DNA from: Tenacibaculum dicentrarchi | GTDB lineage: Bacteria; Bacteroidota; Bacteroidia; Flavobacteriales; Flavobacteriaceae | Direction of reading: 5' to 3' | DNA length: 64,000 bases | NCBI RefSeq assembly: GCF_900239345.1 | Contig: NZ_OESZ01000002.1 | Location: 1 to 64,000 of the forward strand | Shown here: one piece after another, positions 1-64,000 of the stretch | Layout: every line of letters starts with the position of its first letter | How positions within the stretch are numbered: the first letter of the stretch is position 1 | The notes under the pieces: model-generated | Told to the model about the DNA's origin: nothing | Database searches by the model: none | Seen by the model: the letters and a program-made list of their open reading frames with translations, nothing else | Translations under genes and position numbers: made by a program

Positions 1-3000
1 TTGCTGCGATATTAAAAGTAGCATCATCATTTGTACTTCCATCAGGATCAAATTTTAAGCCATCTGCTTGGGCTAATGTTAACACTTGGTTTAAGGTTAC
101 AGGTGTTATTCCATCGGCTAAAAATAAAGTTCCACCGCTTGGTAAACTCGTGATTTTATAATTTTCAACCGTTCCATCAGTATCGTTTCCTGTTGGATTT
201 ACAATATCTGTTGCTCCCGCATCACTTGAAATACTTGCTGATGTAATATCATCGGTTGTTGGTAAGACATTTACAGTTAATTTAGCGCTAGCTGTTTTAT
301 CTAAACACTTATTGTCAGCATGGGTAACTTTTAAATAATACTCTTTTCCAGTTAAACCTGTAGCATCACTAATATTTAAAATTGCTGTATTAGAATCTGT
401 ATATACATCTGTTGTTGTACTATTATCAATTAATACACCTGTAGTAGCAGGATCACCAATATACCATTGGTATTCTATGCCTAGATTTGCATTCCTCAGT
501 GTTCCGTATGTTGGTACTCCAGCAGCATAAGAAGTCGCCTCATCTGCTGTTGCAGATGTTAAGGTAAAGCTTGTTGCTTGCCCTTCGGTTACTGTTTTAT
601 CAACTAAAGCAGTAAAATCGGCAGTTAATTTTGTCGCTTTTATTTCGTTACCTGTTACGCCATTATAGCTGCTTGCTAGTATTGCTCCTGATGTTGTTAC
701 TTGCCCAGTTGCATTAAAACCGTCTCCATCTAAAATACCATCATTATTTGCATCTATTCCTCCAGATTCAAGAACGTCATTACAACCATCACCGTCAGAA
801 TCTAAATCTAAATAATTTGGTACTCCATCATTGTCAGTATCACAGTGATTAATTTTAACAATTACATTATCGACATATTCATCGGTAGATACACTAATGG
901 CTGCATTATTTAACCAAGGATAATTACTTGCTGCACCTAAATCTATTTCATTTGCTATAAAAGGAGCTCCTAAAATTCCTGAAGCATCATATTGATACCC
1001 CTTATTATCAGCATATAAATGCAAAATACCAGATCCGTTATCTTTAACATAATAAGTTGTAGATTGTCTAAACCAACCTTTTACCCTTGGAGGTGCTGTA
1101 AAATTAGGTAATGATAAATTAGGTTCTCTAATTAAAACACTTCCATGTCCATATAAAAATACACCATCTGGAGCTCCTGTATAATCTTCTTTCCAAATAG
1201 GGTCTTGATTAGGTGCACCAATAGCAATACCATATTCATTGCTTTCATTTGTTAAAGTTGAACCTGTAGCTTGTAACCCTAATGAAAAATCAGCTTCAAC
1301 AGTATGTTTATCTCCATTTAATAAATTTACTTTATTTAAAACGATAAATGAAGACATTTGCTCTTTATCAACTATTCCTCCTCCATTTGCATCAATTACG
1401 ATACTTGGATTACCATCAACTCCAGAAATAGATTTATATTCCCCTACATTTGTTGTACTCGTATTCCCTGGGTGTGAATTATAAGCTTCTTTTAGACCAT
1501 CAATACCTGATACCCCAACCAAACTTCCTTTTGGAATATCTGTTCCTACTACTCCAGCTTCAAATGTTTCATTTATGATTATTTCTTCTACTATAGAACC
1601 AGTACAATTAGCATCTTCTTCTGCATCTAAAATACCATCATTATCATTATCTAAATCCAACGAATTAGAAATACCATCACCATCAATATCTCCTTCTGAT
1701 ACTACTGTAATTAAGATATCAGCACTATCATTCTTTGAACCATTAATAATATAGTTTATTGTTGGCACAGTACCATAATAATTTGCTTCAGGTACGAATA
1801 CTAAATCTCCATTTACACTTAACGTTAATGTTCCTATTTTTGTTGCCGAAACTTCAATCTCTGTTGCTATTCCTAAATCTAAAGCAGTTGGAGTTCCATC
1901 TCCATTTGCATCTACAGTTGCGCTTACTACTGTTAACATTACGCTTTCTGAATCACTATCAACTCCATTTCCGTTATTTCCTGTGATAACATTTCCAGTG
2001 ATATCCCCGCCATTTTCATTTCCTGAAAAATTATCATTAGTTGCCGTGGTAGTACAAGTATTTACTTTTACCGTAACTTTATTGGTTAATTCAATATTAC
2101 ATGTTCCTTTTGTTGCATAAATATTATAAACAGTTGTTGCAGTTGGCGTCACCTTAAGCGTTAAGTCACTAGTTAACAACTGTGTAGCAGAAGCTCCTGT
2201 TACTTCACTATCATCACTTTCTAAACGCAATTGATAAGTTACTCCAACCTCTGCACTTGTTATTGTTATTGAAGCTTCTGAACCGCTACAAATGGTCGGG
2301 TTACTAACTATTAAACTATCATCAGGATTAACACAAATAACACAGGTAGATCCTTGTTTATCTTTATCATAAGGATTTGTAGTTAAATCAATAGGATCTT
2401 TTAAAATTCCAGAATCTACAGAAGTTTCTAAAGCATCATATAAACCATTTACTCCAACACCCATTGCAATTTCTGCTGGAGTTAAAGCTTTTAAACCTGC
2501 TTCTGTACCATCATCACAGCCGTCACCATCAGCATCTGTATTTAAACCTCTAGTACATATTGGGTCAATTGGAAATCTAACAACTTTAACAGCGTCTATA
2601 GTCACTACATCAGAACTATTCGTTCCCAGTTTTACATTAACAGAGGTTGATGTTGCTTTAAAAATGACCCTGTATACTTTCCAGTTAGGGTCTAATGGTT
2701 GACTAGTCTTTGAAACTGTACTTGGAAAATCGGTAATAGCATAAGCACCAAAATCTGGATCATCACTAGTTAAAACATCACCACCTGTTATATCAACATA
2801 AGTTGAAGGAGCATAGCTAGATATACTTCCTGCATCACTATACCTAGGTAAAAACCCCATTTCATAAGTAAACTCATAATTTTCTCCTATAGTTAAACCT
2901 GTTAAATTATTAGAAATAGCCTCATTATTTAATGAAAAAATAATAAAAGCTCCACCATCAGTAATCGACTGCTTTACTGTAGGATGATAATCATTAGCTT

Positions 3001-4099
3001 GTTGATTAGAAGAAACTATATATTGCCCTTGTGTCCAATCTACTGACTCATGAAATATCCAATCATCTTTTTGTCCTATATCAGGATTTGCTGTAGGCAT
3101 TTGATCTTCTAAATGTACTGTATAAAAACTACCATCATTAGCTTTTTCGATACCCCAGGTGCCATTAAAATCACCTGTAGTTACCGTATGATCATATTCA
3201 AAACTCCCACTAGAAGTTAAGTCTGTAGTACATTCAAATTTATCTAGAATACCATCATTATCATCATCAATATCAATATCATCAATAATTGAATCCCCAT
3301 CAAAATCACTAATTATTGTAAATTCAGTAGCATCACTATAACAAGGACTTCCGTTATCATCACCTTCAAAAACGGCATAATATTTACCTGATAAAACCTG
3401 TGATCCATTTGGTATTTCACTATCAACACTTGCTGGTAAAAAATAATACCATTTTACATTTTTTGTTCCTTTATTAGTTATCGTAGCATCAAAAGTGTTT
3501 AAATCAAATGTTGATTGACCTGTAATAGGTATCGTCGGATTCGTTGCAAACTGTGGTGGATTACCTCCCGCAGTACAAGGGTTACACTTAATTGTTTGTA
3601 TTTTGACTGCATCTAAATATATTCTCGTTGTATTAAAACCATCCCAGCCTTTTCCTACTAAACGAAGCCATTTATACCCTGCCGCTGTATCAATACCTAC
3701 TCCATTAGGTACTGTTATAGTAACTTCTCCCATAACATCTTCAGGAAAAATAGGTGTTACCACTTTTGTTGTGTTGAACACTGTATTAGAGTTTCCAAAC
3801 TCAATTGTTAACGGCTCATCATATTGAGAATAATAACCCCTAAAAGTAATAATAGCTCCTTCTGTAAACTCTTCTGCATATTCTAAAACTAAAGGTGTAT
3901 TTCCAGAGTAATAATAATTAGAATTATCAGGACTTCCTAAAACTTGTGTTGCACTGCTTATTGCAACGTAATTATCAATTGTTAATTCCCCATTTGGGCA
4001 ACCCTGCGCCAATACCAACGAGGGTATCAGAAATAAATAAGTGATTAAAAGCCCTGAGAGTAAAAGCTTATTTTTAATTAAGTAATAATTGACCTTCAT
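1..4099 (-). CDS. Large secreted multi-domain protein with Ca-binding aspartate repeats (C-terminus outside window)
   Basis: An uninterrupted minus-strand reading frame starts at the ATG at 4097-4099 and runs off the left edge, giving at least 1366 codons. Residues 1-31 are a clear signal peptide (lysines, then a long leucine/isoleucine core, ending near VLAQ). Four acidic stretches resemble thrombospondin type 3 or dockerin-like calcium loops (pattern DxDxDGxxD), near residues 267-287, 516-535, 800-825 and 1084-1128. Between them lie Ig-like or lectin-like beta domains and paired cysteines. By family knowledge such proteins are surface adhesins of Flavobacteriaceae, often exported by the type IX system, whose sorting domain would sit at the missing C-terminus. 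The short frames on the opposite strand are shadows. The exact function is unknown. I am sure of the frame and of secretion, less sure of an adhesin role. Confidence 0.82.
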
Positions 4100-4151
4100 A
4101 ATAATTTAATTTTTTAAAGCATTAATGTAAAAAACACACTTGAAACTACAT

Positions 4152-4182
4152 GTATATGTTTTTCTCTTAGAAAAACATATAC
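4152..4182 (-). promoter_or_regulatory. Perfect 14-bp hairpin in the leader of the large secreted protein gene
   Basis: GTATATGTTTTTCT at 4152-4165 pairs perfectly with AGAAAAACATATAC at 4169-4182 around a 3-nt loop. It lies 53 bp upstream of the ATG at 4099, between that start and a -7-like box at 4263-4270, so it would be in the 5' untranslated RNA. No T-run follows it on the minus strand, so it is not an ordinary terminator. A role in mRNA stability or regulation is inference. Confidence 0.55.
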
Positions 4183-4262
4183 TAACTTGATTTATTTACT
4201 TAAATACATACTACTTGAAGGGGGAGGAAATAATATGAACGCAAACAAATATTACGCCTATG

Positions 4263-4270
4263 CAAAATTA
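4263..4270 (-). promoter_or_regulatory. Putative -7 box (TAATTTTG) of the large secreted protein gene
   Basis: On the minus strand this reads TAATTTTG followed by CA, matching the Bacteroidota -7 consensus TAnnTTTG. It would place transcription start near 4256 and give a leader of about 155 nt containing the 14-bp hairpin. I see no good -33 TTG, so confidence is limited. Confidence 0.4.
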
Positions 4271-4474
4271 ATGTTTTTTTTGTAAAAAAAGGATTTTAAC
4301 AAACATAAAGTACTGTAATAAAGAATAAAACATATTAAAAACATTTACTAATTAAATATTAAATTGTTTAAATTCTTACATAAATAAACATTAACCTGTA
4401 GACACGTTATTTCTAAAAAAGTCACATAGCTAGTAAAAAATGCCATTTTTTTATCCTAATACCTCAAACTAAGT

Positions 4475-4502
4475 ATTCATCAAGTATTTTACTCGATGAA
4501 TT
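4475..4502. repeat. Imperfect inverted repeat in AT-rich gap
   Basis: ATTCATCAAGT and ACTCGATGAAT form an 11-bp arm pair with one mismatch around a short loop. It lies in the AT-rich gene-free stretch from 4100 to the tRNA-Gly promoter. No T-run or nearby start codon suggests a function. Apart from this, the 4152 hairpin and the promoter boxes I see nothing else in that gap. Confidence 0.35.
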
Positions 4503-4639
4503 ACTTTACTTGATTCAGAGTAAAAGTGATAAAATAATTTTAAAAATTTGTTCTATAATTTTTTTAAAAACTTACCACCCTCATTTTATGAATATTACAT
4601 TTAAATATGAAAAAAAACAAAAAAAATATAGACAAATAT

Positions 4640-4670
4640 TTTGTAGCTTCTATAAACTGTTATATATTTG
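4640..4670 (+). promoter_or_regulatory. Promoter of the tRNA-Gly cluster
   Basis: TTTG at 4640-4643 is followed after exactly 19 bp by TATATTTG at 4663-4670 and then CA. This is a full match to the Bacteroidota housekeeping promoter (-33 TTTG, -7 TAnnTTTG). It sits about 75 bp upstream of the first tRNA and matches the tRNA-Thr and tRNA-Pro promoters in this window in architecture. Confidence 0.8.
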
Positions 4671-4745
4671 CAACCGCTTAGAGATATATTTTTTTTCAAA
4701 AAAATAATTCAAAGCTTGCAAGAAATTGCAATTAACTTTACCAAT

Positions 4746-4818
4746 GCGAAAGTAGCTCAGTTGGTAGAGCGTCAGCCTTCCAAGCTGAATGTCGCCAGTT
4801 CGAACCTGGTCTTTCGCT
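4746..4818 (+). tRNA. tRNA-Gly (anticodon UCC), copy 1
   Basis: A 73-nt cloverleaf: acceptor GCGAAAG/CTTTCGC, D stem GCTC/GAGC, anticodon stem TCAGC/GCTGA with loop CTTCCAA (anticodon UCC), T stem GCCAG/CTGGT around TTCGAAC, discriminator T. CCA is not encoded. It is the first of three identical copies on a 116-bp unit. Confidence 0.96.
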
Positions 4819-4861
4819 CATAGTCTTTAGAAGATAGACTTTAAAATCTTTATTTACCAAT

Positions 4862-4934
4862 GCGAAAGTAGCTCAGTTGGTAGAGCGTCAGCCTTCCAAG
4901 CTGAATGTCGCCAGTTCGAACCTGGTCTTTCGCT
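4862..4934 (+). tRNA. tRNA-Gly (anticodon UCC), copy 2
   Basis: Base-for-base identical to copy 1. The 43-nt spacers on its two sides differ from each other at only about three positions. Each spacer holds a small AGTCT/AGACT hairpin that may mark the processing point between the tRNAs (inference). Confidence 0.96.
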
Positions 4935-4977
4935 CATAGTCTTTAAAGGATAGACTCTAAAATCTTTATTTACCAAT

Positions 4978-5050
4978 GCGAAAGTAGCTCAGTTGGTAGA
5001 GCGTCAGCCTTCCAAGCTGAATGTCGCCAGTTCGAACCTGGTCTTTCGCT
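4978..5050 (+). tRNA. tRNA-Gly (anticodon UCC), copy 3
   Basis: Identical to copies 1 and 2 and last of the array. It is followed immediately by a strong intrinsic terminator, so the three genes form one transcript from the promoter at 4640-4670. Confidence 0.96.
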
Positions 5051-5052
5051 CA

Positions 5053-5085
5053 AAAGCCGAAACATCTGTTTCGGCTTTTTTTATG
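5053..5085 (+). terminator. Intrinsic terminator of the tRNA-Gly cluster
   Basis: AAGCCGAAAC and GTTTCGGCTT form a 10-bp stem with a 4-nt loop, followed by a run of seven T. Confidence 0.9.
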
Positions 5086-5218
5086 CTTTTAGTTAGATTC
5101 AGATTTTGTTCTTGTAAACTTCTAATTTTTTTTTAAAAAATCACCTTTTATAGAAAATCTAATCTGTTAAACTAAACCCTCATTAATCACATTTTTTAGC
5201 TTTTTTTAATAATTTTAA

Positions 5219-5272
5219 TCATTCGAGTGTTCTCGATATATTTTTTAAAAGAAAAATCACTCGAAATGACAG
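5219..5272. repeat. Family C palindromic intergenic repeat, copy C1
   Basis: TCATTCGAGTG and CACTCGAAATGA flank a TTCTCGATA core and can form a hairpin with one bulge. The words TTCTCGATA and CACTCGAA recur at 49.1-49.3 kb. It lies in the 380-bp gene-free stretch between the tRNA-Gly terminator and the rhomboid gene. Confidence 0.55.
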
Positions 5273-5350
5273 CGTAATTTTATTCTATTTTGGTTTTTAG
5301 GCAAGAGTTCTAAATGTTGTTTGAAGTTCTATTTTTACTTTTTAACACAA

Positions 5351-5445
5351 ATGCCTAGCCCCGATTGTAGCAATTGTTTGAGCTCTTTTTTTGATTTTTC
5401 TTCAAAAAAAAGCGAGTGCGGAAAGCGGGAAACTGCTTCAAAAAA
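5351..5445 (+). repeat. Family A dispersed intergenic repeat, copy A1
   Basis: About 90 bp starting ATGCCTAGCCCCGATTG, then TTTGAGCTC, a T-rich/A-rich hairpin, GCGAGTGCGGAAAGCGGGA and TGCTTCAA. Four more copies occur in the window (16.8, 41.1, 49.0 and 51.5 kb). CCCG at the 5' side can pair with the CGGG near the 3' side, and TTGTAGCA with TGCTTCAA (one mismatch in this copy). The copy lies between convergent transcripts. Confidence 0.8.
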
Positions 5446-5463
5446 GACACACCTGTAATAAAA

Positions 5464-6108
5464 TTATTTAACCTTTAGTTTATCTCCAAATAAAAACAAA
5501 CCAACAATAATTGCACCGACAATTCCAATCATTAAAGGATTATTTGAAATAACAGTCGGTTTTAACAATAAAGTAAGTAAATAACCACCAATAGCACCGC
5601 CTAAATGCGCCGAATGACCAACATTATCTGCCTGGTTTTTCATGCCGTAAATTGAATACAATAAATACCCAATTCCGAAAACATAGCCCGGTAAAGGAAG
5701 TGGAATAGGAAACATTATTAGAGTCATATCAGGATACAAGATAATTGCCGAAAAAACAATTCCCGACACTGCACCAGATGCCCCTACAGCACTATAATAA
5801 TAGTCGTTTTTATGTTGATATAACGAATATAAGCTTCCCGCAAACAAACTTCCAAAATAAATAAACAAGAAATAAGGCGTTGAAAAATTACCCAAAACTG
5901 TTTTTCCAAAAAGATATAAAGCGTACATATTAAACCCTAAGTGCATCCAGTCGGCATGTAAAAAACCCGAGGTTAACATTCTGATTTTATCTCCATTTAC
6001 AATTTGTTGAATTTGAAATTTATAGCGATTAAAAAAAGTAATATCGTTAAATCCTTTATAGGAAACCAACACGTTTGCCGCTATTAATAGTAAGATAATT
6101 TGACTCAT
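5464..6108 (-). CDS. Rhomboid family intramembrane serine protease
   Basis: A 214-residue membrane protein that should cut transmembrane helices of other membrane proteins. The catalytic serine is in GASG (S111), the catalytic histidine in the AHLGG motif (H168, after a GHS at 164-166), and the oxyanion-supporting HxxxN pair is H56/N60. About six hydrophobic segments cover residues 1-15, 52-70, 78-95, 106-126, 138-155 and 165-210. The length fits the short bacterial six-helix GlpG core without a cytosolic domain. It is monocistronic and divergent from the acyltransferase gene at 6201. The substrate cannot be read from the sequence. Confidence 0.93.
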   Translation of the reverse strand: MSQIILLLIAANVLVSYKGFNDITFFNRYKFQIQQIVNGDKIRMLTSGFLHADWMHLGFNMYALYLFGKTVLGNFSTPYFLFIYFGSLFAGSLYSLYQHKNDYYYSAVGASGAVSGIVFSAIILYPDMTLIMFPIPLPLPGYVFGIGYLLYSIYGMKNQADNVGHSAHLGGAIGGYLLTLLLKPTVISNNPLMIGIVGAIIVGLFLFGDKLKVK

Positions 6109-6200
6109 ATTTTTCGTTTAGAACCACAAAAATAATCAAAAGTTTATAAAGTAAATGATTGATAATTAAATACGATATTTGCATTTTTAAAATTTAATCT

Positions 6201-7103
6201 ATGAAGTTTTTAAGTTTCGCACTTGTATATCCTTTTATTTGGATATTTTCAAGATTACCAATGCGTATTTTGTATGTTTTTTCTGATTTCTTTTTCGTGA
6301 TATTATACTATATTATAGGATATCGAAAAAAAATAGTTGAAACCAATATAAAAACTGCTTTTCCCAATAAAAATGAAGCAGAAATCACCCAATTAACAAA
6401 AAAGTTTATCAGTCATTTTGTTGATATTATTTTTGAGAGTATTAAGTCGTTTTCTATTAGTAAAAAAGAAATAAACAAACGCTACAAATACCTAAATGCC
6501 GATTTAATAAACAAATATGCCAAACAAGGGCGAAGTATTGTTTTAACAGGTGCGCATCAGGCAAATTGGGAATGGGCTTTTGCATTGCCACAATACTTAA
6601 ATATTAGTTGTTATGGCGCATACACCAAACTGCAAAACCCTTATTTTGAAAAGGTAATTAAAAACTCAAGAACCAAATACGGTTTTGATGGTGTGCCAAC
6701 AAGATTATTTAATAAAAAAATTAATGAAAGACAGGCAAAAGGTATTCAAAGTTTATACATTTTATTAAGTGACCAATCCCCTCAATTAGCAAGAGCTAGG
6801 TATTGGGCTACTTTTTTAAATAAAAAAATCCCTGTACATACCGGAGCTGAAGTTTTAGCTAAAAAATATAATTTAGTTGTTATTAATATGAATGTTACTA
6901 AAATTAAAAGAGGGTATTTTGAAACATCTTTCGAATTAATTACAGACACACCAACTGATTTTGAAAATTATCAGATTACCGATAAATTTTTAGCATTGAC
7001 AGAAAAAAATATCAAAGCACAGCCCGATTTTTATTTATGGTCGCACAAACGCTTTAAGCATAAAGATAAATATGATGAATGGTTAGAAATTAAAAAAAAA
7101 TAA
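6201..7103 (+). CDS. LpxL/HtrB-type lysophospholipid acyltransferase family protein
   Basis: A 300-residue protein with an N-terminal membrane anchor (about residues 5-40) and the acyltransferase HX4E catalytic motif at H119-E124 (HQANWE), followed by a typical DQSPQ segment. In Proteobacteria this family (LpxL/LpxM) transfers secondary acyl chains to lipid A at the inner membrane. In Bacteroidota homologues may also act on other amino-lipids, so the exact acceptor is open. It is divergent from the rhomboid gene and ends at an intrinsic terminator at 7124. Length is normal for the family. Confidence 0.88.
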   Translation: MKFLSFALVYPFIWIFSRLPMRILYVFSDFFFVILYYIIGYRKKIVETNIKTAFPNKNEAEITQLTKKFISHFVDIIFESIKSFSISKKEINKRYKYLNADLINKYAKQGRSIVLTGAHQANWEWAFALPQYLNISCYGAYTKLQNPYFEKVIKNSRTKYGFDGVPTRLFNKKINERQAKGIQSLYILLSDQSPQLARARYWATFLNKKIPVHTGAEVLAKKYNLVVINMNVTKIKRGYFETSFELITDTPTDFENYQITDKFLALTEKNIKAQPDFYLWSHKRFKHKDKYDEWLEIKKK

Positions 7104-7123
7104 GTTTTTAATACAATATAAAG

Positions 7124-7152
7124 ACAAGGTTTAAAAAGCCTTGTTTTTTTAT
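7124..7152 (+). terminator. Intrinsic terminator after the acyltransferase gene
   Basis: ACAAGG at 7124-7129 pairs with CCTTGT at 7139-7144, followed by a T-run. Confidence 0.75.
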
Positions 7153-7164
7153 ATCTAAATTTTA

Positions 7165-7199
7165 CGCACAAAAAAATCCTTCTTAAAAAAGAAGGATTT
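7165..7199 (-). terminator. Intrinsic terminator of tRNA-His
   Basis: AAATCCTTCTT (7174-7184) and AAGAAGGATTT (7189-7199) form a perfect 11-bp stem with a 4-nt loop. On the minus strand it is followed by a T-run and lies just 3' of the tRNA-His gene. Confidence 0.85.
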
Positions 7200-7207
7200 A
7201 ATTTTTG

Positions 7208-7282
7208 GGTGGAAGACGGGATTCGAACCCGCGACCCTCGGTACCACAAACCGATACTCTAACCAACTGAGCTACAACCACC
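7208..7282 (-). tRNA. tRNA-His (anticodon GUG)
   Basis: On the minus strand the gene begins GGTGGTTGTAGCTC. The first G (7282) is the extra G-1 of tRNA-His and pairs with discriminator C73 (7208). The anticodon stem is TCGGT/ACCGA with anticodon GTG, and the T arm is GCGGG TTCGAAT CCCGT. Bases 5-6 and 67-68 of the acceptor stem are all U, giving two U-U mismatches, which is unusual. CCA is not encoded. Confidence 0.94.
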
Positions 7283-7347
7283 ATTTAATTGCGAGTGCAA
7301 ATATATAACTCTTTTACTGTTCTACCAAACTTTTTTTAAAGTTTTTT

Positions 7348-8064
7348 TTAAATTAATTCACTTATTTTTCTCACTGCTACGTAACGCTCTGAGGTAAAGC
7401 CTTCTGCAAAATCAACATTAATTAACCTTCCTAAATCTTTTGCTCTATAATTTATACTATCGGTAAAATTTTTACTAGTAATAGGTGTTTCAGGCTCCTT
7501 ACTGTTCGGATCAAAAAATTGAGAAGCGTATGCTAAGACCGATTTTTCCTTTTTATCCATAAAACCTGTTACATCAACTACAACATCTGGGTCAATATTT
7601 TTCCACTGTATATAATGATAAACTAATTTTGGTCGCCACTTTTCTTGAACCTCGCCATTTAATATTGTTTCAATCTTTAATAATCCGCTTAAAAAACAAG
7701 CGTTCGATACTAAATCGCTTCCTTTTGGATGATCAATATGACGGTCATCAACAGCATTGCATAAAACAATATCGGGTTGGTATTTTCGAAGCATTTTTAT
7801 AACGGCTAATTGATGTTCTTTATCATTTTTAAAAAATCCATCGGCAAAACCTAAATTTTCACGTACTGAAACCCCCAAAATAGCAGCGGCATTTTCGGCT
7901 TCTATATCACGTAACTCCGCAGAACCACGTGTTCCTAGCTCTCCCCTAGTTAAATCTACAATACCTACTTTTTTACCCGAAGCGATTTCTTTGGCAATAG
8001 TAGCCCCACAACCTAACTCTACATCATCTGGATGTGCTCCAAAAGCTAATATATCTAATTTCAT
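7348..8064 (-). CDS. bshB1: Bacillithiol biosynthesis deacetylase BshB1
   Basis: A 238-residue PIG-L/LmbE-type zinc deacetylase. It should remove the acetyl group from GlcNAc-malate, the second step of making bacillithiol, the thiol redox buffer of many Bacteroidota. The zinc site is visible as AHPDD (H11, D13, D14) and HIDH (H109 to H112). The LTRGELGTRGS segment is typical of BshB1 rather than of other LmbE proteins. It is a cytosolic protein without a signal peptide, flanked by tRNA-His and divergent from the DUF2520 gene. The partners bshA and bshC are not in this window. Confidence 0.93.
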   Translation of the reverse strand: MKLDILAFGAHPDDVELGCGATIAKEIASGKKVGIVDLTRGELGTRGSAELRDIEAENAAAILGVSVRENLGFADGFFKNDKEHQLAVIKMLRKYQPDIVLCNAVDDRHIDHPKGSDLVSNACFLSGLLKIETILNGEVQEKWRPKLVYHYIQWKNIDPDVVVDVTGFMDKKEKSVLAYASQFFDPNSKEPETPITSKNFTDSINYRAKDLGRLINVDFAEGFTSERYVAVRKISELI

Positions 8065-8201
8065 CTTCTTTATTTTAATATTTATTTTGATAGGCTAATT
8101 TACAAAATCGGCAGTAATGAGTTATAGATTGTCGTTATTTTATAATTCGCTTTTTTAAAATAGCCAAATCACTATCATATAAATTCAATATCTTCGTGCC
8201 C

Positions 8202-8951
8202 ATGATTAGAATTGTCATTATCGGAGGTGGAAATGTTGCCCTGCATTTAGCCAATGCTTTTTGTAAAACAAAGGAAATTTCTTTGGTGCAAATGTATGCT
8301 AGGAATATTCAGCAAATCAGCCATTTAAAAAAACAAGTTGCTATTACTGATAACTTAAATTTATTAGCAGCTGCTGACCTTTATATTATAGCGGTTTCTG
8401 ATGATGCTATTTCAGCGGTTTCATCAAAAATAAACAAGAAAAATAGCTTAATTGTTCATACCTCAGGAAGTGTTTCTTTAAATTCGTTACAAAATAACGG
8501 GAGAAAAGGTGTTTTTTATTTATTGCAAAGTTTTTCTAAGGATAAAAAAATTAATTTTGATGAAATACCATTTTGCTTAGAGGCGCAAAATAACGATGAT
8601 TTTAAGCTCTTAGAAAGTGTAGCAAAATCGATTGGAAAAAAAATATATCCGATTAGCTCTCAGCAGCGAAAAACCTTGCACGTAGCCGCTGTTTTTGTAA
8701 ATAATTTTACCAATCATTTGTATAAAATTGGCGATGATATTTGTAAAGAACACCGTGTTCCTTTTGAAATTTTACATCCTTTAATTGAAGAAACAGCTAA
8801 AAAAATTCAAGAATTATCGCCTACAGAAGCCCAAACAGGCCCTGCTAAAAGAAACGATAAAAAAACCATTCAAAATCATTTAGAACTACTCGATAAAGAA
8901 CAACAAGAAATTTATCAACTTATTACAAAACAAATCCAAAAAACAACATAA
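8202..8951 (+). CDS. Rossmann-fold oxidoreductase-like protein with DUF2520 domain
   Basis: About 249 residues. The start is taken at the ATG at 8202 rather than the GTG two codons earlier, because MIRIVIIGGGNVA then begins directly with the first beta strand. GGGNVA is the dinucleotide-binding loop of an N-terminal F420/NADP-oxidoreductase-like Rossmann domain. The C-terminal half (about residues 130-245) is the all-helical DUF2520 domain with a conserved QTGPAKRND segment. The biochemical reaction is not known. It sits 10 bp upstream of the KdsC-like gene, a pairing I recognise as common in flavobacteria, so they are probably cotranscribed. Confidence 0.85.
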   Translation: MIRIVIIGGGNVALHLANAFCKTKEISLVQMYARNIQQISHLKKQVAITDNLNLLAAADLYIIAVSDDAISAVSSKINKKNSLIVHTSGSVSLNSLQNNGRKGVFYLLQSFSKDKKINFDEIPFCLEAQNNDDFKLLESVAKSIGKKIYPISSQQRKTLHVAAVFVNNFTNHLYKIGDDICKEHRVPFEILHPLIEETAKKIQELSPTEAQTGPAKRNDKKTIQNHLELLDKEQQEIYQLITKQIQKTT

Positions 8952-8961
8952 ATCCAACGAA

Positions 8962-9489
8962 ATGGAAAAAAGTTATAAAGAAATATTGCCACAAATAAAT
9001 ACGTTTATTTTTGATGTAGACGGTGTACTAACCAACGGAATTGTAACGGTTTTTCCGAATGGTGAATTAGTGCGTCAAATGAATATTAAAGATGGATACG
9101 CCCTGAAAGCCGCAGTAAAAGCAGGTTTTAGAGTGTGTATTATTTCTGGTGGTAAAAATGAAGGCGTGCGTACTCGTTTAGCGAATTTAGGAATTGAAGA
9201 TATTTATTTAGGTGCTCACGATAAAATTAAGCAGTTTAATGAAATTATCAGCAAGTACAATTTAAACCCTGAAAATGTGTTATATATGGGTGATGATATT
9301 CCTGATTATCCGGTGATGAAATTAGTAGGTATGCCTTGTTGCCCAAATGATGCTGTTAGAGAAATTCAGCAAGTATCTAAATATATTTCTGATAAAAATG
9401 GTGGCGAAGGTTGTGCCCGCGATGTTTTAGAACAGGTATTAAGAGTGCAAGGAAAATGGGCTGAAAATTTTGATGCTCAGTACGATTAA
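8962..9489 (+). CDS. kdsC: KdsC-like HAD-IIIA phosphatase (KDO-8-phosphate phosphatase family)
   Basis: A 175-residue HAD phosphatase of the small cap-less C0 type. The nucleophile motif is FDVDGVLTNG (D18 and D20), followed by the glycine-rich IKDGYALK and IISGG motif II, and GDDIPDYPVM as motif IV. This pattern is that of KdsC, which dephosphorylates KDO-8-phosphate for lipopolysaccharide core assembly. Close relatives act on other sugar acids, so the substrate is inferred. It follows the DUF2520 gene after 10 bp. Confidence 0.85.
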   Translation: MEKSYKEILPQINTFIFDVDGVLTNGIVTVFPNGELVRQMNIKDGYALKAAVKAGFRVCIISGGKNEGVRTRLANLGIEDIYLGAHDKIKQFNEIISKYNLNPENVLYMGDDIPDYPVMKLVGMPCCPNDAVREIQQVSKYISDKNGGEGCARDVLEQVLRVQGKWAENFDAQYD

Positions 9490-9572
9490 CCTTCGTTATT
9501 GTAGCGGTACTATTATTATTGGAGCAATTTTTGAAGTTATTTTTAATTAATTATTAATACAACCCAACAAAC

Positions 9573-10004
9573 ATGAGAAAATTATTTTTAAGCATCTTAT
9601 TACTGTTAGTAGCAACAACAATTAATGCACAGTCTATTTTTGGCGAATGGGAAAACCGCAATGAAAAAACCAATACCGTAGATTCTGTAATTAAAGTCTA
9701 TGAAAAAGATGGAAAAGCATTTGCTAAAATTATTGAAATAACCAATAAAGACAAACAAAAAGCAGTTTGCGATAAATGTAGCGGAAATCGTAAAAACACG
9801 CCTATTTTAGGCATGAATATTTTAACAGGCTTAAAAAAAGATGGCAATGAATGGAGCGGTGGAACTATTGTTGATCCTAAAAATGGAAAAGAATACAAAT
9901 GTTATATCGAGCTTGAAAATGCCGATAAATTAAAGATTAGAGGCTATATCGGTTTTGCTGTTTTTGGTAGAACTGCGTATTGGTATCGAAAAAAACAAGG
10001 TTAA
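9573..10004 (+). CDS. Secreted DUF2147 family protein
   Basis: A 143-residue protein with a clear signal peptide (residues 1-20, ending in NAQ) and a single DUF2147 domain: FGEWENRNE near the N-terminus, a CDKC pair near residues 70-73, a GMNIL segment and an FGRTAYWYR C-terminus. The family is a small lipocalin-like beta barrel of unknown function exported to the periplasm. It stands alone, ending at a strong bidirectional terminator. No function should be assumed. Confidence 0.85.
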   Translation: MRKLFLSILLLLVATTINAQSIFGEWENRNEKTNTVDSVIKVYEKDGKAFAKIIEITNKDKQKAVCDKCSGNRKNTPILGMNILTGLKKDGNEWSGGTIVDPKNGKEYKCYIELENADKLKIRGYIGFAVFGRTAYWYRKKQG

Positions 10005-10033
10005 TTTTACACTTTATTTTAATATTTTTTGAT

Positions 10034-10073
10034 AAAAAAATGCTAACAAACTTAAAGTTTGTTAGCATTTTTT
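10034..10073. terminator. Bidirectional intrinsic terminator
   Basis: AAAAAATGCTAACAAACTT and its complement AGTTTGTTAGCATTTTTT form an almost perfect stem of about 18 bp with A/T runs on both sides. It serves the DUF2147 gene and the convergent unknown gene at 10075. Confidence 0.92.
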
Positions 10074-10074
10074 A

Positions 10075-11028
10075 TTAATACGGAATTTCTAATTGTCCAT
10101 GATTTTCGATATGGCTTGGCGGAATTACCGAAATTATTTTTGTTGCCTGATAACTAACTCGTGGTTTATTTGATGAGCTGGTATGAATTATTTTTAAATT
10201 AAATTTCAAATAATCATTTGGCTGAATTACAACTTTTCGATTATGATATTCCTCTAGCCAAGCTTCATCTGTAATTTTAACGTCAATAGGAGCACCTTCT
10301 CTTTGTAGTTTCCAATAAGAATTATCCGACAATAAATCCATTGTATTTATTTTTAAAACCTCTACCCTTTCTTGTGCTATGCTTGCATCGCCTAGTTCAC
10401 TTAAAATTTTAGGAACATCAACAAAGCTTTTATTGGTTAATTTCGCTTTATTTTTTCCGCTTTTAAAACAAAAATACTCACCCCTCTTTAACTTACTTGT
10501 TTGTAGGCTAATTTCTTTAACGGTATTTAAAATGTAATAATTGTTTACCGAAAAAAATAATAAATGGCTGGGTGTTTCCTTTTTTATTTTCCTATTTATT
10601 TCGTTGGTTAATTTGTCTAACCCTTTTTTAGAAGATATTTGTTGTAGCTCAATTGCTTTTAAAGTTTTGTACTTTATGTGAACCAATAAATCAGCTAACC
10701 AAGCGGTTGGTTTTACACCATTTTTTAAGTAATCTCCTGGAGTATTAATTAAAACTTGCTTAATTTTTGTATTAATAGCTTCATATTGAATATCGACTAA
10801 ATCGTATTCAACTTTAGCTTCTACAGAAATATTATAAACAATATGCCTGTCTAAAACCAATAATTTATCATAAAAGCCTGACAAATTATCAAATATTTTT
10901 GCTGGATTTTTAACACCTTTCAATTCAAAATTTAGTTCAAAATCATGTGCTGTTATCATTTCCATATATATTTTTTTACTACAATAACCGTACTTGTTTT
11001 TAAGGCTGAATTTCGTAACAAAAAACAC
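10075..11028 (-). CDS. Hypothetical cytoplasmic protein, unrecognised
   Basis: A 317-residue protein that I do not recognise. It has no signal peptide, membrane segment or cysteine motif. It is lysine-rich with mixed alpha/beta character, including an amphipathic stretch near residues 118-155. The start may be either the ATG at 11028 or an internal one at 10965 (MEMITAHDF), where the conserved-looking part begins. A -7-like TAATTTTG box on the minus strand near 11060 fits both. It is separated from the PAP2 gene by about 100 bp and is probably monocistronic. Convergent with DUF2147. Confidence 0.7.
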   Translation of the reverse strand: MFFVTKFSLKNKYGYCSKKIYMEMITAHDFELNFELKGVKNPAKIFDNLSGFYDKLLVLDRHIVYNISVEAKVEYDLVDIQYEAINTKIKQVLINTPGDYLKNGVKPTAWLADLLVHIKYKTLKAIELQQISSKKGLDKLTNEINRKIKKETPSHLLFFSVNNYYILNTVKEISLQTSKLKRGEYFCFKSGKNKAKLTNKSFVDVPKILSELGDASIAQERVEVLKINTMDLLSDNSYWKLQREGAPIDVKITDEAWLEEYHNRKVVIQPNDYLKFNLKIIHTSSSNKPRVSYQATKIISVIPPSHIENHGQLEIPY

Positions 11029-11132
11029 CCTTATAACTCGTTTTTTTAAAACCTACAAAATTACTAATTTTCGGGTTATTTAGCTAATATTTTTTATTGC
11101 ATAAAAATATAGCTAATCGTCTTTTTAATCTC

Positions 11133-11696
11133 TTATAATTCTCTAAATATTTTAGCCGATAAAAACTGATGTAATTTAGCTGACAAAAAGCCTATTATTA
11201 ATCCATTTATAAAACCACAAAATATATCAATAGGAAAATGAACACCTAAATATAACCTACTATAAGCAAAAACTAATGGAAAAAACACCAAATATTTTAT
11301 AGAAGGTACGTGTTTTTTTAAAAGTATAATTAAAAAAACAGTAACAACTGTAGAAGTGGTTGCATGACCTGATACAAAACTAAAATTCCCTGGATTTATT
11401 AATCTTCTTAATGAATTTTGTATTAATGGATTTCTATTAGGGCGCAAGCGTTCAAAAACAAGTCTAATTGCGTTTGTTAACTGATCTGAAAAAGTAATTA
11501 AAATAGCTATGAATACTAATGTAAATAGTGTTTTTTTCCAACCGAGGTGTTTAAAAATTAAAAATATTAAATATGCAAATAAAGGGATCCAATTAAACTG
11601 ATTGGTAATTCCTAACCAAAGCCAATCCCATTGCTCACTTCCTAGATTATTTAAATAGATTAAAAGTGCTTGGTCTTTTTGTATGATATCTTCCAT
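11133..11696 (-). CDS. PAP2 family membrane phosphatase
   Basis: A 187-residue integral membrane phosphatase with five to six hydrophobic segments. The three PAP2 signature motifs are present: R78-x6-RP (R85 P86), SGH with catalytic H111 (a V stands where the usual P of PSGH would be), and SRxxxxxHxxxD with S146, R147, H153 and D157. Members hydrolyse undecaprenyl pyrophosphate, phosphatidic acid or phosphatidylglycerol phosphate on the outer face of the inner membrane. Which substrate applies here cannot be read. It lies 12 bp downstream of the cyclophilin-FKBP gene and is probably in the same operon. Confidence 0.92.
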   Translation of the reverse strand: MEDIIQKDQALLIYLNNLGSEQWDWLWLGITNQFNWIPLFAYLIFLIFKHLGWKKTLFTLVFIAILITFSDQLTNAIRLVFERLRPNRNPLIQNSLRRLINPGNFSFVSGHATTSTVVTVFLIILLKKHVPSIKYLVFFPLVFAYSRLYLGVHFPIDIFCGFINGLIIGFLSAKLHQFLSAKIFREL

Positions 11697-11708
11697 AAAA
11701 TTACGTTG

Positions 11709-12755
11709 TTATTTTCCTACTTTTAATACTTCAATTTCAAAAATTAAATCAGATTTTGCAGGAATTGGCCCTAAAGAATTTTCGCCATATCCTAAATAAT
11801 AAGGAATAAAAAATACTGATTTATCACCTTCTTGCATAGTTTGTACCCCTTCTTTCCATCCTGCTATTAAAGGCATATTTACATCGTTAAGCGTAAAGGT
11901 AAATGGCTTTGTTTTACCTACACTTGAATCTATTTTTGTTCCATCAGTTAAAAACAACGTGTAATGAACCGTTGTTGAAATAGCTGGATTTACTTTTTTA
12001 CCTGTCCCTTTTTTTATGGTTGCTATTTTTAAGCCAGAATTTGTTTTAACAGCGTTATTAATTCCTTTTTCTTCTTGAAATTTACGTTTTAACTCGGCTA
12101 ATACTTTTTTACGTTCAGCTTCTTTTTTTGCTACGTTGGTTAACTCATGTTCAAAAACAGTAGCTGCTTTAAATTTTTTAGCATCTTTACCTATTCTGAT
12201 AATTTCTAAATGATTAATAAAATCATTTTGTTGAATAGTATCTACGATATTTTGTCCTTGTAATACTTTACCAAAAATAGAATGTTTACCGTCTAGCCAA
12301 GGCGTTTCTTTATGGGTGATAAAAAACTGACTAGAATTAGTTGCTTTTCCTGAATTTGCCATCGACAAAACTCCAGGAGTATTGTGCTTATAAAGTAATT
12401 TTCCTTTTTCATCCATTGGAAATTCATCTGCAAATTTATATCCTGCATTTCCACGACCTGTACCTGTAATATCACCTCCTTGTACCATAAAATCTTTAAT
12501 TACTCTGTGAAATTTAGTGTTATCGTAATATGGTTTTCCTTTTAATGAATCGGCTATTTTAGGATGATTACCTTCTGCTAACGACACAAAATTAGCAACG
12601 GTCATTGGCACTTTTTTTTCGTGTAATTTTATTAAAATATCACCACGATTTGTTTGTATATCAGCATACAATCCATTTTCTAAATCAGGGTATTTAACTG
12701 ATTTACAGGCAGAAAACAACACTATTACGACTATTAAAATTTTATATATTTTCAT
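11709..12755 (-). CDS. Cyclophilin-FKBP fusion peptidylprolyl isomerase, lipoprotein
   Basis: A 348-residue lipoprotein (lipobox FSAC, modified Cys17) that joins two unrelated proline isomerase folds. The N-terminal cyclophilin domain (about residues 33-190) shows FHRVI, QGGD, GVLSMAN, SQFFIT and LDGKHSIFG. A charged linker follows, then an FKBP domain (about 250-347) with VHYTLFLTDG, GWKEGVQTMQEGD and YGYGENS-like motifs. It should help fold exported proteins at the cell envelope. It is downstream of another FKBP lipoprotein and gldI, so the cluster codes four isomerase domains in a row. Such double-headed isomerases are uncommon outside Bacteroidota. Confidence 0.92.
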   Translation of the reverse strand: MKIYKILIVVIVLFSACKSVKYPDLENGLYADIQTNRGDILIKLHEKKVPMTVANFVSLAEGNHPKIADSLKGKPYYDNTKFHRVIKDFMVQGGDITGTGRGNAGYKFADEFPMDEKGKLLYKHNTPGVLSMANSGKATNSSQFFITHKETPWLDGKHSIFGKVLQGQNIVDTIQQNDFINHLEIIRIGKDAKKFKAATVFEHELTNVAKKEAERKKVLAELKRKFQEEKGINNAVKTNSGLKIATIKKGTGKKVNPAISTTVHYTLFLTDGTKIDSSVGKTKPFTFTLNDVNMPLIAGWKEGVQTMQEGDKSVFFIPYYLGYGENSLGPIPAKSDLIFEIEVLKVGK

Positions 12756-12784
12756 TTTTTATTATTTTAGATATGCTTATAAAC

Positions 12785-12823
12785 AATCAATTAGGTTAGC
12801 AACGAGTACTAACCTAATTGATT
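12785..12823 (-). promoter_or_regulatory. Perfect 15-bp hairpin between FKBP and cyclophilin-FKBP genes
   Basis: AATCAATTAGGTTAG (12785-12799) and CTAACCTAATTGATT (12809-12823) are perfect complements with a 9-nt loop. There is only a short T stretch after it on the minus strand (GTTTAT), so it may be a weak terminator or an mRNA processing/stability element in the FKBP to cyclophilin-FKBP transcript. Confidence 0.65.
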
Positions 12824-12845
12824 TACAGATATTTATATATTACAA

Positions 12846-13574
12846 TTACTTTACTTCTAGTAACTCTACTTCAAAAATTAAAGTTGCAAAAGGTTTAATT
12901 TTACCACCTGGTCTTGGTGTTGCTCCGTATCCTAAATCTTGTGGAATAAAAAACTTATATTTTGCTCCTGGATTCATTAACTGTAAACCTTCTGTCCATC
13001 CTTTAATTACTTGACCAACTCCAAATTCTGTTGGTTCTCCTCTATCAACAGAACTATCAAAAACAGTTCCATCGGTTAATGTTCCGTGATAATGAACTTT
13101 CACACGTGAACTTACTTTTGGTGCATCACCTTTTCCTTGTTTTAAAACAACGTATTGTAAACCTGTAGCAGTTGTCTTTACTCCTGGTTTTGTTTTATTT
13201 TCAGCTAAAAACTTTTCACCTTCTTTTTTATAGTCTCCAAATTCAGTCATTGCTTTTTTAGTCTGAGCTTCTTGTTGCTCTTTCATTTTCTCTTCTTGTT
13301 TTTTCTGAAAAAATGACCTTAAAATATTATTGATATCTTTAGACTCTACTAACAAATTGGTTGAGTCCATTCCGTTTTTAAACCCTTGAACAAATAAATC
13401 TTGATCTAATTCTTTAAAATTCGTTTTAATTTTATTTGCCATATCTAAACCAATACTATAACTTACAGAATCTACCTCTGTAGCTAACGATTTTTTGGTT
13501 TTAAACTCACTATTACCACACGATACAACTGATAAAGTTACAACTGTTGCTGCTAAAATTTTAATTAATTTCAT
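12846..13574 (-). CDS. FKBP-type peptidylprolyl isomerase, lipoprotein (Mip/FklB-like)
   Basis: A 242-residue lipoprotein (lipobox VVSC, Cys19) with an N-terminal helical FKBP_N dimerisation region (about 30-125, with SVSYSIGLDMA and a long charged helix) and a C-terminal FKBP catalytic domain (about 145-241: VHYHGTLTDGTVFDSS, GWTEGLQLM, IPQDLGYG, LIFEVELL). This is the layout of periplasmic Mip/FkpA/FklB chaperone-isomerases. It lies between gldI and the cyclophilin-FKBP gene. The spacer to gldI is a heptamer microsatellite that abuts its start codon. Confidence 0.94.
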   Translation of the reverse strand: MKLIKILAATVVTLSVVSCGNSEFKTKKSLATEVDSVSYSIGLDMANKIKTNFKELDQDLFVQGFKNGMDSTNLLVESKDINNILRSFFQKKQEEKMKEQQEAQTKKAMTEFGDYKKEGEKFLAENKTKPGVKTTATGLQYVVLKQGKGDAPKVSSRVKVHYHGTLTDGTVFDSSVDRGEPTEFGVGQVIKGWTEGLQLMNPGAKYKFFIPQDLGYGATPRPGGKIKPFATLIFEVELLEVK

Positions 13575-13580
13575 TTTTAT

Positions 13581-13614
13581 TTATTTGTTATTTGTTATTT
13601 GTTATTTGTTATTT
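13581..13614. repeat. Heptamer microsatellite (TTATTTG)n between gldI and FKBP gene
   Basis: Four full TTATTTG units plus a partial TTATTT are tandemly arranged. On the coding (minus) strand they read as CAAATAA units and fill the space from the gldI stop codon to 6 bp before the FKBP start codon. Each unit brings a TAA stop. Slippage would change the untranslated spacing in 7-bp steps and not the proteins. Confidence 0.85.
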
Positions 13615-14133
13615 AATTTCGATTAATGTTACGGTACTTTGTATAGGTTGATTAACCATTATTTTTTTTCCATCGCCAATAACGCCAAAAGCCCTATATG
13701 ATGGAATTACAAATGTAATAATTTCTCCCTTTTTCATCAACTTTATTCCGTCTTGTAATGCAGGAATAAAATCTTGCTGATCTACCTTATAAGTTCGTTC
13801 TTGCTTTTGGTAAATTACATTACCGTTTATATCGGAAATATCATACGATAACAACACCGTGTTTGTTGATTTTGCTAGTACTGTGCTTACAGTATCTTTA
13901 ACTACATATCGATACCAAAAACCATTTTTAGAAGCTTTATAAGTATGCGTAGAGTCTTTAGATATCCAATTTTCTAAACGTTTTTTCTCTAAAGCATTTA
14001 ATTTTTTATTTTTCTTAACTACTTCTTTATAAAAATTAACAGTTCCTTGTTTTTTAGGATGTCTGGCTTGTGGCTCTTTACAAGAAACTACTATTAAAAT
14101 AATCAGGATAAAAAAAATAAAATTATACTTCAT
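13609..14133 (-). CDS. gldI: Gliding motility-associated FKBP-type lipoprotein GldI
   Basis: A 174-residue lipoprotein (lipobox VVSC, Cys18; mature start CKEPQARHP). The CKEPQAR start, the helical NKKLNALEK region and the GFWYRYVVKD segment followed by a divergent FKBP domain (about 85-174, with MKKGEIITFVIPS and YRAFG) match GldI. In Flavobacterium johnsoniae GldI is required for gliding and for the type IX secretion apparatus. The isomerase motifs are degenerate, so catalysis is uncertain. It overlaps the upstream DHH gene by 11 bp, indicating cotranscription. Confidence 0.92.
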   Translation of the reverse strand: MKYNFIFFILIILIVVSCKEPQARHPKKQGTVNFYKEVVKKNKKLNALEKKRLENWISKDSTHTYKASKNGFWYRYVVKDTVSTVLAKSTNTVLLSYDISDINGNVIYQKQERTYKVDQQDFIPALQDGIKLMKKGEIITFVIPSYRAFGVIGDGKKIMVNQPIQSTVTLIEIK

Positions 14134-15160
14134 AAGACCTTTCTAAAGCTGTTTTATACTCAGGTAATAACGCAGTAAAAGTAGCAATAGTATCTTGCAT
14201 CGAAAAATCACTTTTTCCACCAGCAGCATTATCGTGCCCACCACCATTAAAATGATTTCTAGCAAACTGATTTACTGAAAAATCTCCTTTACTACGAAGC
14301 GACATTTTAATAATACCTTGCTCTTTATCTTCAATAAAAATAGCAGCAAATACAATTCCTTTTAACGAAAGTGCGTAATTTACAACGCCTTCGGTATCGC
14401 CTTTTTCGTAATTAAATTTTTTCTTTTCTTCTTCGGATAAAGTAATAAAAGCCGTTTTATATTCAGGCAATAATTTCATATTACTCAACGCCTGCCCTAA
14501 TAAAAGTAAGCGACTGTATGAATTTGCATCAAGCACATTGCTATGAATTTTATCATTTTCGGCTCCTTTATCAATTAAATCGGCAATAATTCTATGCGTT
14601 TTACTTGTGGTTGATCTAAAACGGAACGAACCAGTATCGGTCATAATTCCAGTATATAAACATGTCGCAATATTTTTATCAATTAAAGCAACATCGCCCA
14701 TCATTTCAATAAAATTATACACCATTTGACAAGTTGACGACATCGAAACATCTGAATACATATATTCAAAATCATCAGGTTGCTGATGATGATCTATTAA
14801 CGCAAAATTATTTTCGTACTTTTCTAGCGTATTTTGCATATCGCCACCAACTCGGTGAAGCGCATTAAAATCTAATAAAAAAATTAATTCCGAAGCAACT
14901 AAAGCACGATGGCTTTGCTTGTTTTGACGGTCAAAACGATATACCGTTTCAGAACCAGGAATCCAGTGTAAAAAATCAGGATATTCATTAGGCATTACCA
15001 CCTGAGCGGTGTGTCCTTTTTTATCTAAATAATGCTTCAAACCTAAGGTTGAACCAACGGCATCTCCATCAGGATTTCTATGTCCTATAATAACAATATT
15101 TCTAGGGATTGATAAAAATTCTTGAAGCTGTGTAAAGTGTTTTAAAATCATATTTCGCAA
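14123..15160 (-). CDS. DHH/DHHA1 family phosphoesterase (NrnA-like)
   Basis: A 345-residue bifunctional oligoribonuclease/pAp-phosphatase-like enzyme. Motifs: GHRNPDGDAVGS (H27, D31, D33), DFNALHR near 97-103, the DHH signature at D123-H125, and the DHHA1 glycine motif GGGHDNAAGG near 306-315. Family members degrade nanoRNA and dephosphorylate 3'-phosphoadenosine 5'-phosphate, and some cleave pApA derived from c-di-AMP. The last point is of note because the diadenylate cyclase gene cdaA is at 44.4 kb in the same window. It is first in the minus-strand cluster with gldI. An alternative start is three codons downstream. Confidence 0.9.
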   Translation of the reverse strand: MRNMILKHFTQLQEFLSIPRNIVIIGHRNPDGDAVGSTLGLKHYLDKKGHTAQVVMPNEYPDFLHWIPGSETVYRFDRQNKQSHRALVASELIFLLDFNALHRVGGDMQNTLEKYENNFALIDHHQQPDDFEYMYSDVSMSSTCQMVYNFIEMMGDVALIDKNIATCLYTGIMTDTGSFRFRSTTSKTHRIIADLIDKGAENDKIHSNVLDANSYSRLLLLGQALSNMKLLPEYKTAFITLSEEEKKKFNYEKGDTEGVVNYALSLKGIVFAAIFIEDKEQGIIKMSLRSKGDFSVNQFARNHFNGGGHDNAAGGKSDFSMQDTIATFTALLPEYKTALERSYEV

Positions 15161-15229
15161 ATATACAAATTAATGATTTATTAATCTTTTATGCTTTTAT
15201 TTTTGTTGTTTTGCTTAAAAATAATCTTC

Positions 15230-16249
15230 ATGGTTTATACTAAATATCCTATTACTTTATTCTTGCTTTTAATTGCGTTTATAAACACTTTTATTGCCAA
15301 TTGTTATAGTCAAGATAAATTCACCCTAGCCTTTGGTTCTTGCGATAATCAGAGAAAAGAAAATCCTTTTTGGGAAGATATTATTGCTTTAAAACCCGAT
15401 GTTTGGGTTTGGGGAGGCGACAATATTTATGCCAATACTAATAATATGAAAAAAATGGAAAAATTTTATCAGCAACAAAAAAGAGATACTTCGTATCAAA
15501 GGCTAATAAAAAACACACCTATTTTAGCTACTTGGGATGACCATGATTATGGTAAAAATGATGGAGGAACTCATTATCGAAAAAAAGAAGAAAGTCAACA
15601 ATTATTTTTAGATTTTTTAAACATTCCTAAAAACTCTCCTAGAAGAAAACAAGCAGGAATTTATCATTCAAAAACTTTTAAAATCAAAAATAATACTGTA
15701 AAAATAATTACCTTAGATACCCGTTACTTTAGAAGTAACCCAATAAAATTTAGTCGTAAAAAAAAACAGCTATCAAACAAAAGAAAAGGAAGTGTTTTAG
15801 GGCTTAATCAATGGAAATGGCTAGCAAAAGAATTAACAAATTCTACGACAAACTTTACAGTTATTGTAAGTAGTATTCAAGTACTGTCAAGTGAACATCG
15901 TTTTGAAAAATGGAGTAATTTTCCAAATGAAATGACTAATTTTTTTAAATTAATTGAAACTTCAAAAGCAAAAAATGTAATTTTTCTTTCTGGTGACAGG
16001 CATATTTCAGAGTTTTCAAAAGCAACTATAAATAATATTCCGTATCCTATTATCGATTTTACATCAAGCGGTTTAACACATTCTTACACATCTTTTTCAT
16101 CAGAAAAAAACAAATATCGAATTGGTAATGTTACAAGTAAATTAAGTTATGGCGTATTGTTTTTTGATTTTATTTCAAACAAAGTAACCTTTCAAATGCG
16201 AGGTAAAAATAAGGTTATATTACAAGAAATCAACCAAGTATATCCTTAA
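15230..16249 (+). CDS. PhoD-like alkaline phosphatase D family protein, secreted
   Basis: About 339 residues from the ATG at 15230. An upstream in-frame ATG at 15191 would add 13 hydrophobic residues, but the internal start gives a standard signal peptide (residues 1-28 ending CYSQ). Metal-binding motifs of the PhoD/calcineurin-like fold are visible: GSCDNQ (36-41), GGDN (62-65), WDDHD (102-106), and near residue 260 SGDRHISE. Such enzymes are secreted phosphodiesterases/phosphomonoesterases used in phosphate scavenging. Substrate unknown. It is divergent from the DHH gene with about 70 bp between the chosen starts. Confidence 0.86.
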   Translation: MVYTKYPITLFLLLIAFINTFIANCYSQDKFTLAFGSCDNQRKENPFWEDIIALKPDVWVWGGDNIYANTNNMKKMEKFYQQQKRDTSYQRLIKNTPILATWDDHDYGKNDGGTHYRKKEESQQLFLDFLNIPKNSPRRKQAGIYHSKTFKIKNNTVKIITLDTRYFRSNPIKFSRKKKQLSNKRKGSVLGLNQWKWLAKELTNSTTNFTVIVSSIQVLSSEHRFEKWSNFPNEMTNFFKLIETSKAKNVIFLSGDRHISEFSKATINNIPYPIIDFTSSGLTHSYTSFSSEKNKYRIGNVTSKLSYGVLFFDFISNKVTFQMRGKNKVILQEINQVYP

Positions 16250-16272
16250 TTTTTTAATAAGATTAAAAAGTG

Positions 16273-16280
16273 TATTTTTG
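16273..16280 (+). promoter_or_regulatory. Putative -7 box (TATTTTTG) of ndk
   Basis: TATTTTTG matches TAnnTTTG and is followed by CG. It lies about 60 bp upstream of the ndk ATG, just before the leader hairpin. No clear -33 TTG at 19 bp. Confidence 0.45.
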
Positions 16281-16289
16281 CGCCGATTT

Positions 16290-16304
16290 GTGCGAAGTTC
16301 GCAC
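16290..16304 (+). promoter_or_regulatory. Small palindrome in the ndk leader
   Basis: GTGCGAAGTTCGCAC is a 7-bp inverted repeat around one base (as RNA, a 5-bp GC-rich stem with a 5-nt loop). It starts about 10 nt after the -7 box and 38 bp before the ndk ATG, so it would lie at the 5' end of the mRNA. It stands out as GC-rich in AT-rich surroundings. Confidence 0.5.
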
Positions 16305-16341
16305 TTACATTTTATTTACTTTAATTAGAAACTCAATTACA

Positions 16342-16761
16342 ATGGCAACAAATAGAACTTTTACAATGATTAAACCAGATGGTGTTGAAAACGGACACAC
16401 TGGCGCAATTTTAGACAAAATTAATGCTGCAGGTTTTAGAATCGTAGCAATGAAAAAAACGCAAATGACTACTCGTGATGCTGAAGCTTTTTACGCTGTG
16501 CATAACGAACGTCCTTTCTTTGGTGAATTAGTTGAGTTTATGACTCGTGGTCCAATTATCGCTGCTATTTTAGAAAAAGACAACGCTGTTGAAGATTTTA
16601 GAACTTTAATCGGTGCTACAAATCCTGCTGAAGCTGCTGAAGGAACTATTCGTAAAATGTTTGCTACCTCTATCGGTGAAAATGCTGTTCACGGTTCTGA
16701 TTCTGATGAAAACGCTGCTATCGAAGGTGCTTTTCACTTTTCAGGAAGAGAGATGTTCTAA
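16342..16761 (+). CDS. ndk: Nucleoside-diphosphate kinase
   Basis: 139 residues from the ATG at 16342. The longer frame upstream has no homology-like content and covers the promoter. It exchanges the gamma phosphate between nucleoside triphosphates and diphosphates. Visible: K11 in TMIKPDGV, the NERPFF and GPIIAA segments, and the active-site histidine H117 in NAVHGSDS. Length and all key residues are normal. Monocistronic with its own leader hairpin and terminator. Codon use appears biased to a few codons, consistent with high expression. Confidence 0.97.
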
Positions 16762-16786
16762 GAACAATAATTCTTTTTAAATATAT

Positions 16787-16823
16787 AAAAACTCGTTACA
16801 ATTGTTGTAACGAGTTTTTTATT
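16787..16823. terminator. Bidirectional intrinsic terminator after ndk
   Basis: AAAACTCGTTACAA and TTGTAACGAGTTTT form a 14-bp stem with a 3-nt loop and T-run. Confidence 0.92.
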
Positions 16824-16825
16824 TT

Positions 16826-16915
16826 TTGAAGCTATTTCCCGCTTTCCGCACTCGCTTTTTTTTGAAGAAAAATCAAAAAAAGAGCTCAAACAATGCTTCA
16901 ATCGGGGCTAGGAAT
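16826..16915 (-). repeat. Family A dispersed intergenic repeat, copy A2
   Basis: Reverse orientation. Reads CTAGCCCCGATTGAAGC, TTTGAGCTC, a T/A hairpin, GCGAGTGCGGAAAGCGGGA and TAGCTTCAA. TTGAAGC pairs perfectly with GCTTCAA. It lies between the convergent ndk and HAD genes, 17 bp from the HAD stop. Confidence 0.85.
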
Positions 16916-16932
16916 TTCTGCTTATAACTTAA

Positions 16933-17595
16933 TTACACAACATCTTTTACCAAGTCATATTTTATTTCATTGTAATTCGCAATTACTTTTTGCGCCAACG
17001 AATAATCTTGTTCTTTAGAGTGTTCACTTTTATAAGCAACACAATAAATTCCGCCATCGTAAGCTGCTCTAATTCCGTTGGTAGAATCTTCAATTACTAA
17101 ACATTCTTTTTTATCGAAACCAGCAATATCGGCTGCTTTTAAAAATATTTCAGGATGCGGTTTTGATGCTTTTAAATCGGCACCGCTAATTTTTCCTTTA
17201 AAATATTTATTTAAATCGAACTTATTAAAAACATTATCAATAGTAACCATCGATGCCGACGATGCCAAAACTAAAGTAACGCCGTTGTTATAATAATTTT
17301 TAATTAAATCTAAAACACCGTTCAATAATTCTAAATCATTATCATCAGAAAAAAATAATTCTTTAAAAAAAGCACGTTTATAATTTACCAATTCGGTAGC
17401 CTCGATTGTTAAATTAAATTTGGCTACTAAATCTTTACAAATTTCTAAAGTTGATTGCCCTGTGTAGGAATTGTAAAGCTCCTGTGAAACCTGAATTCCT
17501 ACCTTATCAAACATTAAAAAATATGCTTGTTTGTGTAACGGTTCGGTGTCAACAATTACCCCGTCCATATCGAATAAAACTGCTTTTAAAGCCAT
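16933..17595 (-). CDS. HAD-superfamily phosphatase (beta-phosphoglucomutase-like)
   Basis: About 220 residues with the start placed at the ATG at 17595, because MALKAVLFDMDGV begins the first strand. The longer frame adds 12 unrelated residues. The DxD nucleophile motif is D9/D11 (DMDGVIVDTEPLH), with an alpha-helical C1 cap (about 18-90), SSAS motif II near 120, and SKPHPEIF followed by EDSTNGIRAA for motifs III/IV. This is the subfamily of beta-phosphoglucomutases and small sugar-phosphate phosphatases. Substrate cannot be deduced. Confidence 0.9.
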   Translation of the reverse strand: MALKAVLFDMDGVIVDTEPLHKQAYFLMFDKVGIQVSQELYNSYTGQSTLEICKDLVAKFNLTIEATELVNYKRAFFKELFFSDDNDLELLNGVLDLIKNYYNNGVTLVLASSASMVTIDNVFNKFDLNKYFKGKISGADLKASKPHPEIFLKAADIAGFDKKECLVIEDSTNGIRAAYDGGIYCVAYKSEHSKEQDYSLAQKVIANYNEIKYDLVKDVV

Positions 17596-17689
17596 AGTAT
17601 TTAGTTTGTGTTGTGCTACAAAAATAATCAATTGCTCCTTACTTATTGCTATTATTAAGCATCACTTTGCATGAATTATTTTGTGAAAT

Positions 17690-18109
17690 TTATTTTATAT
17701 GAATAGTCATTTTTATCGACTGAATTACATCAAATTTTGCATCTTTATATTTAGGAGGTCCCATAAAACCTTTCGCATCATTAGAAATACCTATTGGCTC
17801 TTTAGGAATTCCTATAAAATTGGTATCCATTTTTTTGTTATCATTCACATCATGAAACGCCGAAATTGCATAAGTTCCTGCTATCATATTCTCAAATACT
17901 AGGCTCGCTTTTTTATCTGAAATCTTTATTATTCTTCCCTTTATAGCTTCTTTTAAAAAAGCTTTTTTATTATTATAAATTGCTACATACAAATTACCCT
18001 TATCAGATTTCATTCCTTCAAAATATACTGTAATTGTATGTTTTTCTTGACTTATTGAATTTAAAATTCCTGTTAAAATAAAGAATACTGTTAAAATAAT
18101 TTTCGGCAT
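17690..18109 (-). CDS. Secreted DUF2141 family protein
   Basis: 139 residues with a signal peptide (1-21, ending NSISQ). The rest is one DUF2141 beta-sandwich-like domain with the recognisable segments LYVAIYN, FENMIAGTYAISAFHDVNDN and GFMGPPKY. The family is common in Bacteroidota and its function is unknown. Monocistronic between the HAD gene and pdxH. Confidence 0.88.
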   Translation of the reverse strand: MPKIILTVFFILTGILNSISQEKHTITVYFEGMKSDKGNLYVAIYNNKKAFLKEAIKGRIIKISDKKASLVFENMIAGTYAISAFHDVNDNKKMDTNFIGIPKEPIGISNDAKGFMGPPKYKDAKFDVIQSIKMTIHIK

Positions 18110-18240
18110 ATTTTTTTATTTTATAATTAAGTCTTTAAGTGATAGTCTAAATATCTTATTTTTCATTCTTGCTATTTTTTAACAAAATACGCTAAAATAA
18201 TTGATAAAAAATGTATTTTTACATAGCATAAAAAATAATA

Positions 18241-18888
18241 ATGTCACACGATTTAAGCGATTATAGAAAATCATACGAAAAAAAAGAGTTACTTAAAAAA
18301 AATTGTCCTGAAAATCCGATGGAATTATTTAGAGACTGGTTTTTTGAAGCAGATGTATCAGAAATGGTTATTGAAAGTAATGCTATGAACGTTTCATCAA
18401 TGGGGTTAGATGGTTTTCCTAAAAATAGAATTGTATTGTTAAAAAAATATACTTGGGAAGGTTTTATTTTTTATACTAACTATAATTCAGAAAAAGGGAA
18501 AGCAATTTTACAAAACAACAATGTGTGTCTTTCTTTTTTTTGGGCTGGCTTAGAACAGCAAATCATCATCAAAGGAAAGGCTGAAAAACTAGCTAAAAAT
18601 TTATCTGATGGTTATTTTGAATCAAGACCTGACGGAAGTAAATTAGGCGCTTGGGCATCTAACCAAAGTGAAGTTGTTGCCACTCGTGAACTACTCGATG
18701 AGCAACTTGAAAAAACAACCGAAAAATTTCAAAATAAAGAAATTACACGCCCGCCACATTGGGGAGGTTTTATGGTAAAACCCGTTTCTATTGAATTTTG
18801 GCAAGGTCGTCCAAATAGAATGCATGATAGAATACGATATACCTTAGAAAAAGATTTTTCTTGGAAATTAGCACGTTTAGCGCCATAA
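18241..18888 (+). CDS. pdxH: Pyridoxamine 5'-phosphate oxidase
   Basis: A 215-residue FMN enzyme that oxidises pyridoxine or pyridoxamine phosphate to pyridoxal phosphate, the last step of vitamin B6 synthesis and salvage. Hallmarks: NRIVLLKKY, FYTNYNSEKGKAI (FMN contact), SRPDGSKLGAWASNQS, and the C-terminal FWQGRPNRMHDRIRY with ARLAP at the end. Full length. It is followed after 31 bp by a SixA-like phosphatase and then a Ppx/GppA protein, probably one operon. Confidence 0.97.
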   Translation: MSHDLSDYRKSYEKKELLKKNCPENPMELFRDWFFEADVSEMVIESNAMNVSSMGLDGFPKNRIVLLKKYTWEGFIFYTNYNSEKGKAILQNNNVCLSFFWAGLEQQIIIKGKAEKLAKNLSDGYFESRPDGSKLGAWASNQSEVVATRELLDEQLEKTTEKFQNKEITRPPHWGGFMVKPVSIEFWQGRPNRMHDRIRYTLEKDFSWKLARLAP

Positions 18889-18919
18889 TTTTATATTTAC
18901 ATACATTTTAATCATTTAA

Positions 18920-19408
18920 ATGAAAACACTTTATATTGTTCGTCACGCAAAATCTTCTTGGCTATACCAAGGTATTAAAGATATTGATAGACCTTTAAAA
19001 GAGCGTGGTATTAAAGATTCACATCTTTTTTCTAAGTTTTTATCGCAAGAAATACCAAAGCCAGATGTATTTGTTTCTAGCAGTGCGAATAGAGCGCTAC
19101 ATACGGCTATTATTTTTTGTGAAAATTTTAAATACCCACTCTCTAACCTACAAATAAAACGTCAGTTATATAATTTTAGTGATGGTTATTTAGTGAAAAC
19201 CGTAAATGCTTTAGACGATAATTTTAGTAGTGCTATTATATTTAGTCACGACCACGGTATTAATAGTTTTGTAAATAATTTTGGTGATAAGCCAATAGCT
19301 CACGTGCCTACTTGCGGAATTATAGGCATTGAATTTAAAGATAAACACTGGAAAAACTTAAAAAAGGGACGTACTATTTTAGTCGATTTCCCTAAAAATC
19401 ATAGATAA
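18920..19408 (+). CDS. SixA-like phosphohistidine phosphatase (histidine phosphatase superfamily)
   Basis: A 162-residue short phosphoglycerate-mutase-fold protein. The catalytic RHG-type motif is VRHAKSSW (R8, H9), with SSANRALHTA for the second arginine and SHDHGI for the second catalytic histidine. SixA of E. coli removes phosphate from histidine phosphotransfer proteins. Many relatives have other substrates. It sits between pdxH and a Ppx/GppA gene, 12 bp from the latter. The pairing with an exopolyphosphatase suggests phosphate metabolism, but ppk is not present here. Confidence 0.86.
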   Translation: MKTLYIVRHAKSSWLYQGIKDIDRPLKERGIKDSHLFSKFLSQEIPKPDVFVSSSANRALHTAIIFCENFKYPLSNLQIKRQLYNFSDGYLVKTVNALDDNFSSAIIFSHDHGINSFVNNFGDKPIAHVPTCGIIGIEFKDKHWKNLKKGRTILVDFPKNHR

Positions 19409-19420
19409 AATTATATTATT

Positions 19421-20314
19421 TTGAAAATTAAAAAATATGGCGCTATAGATATCGGTTCAAATGCTGTAAGACTATTGATATCAAATGTTATTGAAGAAAA
19501 AGATAAAGAACCACTATTTAAAAAAGCTTCTTTAGTTAGAGTTCCTATTCGTTTAGGTACCGACGCATTTGTTACAGGTATAATATCTGAAGAAAATACC
19601 GCCCGAATGATTGATGCCATGACTGCTTTTAAATTGATTATGAAAGTTCATGGTGTTGAAAAATATAAAGCATGCGCCACCTCAGCAATGAGAGAAGCTC
19701 AAAATGGAACTCAAGTTGTTAATACTATATTAAAAGAATCAGATATAGAAATTGATGTAATTGATGGTAAAAAAGAAGCCGCAATTATATTTTCTACCGA
19801 TTTACATCATTTAATTAAATCAGAATCTACCTATCTTTATGTAGATGTTGGTGGTGGTAGTACTGAATTTACCTTATTTTCAAAAGGTAAAATTGTAAAA
19901 TCAAAATCGTTTAAAATAGGTACTGTTCGATTAATCAATAATAAAAAAACAGAAAATAATATTATTTTCAAAGAAGTTCAAGAATGGGTTGAAGAAAATA
20001 CCAAAAACTACGGACGTATTTCTCTTATTGGTTCTGGTGGAAATATTAATAAAATATTTAAAATGTCGGGTAGAGATTTAGGAAAACCTATTTCTTATAT
20101 CTATCTAAATGCACAATATCAATTTTTAAAAAAAATGAGTTATAAGCAGCGAATTTCTGAACTAAGTTTAAATCCCGATAGAGCTGATGTTATTGTTCCT
20201 GCAACTAAAATTTACCTTTCAGCAATGAAATGGAGTGGTGCTCGAAAAATATTTGTTCCTAAAATAGGCTTATCCGATGGAATCATTAAAAGTTTGTATT
20301 TCAATAAGCTATAA
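19421..20314 (+). CDS. Ppx/GppA family phosphatase
   Basis: 297 residues beginning with a TTG codon; no in-frame ATG fits. The ASKHA-fold ATP/phosphate loops are visible: AIDIGSNAVRLLI (about 8-20) and VDVGGGSTEF. The family comprises exopolyphosphatases and guanosine pentaphosphate phosphatases. At about 300 residues this is the short form containing only the two actin-like domains, without the C-terminal HD-like domain. Third gene of the pdxH-sixA-ppx group. Confidence 0.9.
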   Translation: MKIKKYGAIDIGSNAVRLLISNVIEEKDKEPLFKKASLVRVPIRLGTDAFVTGIISEENTARMIDAMTAFKLIMKVHGVEKYKACATSAMREAQNGTQVVNTILKESDIEIDVIDGKKEAAIIFSTDLHHLIKSESTYLYVDVGGGSTEFTLFSKGKIVKSKSFKIGTVRLINNKKTENNIIFKEVQEWVEENTKNYGRISLIGSGGNINKIFKMSGRDLGKPISYIYLNAQYQFLKKMSYKQRISELSLNPDRADVIVPATKIYLSAMKWSGARKIFVPKIGLSDGIIKSLYFNKL

Positions 20315-20351
20315 AACCTTTTAACAGTTCTTTAACATTAAATAAAATACC

Positions 20352-20359
20352 TATCTTTG
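20352..20359 (+). promoter_or_regulatory. Putative -7 box (TATCTTTG) of the OmpA-family gene
   Basis: TATCTTTG matches TAnnTTTG and lies 77 bp upstream of the ATG at 20436. The -33 region is weak. Confidence 0.5.
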
Positions 20360-20366
20360 TTTAATT

Positions 20367-20397
20367 ATGTGACCTTTATTTATATAATGTGTCACAT
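20367..20397. promoter_or_regulatory. Inverted repeat ATGTGAC-N17-GTCACAT in the OmpA-family leader
   Basis: Perfect 7-bp arms separated by 17 bp, directly downstream of the -7 box, so at or after the transcription start. It could be a regulator site or a leader hairpin. The half-site TGTGAC is reminiscent of CRP/FNR-type half-sites, but the spacing is too wide for a single dimer of that family. Confidence 0.45.
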
Positions 20398-20435
20398 GAA
20401 TAAGTTAAATAATATCAAACAAATTTAGAATTATT

Positions 20436-22520
20436 ATGAAAAAATTACTATTAACAGGAGCGCTTCTAGCCTTCTATTTTAGTGCTTCAGCACAAGATTT
20501 ACCCACAAATGCAGAACCTGGAAAGTGTTATGTACGTTGTAAAACACCTGAAGTATGGAAAAATCAAGATGTAACGATTGAAATTGCACCTGCTTACAAA
20601 AGAATTATTACACATCCTGCTGCTTATAAATCAGTAACAGAACGTGTTTTAGTTAATGAAGGAAGTCAGAAATTAGTTATCGTACCAGCAAAGTACGAAG
20701 CTCAAACTTATTCGGTAGTTACCAAAGAAGCTAGTCAGCGTATTGAAAAAGCGTTATCAAAACCTAGTTCTGCTACTGAAACTATTGTTGTAAAAGAAGC
20801 TTCTCAAAGATTAGAGCTAGTACCTGCGAAGTACGAAATGCGTGATGTTGTTGTTGTTACTAAAGAAGCTACGCAACGTTTAAAATTAGTTCCTGCAAAA
20901 TACGAAACTAGAGATGTTGTTGTAGTTACAAAAGAGGCTAGCCAACGTTTAGTTAAAGTTCCTGCTACTACAAGTGTAGTTTCTGAAACAATTGTAGTAA
21001 AAGAAGCAGCACAACGTTTAGTTAAAGTTCCTGCAAAATATGAAATGCGTGATGTTGTTGTTACTGTTAAAGAAGCATCGCAACGTATTGAAGTTATTCC
21101 TGCAAAATATGAAATGCGTGACGTTACTGTAATGGTAAAAGAAGCTTCTCAACGTTTAGTTGTTGTTCCTGCAGTTTATGGAACTGAAACTATTTCTTAC
21201 AAAAAAAGAGATTATGGAAATAAATTAAGTGTAATTCCTGCATCTTTTAGTAACGATAGTGAAACTATTGAGGTTAAAGCTAAATCTGCTAGATGGCAAA
21301 TGAGTGAAAAAGCACCTGATTGTGAATCTTCAGATCCTAACGATTGTCGTTACTGGTGTTATAAAGAAGTACCTGCTCAATTCCAAACAATTAACAAAAC
21401 TGTTTTAGGAAATGATGCTAGTGTTGTTTCTACTCCTGAATGTAATGAAAGTACTTCTCCTAACGGATGTGGTAATTCAACCTATACTAAAAAAGTTGTT
21501 AAGACTCCTCCTACAACAAGAGTTGTTGCAGTTCCTGAGGTAACGAAAGTTATTAAGAAAAGAGTAATGGTAACTCCTCCTACAACAAGAACTATTGATA
21601 TTCCTGCTGTAACGAAAATTATCAAGAAGCGTGTAATGACTACACCTCCTACAACAAACACAATTGCTATTCCTGAGGTAACTCAAACTATTAAAAGAAC
21701 GGTAACAACTCCTGAATCTACAAGAGTTATTGCAATTCCTGAAGTGACTAAAGTTATTAAAAAAACAGTGATGGTAACACCTCCATCAACAATTACAGTT
21801 CAAATTCCTGAAGTAACTAAAATTATTAAGAAAAGAGTAATGGTAACTCCTCCTACAACGAGAGTTATTGCTATTCCTGAAGTAACTACGACTGTTAAAA
21901 GAGTAATTCCTTCGGTTACAACTACTAAAGTTATTGCTATTCCTGAGGTAACTACAACTTTAAAGAAAACTGTAATGACAACTCCTCCTACTTCTAGAGA
22001 AATTAAAGGAGATGCTGTTTATAGTAACTTAAAGAAAACTGTTTTAGTAAAAGATGCTTGGAAGGAAGAAGTTCCTGTAGCTGCTAAATACAAAACAATT
22101 ACTAAAGAAGTATTAGTTTCTAAAGGTGGGTTAACATCTTGGAAAGAAGTTGAATGTAAATTAATTGAAAATACACCTTTACCAATTAACTGGAACTTAG
22201 GAAGTGCTACTTTAACTTCTGGAGCTAAACGTTTAATTGACACTAGATTATTACCAATTTTAAAGACTGGTGTAGCTGCTGCTGTTGAATCTCATACTGA
22301 TTCAAGAGGTAGTAACGTAAGCAACCAATCTTTATCAGAAAGAAGAGCTCGTTCAGTTGTAAACTACTTAATTTCGAAAGGAGTTAACGCTAGTCAATTA
22401 ACTGCTAACGGTTACGGTGAAAACAAATTAACAAACAGATGTGCTGATGGTGTTTCTTGTACAGAACGCGAGCATGCTGCAAACCGTAGAACTACTTTTA
22501 GAGTAATCAATCAAAAATAA
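20436..22520 (+). CDS. OmpA-family outer membrane protein with two 23-residue repeat arrays
   Basis: 694 residues: signal peptide (1-20, ASAQ), a CYVRC segment at 31-35, repeat array 1 (about 66-270), a cysteine-rich bridge (about 297-345, six cysteines), repeat array 2 (about 356-521), and a C-terminal OmpA peptidoglycan-binding domain (about 586-694, with HTDSRG and LSERRARSV). In array 1 the lysine of KEASQRL recurs at 97, 120, 143, 166, 189, 212 and 235, exactly 23 residues apart, with VPAKYE between. In array 2 the TPPTT box recurs at 357, 380, 403, 425, 448, 471 and near 516. It should tether the outer membrane to peptidoglycan. The role of the repeats is unknown. Monocistronic. Confidence 0.92.
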   Translation: MKKLLLTGALLAFYFSASAQDLPTNAEPGKCYVRCKTPEVWKNQDVTIEIAPAYKRIITHPAAYKSVTERVLVNEGSQKLVIVPAKYEAQTYSVVTKEASQRIEKALSKPSSATETIVVKEASQRLELVPAKYEMRDVVVVTKEATQRLKLVPAKYETRDVVVVTKEASQRLVKVPATTSVVSETIVVKEAAQRLVKVPAKYEMRDVVVTVKEASQRIEVIPAKYEMRDVTVMVKEASQRLVVVPAVYGTETISYKKRDYGNKLSVIPASFSNDSETIEVKAKSARWQMSEKAPDCESSDPNDCRYWCYKEVPAQFQTINKTVLGNDASVVSTPECNESTSPNGCGNSTYTKKVVKTPPTTRVVAVPEVTKVIKKRVMVTPPTTRTIDIPAVTKIIKKRVMTTPPTTNTIAIPEVTQTIKRTVTTPESTRVIAIPEVTKVIKKTVMVTPPSTITVQIPEVTKIIKKRVMVTPPTTRVIAIPEVTTTVKRVIPSVTTTKVIAIPEVTTTLKKTVMTTPPTSREIKGDAVYSNLKKTVLVKDAWKEEVPVAAKYKTITKEVLVSKGGLTSWKEVECKLIENTPLPINWNLGSATLTSGAKRLIDTRLLPILKTGVAAAVESHTDSRGSNVSNQSLSERRARSVVNYLISKGVNASQLTANGYGENKLTNRCADGVSCTEREHAANRRTTFRVINQK

Positions 22521-22560
22521 TTTTTAATAAACATACTATAATTAATATTTTGATATTAAA

Positions 22561-22588
22561 AAAACCGAGCTTTTGCTCGGTTTTTTGT
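22561..22588 (+). terminator. Intrinsic terminator of the OmpA-family gene
   Basis: AAAACCGAGC and GCTCGGTTTT form a 10-bp stem with loop TTTT and a T-run. Confidence 0.92.
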
Positions 22589-22730
22589 GTTTTATAGAGT
22601 ATTTATCTAAGTGCCTGTTTAAAATTAAATAAAGACTAAACAGACGCTAGTAAAAACATCATAAATAATATTACGATAAACAAAGAGAAACGTGATAAGC
22701 TTCGATTCTAAGTATTTAATTTATAAGAAA

Positions 22731-24176
22731 TTATTTAACAATAATAACTTTTAATTTCAGTTCTTTTTCAACCCAACTTTTTAGTTCTTTCTCTTTCTTT
22801 TCAATTACTGAGTCAGTTATTTTTTTATTCCAAACTACTGATAACTCAGGAATTGTATCTATTTTAATAAAATCAGTAGAAGATAATTTTTTAGAAAAAC
22901 TAATTCCTTTAATATCGTTAAATCTAATTTTAGCTTCCTTGGCTATTTTACTAAAAGGGATACTATTTTCATCTTGCTTTAAAGCATTTTGTTCTATATT
23001 ATTATTTAAGCTTGAAATTGTTGTTTTTAAATCGCTAATTTCTTTTTGTAAGCCTTTTATAATATTATCTTTTTGATCTAAATCAATAATTGCTCTATCG
23101 TAGGCATCAACAACTCTATCGACACTTCTGGCTTTATTTTCATTCACAACCAATTCGTAAACATCTAATTTAGGATAACTTTTTAATTCATTTCTTAAAA
23201 AAGTTTCGGTAGCATCGGTAACATCACCATTAAAAAATAAATTAATTTTTTTAGTCTTTTTATCGATATTTTCTCTTTGTAGCCATAAATCTTTATTGGC
23301 TAAAATTTCATCTTTTAAAAATTTATCATAATTTGATTTAACCACGCTTTCTTTATAAACACTTACAAAAGTAAACATAGCGGGTACCATTACTAAAAAA
23401 CCGATAAAAGAAGCCACTTGTGCTATTCGTTTTCTCTTTTCAGAATTTACATAACGAATCATGGTAAACCCTAATAATTTTAGCACTAAAAAAGTAGCTA
23501 AAGCGATAAAAATAGTATTAATTGTAAATAAATACATTGCTCCAAAAAAGTAATCAAATTTACCAATTGCTAAGCCATAACCTGCCGTACATAAAGGTGG
23601 CATTAAAGCAGTAGCAATAGCAACACCAAATATTACCGATGCTATTGTTCCTTTTTTTGTTCGAGCGATAATTAAGGCTAAACCACCAAAAAAAGCAATT
23701 AACACATCTCGAATATCGGGTTTTACCCTTCCTAATAATTCTGAAGTTTCCTCTTTTAAAGGAAACAAAAAGAAGAATAAAAATGCGGTTAATAAACTCA
23801 ACACAATCATAATTGCTAAGTTGATTAATGATTTTTTTAAGGTATCAATGTCGTTAATAGCTAACGACATTCCAATTCCTAAAATAGGTCCCATTAATGG
23901 CGATATTAACATGGCTCCAATTACCACAGCGGTTGAATTAGCATTTAACCCAATCGATGCTACAAATATTGAACAAATTAAAATCCAAACAGTAGCTCCT
24001 TTAAAAGGAATATCATTTTTTATGGCTTCAATGGTTGCTTCCTGGTCGGTATCATGACGAAAATCTAACAATTCCACCATAAATATTTTAATACTTTCCC
24101 ACAATCCTTTAGCATCTTCTTGAACTGCTTGTTTAGACTGTGCTACACTTTCATCTTGCTTTATTTTTTCTTCCAT
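22731..24176 (-). CDS. DUF389 family membrane protein
   Basis: About 481 residues with the start taken at 24176 (MEEKIKQDES). A longer frame adds 14 residues of no clear meaning. The DUF389 membrane domain follows a short acidic N-terminus, with hallmark segments NSTAVVIGAMLISPLMGPI, LARTKKG-like loops and GVAIATALMPPLCTAGY. I count six to seven membrane helices between about residues 55 and 275. The C-terminal 200 residues are soluble, contain a coiled coil (about 355-395) and are longer than the minimal family. The function of DUF389 proteins is unknown; they resemble transporters. Confidence 0.88.
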   Translation of the reverse strand: MEEKIKQDESVAQSKQAVQEDAKGLWESIKIFMVELLDFRHDTDQEATIEAIKNDIPFKGATVWILICSIFVASIGLNANSTAVVIGAMLISPLMGPILGIGMSLAINDIDTLKKSLINLAIMIVLSLLTAFLFFFLFPLKEETSELLGRVKPDIRDVLIAFFGGLALIIARTKKGTIASVIFGVAIATALMPPLCTAGYGLAIGKFDYFFGAMYLFTINTIFIALATFLVLKLLGFTMIRYVNSEKRKRIAQVASFIGFLVMVPAMFTFVSVYKESVVKSNYDKFLKDEILANKDLWLQRENIDKKTKKINLFFNGDVTDATETFLRNELKSYPKLDVYELVVNENKARSVDRVVDAYDRAIIDLDQKDNIIKGLQKEISDLKTTISSLNNNIEQNALKQDENSIPFSKIAKEAKIRFNDIKGISFSKKLSSTDFIKIDTIPELSVVWNKKITDSVIEKKEKELKSWVEKELKLKVIIVK

Positions 24177-24234
24177 ATAAATTGATTTTATAACGCTCGA
24201 AAGATACGGAATTATCACTTTATAGTATCAAAAC

Positions 24235-24266
24235 AAAAAAGCCCAAAGAAATATCTTTGGGCTTTT
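24235..24266 (-). terminator. Intrinsic terminator after the C1 peptidase gene
   Basis: GCCCAAAGA (24241-24249) and TCTTTGGGC (24254-24262) form a 9-bp stem. On the minus strand it is followed by TTTTTTG. Confidence 0.88.
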
Positions 24267-24300
24267 ACTCGTATTTTTAAAAATTTCTTAAAAAAATAAA

Positions 24301-25416
24301 TTACTTGATGTTTAATTTCTTTTTTAAACCTCTTGAAATACCATCTTTATGTAATAAAACTGAAATTGTTTTTAATTTAAAATAAGGAACAGACATATAA
24401 ATATATCCTTTATTCCCTACTTTTGAACCCCAAGAATTTTTAACTTTAAAATACTTATTTCCTTTCTGATCTTTCATTAATCCTACAATGTGCATTAAAT
24501 GATCATCGGTAGTATTAAAGTTTTCAAATTCTGATTGACGAAAACTAGGAGTAATTTTCTTTTCTTTAACAAGTTCTGTTAAGCCCTTTTCACTATCTGA
24601 ACTGCTTGCAGGAATAATTGCAATACCATTTTTTGCTGAAAATGTTTTTTCAGAAACATCACAATCTAAAGCAATTGTATATCCTTTTTCAATAGCATTT
24701 TGTGTTACCTCAACCAATTCATTTAATGAAACATTATGAAATGCCCCGTTTGAAAAATTATCAGGAATATTCAATACAAATTCATCATACATTTTTGCAT
24801 GCTGAAAAGATGTTATTGAAACATAATTTTCAGGATTAATTTTGATATGTTCTGCAAAACTTTTTGGTGTATAATTAACGCCTTCAAATTCAAAATTTGC
24901 TTTATTTTCACCTAAATAAACATCTAAAACGCTTTCTGTAGCTTTTTTCCATCTAGGACTTAATTCTTTTGCAGGATTTTTAATATACGTATTTAACATC
25001 GATTTTAAAACTGCAACAACCTCAGCATGATTATGTCTGTCTTGCCCTACTTCTAATCCAGAAAAAACCACATCAGGGGCTAACCCATTTTTAGCTACAG
25101 AGTTAATTACATCATGCGCTAAACCTCCTTGACTAAATTGTGCTTTTCCTTGACGGTATAAATAATTATTTGCCTTCTCAGAATAGGTATTACGAACGGT
25201 GTACATTTCTGATAAATCAATATTTTTACCTGTTAACCTTATAACTTCCGACTCTAAAAACGATGTTGTTGAAAAACTCCAACAAGTACCAGTGCTTCCT
25301 TGGCTTTTTACTTGGGTGCTTTCTATATCTTCTAATGTTTTGAATTTATATTTTTGAGCGGTAATTGAACCAATACTTAAAAAAGCAAAAGCGGCTCCGA
25401 TAAACAAGTTTTTCAT
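24301..25416 (-). CDS. Secreted C1 family cysteine peptidase (aminopeptidase C/bleomycin hydrolase-like)
   Basis: 371 residues with a signal peptide (1-21, SITAQ). The papain-type active site is complete: C45 in GSTGTCWSF, H309 in DDHLMHIVG, and N327 in VKNSWG. The overall spacing and the LSEMYTVRNTY segment match the PepC/bleomycin hydrolase group. Those are usually cytosolic, whereas this one is exported, as seen in Bacteroidota relatives. It lies 73 bp downstream of a TonB-dependent receptor gene on the same strand. A joint role in peptide uptake is possible but inferred only from adjacency. Confidence 0.9.
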   Translation of the reverse strand: MKNLFIGAAFAFLSIGSITAQKYKFKTLEDIESTQVKSQGSTGTCWSFSTTSFLESEVIRLTGKNIDLSEMYTVRNTYSEKANNYLYRQGKAQFSQGGLAHDVINSVAKNGLAPDVVFSGLEVGQDRHNHAEVVAVLKSMLNTYIKNPAKELSPRWKKATESVLDVYLGENKANFEFEGVNYTPKSFAEHIKINPENYVSITSFQHAKMYDEFVLNIPDNFSNGAFHNVSLNELVEVTQNAIEKGYTIALDCDVSEKTFSAKNGIAIIPASSSDSEKGLTELVKEKKITPSFRQSEFENFNTTDDHLMHIVGLMKDQKGNKYFKVKNSWGSKVGNKGYIYMSVPYFKLKTISVLLHKDGISRGLKKKLNIK

Positions 25417-25489
25417 GTGATGTATTTTAATTTAACGAGCAATTTAGCATTTTTACTTATTTTTAACATCATTTTTATCGTTAAAATGT

Positions 25490-27898
25490 TTAAAAATCTA
25501 CAATTACTCCAATTCTTGGTAAAACATTACCCGATGTACTTTCTATTTCTTCTAAAACATATCTTGATGAATCATTAGGATTTGAAACTCGTCCATCAGC
25601 ATCTTCTATTGGTAATAAAAAAGGTTGCTCACTAGCACTACTAGCGTAAATATTCTGAATATCAACATAAAAATTAACAGCGACCTTCTTTAAAAACCAT
25701 GTTTTATCAACTCTTAAATCTAACTGTGTGTATGTATCAAAACGTTTTTCATTTAATCTTGAAAAGTCTAAAATAGCTCCATTTGCAACATCATAATTAG
25801 TTTTTAATGATGAAGCATTTCTATCATAAGGCGTGTAAGGTCTTCCTCCAACTAATCTAAATTTAGTTCCTATTTCCCAATTTTTCTTTAATTTTTTTCC
25901 TGCCGTTATTGTTAAAAGATGTTTATTATCCCAAGTAGAAGGAATATAACCTCCTAAAGCATCTTTAAATTCACTTCTTACAAAAGTATATGAAGCTAAT
26001 CCGTATAAACCATTAAATGATTTTTTTTGAGCCAATACTTCAAAACCATAAGCACGTCCTTTTGAATTAGAAACTACTTCTTCATTTCCTACAACACCAA
26101 AATCAGCTCCTAAATTTGCCAAACTAATTTGATTTCTTACTGAAAATGGATAATTATCATACGCTTTATAAAATCCTTCAAAAGTAATTTTAGAACTTGT
26201 ATTTGGTTTATATGATAATCCACTTACAAAATGGTCTGACTGTATATATTTTAATCCTTTTTTATTGATAAATTCTCCTGAGTTATCTTTAAATCCTAAA
26301 ACAGTATAAGATGGCATTTGATAATAACGCCCTACCGATGAACTTAAACTCATTTTATCATTTAAGCTATAATTTAATGAAAGCCTTGGCGAAAATTGAT
26401 TGAATGAATTTTTCATTTCTTTATTATAATCAACACCATCAATTCTAAATCCGAAAGAAACACCTAATTTATTATTTAAATATTCTTTTGATATCTGACC
26501 AAAAACACCATATTTAATAAAATTGATATCCGAATTAAAAGTATCTTCAAAAACTGCTTGAGAATTTGCCACTTTTCGATACGTATTATTTAAATAAGTA
26601 GCCGTTTCTATGTTTGTACCTATATTGACTTTATAATTATTTGAAGTGCTAAAATTATTTTCGTATCTAAATTTAGTTTCTATTTCTTTAGAACTATAAT
26701 CTAACAATAAATTTGCTGGTACTTCTTGATTCAAAAAATATTTTTCAGCGGTATTTTTCAGCTCATTTCTACTTAAAACGACTAAATGTGTCGATTTTTC
26801 AGCAAAATATTTATAACTAGCACCAACCGTATAATTCCATTGACTATTTACAGGAACAGTATTTAAAACAATATTATTTCTTTTTAAAATATCTTCATCT
26901 GTTATGTCATCATTTACAGATTCATTCAATTTAAAATTATCAATTGCTCCTAAAGCAATTATTGATAATTCACTGTTTTTTGATAATTGCGATTTTACAT
27001 TTAACTGAAAATCGTTATAAGTTGGTAAAAAAGGTAATTTTATCAACTTGAATAAAAACTGTAAATATGATTGACGAACAGACAACATAAAAGTAGTATT
27101 ATCTCCTAAAGGACCATCTAAAGTAATTCCTGCATCAGAAGTTCCTAAAGTAGCTCTTGTATTTAAAGCCGTTGGATTTCCTCTTTTTTGTGTAAATTCT
27201 ATAACCGAACTTAACGTGTTTCCTCTATTTGCAGGAAAAGCACTTGAGTAAAAATCAACTTTACGAATTAAATCGGCATTCATTATTCCTACAGGTCCAC
27301 CAGTTGCGCCTTGTGTTTGAAAATGATTAATTACAGGAACTTCAATACCATCTAAATAAAATTTATTTTCAGATGTTGCGCCTCCTCTAATTATAATATC
27401 ATTTCTAAAACCAGGATTAGAAGCAACACCAGGAAAAGATTGAATTACTTTTAAAACATCTCTATTTCCTCCAGGGTTTTTTTCTATTTCAGCAACTCCT
27501 AAAGATTGTAAAGACAACGGACTTTGTACCGATTTTTTAAACAAATTAGCCTTTACCTCAACTTCATTTAAATTAGTATCACTTTCTTTTAATTCGATGG
27601 TTACAAACGGAATATTATCATTTGTAACTAAATACTCATCAGAAATTAAGGTTTCATAACCAATAAATGATACTTGTATTTTATTATATCCTAAAGGAAT
27701 ATTAGTTATTTTAAATGCTCCATTTTCATCAGAAACAACTCCTTTTGTAGTTCCATAGACCAATACATTTACAAAAGGAATAACATCTCTTGTTTTAGCA
27801 TCAATTATTTTTCCTGAAATAGCACCATTATTTTTATCTTGACTTATCACAATTAAGGAATGCAAAAAAACTACAAACAATAAACATATATTTTTCAT
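25490..27898 (-). CDS. TonB-dependent receptor with CarboxypepD_reg-like N-terminal domain
   Basis: About 802 residues from the ATG at 27898; another ATG two codons upstream is possible. A signal peptide (1-20, VISQ) precedes a carboxypeptidase-D regulatory-like beta domain (about 25-110: GAISGKIIDAKTRDVIPFVNV, YNKIQVSFIGYE). A plug domain follows (about 115-230: RDVLKVIQSFPGV, DIIIRGGATSENKFYLDGIEV) and then a 22-strand type barrel ending in an aromatic residue (VDF). No SusD partner is adjacent, so it is not a standard SusCD pair. The ligand is unknown. It may be cotranscribed with the downstream C1 peptidase. Confidence 0.93.
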   Translation of the reverse strand: MKNICLLFVVFLHSLIVISQDKNNGAISGKIIDAKTRDVIPFVNVLVYGTTKGVVSDENGAFKITNIPLGYNKIQVSFIGYETLISDEYLVTNDNIPFVTIELKESDTNLNEVEVKANLFKKSVQSPLSLQSLGVAEIEKNPGGNRDVLKVIQSFPGVASNPGFRNDIIIRGGATSENKFYLDGIEVPVINHFQTQGATGGPVGIMNADLIRKVDFYSSAFPANRGNTLSSVIEFTQKRGNPTALNTRATLGTSDAGITLDGPLGDNTTFMLSVRQSYLQFLFKLIKLPFLPTYNDFQLNVKSQLSKNSELSIIALGAIDNFKLNESVNDDITDEDILKRNNIVLNTVPVNSQWNYTVGASYKYFAEKSTHLVVLSRNELKNTAEKYFLNQEVPANLLLDYSSKEIETKFRYENNFSTSNNYKVNIGTNIETATYLNNTYRKVANSQAVFEDTFNSDINFIKYGVFGQISKEYLNNKLGVSFGFRIDGVDYNKEMKNSFNQFSPRLSLNYSLNDKMSLSSSVGRYYQMPSYTVLGFKDNSGEFINKKGLKYIQSDHFVSGLSYKPNTSSKITFEGFYKAYDNYPFSVRNQISLANLGADFGVVGNEEVVSNSKGRAYGFEVLAQKKSFNGLYGLASYTFVRSEFKDALGGYIPSTWDNKHLLTITAGKKLKKNWEIGTKFRLVGGRPYTPYDRNASSLKTNYDVANGAILDFSRLNEKRFDTYTQLDLRVDKTWFLKKVAVNFYVDIQNIYASSASEQPFLLPIEDADGRVSNPNDSSRYVLEEIESTSGNVLPRIGVIVDF

Positions 27899-28085
27899 AA
27901 ACAATCTGATTTATAGGTTGCTAAAATACATACTATTGAATAAATTAAGATAAAATAAAGACTAGAAAATAAAGTATCTATTTTTATCTCTTACAAATTA
28001 ATCGTATTCTTTACCTTTGAAAAATGCTTCGTTATTTAGCCACCACAGCTATAGTATTTAAAATTTTATCAAAAAAATAAACATT

Positions 28086-29216
28086 ATGCAAATTACAACA
28101 AACTTTGATGCTGGTAATATTACCCTAATATCACAGCAACAAAATAGCGCACAATTAAACATTAGAAAAGATACCAATTCTCATTTTTTTCAATGGTTTA
28201 ATTTTAAAATCACCGATATTACCATAGGTGAAACCTATACTTTTTGTATTGAAAACGCTAGTGAAAGTGCCTTTGCCGATGGTTGGGAAAATTACAAAAC
28301 AAACGCTTCTTACGATGGTAAAAATTGGTTTCGTTTACAAAACACCGAGTATAAAAATGGTAAACTTTACTTTAGTATTACCCCTGTGCAAAGCGAAGTA
28401 AATTTCGCTTATTTTACGCCATTTACCTACGAGCAACATCTTAATTTAGTAGCAACAGCAAGTAAAAGTAATTTATGTACAACCACTATTTTAGGCGAAA
28501 CTATCAATAAAAAACCCATAGAAATTTTACAATTCGGTACACCTAGTAGCAATAAAAAAAATATCTGGATTATTGCACGTCAGCATCCTGGAGAAAGTAT
28601 GGCAGAATGGTTTGTCAACGGGATTGTAAATCGTTTTGTTGCTGAAAATATTTCAAAAGATACTACCATTGATAAACTACTAGAAACCTGCTGTTTTTAT
28701 ATCATTCCGAACATGAATATTGATGGAAGTATTGCAGGAAATTTACGTGTAAACACCTTAGGAATTAATTATAATAGAGTTTGGGAAAACCCCAATAAAG
28801 CTACTGAGCCAGAGGTTTTTTATTGCAAACAAAAAATGCAAGAAACAGGTGTTGATTTTCTATTAGATGTTCATGGCGATGAAGCAATTCCTTATAATTT
28901 TGTAACCAGTTTAAGAGGGATTCCTAGTGTTACTGATAAAATCTTATCAGAAGAAATACGTTTTAAAAATGAATGGATGTCGGTAACTCCAGAATTTCAA
29001 GATGTGCATAAATATGAAGATAGCTTACCTAATATGGCAAATTTAGCGGTTTGTTCTTATCAAATTGGTGAACTTTTTAAAGCACTTTCTTTTACCTTAG
29101 AAATGCCTTTTAAAGATAATGACGATGTTCCTGAACCAACAAAACAATGGTCTGATAAACGTTCAGAAGCATTAGGTGCTTCTTTTTTAACAGCGTTAAA
29201 AGGGTTTTTAAAATAG
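28086..29216 (+). CDS. M14 family zinc carboxypeptidase (cytosolic carboxypeptidase-like)
   Basis: 376 residues without a signal peptide. An N-terminal beta-sandwich (about 1-125) of the kind that precedes cytosolic carboxypeptidases is followed by the M14 domain. Zinc ligands are in RQHPGES (H167, E170) and DVHGDE (H263). R221 in GNLRVN and the NYNRVW segment (N229-W234) are the substrate-binding residues, and the catalytic glutamate is likely the E of TLEMPFKD near 342. The architecture resembles AGBL/CCP enzymes, which remove C-terminal residues from proteins or peptides. Monocistronic, with a -7-like TACCTTTG box at 28012-28019. Confidence 0.9.
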   Translation: MQITTNFDAGNITLISQQQNSAQLNIRKDTNSHFFQWFNFKITDITIGETYTFCIENASESAFADGWENYKTNASYDGKNWFRLQNTEYKNGKLYFSITPVQSEVNFAYFTPFTYEQHLNLVATASKSNLCTTTILGETINKKPIEILQFGTPSSNKKNIWIIARQHPGESMAEWFVNGIVNRFVAENISKDTTIDKLLETCCFYIIPNMNIDGSIAGNLRVNTLGINYNRVWENPNKATEPEVFYCKQKMQETGVDFLLDVHGDEAIPYNFVTSLRGIPSVTDKILSEEIRFKNEWMSVTPEFQDVHKYEDSLPNMANLAVCSYQIGELFKALSFTLEMPFKDNDDVPEPTKQWSDKRSEALGASFLTALKGFLK

Positions 29217-29235
29217 AACCACCATAAAAGTTGTT

Positions 29236-29310
29236 TGTTCGAGTTATTTTTCTTCAAAAAATAGTGCTGAAAACTTAAAAAATTCTCAATACCTTACTCG
29301 AACTAACAAC
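29236..29310. repeat. Family C-like palindromic intergenic repeat, copy C5
   Basis: GTTCGAGT and ACTCGAAC are perfect complements about 60 bp apart, with a TTCTTCAAAAAA and a TTCTCAATAC word between. The words resemble those of the elements at 5.2 and 49.1-49.3 kb. It lies immediately before repeat B1. Confidence 0.45.
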
Positions 29311-29320
29311 TTGTTTTTTT

Positions 29321-29413
29321 GCGTTAGCGATAGAGCAGTTTGTTTGAGCTCTTTTTTGTTTTTTTTTAAACAAAAAAAGCGAGTAGCGAAAGCGCGACCC
29401 TTGGGTAACGCCC
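29321..29413 (+). repeat. Family B dispersed intergenic repeat, copy B1
   Basis: Starts GCGTTAGCGATAGAGC and ends GACCCTTGGGTAACGCCC, so GCGTTA and TAACGC can pair. The central part (GTTTGAGCTC, a T-run/A-run hairpin, AAGCGAGTAGCGAAAGCG) is shared with family A. It lies between the convergent M14 peptidase and lysE genes. The second copy is at 31.9 kb. Confidence 0.8.
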
Positions 29414-29430
29414 AATAAATAATATTTATT

Positions 29431-30063
29431 TTAAAATTTGCTAAACGCCATATGAATTGCCATTACTATAAAAACAGTACCACTTATTAAATGTAACCAT
29501 TTATTAAAAGTAGAATTATCTTTGATTGTATCTGATAAACTACTTGCAAAAAAAGCAAGTATAAAATACCAAACAATACCTATAAACGCAAACGTAAACC
29601 CTAAAAAAATAAAAGGAATTGGGTTATCTAATTGTTTAGAGCTAATAAATTGCGGAAAAAAAACCAAAAAAAATAATGCAACTTTAGGATTTAAAATATT
29701 AGTTAAAAAACCCGACCAAAAAATGTTTTTTTTGCTTTTATCCGATAGATTCTCTTCTTTTAATAACAGTATTTTATTGCCGTTTTTAAATTTTGAAATA
29801 CCTAAATAAATAAGATAAATAACACCGATGTATTTAAGTATTGTAAAAGCAAATACTGACTTAGAAAGTAAAACAGATAAGCCTACAGCCGCAAAAAAAG
29901 TATGACTTAAAACACCTGTATTAATACCTAAACCTGCATAAAAACCTGATTTTTTACCATATGTTATTGATTTTGTTAATACAAATACCGTATCAATACC
30001 TGGTGTTATTACAAAAATAAAAGCGACTACAATAAAGCTTGTGAAATTTTCAATTCCTATCAT
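29431..30063 (-). CDS. LysE family amino-acid exporter
   Basis: About 210 residues starting MIGIENFTSF at 30063; an upstream ATG at 30084 is possible but adds seven polar residues. Six hydrophobic segments and the N-terminal signature TPGIDTVFVLTKSITYGKKSGFYAG are those of the LysE/RhtB family of inner-membrane efflux proteins for amino acids or related small molecules. It is divergent from a LysR-type regulator at 30170, the classic arrangement for LysE-family exporters. The solute exported cannot be read from the sequence. Confidence 0.92.
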   Translation of the reverse strand: MIGIENFTSFIVVAFIFVITPGIDTVFVLTKSITYGKKSGFYAGLGINTGVLSHTFFAAVGLSVLLSKSVFAFTILKYIGVIYLIYLGISKFKNGNKILLLKEENLSDKSKKNIFWSGFLTNILNPKVALFFLVFFPQFISSKQLDNPIPFIFLGFTFAFIGIVWYFILAFFASSLSDTIKDNSTFNKWLHLISGTVFIVMAIHMAFSKF

Positions 30064-30109
30064 TTTATTATTTTTTATATTCAAAGAAAGTTAATGACAA
30101 AGAAAGTTT

Positions 30110-30140
30110 TTTGTTAGTCTAAAAAAAATACATATTTTTG
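30110..30140 (+). promoter_or_regulatory. Promoter of the lysR-type gene
   Basis: TTTG at 30110-30113, a 19-bp spacer and TATTTTTG at 30133-30140 give a full Bacteroidota-type promoter. The start of transcription would be near 30147, inside the palindrome at 30146-30166. Confidence 0.72.
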
Positions 30141-30145
30141 ATTGA

Positions 30146-30166
30146 TTAATGCATAAAACGCATTAA
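30146..30166. promoter_or_regulatory. LysR-type operator palindrome (T-N11-A)
   Basis: TTAATGC (30146-30152) and GCATTAA (30160-30166) are perfect 7-bp arms separated by 7 bp. T50 and A62 inside it are 11 bases apart, the T-N11-A core typical of LysR-type regulators. It lies between the -7 box and the ATG at 30170, a position suited to autorepression. It is the only strong palindrome in the lysE-lysR gap. Confidence 0.65.
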
Positions 30167-30169
30167 AAA

Positions 30170-31048
30170 ATGACTATCAAACAACTAAAATATTTTTTAA
30201 CTCTTTCTGATGAACTTCATTTTTGGAAAACTGCAGAAAAAGTATTTATATCTCAATCTTCTTTAAGCCGACAAATTAAAGCCCTTGAAGATGAATTAGG
30301 AATATCACTTTTTGAAAGAGATAAAAGAAATGTAAAACTTACCGATGCAGGTGTTTTTTTAAAAGAACGTTGGAGTGTTTTACTAAACGATTTTAACCAA
30401 ATACAACAACAGGCTAAAAAAATTAGCGAAGGAACTGCTGGTTTTATTGCCATAACTTACCCTGGCTCTATTGCTTTTAACTTTTTACCTAAATTTTTAA
30501 CCGTTTTAAATACAAATCTTCCTGATTTAAAATTAGAGTTAACAGAACCTACAGATGAAAGTCATCAAAAATTATTACTTAATTATAAAACCGATGTTGC
30601 TTTTAGTAGAGATGAAATAAAAAATATAAATATTGATTCTATAAAATTATACTCTGAACCTATTTGCTTGGTTGTTCCTACTAATCATTGGATAAATGAA
30701 TCTTCTTTAAAAAATATATCCAAATTAAAAAACGAACAATTTATTATTGCTAGTTTACATCAAAAAACTTTTTTTGCATCACTTTTAAAAAATATTTTTG
30801 ATAAAAATAGTCTTGAACCTAAAGTAATTATTGAATCTGATTTTGGTGGAATGATTTTAAATTTAGTTTCTAATGGTATTGGTATTTCTATTCTTCCTTA
30901 TTCTTATAAATATGCAAATTATAAAAATGTGCGTTTTATTAATTTAGATGAAAAAATAGATTTATATGTTAATTGGAGAAAAAATGAACCAAATAAAATT
31001 GTTGAAAAAGTGATTGAATATGCTCAACAACTTAAAATAAAACACTAA
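30170..31048 (+). CDS. LysR family transcriptional regulator
   Basis: 292 residues: an N-terminal winged HTH (about 1-60, MTIKQLKYFLTLSDELHFWKTAEKVFISQSSLSRQI in segments, with SSLSRQIKALEDELG as the recognition part) followed by a type 2 periplasmic-binding-like effector domain (about 88-290, FIAITYPGS onward). It is transcribed divergently from the LysE-family exporter, which it probably controls, and 13 bp upstream of an unknown gene at 31062. The effector is unknown. Confidence 0.93.
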   Translation: MTIKQLKYFLTLSDELHFWKTAEKVFISQSSLSRQIKALEDELGISLFERDKRNVKLTDAGVFLKERWSVLLNDFNQIQQQAKKISEGTAGFIAITYPGSIAFNFLPKFLTVLNTNLPDLKLELTEPTDESHQKLLLNYKTDVAFSRDEIKNINIDSIKLYSEPICLVVPTNHWINESSLKNISKLKNEQFIIASLHQKTFFASLLKNIFDKNSLEPKVIIESDFGGMILNLVSNGIGISILPYSYKYANYKNVRFINLDEKIDLYVNWRKNEPNKIVEKVIEYAQQLKIKH

Positions 31049-31061
31049 ACTATAAAAAACT

Positions 31062-31898
31062 ATGTTTAAAATAAGTTATCAAATAAATGATCTCGCTAAG
31101 CTGAAAGGTCAATTTATTTTTGATAAAAAATCAAATACAGCAGTAATCAGTGAAAATGATATCGCTACTATTTTATCTGAATTAACGGCATTAATTATTT
31201 CTTTAAAAAAGAAACATAAAATATATCAATTTAATTATAGCATTGGTTTAATCGATGAAAATAATAACATTGATACGCCAAAAATATTATTTACTGATGA
31301 AAAAACACTTTTTAATGAAGTGTCAAAATACAGTGCTTTAACATCGGCAACAATTACATATCTTCAAGCAACTGACCACGGCGAATATGATTCGAGAATT
31401 TGGGAAGATTGCGAAAATCCGCTAGGAACACAAGCTATTTTATCGTTAGTTACTAAAGATAAAAAATGGATGCCTGAATATATCTATTTTTTAAGAACCT
31501 GCGATTTAGACCACGAAGTAAATCAAGGTGGCGACATCGAAGAACTTATTGAAAAATACCGATGGAACGAAGAAACTTGTACCCTAGCAATTGCTCGATT
31601 AATAACCTGCTGCGGGCAACATGGAAGTGAACAATTTGAAGATTTCTTAGAGGATGGTTTTTCTGATTATATTCAAGAAAATAAACCCTTATTTCTTGAA
31701 AAATTAATAGAAGAATTTAAATATGCTTTAGATAGTGATAGCTGTTATTCGCCAAGTTTAAATGCCTCAAAAGAAGATTATTTGAGTGAATTTTTTGAAT
31801 ATATAGAAGCGCTTAATAGTATTTTTGATAAAAATGATTTTGATAAAATAAACACATACCTATCAGCGTATTGGTATGATTTTAATGCTAAAGAATAA
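31062..31898 (+). CDS. Hypothetical cytoplasmic protein, unrecognised
   Basis: A 278-residue acidic protein that I do not recognise. It has no signal peptide or membrane segment. The central part holds DHGEYDSRIWEDCENP, LRTCDLDHEVNQGGDIEE and LITCCGQHGSEQFEDF, with several Cys and His residues that could bind metal, but no known motif. It follows the LysR gene after 13 bp and is probably cotranscribed with it. Context gives no clear role. Confidence 0.75.
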   Translation: MFKISYQINDLAKLKGQFIFDKKSNTAVISENDIATILSELTALIISLKKKHKIYQFNYSIGLIDENNNIDTPKILFTDEKTLFNEVSKYSALTSATITYLQATDHGEYDSRIWEDCENPLGTQAILSLVTKDKKWMPEYIYFLRTCDLDHEVNQGGDIEELIEKYRWNEETCTLAIARLITCCGQHGSEQFEDFLEDGFSDYIQENKPLFLEKLIEEFKYALDSDSCYSPSLNASKEDYLSEFFEYIEALNSIFDKNDFDKINTYLSAYWYDFNAKE

Positions 31899-31933
31899 TA
31901 GAATTTCTGTTTTTTCAGAGAGTTATTGGCTTT

Positions 31934-32025
31934 GCGTTAGCGATAGAGCGGTTTGTTTGAGCTCTTTTTTGTTTTTTTCAAACAAAAAAAGCGAGTAGCG
32001 AAAGCGCGACCCTTGGGTAACGCCC
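31934..32025 (+). repeat. Family B dispersed intergenic repeat, copy B2
   Basis: Nearly identical to B1, with the same GCGTTA/TAACGC ends and a perfect central hairpin arm (GTTTGTTTG/CAAACAAA words). It lies between the convergent unknown gene at 31062 and trxB, next to the trxB terminator. Confidence 0.82.
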
Positions 32026-32053
32026 AAAATATTTCTGGTAAAATACCTAACAA

Positions 32054-32090
32054 AAAAGAGCGTTTACAACTATGTAAACGCTCTTTTAAA
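32054..32090. terminator. Bidirectional intrinsic terminator, trxB side
   Basis: AAAAGAGCGTTTACA and TGTAAACGCTCTTTT form a 15-bp perfect stem with a 4-nt loop. Confidence 0.92.
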
Positions 32091-32111
32091 TTTTTAAAAG
32101 ATACTCCTATT

Positions 32112-33053
32112 TTATTCTAAAGCACCTAAATAACGCTCAGCATCTAGGGCTGCCATACATCCTGAACCTGCTGCTGTTACTGCTTGTCGGTATTCTTTAT
32201 CTTGAATATCACCTGCTGCAAAAACACCTGGTAAATTGGTTTTAGTCGATTTTCCTTTGGTAATTAAATAGCCAACTTCGTCCATATCTAAAACATCTTT
32301 AAATAAATCAGAATTTGGTTTGTGTCCAATAGCGATAAAAACACCTGTTACCGAAATTTCGGTTGTCTGCTTGGTTTGATTGTTAATCGCACGAACTCCT
32401 TCAACAACATTATCGCCTAAAACCTCATCGATTTCGGTATTGTATAATACTTCGATATTTGCTGTTTTATTCACACGATGTTGCATTGCTTTTGATGCTT
32501 TCATGTAATCTTTTCGAACCAATAAGGTCACTTTATTACAAATATTTGCTAAATAAGTTGCTTCTTCGGCAGCAGTATCACCAGCTCCTACAACGACAAC
32601 ATCTTGCCCTTTATAGAAAAAACCATCGCAAGTAGCACATGCCGAAACTCCACCACCTATTAAACGTTGCTCGCTTTCTAACCCTAAATATTTAGCGGTT
32701 GCCCCTGTTGATATAATAATTGTTTCCGCTTCTATTTCAATAGATTCATCGACAATTACTTTGTGGATTCCTCCTACTTCGGTACTCAAATCAACCTTTG
32801 TAACCATTCCAAAACGAACGTCAGTTCCAAAACGTTCTGCTTGTTTTTGCAAATCGTTCATCATTGCAGTTCCGTCTGTTCCGTTAGCATATCCTGGAAA
32901 ATTATCAACTTCGGTAGTTGTTGTTAACTGCCCACCCATTTGCATTCCGGTGTACATAACAGGTTTCATGTCTGCTCTTGCAGCATATATTGCAGCGGTA
33001 TATCCTGCTGGTCCTGAACCTATAATCAAACATTTAATTTTTTCTGCCATCAT
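32112..33053 (-). CDS. trxB: Thioredoxin reductase
   Basis: A 313-residue FAD/NADPH flavoenzyme that keeps thioredoxin reduced. FAD-binding IIGSGPAGYTAAIYAAR begins at about residue 10, the redox-active pair is CATC (C139, C142), the NADPH loop is VVGAGDTAAEEA (about 154-165), and the C-terminal FAD motif is GVFAAGDIQDKEYRQ. Normal length, no transmembrane or extra domain. Monocistronic; the upstream region (33054-33180) separates it from tRNA-Pro on the other strand. Confidence 0.97.
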   Translation of the reverse strand: MMAEKIKCLIIGSGPAGYTAAIYAARADMKPVMYTGMQMGGQLTTTTEVDNFPGYANGTDGTAMMNDLQKQAERFGTDVRFGMVTKVDLSTEVGGIHKVIVDESIEIEAETIIISTGATAKYLGLESEQRLIGGGVSACATCDGFFYKGQDVVVVGAGDTAAEEATYLANICNKVTLLVRKDYMKASKAMQHRVNKTANIEVLYNTEIDEVLGDNVVEGVRAINNQTKQTTEISVTGVFIAIGHKPNSDLFKDVLDMDEVGYLITKGKSTKTNLPGVFAAGDIQDKEYRQAVTAAGSGCMAALDAERYLGALE

Positions 33054-33179
33054 CTAATTTTTTGGTCTTACAAATGTAATTTTTTTTTATCGCTATTATC
33101 TTTTTTTAATATCTATTTTGATTATAAAACCATAAACGAAAACTATTTTAAACTTTTTTTAAAAAAATAATATTTTTTT

Positions 33180-33210
33180 ATTGCTAATCTATTTATTTGT
33201 TGTAAATTTG
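33180..33210 (+). promoter_or_regulatory. Promoter of tRNA-Pro
   Basis: TTG at 33181-33183, a 19-bp spacer and TAAATTTG at 33203-33210 followed by CA. Same architecture as the tRNA-Gly and tRNA-Thr promoters. Confidence 0.75.
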
Positions 33211-33226
33211 CACACCGATAATCGTA

Positions 33227-33301
33227 CGGGGTGTAGCGTAGCCCGGTCATCGCGCCTCGTTTGGGACGAGGAGGTCGCAGGTTCGAATCCTGCCACCCCG
33301 A
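33227..33301 (+). tRNA. tRNA-Pro (anticodon UGG)
   Basis: Acceptor CGGGGTG/CACCCCG, anticodon stem CCTCG/CGAGG with loop TTTGGGA (anticodon UGG), T arm GCAGG TTCGAAT CCTGC, discriminator A. CCA is not encoded. The C1-G72 start pair is as expected for tRNA-Pro. Confidence 0.96.
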
Positions 33302-33303
33302 CT

Positions 33304-33337
33304 AAAAGACTTAAGATATTTTTCTTAGGTCTTTTTT
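33304..33337 (+). terminator. Intrinsic terminator of tRNA-Pro
   Basis: AAGACTTAAGA and TCTTAGGTCTT form an 11-bp stem with one wobble pair, followed by a T-run. Confidence 0.82.
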
Positions 33338-33452
33338 GTGCGCTTTATTTAAAGTAATTATTTTTTTTAATGATTTCATTTTTATGTAATTTCGTGATAC
33401 TTGAGGATTTAAAAACACTAGTATTCTTCCTATTTTACTAAAACACACCATA

Positions 33453-33818
33453 ATGAATATAGAGCAACTTCGTAATTATTGTATGGCTAAAAAAGGCGTT
33501 ACCGAGCATTTTCCTTTTGATAATATTACCCTTGTTTTTAAGGTGATGAATAAAATGTTTACTTTAACTAGCTTACATAGTTGGGAACAAGGCGAAGCTA
33601 AAATAAACTTAAAATGCAATCCTCAGTGGGCTTTAGAACTTCGAGAAGAATATGAAAACATACTTCCCGGATGGCATATGAATAAAAAACATTGGAACAC
33701 CATTTTAATAAACAATACTATTACTGATGCTTTTATTTTTGAATTAATAGATCATTCTTATAGCTTAGTTGTAAAAGGTTTGACAAAAAAAGCACAAACA
33801 GCACTTCATTTACTATAA
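33453..33818 (+). CDS. MmcQ/YjbR family protein
   Basis: A 121-residue single-domain protein of the YjbR fold. The opening MNIEQLRNYC, the KKGVTEHFPF segment and the C-terminal NKKHWNTILIN followed by HSYSLVVKGL match the family. Members are small proteins with a double-wing CyaY-like fold; DNA binding has been proposed but the function is unsettled. The stop is 3 bp before the folate cyclo-ligase ATG, so the two are cotranscribed. Confidence 0.88.
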   Translation: MNIEQLRNYCMAKKGVTEHFPFDNITLVFKVMNKMFTLTSLHSWEQGEAKINLKCNPQWALELREEYENILPGWHMNKKHWNTILINNTITDAFIFELIDHSYSLVVKGLTKKAQTALHLL

Positions 33819-33821
33819 ATT

Positions 33822-34379
33822 ATGGATAAAAAAACACTTAGAAAAATATATAAACAGAAAAGAACGGCATTAACTGCGCAAGAAATAAACGTATTTCAAG
33901 AAAGCATTTACGAGCAAATTTTCAATGCAGAAATGATTGATTTCAATGCGATAAATAATGTTCATTTGTTTTTATCTATGGAAAAATTTAAAGAAATTGA
34001 TACCCAACCTATTATTGATTTTTTCAGAAGTAAAGGAAAAAAAATAATTGTTAGCCAATGTAATTTTACTGATGATTCGCTAACTCATTTTTATTTAGAA
34101 GAAAATACGGAATTAAAATTAAATAAATTCGGCGTTCCCGAACCTGTAAATGCTACAGAAGTTACTGTTACAGAAATTGATGTTGTTTTTGTACCGATGT
34201 TAATTTCTGACATTGAAAATTACCGAGTTGGTTATGGCAAAGGTTATTACGATCGTTTTTTAGCCGATTGCAGAAAAGATACCAAAATAATTGGGCTTAA
34301 TTTTTTTGCTCCAATTTCCGAAATTACCGATTGTAATAAATATGATATTCCTTTAGATTTTGTAATATTTCCTACATAA
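33822..34379 (+). CDS. 5-formyltetrahydrofolate cyclo-ligase
   Basis: A 185-residue enzyme converting 5-formyl-THF to 5,10-methenyl-THF with ATP. Recognised by the N-terminal basic KKTLRKIYKQKR, the VFVPMLISD segment, and the signature VGYGKGYYDRFL near residues 137-148. Length is normal. Second gene after yjbR, ending at a bidirectional terminator shared with rho. It belongs to one-carbon metabolism together with folP at 45.2 kb. Confidence 0.93.
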   Translation: MDKKTLRKIYKQKRTALTAQEINVFQESIYEQIFNAEMIDFNAINNVHLFLSMEKFKEIDTQPIIDFFRSKGKKIIVSQCNFTDDSLTHFYLEENTELKLNKFGVPEPVNATEVTVTEIDVVFVPMLISDIENYRVGYGKGYYDRFLADCRKDTKIIGLNFFAPISEITDCNKYDIPLDFVIFPT

Positions 34380-34380
34380 A

Positions 34381-34407
34381 AAAATCCCGCAATTTGCGGG
34401 ATTTTTA
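34381..34407. terminator. Bidirectional intrinsic terminator between folate cyclo-ligase and rho
   Basis: AATCCCGCA and TGCGGGATT form a 9-bp stem with a 3-nt loop, with A- and T-runs on both sides. Confidence 0.9.
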
Positions 34408-34442
34408 ATTTTACAACTAATTTTCGATAAATTATGAACAAA

Positions 34443-36146
34443 CTATCCGTTCATCGAAATTAAAAACTCTTCGTTATTTTTAGATACTCTAATTCTGTCA
34501 TTAATAAAAGTCATTGCTTCTACAGGATTCATATCGGCTAAATATTTACGCAGCACCCACATACGTTTTACCGTTTTTGGGTCTAATAATAAATCGTCAC
34601 GACGGGTACTTGATTTAATTAAATCAATGGCTGGGTAAATTCTACGGTTCGAAATATTACGATCTAATTGTAGTTCCATATTTCCTGTTCCTTTAAATTC
34701 TTCAAAGATAACCTCATCCATTTTCGAGCCAGTTTCGGTAAGTGCGGTAGCTATAATTGTTAACGAACCTCCATTTTCAATATTACGAGCCGCTCCAAAA
34801 AAACGTTTTGGTTTGTGTAAAGCGTTGGCATCAATACCCCCTGATAAAATTTTACCTGAAGCTGGTGCAACCGTATTGTACGCTCTTGCTAAACGCGTAA
34901 TTGAATCTAATAAAATAACTACATCGTGTCCACATTCTACCAAACGTTTTGCTTTTTCTAAAACAATATTTGCAACACGAACATGTTTATCGGCAGGTTC
35001 ATCAAAAGTAGATGCAACCACTTCTCCACGAACATTACGTTTCATATCGGTAACTTCTTCGGGTCTTTCATCAATTAATAAAACAATTTGATATACTTCA
35101 GGGTGATTTGCCGCAATTGCATTTGCCACATCCTTTAATAACATTGTTTTACCCGTTTTTGGTTGCGATACAATCATACCACGTTGCCCTTTTCCGATGG
35201 GAGAAAATATATCAATAATTCTAGTTGATAAAGAACTTCCTCTTTCGGCTAAATTGAATTTTTCATCTGAAAACAATGGTGTTAAATGTTCAAAAGAAAC
35301 TCTATCACGAACAATATTCGGGTTTAAACCGTTAATTTTTGATACTCTAATTAAAGGGAAGTATTTTTCACCTTCTTTGGGCGGACGAACATTTCCAAGA
35401 ACAGTGTCTCCTGTTTTTAGTCCGAATAATTTTATTTGAGATTGTGAAACATAAATATCATCGGGCGATGATAAATAATTATAATCTGATGAGCGTAAGA
35501 ACCCATACCCGTCAGGCATCATTTCTAAAACACCTTCACTTTCTATAATTCCGTCAAATTCAAAATCAGGGTCTCGGTATTTGTTAGCGCTTTTATGTTT
35601 TGGTTTATTTTGATACTGATTTTTATGTTGTGGTTTTTTACCTACCTCAACAGATTCCCTTGGTCGTGGCACTGTTTTTTTGGGTTCTAATTGGGTTCTA
35701 GGTTTTGTCCCTTGCTTTTTAGCCGCCTCAACCTCAGCCCTTGGTCTTGGTCTTGAAGTTGTTTTTTTAATAACTATTTTTGAAGTTGTTTCAACAGCTT
35801 CTTTAATATCTACAGCTGGTTGAGGCACTTTTTTAATTATTTTTTTTTCAACTGATTTAACAATCTTTTTTTTAGAATTTTCTGTTTTTTCTTCTTCAAC
35901 TTTTTCAACAACTTTTTTTACAGGTTGCTTGATAGTTTCTTCTGATTTTTCAATTCTTTTTCGCTTAGGTTTTTCAGCTATTGGCTTAGCTTGGTTAGCG
36001 CTAACACCAACTTCTGTTTGTGCGTCTAAAATTTTATAAACCAAATCTAATTTCTTTAATTGACTTACTTTGGTTAAACCTATTGTTTTTGCAATTACTT
36101 GTAAATCTATTAATTTTTTAGTTTTTAATTCTGAAATATCGAGCAT
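34443..36146 (-). CDS. rho: Transcription termination factor Rho with long disordered insert
   Basis: About 567 residues from the ATG at 36146 ([12 protein letters not shown]); an upstream in-frame ATG adds eight residues. The N-terminal Rho_N helix bundle (about 1-45) is followed by a Lys/Glu/Pro/Arg-rich low-complexity insert (about 48-205), the RNA-binding cold-shock domain (about 208-275, [15 protein letters not shown]), and the RecA-like motor with the Walker [20 protein letters not shown] and [14 protein letters not shown]. coli Rho has about 420 residues, so roughly 150 extra residues lie in the insert, as known for Bacteroidota Rho proteins. A -7 box at 36270-36277 gives a leader of about 117 nt. 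Confidence 0.97.
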
Positions 36147-36269
36147 TGATAAGATAATTAAGTTATACAATCCTTTAAGAAAAAGGATTTAATTGTATTT
36201 AAATTTTTATATGGTTTCAATTATATAGGAACTATATAATTATTTTACTGTGTGCAGGTCTTATTATTA

Positions 36270-36277
36270 CAAATATA
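36270..36277 (-). promoter_or_regulatory. Putative -7 box (TATATTTG) of rho
   Basis: The minus strand reads TATATTTG. Transcription would start near 36263, about 117 nt upstream of the rho ATG, a leader long enough for autoregulation. The -33 element is weak. Confidence 0.5.
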
Positions 36278-36347
36278 TACAAATAATTTAACTTGTAATA
36301 TTTCTTTTTAAAAAAATAAATATTACATTTGCTATCCAATAAATCAC

Positions 36348-36785
36348 ATGATACAAAGAAAACAATCTATATATTTATTAATTGCGGTATTAATTTCTGC
36401 TGGTTTAACTGCTTTTTGTAGTATTTGGACTAAATCAGAAGCAGATACACCTGTTTACATAATAAATTTATTTTCGGGAGCTAGTTTTTTAGAAAAAATA
36501 ACACCCGTATTATTTTTTCTTTCTGCTTTATTATCGGCTGTAACGCTTTTTTTATTTAAAAATCGTGAGTTGCAATTTGTTTTAGGGCGTGTTAACATAT
36601 TGATTAACTTTTTTTTATTAGGGATATTAATATATCTTTCACAAACATTATCTGGAGAAACTTTAGTTTCTGAGAAAGGTATTGGGATGTTTTTTCCAAT
36701 TCTTGTTATTTTGCTGTTAGTTTTAGCAAATAAAGCCATCAAGAAGGATGAAGATCTTGTAAAATCTGTAGATAGATTACGATAA
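36348..36785 (+). CDS. DUF4293 family membrane protein
   Basis: 145 residues with four hydrophobic segments (about 7-25, 46-68, 77-97, 108-128). The MIQRKQSIYLL opening is typical of DUF4293, a Bacteroidota family of unknown function usually found divergent from rho, as here. It ends at an intrinsic terminator. Confidence 0.88.
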   Translation: MIQRKQSIYLLIAVLISAGLTAFCSIWTKSEADTPVYIINLFSGASFLEKITPVLFFLSALLSAVTLFLFKNRELQFVLGRVNILINFFLLGILIYLSQTLSGETLVSEKGIGMFFPILVILLLVLANKAIKKDEDLVKSVDRLR

Positions 36786-36816
36786 ACCTATTATATTAGT
36801 ATATTTAGTGCGAAAA

Positions 36817-36848
36817 AAAACCGGAATCTTTGATTTCGGTTTTTTTAT
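36817..36848 (+). terminator. Intrinsic terminator after DUF4293 gene
   Basis: AACCGGAATC and GATTTCGGTT form a 10-bp stem with one wobble pair, then TTTTTTTA. Confidence 0.88.
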
Positions 36849-36906
36849 TTTTAAAAACCTACTAATCAAGATGCCAACACCTAAAATGTTAAAGAAATGT
36901 TAACGA

Positions 36907-36945
36907 AATTAGGGTTAACCCTAATTGAATTAGGGTTAACCCTAA
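36907..36945. promoter_or_regulatory. Twin palindromic operator (TTAGGGTTAACCCTAA x2) upstream of the response regulator
   Basis: Palindrome 1 is perfect over 20 bp (36907-36926). Palindrome 2 is perfect over 16 bp (36930-36945). Both contain TTAGGGTTAACCCTAA and their centres are exactly 21 bp apart, two helical turns. A half-site ATTAGGGG follows at 36951-36958. The pair lies just upstream of the promoter at 36969-36999, where an activator would bind. The regulator is most simply the LuxR-type protein encoded downstream, which is inference. Confidence 0.75.
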
Positions 36946-36966
36946 CAATTAATTAGGGGTATTGGG

Positions 36967-36999
36967 TATTGTGTACAATAAATACATGCTATAAATTTG
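36967..36999 (+). promoter_or_regulatory. Promoter of the LuxR-type response regulator gene
   Basis: TTG at 36969-36971 and TAAATTTG at 36992-36999 are 20 bp apart. The -33 element is embedded in a small inverted repeat TATTGT-GT-ACAATA (36967-36980). The ATG at 37014 is only about 10 nt beyond the expected start of transcription. Confidence 0.65.
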
Positions 37000-37013
37000 T
37001 AAACGAAATAACA

Positions 37014-37664
37014 ATGAATCAAAAGATTAAAGTTCACATAGCTGATGACCATAAAATCTTAATAGATGGAGTCATCGCCTTATTAAATACAGAGGATAAC
37101 TTTGAAATAGAAGGATACTCTTTAACAGGTAAACAGGTAGTAAATTGGTCGACTAAAAACAATGCCGATGTACTAATTTTAGACATTAATATGCCTGAAA
37201 TGGATGGAATTGAAGTTTTAAAAACGTTTAAAAAACGTAATATAGAAATTAAAACAATAATTCTATCTGGCTTAAGTGATGCTAAATTAGTGCAACAAAT
37301 GGTTTTATTAGGTGCTAATGGATTTATCGATAAAAGTTGTGCTAGTGAACATATTATAGAAGCCATAAAAGATGTGTATAATGGTGCACAATATTTTAGT
37401 GATACTATTAAAACTAACCTATTGGAATTGTATGTTTCTGAAGCAAAAATTGAAGAAAATCTTTTAAATAAAGAAGAATTAACAGAAAGAGAAATTGAAG
37501 TATTAAAGCAAATAGCTTTAGAAAAAAACTCCTCTGAAATAGCACTACATTTATTAGTGAGTGTAAAAACGATAGAAACATATCGTAAGAGTTTATATAG
37601 AAAATTAAAAGTAAAAAATGTAGTAGGTTTAGCGATGTACGCTGTGAGAAACAATATAATATAA
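37014..37664 (+). CDS. NarL/LuxR-type response regulator
   Basis: 216 residues from the ATG at 37014. A longer frame starting at a TTG would cover the promoter and add a non-homologous leader. The receiver domain (1-125) has the acidic pair D11/D12, phospho-acceptor D57 in LILDINMPEMDG, and K107. A GerE/LuxR HTH occupies 155-216 (ELTEREIEVLKQIALEKNSSEIA, VKTIETYRKSLYRKL in parts). The cognate kinase is most likely the TPR histidine kinase at 38636, with a lipoprotein gene between them. The twin palindrome upstream suggests autoregulation. Confidence 0.94.
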   Translation: MNQKIKVHIADDHKILIDGVIALLNTEDNFEIEGYSLTGKQVVNWSTKNNADVLILDINMPEMDGIEVLKTFKKRNIEIKTIILSGLSDAKLVQQMVLLGANGFIDKSCASEHIIEAIKDVYNGAQYFSDTIKTNLLELYVSEAKIEENLLNKEELTEREIEVLKQIALEKNSSEIALHLLVSVKTIETYRKSLYRKLKVKNVVGLAMYAVRNNII

Positions 37665-37702
37665 AGTAATAGTCCCCCGTAATATAGCACTATACATTAT
37701 AA

Positions 37703-37763
37703 AAGTACATCGTTAATGACTACTAAATTAAATAAATATGAAATAAAACTTAGCGATGTACTT
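37703..37763. repeat. Inverted repeat AAGTACATCG...CGATGTACTT in the intergenic gap
   Basis: Perfect 10-bp arms about 41 bp apart, between the response regulator and lipoprotein genes. TTAGCGATGTAC at 37750-37761 is also a direct repeat of a word inside the end of the response-regulator gene (37628-37639), and a related GTGCATCGC word occurs near 37834-37842. Confidence 0.5.
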
Positions 37764-37889
37764 GTTAGTAATACCTAACATTTTTAAAAAACCCTTCATT
37801 TTGTTTTGATTATCGTACTATGTTTTTTTAGTGCATCGCTTTTTTATACTATTAAAAAGAATAAACTAAACCTAATAAATTAGTAAATT

Positions 37890-38582
37890 ATGATTAAATT
37901 AATCCCATTTTTAGTAGCTTCAACCTTAATTTTAACATCGTGTTCTTCTAACCAAACAGAAGCTCCTAGTGCTCCACAACAAAAATTATTAGAATCTTAC
38001 AGTCTTAAAAGAGATGCAAATGGCGCATATTCTATCGATTTAAAAACAACAAATTATACCGATATAACTAGCCTTAAAAATAGCGAAAATACTAATGAAA
38101 TTATTTTATCAGAAGCAAGCAACAAAACGGCTAAGAAATACAGTAATAATTTTTTAATAGAAAATGAGCAGTTAGTTATTGGGTTTTTAGATGCTAATAA
38201 AGGAAATAGAAAAAAAATAACTATTGAAGACCAAAATAGTAACCTTTCTAAAAGGAATATTACCGAATTTTTAAATTCTTATAGTGTTACCGAAAATAAC
38301 GATGGTACTTATTTACTTTCTTTTAAGGTTAATAACAATGTTGCTACAACGTTTACCTATAATCAAGAAATAGCAACCTACGAAGTTCATTTATCTGAAG
38401 GAAATACTACTCAAAAAGATTTCTCAGAAACTATTGCTCTTTCTCCTAATGAAAATACCTTAAGAATAGATTTTGTAAATCATAAATATTCAACAATAAA
38501 TAAAGGAATTACGAGTTCTCGTAAAGCTATGGGAGCTTATGGTAGAAAACCAAGACTTATAATTGAAAATGGTAATGATTAA
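37890..38582 (+). CDS. Lipoprotein with internally duplicated domain, unrecognised
   Basis: 230 residues with a lipobox (LTSC, Cys18). It contains two copies of one beta-rich unit: SYSLKRDANGAYSIDLKT...EIILSEASN (about 36-80) and SYSVTENNDGTYLLSFKV...EVHLSEGN (about 130-176). A basic tail (SSRKAMGAYGRKPR) ends the protein. I do not recognise a family. It lies between the response regulator and the sensor kinase, so it may be the periplasmic input or target of that system (inference). Confidence 0.78.
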   Translation: MIKLIPFLVASTLILTSCSSNQTEAPSAPQQKLLESYSLKRDANGAYSIDLKTTNYTDITSLKNSENTNEIILSEASNKTAKKYSNNFLIENEQLVIGFLDANKGNRKKITIEDQNSNLSKRNITEFLNSYSVTENNDGTYLLSFKVNNNVATTFTYNQEIATYEVHLSEGNTTQKDFSETIALSPNENTLRIDFVNHKYSTINKGITSSRKAMGAYGRKPRLIIENGND

Positions 38583-38635
38583 TCGTCTTATATAAAATCA
38601 GTATTTTTGAGCTAGTACTCTTAAAATATTTTCAT

Positions 38636-40501
38636 TTGAAAAAAAATGTTCAAAAAAAAATAAAAACAAAACTATTAATTACTTGGTTAATTCTATTTAT
38701 TTCTTGTAATGTAAATGCAAATATTGATAAACATTTACGTTTAGAACAGCGTTTTATTATTCAAAATAATAATACTTTAAAAAAAAAGTATCAAAATATA
38801 TTTAAAGAATATAATAAAGGGGCGTATATTTCTTCTTTGAAAAGTAGTTTTTTACTATTTCAAAAAAGTAAAAAAAATAAAAACCACAAATTTACATATT
38901 TAACAGCTATGCTAATAGCTGATATTTATGATAAAACAAACAACTACAACAAATCTTTAGAATATTACAAAATAGCACTTCATTTTCTTGAGAAAAACAA
39001 CTCTTATTTTTCTCAAGAAAATACTGCAACAAAGATAGAAAGTCTTTATACTGAAGTTTATTTAAGAATTGCTAGTGCTTATCAAAAAAATTACAAAATT
39101 CAAAAAAATACTTCTTCACTTAAAAAAAAAGAAAACAGTAAAGATTCCGCTATTTTTTTTTATAAAAAATTACAAAATTTAAACTTAGTTAACGAAAAAA
39201 GCCTAAAAAACAAGGCACTGTCTTATATTAATTTATCAGCAATATATCAACAAGATTCTCTTTTTGAAAAAGCCGAAATCTTTGCTTTAAAAGCAATTAA
39301 AATTCATAAAAAAAGAGCTGATAATGTAAAGCATGCAAGTTCTTTAAACAACCTTGCTAGTATTTATTTATCTTTAAATCAATTCAAAAAAGCTAAAAAT
39401 ACCTACTTAGAAGCTATTAGCTTAATACAAGATAATAACAGCCCCGTAGCTGTTAAACATAAATCTACATTATACTACAATTTGGCGTGGGCTATGCGGA
39501 ATTTAAAAGATTATAAAGCCTACGATTATCAAGAGTTATCATACGATATTGAAGACAATCAACGAGAGAAAGAAGTTCGAAGTATTATTGAAGAGATAAC
39601 CGTAAAACACAAAGAAACTTTAGAACAACAAAAAGTAAACTTAGTAAAAGAACAAAGAAAACTTGTAGAAGCTAAAGATAATAAAACAACATGGTTATTT
39701 GGTGCTTTAAGCTTATTGGTTATCATTATATCGGCAGGTGTTGTTTATAACTACAAACTTCGTCAGAAAAACTTACAACTAAAACTTTCTGAAAATAACT
39801 TACGGGAACAACAGGCTATTGAAAAACTGAAATCAGAAACACAAACAAAAATATTAAATGCTACTATTGATGGTAAAGAATCTGAACGAAAACAAATAGC
39901 AGAAATTTTACACGACAATGTTAGTGCCTTATTATCATCGGCAAATATGCACTTAGGTGCCTCAAAAAAACAATTTAAAAATAATGTTCCTGTTGAAATT
40001 GAAAAAACACAAGCAATTATATTAGAAGCTTCTAAAAAAGTTAGAGATTTATCACACAATTTGGTTTCAGCTGTTTTATTGAAATTCGGTTTAGAATACG
40101 CTTTAAAAGATATTACTAAAAAATACTCTAACCATCAATTAAGGTTTGATGTTTCTGCTCAAAATATTGATAGATATCAACAAGATTTTGAAATGAAAAT
40201 ATATAATATTATTCAAGAACTTATAAATAATATTCTAAAACACAGTGAAGCTAGCTATGCACAAATAATTATAAAACAACATAATGATGCACTAAGTATT
40301 CTTGTTAATGATGATGGAATTGGATTTTCTATGGTTAACTCGGCAATTAATAACGGTATCGGTTTAAAGCAAATATCGACAAGAATTGAAATGATGAAAG
40401 GTACATTTACCATTAAGTCGGATAAAAATAAAGGCACAAAAATAACTATTATTGTACCTGTTCAACATAAAGAAACATTTGATTTTTCATCAATAAGTTA
40501 A
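38636..40501 (+). CDS. TPR-containing sensor histidine kinase (HisKA_3/NarX-type)
   Basis: 621 residues starting at a TTG codon, which gives a proper basic/hydrophobic leader (1-29). A periplasmic helical TPR region (about 85-300) precedes one membrane helix (353-373), a coiled coil (about 375-415), the HisKA_3 dimerisation helix with phospho-histidine H426 (AEILHDN), and a HATPase domain with the N-box near 526-535 and DDGIGF at 559-564. This matches kinases pairing with NarL/LuxR-type regulators. Its stop codon overlaps the stop of the convergent phosphoesterase gene. Confidence 0.93.
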   Translation: MKKNVQKKIKTKLLITWLILFISCNVNANIDKHLRLEQRFIIQNNNTLKKKYQNIFKEYNKGAYISSLKSSFLLFQKSKKNKNHKFTYLTAMLIADIYDKTNNYNKSLEYYKIALHFLEKNNSYFSQENTATKIESLYTEVYLRIASAYQKNYKIQKNTSSLKKKENSKDSAIFFYKKLQNLNLVNEKSLKNKALSYINLSAIYQQDSLFEKAEIFALKAIKIHKKRADNVKHASSLNNLASIYLSLNQFKKAKNTYLEAISLIQDNNSPVAVKHKSTLYYNLAWAMRNLKDYKAYDYQELSYDIEDNQREKEVRSIIEEITVKHKETLEQQKVNLVKEQRKLVEAKDNKTTWLFGALSLLVIIISAGVVYNYKLRQKNLQLKLSENNLREQQAIEKLKSETQTKILNATIDGKESERKQIAEILHDNVSALLSSANMHLGASKKQFKNNVPVEIEKTQAIILEASKKVRDLSHNLVSAVLLKFGLEYALKDITKKYSNHQLRFDVSAQNIDRYQQDFEMKIYNIIQELINNILKHSEASYAQIIIKQHNDALSILVNDDGIGFSMVNSAINNGIGLKQISTRIEMMKGTFTIKSDKNKGTKITIIVPVQHKETFDFSSIS

Positions 40502-40992
40502 CGTTTAGCTAATTCTATAACTTCCATATTTTTTATTTCTCCTTTATCTAACTCAAACCTTAACATAGTTCTTATTTTATGAAAACCATGCTTTCCTGCT
40601 GCTCCTGAGTTTAAATGTAATAAATTAAATTTTTTATCGTATTGTACTTTTAAAATATGTGAATGACCACTAATAAATATTTTTGGCGTTTTTTTTTGTA
40701 ACTCCTCCCTCACTCTAGGTTTATAAGCATTCGGATAACCGCCTATATGCGTAATCCAAACTGAAACACCTTCTATAGTAAATTTGTTGTCTAACGGAAA
40801 TTCTGCTCTGGCATTATTATCATCAATATTACCGTAAACGGCTCGTAAAGGTTTGATTTTTTTTATGGTATCGGTAACTTTTAAATTGCCAATATCACCT
40901 GCGTGCCAAACCTCATCGGCTTGTTTTACAAATTTTAATATTTGGTCATCGATGTAACTATGCGTATCAGAAAGTAGTAGTATTTTTTTCAT
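40498..40992 (-). CDS. YfcE-like metallophosphoesterase
   Basis: About 164 residues with the start at 40992 (MKKILLLSDTHSY). A longer frame adds six residues. Calcineurin-like metal motifs: LSDTHS (D9, H11), HAGDIGN, VYGNIDDN and ISGHSHI. The single compact domain matches the YfcE/MJ0936 group of small phosphodiesterases of unsettled substrate. The gene is convergent with the histidine kinase and the two stop codons share the TTAA at 40498-40501. Confidence 0.92.
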   Translation of the reverse strand: MKKILLLSDTHSYIDDQILKFVKQADEVWHAGDIGNLKVTDTIKKIKPLRAVYGNIDDNNARAEFPLDNKFTIEGVSVWITHIGGYPNAYKPRVREELQKKTPKIFISGHSHILKVQYDKKFNLLHLNSGAAGKHGFHKIRTMLRFELDKGEIKNMEVIELAKR

Positions 40993-41058
40993 TATAACAA
41001 AACTAATCAATGTGAAGTAAATTTTAGTTTCTTTTTGAATTTATAAAAAGTAGCACAA

Positions 41059-41145
41059 ATGCCTAGCCCCGATTGAAGCATTTGTTTGAGCTCCTTTTTT
41101 TGATTTTTCTTCAAAAAAAGAGCGAGTGCGAAAAGCGGGAAATTG
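41059..41145 (+). repeat. Family A dispersed intergenic repeat, copy A3
   Basis: ATGCCTAGCCCCGATTGAAGCA at the left, then TTTGAGCTCC, a GA-TTTTTC-TTC hairpin with AAAAAAAGAGC, GCGAGTGCG AAAAGCGGGA and TTGCTTCAA. The arms TTGAAGCA and TTGCTTCAA pair over 7 bp or more. Unlike the other copies it lies in a divergent gap, about 110 bp before the truA start. Confidence 0.85.
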
Positions 41146-41253
41146 CTTCAAAAAATAATTATCTAAAATAAAAATTCTGTAGATATTTATTCGAATAGCC
41201 ACAACAAATCAAGCTATTATTTCATAATTTAGCCACTTAAATTTTGTAGTTTT

Positions 41254-41988
41254 TTGAGATATTTTATTGAATTAGCGTATAAAGGAAAAAATTATCATGG
41301 TTGGCAAATACAACCTGATGCAGTTTCGGTACAAGAAAAAATAAACAAGGCTATTAGCACTGTTTTAAGAGAAAACATAAGTATTACAGGCGCAGGAAGA
41401 ACAGATGCTGGCGTACACGCATCGCAAATGTTTGCGCATTTTGATACCGATGTGGTTTTAACCAATAAATTTGCCTTCCGATTAAATGCACTTTTACCTG
41501 ATGATATTGTAATTTTTAACTGTAAATTAGTACACAATGATGCACATACTCGTTTTGATGCAAGTAGCAGAAGTTATGAATATAAAATTTGGCTTGGTAG
41601 AAATCCGTTTTCATTAGATACCTCTTGGCAATTATATAATCAGAAATTAGATATTGAGTTGATGAACCAAGCCGCCGAAATTTTATATGAACATGAAGAT
41701 TTTGAGTGTTTTTCGAAGGTAAAATCTGATGTGCATACCTTTAATTGTGATGTTACCAATGCCGTATGGGAGTTAAATGGCAATGAATTGACATTTCATA
41801 TTAGCGCAAATCGATTTTTAAGAAATATGGTTCGTGCCATCGTTGGTACTTTAATCGATATTGGAACAGGCAAAACAACAATTGATGATTTTAATAAAAT
41901 TATCGCTAGTAAAAACAGAAGCAACGCAGGAACATCAGTTCCAGCAAAAGGATTATTTTTAACTAAAGTAGTATATCCCTATATATAG
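41254..41988 (+). CDS. truA: tRNA pseudouridine synthase A
   Basis: 244 residues starting with TTG (MRYFIELAYKG); no suitable ATG exists. It makes pseudouridine at positions 38-40 of the tRNA anticodon stem. The catalytic aspartate is D51 in GAGRTDAGVHA. Also typical are YHGWQIQ near 14-20 and NRFLRNMVRAIVGTL near 185-200. Normal length. Its TAG stop shares one base with the GTG start of the downstream ABC exporter, so the two are translationally linked. Confidence 0.96.
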   Translation: MRYFIELAYKGKNYHGWQIQPDAVSVQEKINKAISTVLRENISITGAGRTDAGVHASQMFAHFDTDVVLTNKFAFRLNALLPDDIVIFNCKLVHNDAHTRFDASSRSYEYKIWLGRNPFSLDTSWQLYNQKLDIELMNQAAEILYEHEDFECFSKVKSDVHTFNCDVTNAVWELNGNELTFHISANRFLRNMVRAIVGTLIDIGTGKTTIDDFNKIIASKNRSNAGTSVPAKGLFLTKVVYPYI

Positions 41989-43754
41989 TGAGTAAAAAAA
42001 CAGGAAAAGCGTTCGATATGAAAATTTTTGTAAGACTTATGAGTTTTGCAAAACACTACCGTACACGATTTATTATAGCAGCAACCTCTACCATACTTTT
42101 AGCAATATTTGCAGTGTTGAATCCTGTTATTTTAATGATGGCTATCGATGATTTTACAACTCATAAAGATTTAACTCGATTATTGTACTACACAATAGCC
42201 ATGTTAATTACTTTATTAGTACAAGTTTTATTTCAGTTTAGCTTTATTTATTACGCAAACTGGGTAGGACAACATATTATTCGAGATATCCGAAAGAAAA
42301 CATTTCGGAAAATTTTATCTTTTAAAATGAGTTATTTTGATAATTCATCGGTAGGAAAATTGGTTACTCGTGTTGTTTCTGATATTGAAACAATTGCAAA
42401 TTTCTTTTCGCAAGGAGTTTTTATGATTATTAGTGATATTTTAAAAATGATTGTTGTTATTATAGTAATGCTATACACTAACTGGAAATTAGCACTTATT
42501 GCACTAGTAACCTTACCTATTTTAATTTATGCTACAAAAATATTTCAAATAGCGATTAAATCAACTTTTCAGGATGTACGAAATCAAGTAGCAAACCTCA
42601 ACGGATTTGTTCAAGAAAGAGTTACAGGAATGAAAATTGTACAGCTTTTTAATCGTGAGAAAATAGAATATCAAAACTTTGTTAGCATTAATGATAAACA
42701 TAAAAAAGCCTACATAAAAACGGTTTGGTACTACTCTATCTTTTTTCCAATTGCCGAAATTTTATCATCAATAGCTATTGGTTTAATCGTTTGGTACGGC
42801 GGATTGCAAGTTATTGCAGATAACGCAGTATCGGTTGCTGCCATTATTGGTTTTATAAAAATGGCACAAATGTTATTCAGACCGCTACGTCAAATTGCCG
42901 ATAAATTTAATCAACTACAAATGGGAATTGTAGCTGGTGAACGTGTTTTTGATATTATTGACACCGAAAGTTCAATAACCAAAAGCGGAACAATTACTAC
43001 AAATAATTTAGAAGGAACTATCTCTTTTAAAGATGTACATTTTAGTTATATTAAAGGAGAAGAAATTTTAAAAGGCATTTCTTTTGATGTTAAAAAAGGA
43101 GAAACAATTGCCATTGTTGGAGCTACAGGTGCAGGAAAATCAACTATTATCAATTTAATCAATCGTTTTTATGAAATAGATAGCGGTACTATTTGCTTAG
43201 ACAATATATCTGTTAATGATTACGAAATAGATGCTTTGCGTGAAAAAATTGCCGTTGTTTTACAAGATGTATTTTTATTTTCTGATACTATTTTTAATAA
43301 TATCTCTTTAAAAAATGAACATATTACTTTAGATGAAGTAAAAGAAGCTGCTAAACAAATTGGTATTCATGATTTTATTATGAGCTTGCCTAATAATTAT
43401 TCGTATAATGTTAAAGAACGTGGAGGAATGCTATCTTCAGGACAGCGACAATTAATAGCCTTTTTACGTGCTTATGTTAGCAAACCAAGTATTTTAATTT
43501 TAGATGAAGCTACCTCATCGGTTGATACTCATTCCGAAAAAATGATTCAATATGCCACTGATAAAATCACCAAAAACCGAACATCAATAGTAATTGCCCA
43601 CAGATTAGCAACTATAAAAAAAGCAGATACCATTATTGTAATGGATAAAGGTAATATTGTTGAAAAAGGTAGTCATACCGAGTTACTAAACAAAGAAAGT
43701 GGCTACTACAAAAATTTATATAAAAAACAATTTAAAACTGAAATTAATTCGTAA
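41988..43754 (+). CDS. ABC exporter, fused permease and ATPase (MsbA/multidrug type)
   Basis: 588 residues starting with GTG, overlapping the truA stop by one base. A six-helix membrane domain (about 25-310) precedes the nucleotide-binding domain with Walker A GATGAGKST (378-386), Q-loop VLQDVFLF, signature LSSGQ near 484, Walker B ILILDEATSSVD and the H-loop AHRLAT. It is a half-transporter working as a homodimer in the inner membrane. Candidates for transport are lipids or drugs; the substrate cannot be read. The linkage to truA has no obvious functional logic. Confidence 0.94.
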   Translation: MSKKTGKAFDMKIFVRLMSFAKHYRTRFIIAATSTILLAIFAVLNPVILMMAIDDFTTHKDLTRLLYYTIAMLITLLVQVLFQFSFIYYANWVGQHIIRDIRKKTFRKILSFKMSYFDNSSVGKLVTRVVSDIETIANFFSQGVFMIISDILKMIVVIIVMLYTNWKLALIALVTLPILIYATKIFQIAIKSTFQDVRNQVANLNGFVQERVTGMKIVQLFNREKIEYQNFVSINDKHKKAYIKTVWYYSIFFPIAEILSSIAIGLIVWYGGLQVIADNAVSVAAIIGFIKMAQMLFRPLRQIADKFNQLQMGIVAGERVFDIIDTESSITKSGTITTNNLEGTISFKDVHFSYIKGEEILKGISFDVKKGETIAIVGATGAGKSTIINLINRFYEIDSGTICLDNISVNDYEIDALREKIAVVLQDVFLFSDTIFNNISLKNEHITLDEVKEAAKQIGIHDFIMSLPNNYSYNVKERGGMLSSGQRQLIAFLRAYVSKPSILILDEATSSVDTHSEKMIQYATDKITKNRTSIVIAHRLATIKKADTIIVMDKGNIVEKGSHTELLNKESGYYKNLYKKQFKTEINS

Positions 43755-43823
43755 TTAGTTTGTTTACAAATCGCAATACAATACATTTGCCCTATCAATC
43801 TATAAACTAAAAATCATAAAACG

Positions 43824-44345
43824 ATGAAAAAAGTAATTTTAACTATCTGTGTTGCTGCTTCTTTATTAGCAACTTCTTGTAAAAAAGCTGCTGATGCTAA
43901 GGATGCAACTGTTGAAGCTGCAACAAAAGCTGCTGATGCTACTACTGATGCTGCAACAAAAGCTGTTGACGCTACTACTGACGCTGCAACAAAAGCTGTT
44001 GATGCTACTACTGACGCTGCAACAAAAGCTGTTGACGCTACTACTGACGCTGCAACAAAAGCTGTTAATGCTGCTACTGAAGCTGTAACATCTAAACTTG
44101 CTGGAGTTTCAATTCCTGCATTTAAAGACCCTAAAGTTGCTGAACATTTAAACAACTACGCTTCTTACGCAAACGATTATATTGCTGCTAAAGGTGATGT
44201 TTTAAAGAATGCTTCTTTAGCTAAGAAAGGTGTTGAATTAGCTGCTAAAGGAAAAGAAATTGTTGCTTCTTTAGATGCTGAAGGTGTTAAAAAATATAAC
44301 GGTGTTATGAACGCTATTATGGCTAAAATGGCTCCTGCTAAATAA
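43824..44345 (+). CDS. Lipoprotein with tandem 11-residue alanine/threonine repeats
   Basis: 173 residues: lipobox LATSC (Cys19), then about five 11-residue repeats of the form ATTDAATKAVD (roughly residues 30-88), then an alpha-helical C-terminal part (about 95-173) with no recognised family. The repeats are encoded by near-identical 33-bp units at about 43918-44070. The 11-residue period, alanine richness and evenly spaced K/D residues suggest an extended amphipathic helix, like LEA or apolipoprotein repeats. It could be a surface or periplasmic stalk. Function unknown. Monocistronic with its own terminator. Confidence 0.85.
   Translation: MKKVILTICVAASLLATSCKKAADAKDATVEAATKAADATTDAATKAVDATTDAATKAVDATTDAATKAVDATTDAATKAVNAATEAVTSKLAGVSIPAFKDPKVAEHLNNYASYANDYIAAKGDVLKNASLAKKGVELAAKGKEIVASLDAEGVKKYNGVMNAIMAKMAPAK
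43918..44070 (+). repeat. 33-bp tandem repeat inside the alanine-rich lipoprotein gene
   Basis: Four to five units based on GCAACAAAAGCTGTTGACGC plus ACTACTGATGCT. They differ mainly by GAT/GAC and GCT/GTT changes. The length is a multiple of three, so unit gain or loss keeps the frame. The array leaves other frames open on both strands. Confidence 0.88.
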
Positions 44346-44366
44346 TTTTAGATTTCCATACAAATT

Positions 44367-44396
44367 AAAAGCTCGTAATTTACGAGCTTTTTTTAT
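44367..44396. terminator. Bidirectional intrinsic terminator, lipoprotein/cdaA
   Basis: AAAAGCTCGTA and TACGAGCTTTT form an 11-bp stem with a 3-nt loop and a T-run. It touches the stop codon of cdaA on the other strand. Confidence 0.9.
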
Positions 44397-45175
44397 GTAG
44401 TTAAATCATTTTGAAGCTTTATTAGTAAATTTTCTAATGTTTTATACAATACAAATTCACCATTATTTATATACGATATTTCACCAGTTTCTTCCGATAC
44501 TAACAAACAAATAGCATCTGTTTTTTCGGTTACACCAATTGCCGCTCTATGACGTAAACCAAAACGAGCAGATAATTTAGTACTATTAGAAATAGGTAAA
44601 ATTACACGTGTTGCTACAATAAAATTATCTCTAATAACTGTAGCTCCATCATGTAGTGGACTGTTTTTATAAAAAATACTTTCTAAAATAGCTTCATTTA
44701 CCAAAGCATTCATTTGATCACCTGTATTTATTAAAAAATCAAGATTATTTGTTTTTTCGATAACAATTAAAGCACCTGTTTTAGTTTTTGCCATACTAAT
44801 GCATGCATTTAAAATTGTTTTAATATCTGTTTCTGAATTAATTTCTGCCTTTAAAAAGGTCAATTGATTTAAAAAACCTCTTTTAGTAGAAAAATTAGTC
44901 GTTCCTATCATCAATAAAAATTTTCTAATCTCTTGCTGAAAAACAATAATTAAAGCAATGACTCCTCCCGATAATAAATATCCTAAAATACCACTCAACA
45001 TTTCCATGTGAAGCGCTTGTGTTATTTGCCAAATTACAAAAATTAAAGTAATACCTATAACTATATTTACAGCAACTGTTCCTTTTAGTAACTTGTAAAT
45101 ATAATACAATAATATCGCTACTAAAATAATATCCAGCAAGTCAAGAAATGAAAAATCAATAAAATCTAAATTCAT
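44393..45175 (-). CDS. cdaA: Diadenylate cyclase CdaA
   Basis: 260 residues that make c-di-AMP from two ATP. Three membrane helices (about 12-30, 35-53 and 62-80) precede a DisA_N catalytic domain with the two signature motifs: DGA at 176-178 (SPLHDGATV) and RHR at 208-210 (LRHRAAIG). This is the CdaA/DacA architecture. No cdaR is nearby. It lies 47 bp downstream of folP on the same strand, an arrangement known in Bacteroidota. The NrnA-like DHH protein at 14.1 kb could act on the breakdown product pApA (inference). Confidence 0.96.
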   Translation of the reverse strand: MNLDFIDFSFLDLLDIILVAILLYYIYKLLKGTVAVNIVIGITLIFVIWQITQALHMEMLSGILGYLLSGGVIALIIVFQQEIRKFLLMIGTTNFSTKRGFLNQLTFLKAEINSETDIKTILNACISMAKTKTGALIVIEKTNNLDFLINTGDQMNALVNEAILESIFYKNSPLHDGATVIRDNFIVATRVILPISNSTKLSARFGLRHRAAIGVTEKTDAICLLVSEETGEISYINNGEFVLYKTLENLLIKLQNDLTT

Positions 45176-45222
45176 TAATTATAGTGTTTTTTTAGTAAAT
45201 GTACTCCTTTTAAAACACGTAA

Positions 45223-46080
45223 CTACTCCACTTGCTTTACAATTTTTACTGCTTCTACTGCTTGTTTTACATCATGAACTCTTAAAATATTAGTTCCGTT
45301 TAACAAAGCGATGGTATTGGCTACCGTTGTTGCATTTAAAGCATCGGCAGGTAAAATATCTAATAATTTATACAACATTGATTTTCTAGAAACACCTGTT
45401 AAAATAGGCACTTCTAAACTTTCAAATAGCGATAATTTTTGTAATAATTCGTAATTATGTGTGGTTGTTTTTCCAAAACCAAAGCCAACATCAATTATAA
45501 CATCGTTTACTTTTAAAGCACGAAGTTTAGCTAATTGTGTTGCAAAAAATAAGATTACTTCTTTTACAATATCAGTATAAACAGGGTTTAATTGCATGTT
45601 TTGAGGCGTTCCTTGCATGTGCATCATAATATAAGGAACTTGTAATTTTGCCACAGTTTCAAACATTTTAGCATCTAAAACACCGCCAGAAATATCATTT
45701 ATAAGTGCCGCCCCTGCTTGCACGGACTGCTTTGCAACCTCACTTCTAAAGGTATCTACAGAAATAATTATTTCAGGAAAAGTACGCACTAATAATTTTA
45801 TTACAGGAATAATTCGAGCTAATTCTTCTAGTTCAGATACCTCCTTTGCCCCTGGCTTTGATGAATACGCTCCAACATCAATAAAAGTAGCTCCATCAGC
45901 TAGCATTTTAGCTGTTTGACTCAAAATAGCTTGTTCATCCTTGTATTTTCCTCCATCAAAAAAAGAATCGGGAGTTACATTTAAAATCCCCATTACTTTA
46001 GGGGTTGTAAAGTCTATTAAATTTCCTTTGCAATTAATTGTCATCATCATTAATTCTAAATCTTCGTTATAAAAATCCAA
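45223..46080 (-). CDS. folP: Dihydropteroate synthase
   Basis: 285 residues joining para-aminobenzoate to the pterin in folate synthesis. Signatures are GILNVTPDSFFDGG (31-44), IDVGAYSSKPGA, INDISGG, MHMQGTPQNMQ, DVGFGFGKT and TGVSRKSM. The first ten residues may be dispensable, and an internal ATG cluster at residues 11-13 is another possible start. It is upstream of cdaA and divergent from the DUF1599 gene. Confidence 0.97.
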   Translation of the reverse strand: MDFYNEDLELMMMTINCKGNLIDFTTPKVMGILNVTPDSFFDGGKYKDEQAILSQTAKMLADGATFIDVGAYSSKPGAKEVSELEELARIIPVIKLLVRTFPEIIISVDTFRSEVAKQSVQAGAALINDISGGVLDAKMFETVAKLQVPYIMMHMQGTPQNMQLNPVYTDIVKEVILFFATQLAKLRALKVNDVIIDVGFGFGKTTTHNYELLQKLSLFESLEVPILTGVSRKSMLYKLLDILPADALNATTVANTIALLNGTNILRVHDVKQAVEAVKIVKQVE

Positions 46081-46166
46081 CTTTTAAAGTTAAAATTTTC
46101 AAAAGTAAAAATAAGAAAAGCTTGTAATATTTATTACTTTTGAAGTATTACTTTTAAATAAAAAAG

Positions 46167-46712
46167 ATGCAGCACACCTCTGAACAATATGACGTAGTAG
46201 TAGATCAATGTAGAAGTTTGTTTATCAAAAAGATGAGCGATTATGGAAGCGCTTGGCGAATTTTAAGACTTCCTTCATTAACCGATCAAATTTTTATCAA
46301 AGCACAACGTATTCGTCAATTACAAGAAAATACCCAGCGAAAAATTGATGAAGGTGAAAAACCAGAATTTATAGGTATTATTAATTATTCAATAATGGCA
46401 CTTATTCAATTAGAATTAGGTGTTGTTCAGCAGCCCGATTTAAACACCAATCAGGCAACTATTTTATATGATAAACACATCAAAATCACCAAAGAATTAA
46501 TGGAAAATAAAAACCATGATTACGGTGAAGCTTGGCGAGAAATGCGAATTTCATCATTAACAGATTTGATTCTTCAAAAACTACTTCGTGTAAAACAAAT
46601 TGAAGACAACAAAGGAAAAACCTTAGTTTCTGAAGGAATTGACGCAAATTACCAAGACATGATTAATTATGCTATTTTTGCATTGATTCATCATTCAGAG
46701 TCAAACAGTTAA
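46167..46712 (+). CDS. DUF1599 family protein
   Basis: 181 residues made of two copies of one helical unit. The first has DYGSAWRILRLPSLTDQI (about 23-40) and the second DYGEAWREMRISSLTDLI (about 120-137), each followed by K/R-rich RIRQLQ or LRVKQIEDN and an INYSIMALIQLE-like helix. This is the duplicated DUF1599 family of Bacteroidota, whose function is unknown (an all-alpha nucleotide pyrophosphohydrolase-like fold has been suggested for relatives). It precedes the BT_3928-type gene by 16 bp. Confidence 0.9.
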   Translation: MQHTSEQYDVVVDQCRSLFIKKMSDYGSAWRILRLPSLTDQIFIKAQRIRQLQENTQRKIDEGEKPEFIGIINYSIMALIQLELGVVQQPDLNTNQATILYDKHIKITKELMENKNHDYGEAWREMRISSLTDLILQKLLRVKQIEDNKGKTLVSEGIDANYQDMINYAIFALIHHSESNS

Positions 46713-46728
46713 ACTTAAACCTTAAAAA

Positions 46729-47706
46729 ATGATATTAAAACTTTTAACACATGTTTCAAGAATATTAATCGGGCTTTTATTCATCTATTCCGGATTCGTA
46801 AAATTAGTAGACCCTATTGGTTCTCAATATAAATTTCAAGAATATTTTAGCCAAGACGTCTTAAATTTAGAATTTTTAATTCCCTACACCCTACCTTTTT
46901 CAATTTTATTAATTGTTGTTGAATTGGTTTTAGGTGTTATGTTATTGGTGGGCTACAAACCTAAATTTACCGTTTGGAGTATTTTTAGTTTAAACCTAGT
47001 ATTCTTATTTTTAACCTGGTATTCATACGTGTACAACAAGGTAACCGATTGCGGTTGTTTTGGAGATGCCTTAAAATTAACACCCAAAGAAACCTTCTAT
47101 AAAAACGTGGTTTTTATGGTTTTTATTATCATTTTAATTATTGGTTTAAAATATATAAAACCGCTTATTTCAATCAAAGTAAGCGCTTTATTTACTGCTA
47201 TAGCCCTGTTCTTTTCATTAGGAATTACCTATCATGTATTGCATCATTTACCTATTATTGATTTCAGGGCCTACGCTATAGGAAAAGATATTGCCAAAGG
47301 AATGGAATACCAAGAAGGTAGCGATGATGTGCCGCCAATTCATGATTTTATGATTGAAACCGATGATGGTGATTTATTAGAAAGTATGTTAAAAAAAGAC
47401 AAAGCAATGCTTGTTTTAATGTATAATTTTGATAAAACTGAAAAACAAGGAATTGCAGCCGTATCAAAAGCTGCTGCAAAAGCAAAGGCAAATGGTTATG
47501 AAATTTATGTATTAACAGCGTCGTATATTGAAGATTTAGCTGCTACTCAAAAAGAATTTAACCTGCCATATACCTTCGGTTTTTGTGATGAAACTGCTTT
47601 AAAAACAGTCATCAGAGCCAACCCAGGAATTGTTACCGTTGAAAAAGGTATTATCGCAGGGAAATGGAATTGGACAGATGCTCAAGATGTTACTTTAAAA
47701 GAATAA
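46729..47706 (+). CDS. BT_3928/DoxX-MauE-like membrane protein with thioredoxin-like C-terminus
   Basis: 325 residues. The N-terminal half has four to five membrane helices of the DoxX/MauE kind (SGFVKLVDPIGS near 19-30, then NKVTDCGCFGDALKLTP with a CxC pair). The C-terminal soluble half (about 200-325) looks like a degenerate thioredoxin fold (MLVLMYNFDKTEK, YEIYVLTAS) without a CxxC. This matches the BT_3928 family that follows DUF1599 genes in Bacteroidota. A role in thiol handling in the membrane is suggested by the CGC but not shown. Confidence 0.85.
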   Translation: MILKLLTHVSRILIGLLFIYSGFVKLVDPIGSQYKFQEYFSQDVLNLEFLIPYTLPFSILLIVVELVLGVMLLVGYKPKFTVWSIFSLNLVFLFLTWYSYVYNKVTDCGCFGDALKLTPKETFYKNVVFMVFIIILIIGLKYIKPLISIKVSALFTAIALFFSLGITYHVLHHLPIIDFRAYAIGKDIAKGMEYQEGSDDVPPIHDFMIETDDGDLLESMLKKDKAMLVLMYNFDKTEKQGIAAVSKAAAKAKANGYEIYVLTASYIEDLAATQKEFNLPYTFGFCDETALKTVIRANPGIVTVEKGIIAGKWNWTDAQDVTLKE

Positions 47707-47744
47707 TATTTTATCACCATATTTTAAAACTATTTTTATAATAT

Positions 47745-47775
47745 AAAACCTCGCTAAAATAGCGAGGTTTTCTTA
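47745..47775 (+). terminator. Intrinsic terminator between the BT_3928-type gene and crcB
   Basis: AAAACCTCGCT and AGCGAGGTTTT form an 11-bp stem with a 5-nt loop, followed by T-rich sequence. It separates the DUF1599 operon from crcB. Confidence 0.88.
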
Positions 47776-47788
47776 TTTTAGCAGTACT

Positions 47789-48160
47789 ATGAAACAATTA
47801 CTACTCGTTTTTATGGGCGGTGGCCTTGGAAGTGTTTTACGATTTTTAATCGGAAAATTTTTAAATAACCCCCAAACAGGAATTCCGTACGGCACCTTTA
47901 CAGCAAATATTTTAGGAAGTTTACTGATTGGTTTTATTTTAGGATTCGCCGCTAAAAATAACGCATTAACCCAAAATCACACCTTATTATTAGCCACAGG
48001 TTTTTGTGGTGGTTTTACCACATTTTCGAGCTTTGCTTATGAAAATCATGTCTTTTTAAAAGCAGGCGATTTTACAACCTTTGCCTTTTATACCATTGCC
48101 AGTTTTATCCTGGGTTTTTTAGCCGTTTTCGCAGGAATATTTTTAACTAAATTCATTTAA
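47789..48160 (+). CDS. crcB: Fluoride channel CrcB/Fluc
   Basis: 123 residues with four membrane helices. Family motifs are GGGLGSVLRFLIGKFL (10-25), GTFTANILGSLLIGF (33-47) and TGFCGGFTTFSSFAYE (about 68-83), the last giving the pore phenylalanines and the central Na-binding region. It works as an antiparallel dimer that exports fluoride. Only one crcB gene is present here, consistent with a homodimer. I see no fluoride riboswitch upstream, only the terminator of the previous gene. It is followed after 25 bp by a crotonase gene. Confidence 0.96.
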   Translation: MKQLLLVFMGGGLGSVLRFLIGKFLNNPQTGIPYGTFTANILGSLLIGFILGFAAKNNALTQNHTLLLATGFCGGFTTFSSFAYENHVFLKAGDFTTFAFYTIASFILGFLAVFAGIFLTKFI

Positions 48161-48185
48161 TTTTCACTAAAAAATATATTTTATT

Positions 48186-48890
48186 ATGAGCGCATTAATC
48201 GACTATACATCCGAAGAAAATTACGTAATTATTACCCTTAATAATGGTAAAGTAAATGCCATATCGCACGAAGTAATCGATTCATTAAACCAATTGCTAG
48301 ATAAAGCCGAAGCCCAAAAAAAAGTAGTTATTTTAACAGGGCAACCAGGTATTTTTTCGGCAGGATACGATTTAAAAGGCATGACTACCTCGCCCGAATC
48401 AGCTTTAAAACTGGTTACAAAAGGCTCAAAATTATCACATAGAATGCTATCGTTTCCTACGCCAATTATTACCGCCTGTACAGGTCATGCTATTGCAAAA
48501 GGCGCATTTTTACTACTTTCTGCCGATTACCGATTAGGCGCTGAAGGAAATTTTAAAATAGGATTTAACGAAGTATTAATAGGCATGACTATGCACAATG
48601 CAGGGGTTCAAATTGCCAAAGGTCGCTTAACGCCTAATTATGTAAATCGCAGTGTAAATAATGCTGAAATGTACAGTCCCAAAGATGCTGTTACCGCAGG
48701 TTTTTTAGACAAAATAGTTCCTGAAATTCAGGTATTGCCAACAGCTATTAAAATTGCAGAAATGTTTGCTAAATTAAACCTAAAAGCACATCATCAAACC
48801 AAATTAAAGGTTAGAAAAACAGCTTTAAGGTCTTTAAAAAAAGCGATTAAAAAAGATGCAGAAAATGGTTTAAATCCACCATCAAAATAA
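48186..48890 (+). CDS. Crotonase/enoyl-CoA hydratase family protein
   Basis: 234 residues of the crotonase fold: NGKVNAISHEVID at the N-terminus, the oxyanion-hole segment FSAGYDLKGM, and PIITACTGHAIAKGAFLLLSADYR for the second oxyanion glycine. In the usual catalytic region a GFNEVLIGM segment carries one Glu, so hydratase or isomerase activity is possible but cannot be assigned. The length is slightly short for the family (about 260). Follows crcB after 25 bp. Confidence 0.9.
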   Translation: MSALIDYTSEENYVIITLNNGKVNAISHEVIDSLNQLLDKAEAQKKVVILTGQPGIFSAGYDLKGMTTSPESALKLVTKGSKLSHRMLSFPTPIITACTGHAIAKGAFLLLSADYRLGAEGNFKIGFNEVLIGMTMHNAGVQIAKGRLTPNYVNRSVNNAEMYSPKDAVTAGFLDKIVPEIQVLPTAIKIAEMFAKLNLKAHHQTKLKVRKTALRSLKKAIKKDAENGLNPPSK

Positions 48891-48912
48891 AAAATACGTT
48901 TTAATAATTTTT

Positions 48913-48955
48913 AAAAACCCATCGCAATTTCAAAAATGTGATGGGTTTTTAGTTT
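48913..48955 (+). terminator. Intrinsic terminator after the crotonase gene
   Basis: AAAAACCCATCGCA and TGTGATGGGTTTTT form a 14-bp stem with one wobble pair and a loop of about 10 nt. Confidence 0.85.
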
Positions 48956-48985
48956 AAAAGTAATCTTATAAAAAAATAAAAATTA

Positions 48986-49076
48986 TTTGAAGCAATTTCC
49001 CGCTTTCCGCACTCGCTTTTTTTTGAAGAAAAATCAAAAAAAGAGCTCAAACAAAGCTTCAATCGGGGCTAGGCAT
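48986..49076 (-). repeat. Family A dispersed intergenic repeat, copy A4
   Basis: Reverse orientation. Almost identical to A2: GCCTAGCCCCGATTGAAGC, TTTGAGCTC, T/A hairpin, GCGAGTGCGGAAAGCGGGA, TTGCTTCAA. TTGAAGC/GCTTCAA pair perfectly. With A5 at 51.5 kb (opposite orientation) it brackets the oleate hydratase gene. Confidence 0.85.
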
Positions 49077-49127
49077 TTAGTCCATCAAACTTTATTTTTC
49101 AACTAAAATTGAATAAACCTGTTCAAA

Positions 49128-49180
49128 TTCTCGATACTATTTTAATTCCTTTTAGTCATTAAAATCACTCGAATTGACAA
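49128..49180. repeat. Family C repeat, copy C2
   Basis: Begins TTCTCGATACTATTTTAATT and ends CACTCGAATTGACA. C4 (49273-49325) is a near-exact direct copy, and C3 (49199-49242) carries the same end words in inverse orientation. Confidence 0.75.
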
Positions 49181-49198
49181 GAATCATCAAAAATAACT

Positions 49199-49242
49199 GT
49201 CAGTTCGAGTGTTTTTTTCCTTCAAAAAAATGTATCGAGAAC
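49199..49242. repeat. Family C repeat, copy C3 (inverted)
   Basis: Reads TGTCAGTTCGAGTG at the left and ATGTATCGAGAA at the right, complementary to the two ends of C2 and C4. C2 plus C3 therefore form a palindromic unit of about 115 bp. Confidence 0.75.
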
Positions 49243-49272
49243 TTTTTAAATATCAAAAGAAAACAATTCAAA

Positions 49273-49325
49273 TTCTCGATACTATTTTAATTCCTTTCAG
49301 TCATTAAAATCACTCGAATTGACAA
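49273..49325. repeat. Family C repeat, copy C4
   Basis: A near-identical direct repeat of C2 (differences include TTTTAG versus TTTCAG). It lies 43 bp before the stop codon of the oleate hydratase gene. The whole 48.9-49.4 kb gap holds only repeat elements and no gene. Confidence 0.75.
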
Positions 49326-49368
49326 GAATTATCAAAAGATGAAACTTAAAACAGGCGCTAAAAATTAA

Positions 49369-51309
49369 TTAAAGATTTTTTGCCCAATCTTGTAATTTTT
49401 CAAATTGTTCTGCAATAAAAGATTCATGATGTTCTTCTGCTTCTTCTTGAATATCAACAGGTAAAATATGTTCAAAATAGGTGTCTTTTAATACACGTTT
49501 TAAAATACGTTCTCCCGGAAAAGGTTTGTTATCATTTAAAGCTTTGGTGGCTTTTAATATTTGACGAATATCGTATTGAGTTGAAGCAATATCAGGCACT
49601 TGTTTGTTTGAATTTATCAATTTATACACCGCTGTTCTTGCTGTTCTTACCGATGATTCTACCGTAAAAACAACATCATTATTCGTTTCTACAAATTGCC
49701 CTACAAGCCCTAAATTTTTACATCCGTTAGGCACAATTTGAGGTCTATCGCCAGTGGCTCTAGGTAAAAACATCGATGTAATATATGGCATAAAAGCAGT
49801 ACGAACAATGGTGTTTTCTATCACGTTTTCAAGTTGATTTTCTAATCCTAAATGAAAACATAATTCTGATAAAATTTCATTCCCTGTACATTGAGGCATC
49901 GGTTTTTTAATATGATTTCCTTCTTTATCAATATATAAAGCGTACAGCCAAACCACTAAAATATCATCGGGCTGGGTTGGGTAATGTGGTTGGCGATTGA
50001 TGGTAAAACTCATCAACCAATTGGAATCGGTAATGGTTACAATTCCTCCCGTAGCAGTTTTTCCTGAATATGGGTTGTTTACACAATATTCTTTGAATTT
50101 TTCGGTCAAATCGGAAGGGCGACAGGTTAAAGTTGCCGATTGCCAAGCCGATTTTTCAATATTTTCGCAAAATTTTTCAGGGTTTCCGAAATCAGGTGAT
50201 TTTGAGGCTAAATTTTGCCATAATTTCCAACCGTCGCTTTTACCACTTTGGCTGTTATCAATAGTTTCAATCGCAGGTTTTGTGTTATTTCCATACGATG
50301 TATCTTCGGTCATAGAACCTGTGGTTACAATTACGTAATCGTTTTTGGTTACAGGAATAACAACTTCTTTTCCGTTTTGTTCGGTGATAATTCCTTGTAC
50401 AAGTTTGCCCTCGGTATTAATTCTGATGTCTAAATCTTTTACTAAAGTATCAAACTCAATACTTACGCCTTTCGATTTTAAATGCTCGGTTAAAGGTTTT
50501 ACAAAGGTATCATACTGATTGTATTTCGGAAAAACCAAGCAGGATAAATCTTTCATTCCATCAAGAGTATGTAAAAATCGGTGCATATATAATTTACATT
50601 CTAATAAACTATGCCAGTTTTGAAAAGCAAACATGGTACGCCATAAAAACCAAAAATTACTCTGCAAAAACGACTCACTAAAATAATCTTCAATCGATAA
50701 ATCGTTTAAATCTTCTTTGTTTTTCAATAATAATTTTACAATAGCTAATTGGTTTTTTTTATCTAAACCGAATTTGCTAAAATCTTGAACTTCTCCTTTA
50801 TTATGAATTAATCGAGATTTTGAATAATTTGGGTCATTGTCGTTTAACAAACGATATTCGTCTAAAATGCTATAAGGAGCAGGCATTTCAACGGCTGGAA
50901 TATCTTGAAAAATATCCCATAAATTTTCATAGGTCATTTCCATTTCTCGCCCTCCTCTAATAATATAACCGTCATCGGCATTTCCCGCACCGTCAAGCGA
51001 ACCGCCTTCTACCGATAGTTTATCTAAAAAAACAATATTTTCTGGCGAAAAATGTCCGTCTCTAATAAAATAATAGGCCGCCGATAAACCTGCAATTCCA
51101 CTTCCTACAATATAAACTTTACTGTCTTTAAATGATTTTGAAGGAATCCCTTTATTTCGCTGATAATTTCCTGTTAAATCGGCAAAAGGCATCGGAATAT
51201 CTTTTGAATGATGAACCACATCTTTACTCGCATCAGGAGTGTGATTTACATTTCCTAAAAAAGGAGAAACATTTAATACTTTATCGAATTTTGAGATATT
51301 TTTTTTCAT
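49369..51309 (-). CDS. ohyA: Oleate hydratase (myosin-cross-reactive antigen family)
   Basis: 646 residues. FAD-dependent hydratases of this family add water to the cis-9 double bond of oleic or palmitoleic acid, giving 10-hydroxy fatty acids. The dinucleotide loop is [14 protein letters not shown] (about 47-60). The family signature [12 protein letters not shown] with RGGREM lies near 89-113, and other landmarks are YENLWDIF and [14 protein letters not shown]. The length matches the family. In other bacteria the enzyme detoxifies unsaturated fatty acids. The upstream region carries iterated TATCC boxes and an AraC-type gene lies on the same strand beyond, a likely regulator. Confidence 0.96.
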
Positions 51310-51345
51310 TTCAGATAGTTTTTAATTGACTGTTTAATTCTTTGT

Positions 51346-51413
51346 TATCCAAAGTTACCACTATCCTTAAATTAACTTGTGTCCCTAAATTCAGCAAAAG
51401 TATCCTTAAATTA
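51346..51413 (-). promoter_or_regulatory. Iterated TATCC boxes and promoter elements upstream of oleate hydratase
   Basis: TATCCTTAAATTA occurs exactly at 51362-51374 and 51401-51413, with a variant TGTCCCTAAATTC at 51380-51392 and a shorter TATCC at 51346-51350. Starts are 16, 18 and 21 bp apart, all in the same orientation. On the minus strand a -7-like TAACTTTG lies at 51350-51357 and another, TACTTTTG, at 51395-51402. Same-orientation boxes at about 20-bp spacing fit AraC-family binding, and an AraC-type gene is adjacent. Confidence 0.6.
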
Positions 51414-51522
51414 TAAGTCGATTTTTTGTACTGTGTTTTAGTATGGTATGAAAAGTAAGTTGTTCTCTTTAGTTTATGGCGCTATTTTTATATCGAAGTA
51501 AAATATTTTATAAAATAGCACA

Positions 51523-51615
51523 ATGCCTAGCCCCGATTGACGCTTTGTTTGAGCTCCTTTTTTGATTTTTTTCAAAAAAGAGCGAGTGCGGAAAGCGGGA
51601 AATTGCTTCAAAAAA
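51523..51615 (+). repeat. Family A dispersed intergenic repeat, copy A5
   Basis: ATGCCTAGCCCCGATTGACGC, TTTGAGCTCC, a short T/A hairpin, GAGCGAGTGCGGAAAGCGGGA, TTGCTTCAA. One arm has a mismatch (TTGACGC against GCTTCAA). It lies between the oleate hydratase operator region and the AraC gene. Confidence 0.85.
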
Positions 51616-51678
51616 AAGATAGTAAAAAAACAAAAAATCCGAAGACGTAAAAGTGTTTTTAGAGCAAATAGAAAGGGT

Positions 51679-52554
51679 TTATTTTTTGGTTTTTCGATAT
51701 TCCGAAGCAGAAATAGCAGTTTGTCGTTTAAAAAATCGCCCGAAAGCCGAAATCGAATTAAATTGAAGTTGATAGGCTATTTCAGAAATTGCTAAAACAG
51801 GGTTTCCTAACAATACTAAGGCCTCTTTTAGCAAGGCTTCTTCAATAATTTGATGCGGTGTTTTTCCTGCTATTTTCTTGGTAATTTCAATTAAATATTT
51901 ATTAGAAACACAGAGCTCACTAGCATAAAAACCAACGGATTTTTCTTGTAGAATATGCTCTTGCACTAATTTATTAAACCGTAAATAGGTATTTATTTTA
52001 ATGTCTTTATTTGCAATTATATTTGATGTAGTGCAATGAATAATTTCGGCAATTTCTAGTAAAAGATTAAAAATTAAGGTTTGAATAAGCTTGGTAAAAT
52101 TCCCGTTACGCTGTTCTTTTTCTTTTAAATTATTGATAATACTTAATAAAATCTGTGTATTTTTTTTGGATGTATTTACAACAGAATAAGAATTTTGCTG
52201 AAACAGCGCCATTTTTTCGATAATAAATGGATCGGAAATATTGGTTAGTAAAAAATTCTTTTCAAAAAACACAATTTGAATTTTAAAATTAGCACTTGCA
52301 TTTAAAAAATGGACAATCGTAGAAGGCGCAGAACAAAAAATACTCCCCTTGCTAATTTTATAATTAATGGCATTAATTTCTAAATCGATTTCGCCATCTG
52401 TGCAAATACAAAAGGCATAATAATCCATGCGAAATGGGTTTTCAGGAAATTTAAAAATGGATTTCCCAGTCGATATATAATAGGAGTTATGACAATCAAT
52501 ATTAAAAAAAGAAAGGGTGTCTTGTAGATTTTCGTAATTTTTATGATTTTTCAT
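51679..52554 (-). CDS. AraC family transcriptional regulator
   Basis: 291 residues: an N-terminal cupin-like sensing domain (about 25-175) and a C-terminal double helix-turn-helix (about 190-288), with the usual LCVSNKYLIEITKKIAGKTPHQII and ISEIAYQLQFNSISAFGRFFKRQT segments read in parts. It is on the same strand as oleate hydratase and about 370 bp upstream of it, with repeated TATCC boxes between. Control of ohyA by a fatty-acid signal is plausible but inferred. Confidence 0.93.
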   Translation of the reverse strand: MKNHKNYENLQDTLSFFNIDCHNSYYISTGKSIFKFPENPFRMDYYAFCICTDGEIDLEINAINYKISKGSIFCSAPSTIVHFLNASANFKIQIVFFEKNFLLTNISDPFIIEKMALFQQNSYSVVNTSKKNTQILLSIINNLKEKEQRNGNFTKLIQTLIFNLLLEIAEIIHCTTSNIIANKDIKINTYLRFNKLVQEHILQEKSVGFYASELCVSNKYLIEITKKIAGKTPHQIIEEALLKEALVLLGNPVLAISEIAYQLQFNSISAFGRFFKRQTAISASEYRKTKK

Positions 52555-52726
52555 TAATGCGTTTTATTGATTTTTTTTCAATTTAAAAACAGCTTTTAAA
52601 AATAAACTATTTGAGAGCGATATTCTTACTTAAATTTATAAAAAAATCAAGCAAATTCCAAAAACATAAATAAAAAAATGAATAATCATTCTTTTTTGTA
52701 CCTTGCGCTATAAAATCTATCTTATA

Positions 52727-53131
52727 ATGACAAAAAAACAACTATTTTGGAATGTATTAAAAATAATACTTGGCGTATTTATGATATTTGGCGGAGTACA
52801 GCATTTTATTAAACCCACTTTTTACTTACCTTTTGTTCCTACATTTTTACCCTTTCCGATCATGATTATTTATCTGTCAGGAATTTTAGAAATCGGTTTA
52901 GGGGTATTATTATTTTTGAATACTAAATACGCTAAACTTGGCGCTTTAGGAGTATTTTATTTGATGCTTTTATTTTTACCCGTTCATATTTGGGATGTGT
53001 TTTCTGCAACTCCTGCCATCGGTTCACATACGGCAGCGTTAATTCGATTGCCTTTTCAATTTTTATTTATCGCTTGGGCTTGGAAAATACACAAAGAAAT
53101 TTCGAGTAGTATTGCTATCAAAAATAATTAA
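52727..53131 (+). CDS. DoxX-like small membrane protein
   Basis: About 134 residues from the ATG at 52727. A TTG eight codons upstream lies in a promoter-like TACCTTGC box and is less likely. Four membrane helices (about 10-28, 45-63, 70-88 and 103-122), with the MIFGGVQHFIKP opening characteristic of the DoxX/DUF-like quinol oxidase-related family. Function unknown. Divergent from the AraC gene across about 170 bp. Confidence 0.85.
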   Translation: MTKKQLFWNVLKIILGVFMIFGGVQHFIKPTFYLPFVPTFLPFPIMIIYLSGILEIGLGVLLFLNTKYAKLGALGVFYLMLLFLPVHIWDVFSATPAIGSHTAALIRLPFQFLFIAWAWKIHKEISSSIAIKNN

Positions 53132-53183
53132 AAAAAATCGCCAAAAAGTAAAAATCATAAAAACGCTAAGTTCGAGTGATTTT

Positions 53184-53801
53184 TTACTTTTTATACGCCT
53201 TTACACCTGCCTTTATTTGAATATCTAAATAATTATCTCTCGGTGTAATTGGGCAAGAATACCGATTACTATATGCACAATAAGGGTTATAAGCTTTGTT
53301 AAAATCAATGATAATAGTATTGTTTTTCGTTTCATCCGTGGTTAAAATATCAATAAAACGCCCCCCTTGATAACTAGTTTTTCCATTTGTTTTATCTAAA
53401 AAAGGCAAAAACAAATTATTTTCATATTTTTTGCTTGGTTTTGTATCTTTATAGATAGCTAGTTTAAAATTTTTATCCGCAATTTTAAATAAAATATTTC
53501 CATATTTTTTATAGACAACCACAGTACCTTTTGTGGTTGGAAAATGAAAATTTGGAGCGTCGGGTGTTTTTATAAGTTTTGCGGTTACTTTATAGGTTGT
53601 ATCAATTTTGAAAAAATCTAAGCCTTTAAATTTTCGCAACCCGCTTTTTGTTAAAGGCGATTTTGACGCATCTTTAAATTCCGAATTCATTTCTTTTTGA
53701 AAAGTAGAATTCCCAAGAGGTTTTCTTTTCTGTTTACTGCTACACGATTGTAATATAATTACAATTATCAGTATTAAAATTTTTCTTACACTAACACTCA
53801 T
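53184..53801 (-). CDS. DUF1684 family lipoprotein
   Basis: 205 residues with a lipobox-like LQSC (Cys20) after a hydrophobic leader. The C-terminal half carries the DUF1684 hallmark: GRFIDI, DFNKAYNPYCAYSNRYSCPI followed by PRDNYLDIQIKAGVK. The family is widespread in Bacteroidota and Actinobacteria without a known function. Monocistronic. A fragment of family C sequence (AGTTCGAGTGATTTTTT) lies right at its 3' end, 53169-53185. Confidence 0.88.
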   Translation of the reverse strand: MSVSVRKILILIIVIILQSCSSKQKRKPLGNSTFQKEMNSEFKDASKSPLTKSGLRKFKGLDFFKIDTTYKVTAKLIKTPDAPNFHFPTTKGTVVVYKKYGNILFKIADKNFKLAIYKDTKPSKKYENNLFLPFLDKTNGKTSYQGGRFIDILTTDETKNNTIIIDFNKAYNPYCAYSNRYSCPITPRDNYLDIQIKAGVKAYKK

Positions 53802-54087
53802 TTTAATTATTTTTTATTAAGAATTTTACAAAACACATGTAAATATACCCCAGAACTTCTACTTTTTTAAGTTAAAAATTCATAATTTTAATGTAAATTA
53901 ATTACAACCTGTTAAAATTCTGCTAATAAATTTGATATTTAAATATAAAATCGTTATATTTATCTTAACAAAATCAATAGTTACGTACTAAAAAGCCTGT
54001 TCTTACATATTAAGAACTATATAAAGAAAATTTATATATAAATAAAACAATTTTATTGTTTTATGACAGGTTAATAAAAGATTACTA

Positions 54088-54095
54088 TATATTTG
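54088..54095 (+). promoter_or_regulatory. Putative -7 box (TATATTTG) of the small gene at 54188
   Basis: TATATTTG followed by CC, about 92 bp upstream of the ATG at 54188. The -33 element is not clear. The rest of the 386-bp gap 53802-54187 is AT-rich and I see no gene in it. Confidence 0.5.
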
Positions 54096-54187
54096 CCCCC
54101 CATTTTAGTTTTAATCTTTTTTTTGACCAAAATAAATACGAAACTGGAATTTTAAAAGGATAATTTAATTAAATAAGTAAGTATTTT

Positions 54188-54418
54188 ATGAATTCAGAAT
54201 TAATTAGTAAAGCAGACGAATTTGAACACAGAAAATTCAAATTTATTACTACTAGCGATAGAATATTAGCTTCAAGAGAAGTAAAATCTCTAATACTAGA
54301 GATAAATGAAGTATATAAAGAAACCAAAGATGTTGCGTTAATGGATGCTATGAAGCGATTAACAGTAGTAAAACAAAGAATTGAAAAACGATTAAAAGGA
54401 AAACCTTTAACTGCATAA
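54188..54418 (+). CDS. Small helical hypothetical protein
   Basis: 76 residues, charged and predicted mostly helical (MNSELISKADEFEHRKF, then a KSLILEINEVYKETKDVALMDAMKRL stretch read in parts), with a basic C-terminus (RIEKRLKGKP). No family recognised. It has its own -7 box, a reasonable coding composition, and a terminator-like hairpin 90 bp downstream, so it is probably a real monocistronic gene. Confidence 0.72.
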   Translation: MNSELISKADEFEHRKFKFITTSDRILASREVKSLILEINEVYKETKDVALMDAMKRLTVVKQRIEKRLKGKPLTA

Positions 54419-54507
54419 TTTATTACAACAATAAATTATGTAATTACTCGTTATATGATAATAGAATAATTTTTTAAATTTATTCTTGATAATTTATATT
54501 CTCTATA

Positions 54508-54538
54508 AAAGTTCTAGTTAAGCTAGAGCTTTTTTTGT
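54508..54538 (+). terminator. Probable intrinsic terminator after the small gene
   Basis: AAGTTCTAG and CTAGAGCTT form a 9-bp stem with one wobble pair, followed by TTTTTTT. Confidence 0.7.
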
Positions 54539-54584
54539 TCAAAATAGTTTTAATAAATATCAGGAACCTATGAATTTATTTAAA

Positions 54585-54650
54585 ACTCGAATAATTTTTC
54601 CTCTTCAAATTACTTTTAGTCATTAAAATCAGTTGAATTGATAAGGGACG
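54585..54650. repeat. Degenerate family C repeat, copy C7
   Basis: AACTCGAATAATTTTTCC followed by TTACTTTTAGTCATTAAAAT and CAGTTGAATTGATAAG closely resembles the right half of C2/C4, with substitutions in the CACTCGAA word. Confidence 0.55.
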
Positions 54651-54700
54651 TCAATCAAAAAGAGAATAATTACGGCAAGTCAGGATACGAAACTTAAGCG

Positions 54701-54992
54701 AAATTCAGGTTGATGGATTCGATTTCATTTTTTTCTGATATAAAACTTTTTCAAAACAACTAAGCCTTGATAAACGTCATACTGAACTTAGCTCAGCATC
54801 TCATAAACAAGAGAACTATAAAAAATCAGAATCTAAACCTAAAATAAATTTAGGTTAACCAATTCGATTTTTTTTCTACAATATTTTTTCAGATAAAACT
54901 TTAAAAGGCTAAATATTTTGAATTAAACTTCACTAATTCGATTTATTTAACATGTCATAAAACTTTTTTTAGATAAAATTTACAAGAATTTT
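54701..54992. repeat. Three degenerate copies of an AT-rich motif in a gene-free stretch
   Basis: A motif of the form AGGTTnAnnnATTCGATTT, a T-run, and GATAAAACTTT occurs at about 54701-54760, 54847-54910 and 54927-54992, with decreasing similarity. The 815-bp gap 54419-55233 holds the terminator, C7, these copies and the tRNA-Thr promoter, but no gene I can support. Confidence 0.45.
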
Positions 54993-55181
54993 AAAGTTTT
55001 TAAAAAATCCAAAGACAATATCAGTTAAAAAAGAAGAGTAAAAGCCAATTTTCATCTTCTATTATTTATTAATTTAATAATTTTATTATTTTTTTTTAAA
55101 TAAATAAGACTACATACAAGTATGTAAATCAATAAGTTAGAAAAATACCCGAAAAAAACTTCAAAAAAAGTTAAAAAAAAT

Positions 55182-55212
55182 TTTGTCAATCCTTAAAAAG
55201 GTCATATATTTG
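55182..55212 (+). promoter_or_regulatory. Promoter of tRNA-Thr
   Basis: TTTG at 55182-55185, a 19-bp spacer and TATATTTG at 55205-55212 followed by CA. Same architecture as the tRNA-Gly promoter. Confidence 0.8.
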
Positions 55213-55233
55213 CAGCGCTCTTAGGAGCAACAA

Positions 55234-55307
55234 GCCGATGTAGCTCAGCTGGCTAGAGCAGCTGATTTGTAATCAGCAGGTCGTGGGTTCGAGTCCCTCC
55301 ATTGGCT
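55234..55307 (+). tRNA. tRNA-Thr (anticodon UGU)
   Basis: Acceptor GCCGATG/CATTGGC (one G-U), anticodon stem GCTGA/TCAGC with loop TTTGTAA (anticodon UGU), T arm with GTTCGAG, discriminator T. CCA is not encoded. Confidence 0.96.
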
Positions 55308-55313
55308 CAAAAT

Positions 55314-55347
55314 AAAAAGTGCTAACTGTAAAGTTAGCACTTTTTTT
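55314..55347 (+). terminator. Intrinsic terminator of tRNA-Thr
   Basis: AAGTGCTAACT and AGTTAGCACTT form an 11-bp stem with a 4-nt loop and a T-run. Confidence 0.92.
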
Positions 55348-55398
55348 ATGCAGTTATTTCCCTAAATTTGTTGTCATTATTATACCTTAAGAAAAACT

Positions 55399-56013
55399 AT
55401 GAAAAATATATTTGTAATCGGCATCGCTGGCGGAACTGGTAGCGGAAAAACAACCGTTGTAAACCAAATAATAAACGAACTTCCTCAAAACGAAGTTTGT
55501 ATACTGTCACAAGATTCTTATTACAGCCAAACAGATGGTCTAAGCCATGAAGAACGCTCAAAAATAAACTTTGACCATCCTAAATCTATCGATTTTGAAT
55601 TACTGACAGAACATTTAAGTAATTTAAAAAATAATAAAACCATTGAACAACCTATTTATTCTTTTGAAAAGCACAATAGAATTAATAGCACTGTAAAAAC
55701 ACTTCCTAAAAAAGTGATTATTATTGAAGGTATTTTAATTTTTAATAACGAAAAATTACGAGATCTTTGTGATATAAAAATATTTGTACATGCCGATGCT
55801 GATGAACGTCTTATAAGACGTGTTCGTAGAGATATTAAAGAAAGAGGAAGAGATGTTAACGAAGTTTTAAGCAGGTATCAAGACACCTTAAAACCAATGC
55901 ACCAACAATTTATTGAACCTACAAAAAGCTATGCAGACATTATCATCCCTAACGATAAATACAATACTGTAGCTGTTAATATTGTTAGAACCGTAATTAC
56001 TAATCGCCTATAG
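55399..56013 (+). CDS. udk: Uridine kinase
   Basis: 204 residues. It phosphorylates uridine and cytidine in pyrimidine salvage. The P-loop is GGTGSGKTT (11-19), followed by the LSQDSYY substrate segment, NFDHPKSIDFELL, and the lid RRDIKERGRD with YADIIIPN near the C-terminus. Normal length. First gene of a tight operon: the ftsB/divIC-like gene starts 3 bp after its stop, then mutA and mutB overlap in turn. Confidence 0.95.
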   Translation: MKNIFVIGIAGGTGSGKTTVVNQIINELPQNEVCILSQDSYYSQTDGLSHEERSKINFDHPKSIDFELLTEHLSNLKNNKTIEQPIYSFEKHNRINSTVKTLPKKVIIIEGILIFNNEKLRDLCDIKIFVHADADERLIRRVRRDIKERGRDVNEVLSRYQDTLKPMHQQFIEPTKSYADIIIPNDKYNTVAVNIVRTVITNRL

Positions 56014-56015
56014 TT

Positions 56016-56333
56016 ATGAATTTAAAATCGATAAAAAACAGTCCTTATTATAAAATAATAACAAATCCTTATGTTCTTATTTTAACCGTATTTGTAATTT
56101 GGATGGGTTTTTTTGATGAAAATTCGTATCTTACACATAGAGAGTTTAATCATGAGATTGAAAAATTAAATCTTTGGATAACTTATCATGAAAATAAAAT
56201 CAAAAAAGATAAAGAAACCATAAATAAGCTTCAAAATTCTGTACAGCTAGAGCATTATGCCCGTGAAAGGTATTTAATGAAAAAAGAGAATGAAGATATT
56301 TATATTATAGAATTTGATACGATACCTAAATAA
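56016..56333 (+). CDS. FtsB/DivIC-like septum formation initiator protein
   Basis: 105 residues: a short cytoplasmic N-terminus, one membrane helix (about 20-36), an extracytoplasmic coiled coil (about 45-75) and the typical LEHYARERYLMKKENEDIYII segment. The family links late divisome proteins FtsL and FtsQ during cell division. It is embedded between udk and mutA, with its stop codon overlapping the mutA ATG by one base. This synteny is common in flavobacteria and has no obvious metabolic sense. Confidence 0.9.
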   Translation: MNLKSIKNSPYYKIITNPYVLILTVFVIWMGFFDENSYLTHREFNHEIEKLNLWITYHENKIKKDKETINKLQNSVQLEHYARERYLMKKENEDIYIIEFDTIPK

Positions 56334-57682
56334 TGAGTAATTACCTATTTAACGAGTTTCAAAAAAGTAGCGCTGCGCAATGGAAGCAAAAAATTCAAGT
56401 TGACCTTAATGGGAATGACTACAATAACACGCTACTCTGGAAAACTGATGAAGGGATTACAGTTAAACCTTTTTACACAAAAGACGACCAAACAAACACC
56501 AATATAAATACGCCTGAAAAAGGATTTACCATTTGTCAATCAATTTATATTGAAGATGCTAAAAAAGCAAATAATTTTGCAATCGACTCTTTAAAAAGAG
56601 GGGCAAAAGCCATTGAATTCAAAGCAAAAACTCCTTTTGATTATAAAATACTTTTAAAAAACATCGATGTAAAAAACACCTTATTGTACTTTAATTTAAA
56701 GTTTTTAACGGCTGATTTTGTCATTGAATTATCAACATTTATAAACTCTAAAAATTGTTATTTCAATATTGATCTTATTGGTAATTTAGCAAGTACCGGA
56801 AATTGGTTTAGCCATTCGAGTAACGGTATTAAAGAGCTTAAAAAAATTATAGAGCATAGCAATAATAGTATTTGTATCAATGCTTCTATATATCAAAATT
56901 CAGGGGCAACGATTACCCAACAACTCGCCTATACCCTAGCCCATGCTAATGAATATTTAAATTATTTTGGCGGTAAAATAGCCAATCAAATTCATTTTAA
57001 TTTTTCGGTAGGTAGTAATTATTTCTTCGAAATTGCAAAACTTAGGGCTTTCAGAATTTTATGGGAAGCACTTTTAAAAGAATATGACGTTATTAATAAT
57101 AAAGCACATGTATTTGTAAAGCCAACTTCCCGAAATAAATCTATGTACGACTATAATGTAAATATGCTTCGAAGCACGTCAGAATGTATGGGTGCTATTT
57201 TAGGAGGAGCTGATACCGTTAGTAATATTTCTTATGATGATATTTTTCATCATTCAAATGAATTTGGAGAGCGTATTTCAAGAAATCAACTGTTAATTTT
57301 ACAACAAGAAGCCGAATTGTCAGAGGCTCAAAATTTTGCTGATGGTGCATATTATATTGAATCGATAACAAAGCAACTTTCACAAAATGCTTTAGTAGTC
57401 TTTAAAACCATTGAAAAAGGTGGTGGTTTTTTAAAACAATTAAAAGAAGGCATTATTCAACGAAAAATTAAAGATTCTTCGGATAAAGAACAAGCAAAAT
57501 TTGATGCTGGCGAAATCGTATTAATAGGTGCTAATAAAATGGCTAACGATAAAGATTTAATGAGTAACAAATTATCTCTTTATCCTTTTATAAAAATCAG
57601 AAATGATCAAACACTTATTCTACCTATTATACAAAAAAGATTAGCAGAAAAGTTAGAACAAAAAAGGTTAAGCAATGAGTAG
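56333..57682 (+). CDS. mutA: Methylmalonyl-CoA mutase small (beta) subunit
   Basis: 449 residues. It is the non-catalytic partner of MutB in the heterodimer interconverting methylmalonyl-CoA and succinyl-CoA. The TIM-barrel part is recognisable ([66 protein letters not shown], each seen in parts). The C-terminal B12-binding domain of longer MutA proteins (about 620 residues) is absent, as usual in Bacteroidota. It overlaps mutB by 8 bp and ftsB by 1 bp. Confidence 0.93.
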
Positions 57683-59738
57683 AAAAAACATCGCTAACAT
57701 ACAGTTAAATTTAAACGAAAAACAATCCGTTGACCACAAAAAACATGAAGATTTTGTAGCGGGTACTGCTCCAAATCTGCGAGGTCCTTACGCTACAATG
57801 TATGTTAATAAACCTTGGACGATTCGTCAGTATGCAGGGTTTTCTACTGCACAAGAAAGCAATGCTTTTTACAGAAAAAACTTAGCGGCAGGTCAAAAAG
57901 GACTTTCTGTAGCTTTTGATTTAGCAACACATCGTGGTTACGATTCAGATCATCAGCGTGTGCAAGGTGATGTTGGTAAAGCAGGTGTAGCTATTGATTC
58001 GGTTGAAGATATGAAAATACTATTCGACCAAATTCCGTTAGATAAAATGTCTGTTTCCATGACTATGAATGGTGCAGTTTTGCCCATTTTAGCCTTTTAT
58101 ATTGTTGCTGCCGAAGAGCAAGGTGTAGCTCCTGAATTATTATCAGGAACTATTCAAAATGATATTTTAAAGGAATTTATGGTGCGTAATACATACATTT
58201 ATCCACCAACCCCTTCCATGAAAATTATTGCTGACATTTTTAAATATACGGCTAAAAAAATGCCTAAATATAATTCCATTTCTATTTCTGGCTATCACAT
58301 GCAAGAAGCAGGTGCTACCCCCGAAATTGAATTAGCTTACACACTTGCCGATGGTTTAGAGTATCTTAGAAAAGGGCTTTCCGTAGGAATGGATATTGAT
58401 ACTTTTGCTCCTAGACTGTCTTTTTTCTGGGGAATTGGCATGAATCATTTTACAGAAATTGCAAAAATGCGTGCAGGAAGAATGTTGTGGGCTAAAATAG
58501 TACAACAATTTAATCCTAAAAACCCGAAATCATTAGCTTTACGAGCACATTGCCAAACAAGTGGATGGTCATTAACTGCGCAAGATCCTTTTAATAACGT
58601 AGCACGCACCACTATTGAGGCAATGGCAGCTGTATTTGGCGGCACACAAAGTTTACACACCAATGCCTTAGATGAAGCGATGGCTTTACCTACCGATTTT
58701 TCGGCACGTATTGCTCGTAATACCCAACTATATTTACAAGAAGAAACACATATTACCAAAACAGTCGATCCTTGGGCGGGAAGTTATCATTTAGAACAAT
58801 TAACCCAAGATATTAGCAATAAAGCATGGGAATTAATTCAAGAAATTGAAGCTTTCGGTGGTATGACAAAAGCCATTGAAAAAGGAATTCCTAAAATGCG
58901 TATTGAACAAGCAGCAGCTAAAAAACAAGCACGAATTGACAGTGGTCAAGATGTAATTATAGGTGTTAATAAATACCCCTTAACTAAAGAAACTTCAATT
59001 GCTATTTTAGAGGTTGATAACCAAGCGGTACGTTTATCTCAAATAAAAAGATTAAACGACATCAAAAGTAAAAGAGATAACGATCGTGTTCAAAAATCGT
59101 TGACTAATTTAACCAACTGTGCCATATCAAATAAAGGAAACCTATTAGACTTAGCCATAAAAGCGGCAAGAAACAGGGCTACTTTAGGAGAAATCTCAAC
59201 AGCTTTAGAACGTGTTTTTAAACGACATAAAGCAATACCTAAAACTATTTCGGGAGTCTATGCTGACGAAATTAAAACCGATAAAACATTTAGAGAGGCC
59301 GCTAAATTAGTTTCTAAATTCATAAAAACACAAGCCGTAAAACCCCGAATAATGCTAACTAAATTAGGGCAAGACGGGCATGATAGAGGCATAAAAATAG
59401 TCGCTACCGCTTTTACTGACTTAGGTTTTGAAGTATTTATTACTCCCTTATTTCAAACACCTGAAGAAGCTAGTAAACAAGCTATTGAAAACAATGTTCA
59501 TATTTTAGGCGTTTCTTCATTAGCTGCGGGGCATAAAACTTTAGTTCCACAAGTAATTAAAGCATTACAAAAACACGATTCTGAAAATATTATGGTCGTT
59601 GTTGGTGGTGTAATTCCTACAAAAGATTATCCATTTTTATTTGACACGGGGGCTGTTGGTGTTTTTGGTCCTGGAACCAAAATTGCACAAGCAGCCATTG
59701 ATATTTTAACTATTTTAATTGATCGCACAGAAGCGTAA
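57675..59738 (+). CDS. mutB: Methylmalonyl-CoA mutase large (alpha) subunit
   Basis: 687 residues with the catalytic TIM barrel (about 30-540: [51 protein letters not shown] in parts) and a C-terminal cobalamin-binding Rossmann domain (about 550-687). The latter has the DxHxxG cobalt-ligand motif GQDGHDRG near 565-572 and later VVVGGVIP. All expected elements are present. Used for propionate or odd-chain and branched-chain amino acid breakdown. No cobalamin riboswitch is visible before the operon. Confidence 0.97.
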
Positions 59739-59743
59739 AAGTT

Positions 59744-60622
59744 ATGAAAATACAGTTTATTGACAGAAAATCAGGAAATAAAATTACAGAAACACCTCCA
59801 GGTGAAGGTTTTTTAAAATTATTATATCATAATCCGTTTGGTAAAATGGCGCTTTTACCAATTGCAAAACGCAAATTTTTATCTTCTTGGTATGGCAAAC
59901 TAATGAACAAACCCAATTCGGTTACTAAAATTGATGGTTTTGTAAAGGATTTATCTATCGACATGAATGAAGCCCAAAAACCAATAGAAGATTATGTTTC
60001 TTTTAATGATTTTTTCTATAGAAAACTAAAACGAGGCGCACGTCCTATTGAAAATGGATTTGTTTCGCCTGGCGATGGAAAAATGTTGGCTTTTGAAAAT
60101 ATCGCTGATATTGATAATTTCTTTATAAAAGGACGACAATTTACACTAAAAGAGTTTTTAGCCGATGATGCTTTAGCCGAAAAACACAAAAATTCATCGT
60201 TAATTATTTTACGATTAGCTCCTAACGATTATCATCGTTATCATTTTCCGTTTAAAGGAACACCTTCAAAAATGACTAAAATAAAAGGTAGTTATTTTTC
60301 CGTTTCACCCTATGCCCTAGCCGCTAATTTTACCAAAGTTTTTTGTGAAAACAAGCGAGAGTACTGTATTTTATCATCCCAAGTAAAAGGCGATATTATT
60401 GTAGCCCCTGTTGGTGCTACAATGGTTGGAAGTATTATAGAAACCTATACAGCTAATCTACCTGTAAAAAAAGGAGATGAAATGGGTTATTTTGCTTTTG
60501 GAGGCTCAACGATTGTTTTAATTGTTGATAAAAAAAATATTAAAATAGATGCAGATATTTTAAAAAACACTAAAAATCGTATTGAAACCTTTGTTAAAAT
60601 GGGTGAAAAAATAGGCTTATAA
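59744..60622 (+). CDS. psd: Phosphatidylserine decarboxylase proenzyme
   Basis: 292 residues. A pyruvoyl enzyme making phosphatidylethanolamine from phosphatidylserine. The self-cleavage site is GGST near the C-terminus (S255 becomes the pyruvoyl group), with the catalytic histidine segments NDYHRYHFPFKG and FVSPGDGK. The motif here is GGST rather than the LGST of E. coli, as in many larger family members. It follows mutB after 5 bp and so belongs to the same operon, although the function is unrelated to propionate metabolism. Confidence 0.94.
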   Translation: MKIQFIDRKSGNKITETPPGEGFLKLLYHNPFGKMALLPIAKRKFLSSWYGKLMNKPNSVTKIDGFVKDLSIDMNEAQKPIEDYVSFNDFFYRKLKRGARPIENGFVSPGDGKMLAFENIADIDNFFIKGRQFTLKEFLADDALAEKHKNSSLIILRLAPNDYHRYHFPFKGTPSKMTKIKGSYFSVSPYALAANFTKVFCENKREYCILSSQVKGDIIVAPVGATMVGSIIETYTANLPVKKGDEMGYFAFGGSTIVLIVDKKNIKIDADILKNTKNRIETFVKMGEKIGL

Positions 60623-60728
60623 TTGCTTTTATTTTAACTTTTTCTTTGTTTAAAAATGATTAAAATCTTAAACGTATTAACGCATTAATATGTAAATTTG
60701 CCATGTTTTACACATAGCAGATTTACAA

Positions 60729-63700
60729 ATGAAAAAAATCTTTGACATTCTTTACTCTACCCGCTTAACAGCCGTATTATTCTTCATTTTCGCAATAGCA
60801 ATGGGAGTTGCAACCTTTATAGAAAATGATTTTGGAACACAAACTTCTAAAGCCCTGGTATATAATGCCTGGTGGTTTGAGTTAATTCAAGTATTTTTCG
60901 TGGTTAATTTCTTTGGAAATATCTTCAGGTATCGATTATACAAAAAAGAAAAATGGTCGGTATTGTTATTTCACGTAGCCTTTTTATTGATTTTAATTGG
61001 CGCAGGAATTACCCGTTATATTAGTTATGAAGGATTAATGATTATTGATGAAGGAGAAACTACCAATACTTTTTTATCTGATATTAATTATTTAAACGTA
61101 GTTATTGATAATAACGAATTTCAAAAAGAAACAAATAACAAGCTATTACTAACTGCTTTAGGAAATAATTCGGCAAGTTTTACCGAGTATTTTCAGCCAA
61201 AAAAAGATGGTGAAAATCATAAAATAACATTTAATTTAGTCGATTATATTCCTTGGGCTGAAGAAAAATTGGTTGAAGATAAAAATGGTACTGAGCATCT
61301 TTTATTTGTAGAGAGTTCTAGCGGAAGCAGACACGAGCACTATATTAAACGTGGTACAATTGAAAACATTCATAATATTTTAGTTGGTTTTGATGCTAAA
61401 TCAGAGGACACAAATATTAATATTTTTAAACAAAACGATACCTTAAAAATACAAACCAAATCGGCAGGTAGTTATCAAGTAATGGCAACCCAACGCAAAG
61501 GATTGGTTAAAAAAGATAGTATTCAGAATTTTAACCTTCGATCTTTATACCAAATTTCGGGGCTTCCTTTTGTAGTTCCTCAGCCTGCTGTTAAAGGAGA
61601 AATGAAAATCCTTAGAGGTGAAAAAAATGACCAAAAATTTGACATGGTTGTTTTTGACGTTACTTTTAATAACAAAACAGAACGTGTAAAATTAACCGGT
61701 GGTAGCTTTAATGTTGAAGGAAAAAAACAATTTAGTATTGATGGCTTAAATTTTAGAGCTTGGTACGGTGCAAAGCAACGCAAAACACCTTTTAGTGTTA
61801 AATTAAATGACTTTCAATTACAAAAATACCCTGGCTCAGAAAATGCCGCTTCTTTTGCTAGTGAAGTAACGGTTATCGACAAGGAAGAAACATTTGATTA
61901 TCGAATTTTTATGAACAATATTTTAGATTATAAAGGCTATAAATTATTTCAATCTAGCTATAAAATTGAAGGAGATAAAGAACAAACTCACTTATCTGTA
62001 AACCATGATTATATGGGTACTTTAGTTACTTATATAGGTTATTTTTTATTATTTTTTGGTTTAATTGCCTCATTGTTTGTTAAAAATACTCGTTTTGATT
62101 ATTTGAAAAAATCATTAATTAAAATTAGAACAAAAAAAGCGACCCTTACAATCTTATTTTTAGCAAGTAGTTTTTTAAGTTTTTCACAGCATCAAGAGCA
62201 ACAACATCAACAAGCTAAAAAATTATCAGAAAACGAAATTGAAACGGTTTTAAAAAAATCGGTTGTAAACAAAGAACACGCTGCTTTATTTAGTGAATTG
62301 GTAATACAAGATACAGGTGGACGTATGAAGCCCGCACATACTTTTGCTTCAGAATTGGTTCGAAAAGTAGCCCATACCAACAACTTTAAAGACCTAACAC
62401 CAAGTCAAATTTTAGTTTCTATTACCGAGTCGCCAATGTTTTGGTTAAATGTTCCTTTTATTTATCTAGAGAAAGGAAATACCAAAATTCGTGAAATATT
62501 AGGCGTTAAAAAAGAGGCTAAATACGCTTGTTTTGTAGATTTTTATGATAAAAACGGAACTTCTAAAATTAGTAATCTTGTTATTGAAGCACAAAAAAAA
62601 CAAATTCAAAGTAAATTTGAAAAAGATGTTATAAAAATAGAACATCGTGTTTGGTTGTTATCGCAAGCATTGGGTGGTGGAATTTTAAAAATTTTCCCTA
62701 TTCCTAATGATGAACAACATAAATGGGTATCGCAACCTGAAACTTCACAAGCAAATTTTAAAGGAACAGATTCTGTTTTTGTAAGACAATCATTGCCTGT
62801 ATATTTTCAATTATTACAAGAAGCTAAAAAAACAGGAAATTACGCAGAAACCAATAAAATTTTAGATGGAATTAAAAAATTCCAACGAAAATTTGGTAAA
62901 GAAGTTATTCCTTCTGAAAATAAAATAAGCCTAGAAATAGCCTATAATAAAACCAATATATTTGTAAAATTATCTAAATACTACGGATTTATTAGTTTTT
63001 TAATGCTTGTTTTTGTCTTTTTTCAAATATTTAACAACAAGCCTTGGATAAATTACGTTATAAAAATCTTAATTGGTATTGTTATTATCCTTTTTATACT
63101 GCATATTTTAGGGCTAGCTTCTCGCTGGCAAATTAGTGGAAATGCCCCTTGGAGTAACGCTTATGAATCAATTATATTTGTAGGACTTGCAACCATGTTA
63201 TTTGGTTTATTATTAGGAAAAAAATCAGCATTAACAATTACTGCTACCACATTTTTAACATCTATTATTTTATTTTTTGCGCATCAAAACTGGTTAGATC
63301 CTGAAATTGCTAATTTAGTACCCGTATTAAATTCTTGGTGGCTATATGTTCATGTATCAATTATTGTAGCAAGTTACGGACCTTTTGCTTTAGGGATGAT
63401 TTTAGGTATTTTCTCTTTATTTTTAATCATTTTCACCAATAAAAAGAATAAAAAGAAAATGGATATTCACCTAAAAGAACTTACCGTAATTAACGAAATG
63501 GCAGTAACTGTTGGTTTAATTATGCTGGTAATCGGAAATTTTTTAGGAGGTATGTGGGCTAATGAAAGTTGGGGGCGTTACTGGGGCTGGGATCCGAAAG
63601 AAACTTGGGCGTTAATATCAATTATGATTTATTCTTTTGTACTACACATGCGTTTAATTCCTGGATTAAGATCAAGATATACCTTTAATTTATGGTCAAT

Positions 63701-63881
63701 AATGGCTTTCGCCTCTATTATGATGACCTATTTTGGTGTTAATTTTTATTTATCAGGGCTGCATTCTTACGCTAGTGGCGACAAAGTAATTACCCCTAAC
63801 TCTATTTATTATTCAATTGCTTTTGTTGTAATAATAGGCTCTTTAGCATGGGTTAAATATAAAAAGTTTTATAAAAAATAA
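60729..63881 (+). CDS. ccsBA: Cytochrome c biogenesis protein CcsBA (ResB-CcsA fusion)
   Basis: 1050 residues. The N-terminal ResB/CcsB-like part (about 1-460) has helices near 10-30, 45-62 and 75-92, a large periplasmic domain and a fourth helix near 430-450. A linker with a signal-like hydrophobic segment (about 468-485) leads to a long periplasmic region. CcsA follows (about 750-1050) with many helices and the haem-handling tryptophan-rich WWD-type motif GRYWGWDPKETW near 948-959. Potential haem-ligand histidines are in WWLYVHV, FVLHMR and GLHSYASG. System II synthetase exports haem and attaches it to apocytochromes c. Confidence 0.94.
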   Translation: MKKIFDILYSTRLTAVLFFIFAIAMGVATFIENDFGTQTSKALVYNAWWFELIQVFFVVNFFGNIFRYRLYKKEKWSVLLFHVAFLLILIGAGITRYISYEGLMIIDEGETTNTFLSDINYLNVVIDNNEFQKETNNKLLLTALGNNSASFTEYFQPKKDGENHKITFNLVDYIPWAEEKLVEDKNGTEHLLFVESSSGSRHEHYIKRGTIENIHNILVGFDAKSEDTNINIFKQNDTLKIQTKSAGSYQVMATQRKGLVKKDSIQNFNLRSLYQISGLPFVVPQPAVKGEMKILRGEKNDQKFDMVVFDVTFNNKTERVKLTGGSFNVEGKKQFSIDGLNFRAWYGAKQRKTPFSVKLNDFQLQKYPGSENAASFASEVTVIDKEETFDYRIFMNNILDYKGYKLFQSSYKIEGDKEQTHLSVNHDYMGTLVTYIGYFLLFFGLIASLFVKNTRFDYLKKSLIKIRTKKATLTILFLASSFLSFSQHQEQQHQQAKKLSENEIETVLKKSVVNKEHAALFSELVIQDTGGRMKPAHTFASELVRKVAHTNNFKDLTPSQILVSITESPMFWLNVPFIYLEKGNTKIREILGVKKEAKYACFVDFYDKNGTSKISNLVIEAQKKQIQSKFEKDVIKIEHRVWLLSQALGGGILKIFPIPNDEQHKWVSQPETSQANFKGTDSVFVRQSLPVYFQLLQEAKKTGNYAETNKILDGIKKFQRKFGKEVIPSENKISLEIAYNKTNIFVKLSKYYGFISFLMLVFVFFQIFNNKPWINYVIKILIGIVIILFILHILGLASRWQISGNAPWSNAYESIIFVGLATMLFGLLLGKKSALTITATTFLTSIILFFAHQNWLDPEIANLVPVLNSWWLYVHVSIIVASYGPFALGMILGIFSLFLIIFTNKKNKKKMDIHLKELTVINEMAVTVGLIMLVIGNFLGGMWANESWGRYWGWDPKETWALISIMIYSFVLHMRLIPGLRSRYTFNLWSIMAFASIMMTYFGVNFYLSGLHSYASGDKVITPNSIYYSIAFVVIIGSLAWVKYKKFYKK

Positions 63882-63943
63882 AGCAACAATTATTTTAACA
63901 GAAAAAATGTACTTTTACAAATTAATAAAAAACAAAAATTAAA

Positions 63944-64000
63944 ATGTTTAATAAAAATATAAAATTAATTATAGCAGGTGTAATCAGTTTATGGGCTATT
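63944..64000 (+). CDS. Start of an unidentified gene (truncated by window edge)
   Basis: An ATG at 63944 opens 19 codons (MFNKNIKLIIAGVISLWAI), a basic start followed by a hydrophobic stretch that could be a signal peptide or membrane anchor. It is 62 bp after ccsBA on the same strand. The frame runs off the right edge, so no product can be named. Confidence 0.45.
   Translation, partial: MFNKNIKLIIAGVISLWAI

Follow-up and report, generated by a model that had tools for sequence, protein, structure and literature searches.

The question raised by this locus of Tenacibaculum dicentrarchi is what two perfect and closely spaced palindromes are doing upstream of a response regulator (RR) gene, and which protein reads them. 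The window, i.e., the whole stretch of DNA analysed here (64,000 nucleotides, contig NZ_OESZ01000002.1), carries the two palindromes with their common core TTAGGGTTAACCCTAA at 36909-36924 and 36930-36945, and their centres (36916.5 and 36937.5) are 21 bp apart, exactly as described in the original prediction. When up to three mismatches are allowed, TTAGGGTTAACCCTAA is matched three times in the 64 kb compared to a mean of 0.53 in shuffled sequences, the third match carrying 3 mismatches. The promoter proposed for the regulator is also there, with TTG at 36969-36971, 20 nt and TAAATTTG at 36992-36999, at the distances given for it and for the response regulator ATG (37014). Two elements had been overlooked, namely a third copy of the operator, adjoining the -33 TTG box, and a terminator-like hairpin (36814-36846) located 3' of the preceding gene. 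The DNA holding the palindromes is therefore probably not transcribed, as this hairpin stops at 36846. The small inverted repeat described at -33 (TTGTGTACAA) is present in this genome, but it is not conserved and was rejected as a conserved element, orthologs reading other sequences at that place (TTGTACAC, TTGTGAGA, etc.). All these features are collected in Table 1. The TGTTAA elements found just 5' of the operators also flank other sites of this genome, and a second factor is possibly involved beside the operators. Being perfect inverted repeats, the palindromes might also be RNA hairpins, terminators or remnants of mobile elements, which we regard as extremely unlikely because they sit between the terminator-like hairpin and the -33 box and because their sequence varies between species while their position before the promoter is constant (see below).

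Table 1. Coordinates of the features at the response regulator locus, in positions of the window.
Feature	Position	Strand	Description
TGTTAA-N5-TGTTAA direct repeat	36887..36903	+	Just 5' of the operators; present in close relatives (by eye)
Operator A (putative)	36907..36926	.	Perfect 20-bp palindrome AATTAGGGTTAACCCTAATT; layout seen in orthologs
Operator B (putative)	36930..36945	.	TTAGGGTTAACCCTAA, perfect over 16 bp; layout seen in orthologs
Operator C (putative)	36952..36969	+	Hybrid site ATTAGGG-GTAT-TGGGTAT; centre 23 bp from B
Promoter	36969..36999	+	-33 TTG, -7 TAAATTTG; similar -7 boxes in orthologs (by eye)
Response regulator (RR), 216 aa	37014..37664	+	Receiver and GerE (LuxR-type) HTH; K185 in recognition helix
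RR-lipoprotein leader	37665..37889	+	One CCCCC run (37674-37678) and three segments able to pair with one another
Leader segments able to pair	37703-37716, 37750-37763, 37830-37839	+	3' segment followed by a T run
Lipoprotein-like gene, 230 aa	37890..38582	+	No Pfam match
Histidine kinase	38636..40501	+	TPR, HisKA_3 and HATPase_c

The regulator falls within the definition of the NarL/FixJ (LuxR-type) family, with matches to PF00072 (E 6.2e-23) and PF00196 (E 2.5e-14) both above the cut-off, and the histidine kinase encoded after the lipoprotein-like gene is its presumed partner. Its four nearest named orthologs all belong to Tenacibaculum (L021-L024, 66-79% identity), and their promoters retain one or two palindromes together with the element at -33. 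Within the genus, the regulator was detected at E ≤ 1e-40 in 134 of 166 genomes, and 130 of its promoters were read as the sample for comparison. The lipoprotein was matched in 123 of these 130 loci and a kinase was matched near the regulator in 114, with 15 of the 16 misses corresponding to stretches shorter than 3.7 kb.

Across the genus the layout of the promoter is kept and the word is changed. A strong twin inverted repeat, defined by at least 12 of 14 arm pairs, appeared in 88 of the 130 orthologous upstream regions, compared to 2.6 expected from shuffles, in a search for the best twin that at times chose terminator hairpins. The commonest spacings among these 88 twins were 22 bp (42 loci) and 21 bp (22 loci), and 20 of the 130 loci had no site with at least 6/7 arm pairs. 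The arms differ between clades (ATTAGGG, CTCAGGG, CTAAGGG, CTCACGG, CTCACTG, ATCCCTG, CTCCCCA, CTCCCCC, CTACGTA, and others). Many promoters have, by eye, a third site at the -33 box, the right arm of which often reads GGGNATTG irrespective of the operator type, as if this arm were constrained by the promoter. Lack of conservation in orthologous loci had been named beforehand as a refutation, and the twin layout does persist in orthologs; the exact palindrome is not genus-wide and one of the two is degenerate or lost in part of the genus. The precise word appears to be particular to a clade, as one state of a putatively co-evolving operator.

The half-site changes together with one position of the regulator. 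Over 110 loci, the half-site shared most information with residue 185 (mutual information 3.74) and next most with residue 106 (2.53). The pairings were K185 with AGGG (38), N with CAC (21), S with CCCA or CCTA (18), H with CCTG (11), and R with CGTA (3), a code that fits 91 of 95 classified loci (the other 15 of the 110 are unclassified), with residue and operator classes that were set after the table had been seen. The four loci breaking it combine R with ATACCCA, S with CCCTG, T with CCCCA, and H with CCCTA. One could think that this association is nothing else than the shared ancestry of a few clades, given that about eight operator changes (and 13 residue changes) are required on the receiver-domain tree, that the K class is one clade, and that a sign test on independent pairs had no power, the pairs being too few for significance. 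Ancestry is common to all the columns of the regulator, and yet at matched receiver-domain identity residues 185 and 188 rank first and second of 182 columns. For loci with 0.60-0.70 identity, the half-site distance was 0.247 when residue 185 was the same (582 pairs) versus 0.519 when it differed (847 pairs). Moreover, the N-CAC and S-CCCA/CCTA pairings recur in separated parts of the tree, poorly resolved as it is, and by eye also in other genera, all of which makes mere ancestry very unlikely. As for these other genera, among 299 genomes drawn from the family the regulator was found at E ≤ 1e-48 in 25, of which 22 were outside Tenacibaculum. Nine of these 22 loci had S or N at position 185 and an upstream palindrome, and the nine fit the code by eye, some of them with imperfect arms; two others had G185, for which no class fits, and in the other 11 (5 S, 4 N, 1 H, and 1 R) no upstream palindrome was seen by eye.

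The genome-wide search suggested with the original prediction was carried out by pattern searches and fetched stretches of the 2.80-Mb genome. It yielded seven exact copies of the core AGGGTTAACCCT at four places, all of them outside open reading frames (ORFs) of at least 70 aa, and no exact copy of the reversed control (genome G000). Two of these copies are the pair in the window. A second pair (C14:43531/43553), 22 bp apart, is located 5' of GLPGLI-family (TIGR01200) and CarbopepD_reg_2 genes, two copies separated by 139 bp (C15:71771/71910) are 5' of a GLPGLI-like gene (by resemblance only), and a single copy (C15:248297) precedes the gene of a protein for which a Por secretion tail and weak leucine-rich matches were found. 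The 20-mer TTAGGGGTATTGGGTATTGT (36953-36972) recurs without mismatch once elsewhere in the genome, in this last promoter (C15:248297), beside the palindrome there. There were two more matches with one mismatch: C44:186961, within a 908-aa ORF and not counted as an operator, and C9:12705, left out of the operator count.

The same exercise was extended to four operator types, which were searched in the 166 genomes and tabulated by residue 185 for the 130 that had been read, including the regulator promoter in the counts. It is evident how each type goes with its residue: AGGGTTAACCCT appeared in 27 of 47 K185 genomes versus 1 of 83 others, CTAAGGGn4CCCTTAG in 15 of 47 K185 genomes versus 0 of 83, TCCCTGAnnTCAGGGA in 12 of 15 H185 genomes versus 0 of 115, and CTCACTGn4CAGTGAG in 14 of 30 N185 genomes versus 0 of 100. 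The copy in G118, the sole non-K genome with AGGGTTAACCCT, is within an ORF, as is the only AGGGTTAACCCT copy of the K185 genome G094; the contexts of the remaining matches were read in part. Five genomes with operator matches fall outside the set read for the regulator (G091, G093, G101, G129, and G160). Reversed-pattern controls gave few matches, with none in two of the searches, at most one per genome for AGGGTTAACCCT, and nine copies in four genomes (G142, G145, G147, and G150) for one of them. These data also bear on the idea of an unlinked transcription factor that binds the palindromes and has the regulator gene as merely one of its targets. Such a factor would suit the palindromes that precede genes unlinked to the regulator, but the covariation peaks in the recognition helix of the regulator itself (its own columns being the ones examined) and the genome-wide occurrence of the operators tracks its residue 185, so that we find this idea highly improbable.

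The twin palindromes are, very probably, the regulator's own operator. The best explanation, which we consider highly likely as far as binding and co-evolution are concerned, is that the regulator binds these operators and that both change together, mainly via residue 185 of the recognition helix. The cooperative autoregulator proposed in the original prediction fits because the half-site covaries with residue 185 and because the genome-wide occurrence of the operators follows this residue, and the conserved layout supports it as well. According to this model, dimers of the regulator, presumably phosphorylated, would fill A and B on one face of the DNA, two helical turns apart, and would also occupy the hybrid site C at the -33 box, where they would contact the polymerase, most likely recruiting it. 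The regulator, lipoprotein, and kinase genes, which we infer to be co-transcribed, would be positively autoregulated, and a few other promoters with the same word would be co-activated. Given binding, activation of its promoter is probable, and the hybrid third site overlapping -33 would favor it. The opposite sign, that is, a regulator that binds these sites yet represses its own promoter with C blocking the polymerase at -33 (negative autoregulation), could appeal to the fact that C adjoins the -33 box. We consider it unlikely because a similar A-B-C layout is seen, by eye, before other putative target promoters, including those of candidate small RNAs (sRNAs), and because NarL-type regulators that have upstream arrays often act as activators.

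The genes close to the operators give some idea of the putative regulon. In the species of the window and its near relatives they include GLPGLI genes, genes of the small secreted peptide and outer-membrane types, and the Por-tail protein, and in another genome of the same species (L201) an HlyD-type adaptor. In the TCCCTGA clade the sites are found before lipoproteins with differing C-termini, whose lipase and SprT-like matches are weak and below the curated cut-offs. In L340, L341, L346, L352, and L206, near operators of two types, there are lipoproteins that begin alike at the N-terminus and diverge in their C-terminal parts (weak lipase or SprT-like matches), and these are possibly polymorphic effectors. 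Small secreted peptides (~70-110 aa) were also observed near operator sites (L200, L203, L208, L209, L215, and L347), and the three that were compared with NCBIfam (L203, L208, and L347) had no match. Our guess is that the regulon has a role in secretion and competition between bacteria.

Another feature that stands out is the leader between the regulator and lipoprotein genes. The 126 usable leaders of the 130 loci contained 364 runs of at least four C, where mononucleotide shuffling predicts 35, and runs of four G were absent (at loci without a lipoprotein match, 260 nt 3' of the regulator were taken as the leader). The 100-nt control stretch 5' of the regulator had 0.04 C runs per locus. 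Nine of the 126 leaders lack a C run of at least four, and that of the window has one. Pairing was analysed in 19 leaders selected from the 47 K185 loci: in these, pairing of the middle-3' stem is intact at ten positions in every cell (190 of 190), with both sides changed at three of these positions, and at an eleventh position it holds in 9 of 19, and the 5'-middle stem pairs in 187 of 209 cells. This three-segment set looks like a putative attenuator. The fold of the window leader is by itself not exceptional (z -1.9), Rfam gave no match at gathering scores in 36700-38700 of the window, and by eye the three-segment set was lacking in further leaders of K185 loci (the CTAAGGG clade, for example), which are shorter. 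The word TTAGCGATGTAC is common to the 3' end of the regulator coding sequence (37629-37640) and the middle segment (37750-37761), so that base pairing between this 3' end and the 5' and 3' leader segments would be feasible as well.

In relatives, regulator-type operators also precede a candidate sRNA of ~95-120 nt, whose loops are C-rich and which has a terminator, present in up to five copies and often in tandem (L345, L349, L353, L354, and L358-L387). A model built with nine copies matched 35 of the 166 genomes at E ≤ 1e-3, and at this threshold the genome of the window had no match. Weak matches such as L380 and L383 are devoid of operator and may be false. Among the 27 inspected loci with a regulator site in the same genome, 18 carry their own genome's operator above the 95th percentile of the operators of other classes and nine are below, and Rfam at gathering scores gave nothing for four sRNA loci. 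In four fully read loci, the candidate is located between a hydrolase-like gene and what we take to be prfA (both named by recognition). No such sRNA was seen by eye in the 750 bp beside prfA in 15 K185 genomes, including that of the window, and it was seen there in two (G056 and G026) of five genomes with other residues. The comparison with GacA/UvrY, NarL-type regulators that control the RsmY/Z or CsrB sRNAs, comes to mind, since here the same operator types precede candidate sRNAs, often in tandem. However, the regulator scores 118.7 bits where the cut-off of the GacA/UvrY/SirA model (NF007018) is 280, and the candidate sRNA motif is C-rich and not the GGA of Rsm/Csr-type sRNAs, apart from having no match in the genome of the window. 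The candidates also look unlike the Bacteroides FopS sRNAs, which PMC11697453 describes with a single-stranded 5' stretch and a terminator hairpin. As a speculation, and a doubtful one, the regulator of this flavobacterial group might head a Gac/Rsm-like and putatively CsrA-free network, driving from its co-evolving twin operators sRNAs, often tandem, whose exposed C-runs also occur in the leader after its own gene. These sRNAs would titrate a regulator recognising C-runs (or vie for a common partner), with the leader attenuator setting the kinase output. The species of the window would then retain the leader arm, the sRNA having been lost, replaced, or never present.

Several known systems resemble this one in part. 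NarL shares the receiver and GerE architecture and carries S at the position aligned with residue 185. It binds 7-2-7 sites with the consensus TACYYMT, and the CCCCA/CCCTA half-sites of the S185 relatives resemble TACCCAT; the half-site in the window is TTAGGG, and the regulator described here scores 105.7 bits, below the cut-off of 250 (NF007935). FimS/FimR of Porphyromonas gingivalis has a LuxR-type regulator (FimR) and, likewise, a TPR histidine kinase, but the kinase found here matches only the TPR part of the FimS model (33 bits, cut-off 600, NF053520). The MctR/MctS models are not reached either, with 149.7 of 300 bits for the regulator and 107.1 of 700 bits for the kinase. A resemblance in DNA is also seen to RcsB. 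Residue 185 aligns with RcsB K180 (positions 5-59 of the query, numbered from residue 151, on 150-204 of the chain), a lysine at the same place of the recognition helix that is described in PMC5829831 as one of two residues with base-specific contacts, and the half-site of that RcsB-DNA structure, TTAGGAA, is close to the TTAGGG found here. The original statement that this is not a described operator has to be softened in this sense. There are differences, as the regulator scores 61.6 bits (cut-off 235, PRK10840), the gene order is another, the operators are twin at 21-22 bp, and the operator word depends on the species. In DosR, K182, N183, and K179 are termed core DNA-binding residues (PMC5999986). 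Position-specific covariation of transcription factor and operator is described in PMC5045206 for five related subfamilies of heavy-metal regulators of the MerR family, where, as here, contact residues are indicated by the mutual information that columns of the protein share with those of the DNA, whereas our case concerns orthologs of one regulator at one promoter in one genus.

Taken singly, the regulator, the kinase, and the autoregulation belong to known kinds. The seemingly new part is that the word has changed repeatedly together with one residue of the recognition helix, within one genus and with the layout kept; neither this operator nor operator switching among orthologs of NarL-type regulators was found in the open-access titles and abstract beginnings among the matches listed. 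The finding also gives access to the regulon of a two-component system of Bacteroidota, no description of which was found among the open-access matches listed. Overall, the DNA word used by orthologous regulators at a single promoter seems to have switched several times following a near one-residue code, which provides a large family of regulators with a recognition code that can be tested and offers a natural series for asking how a regulator and its operators shift specificity jointly without losing function.
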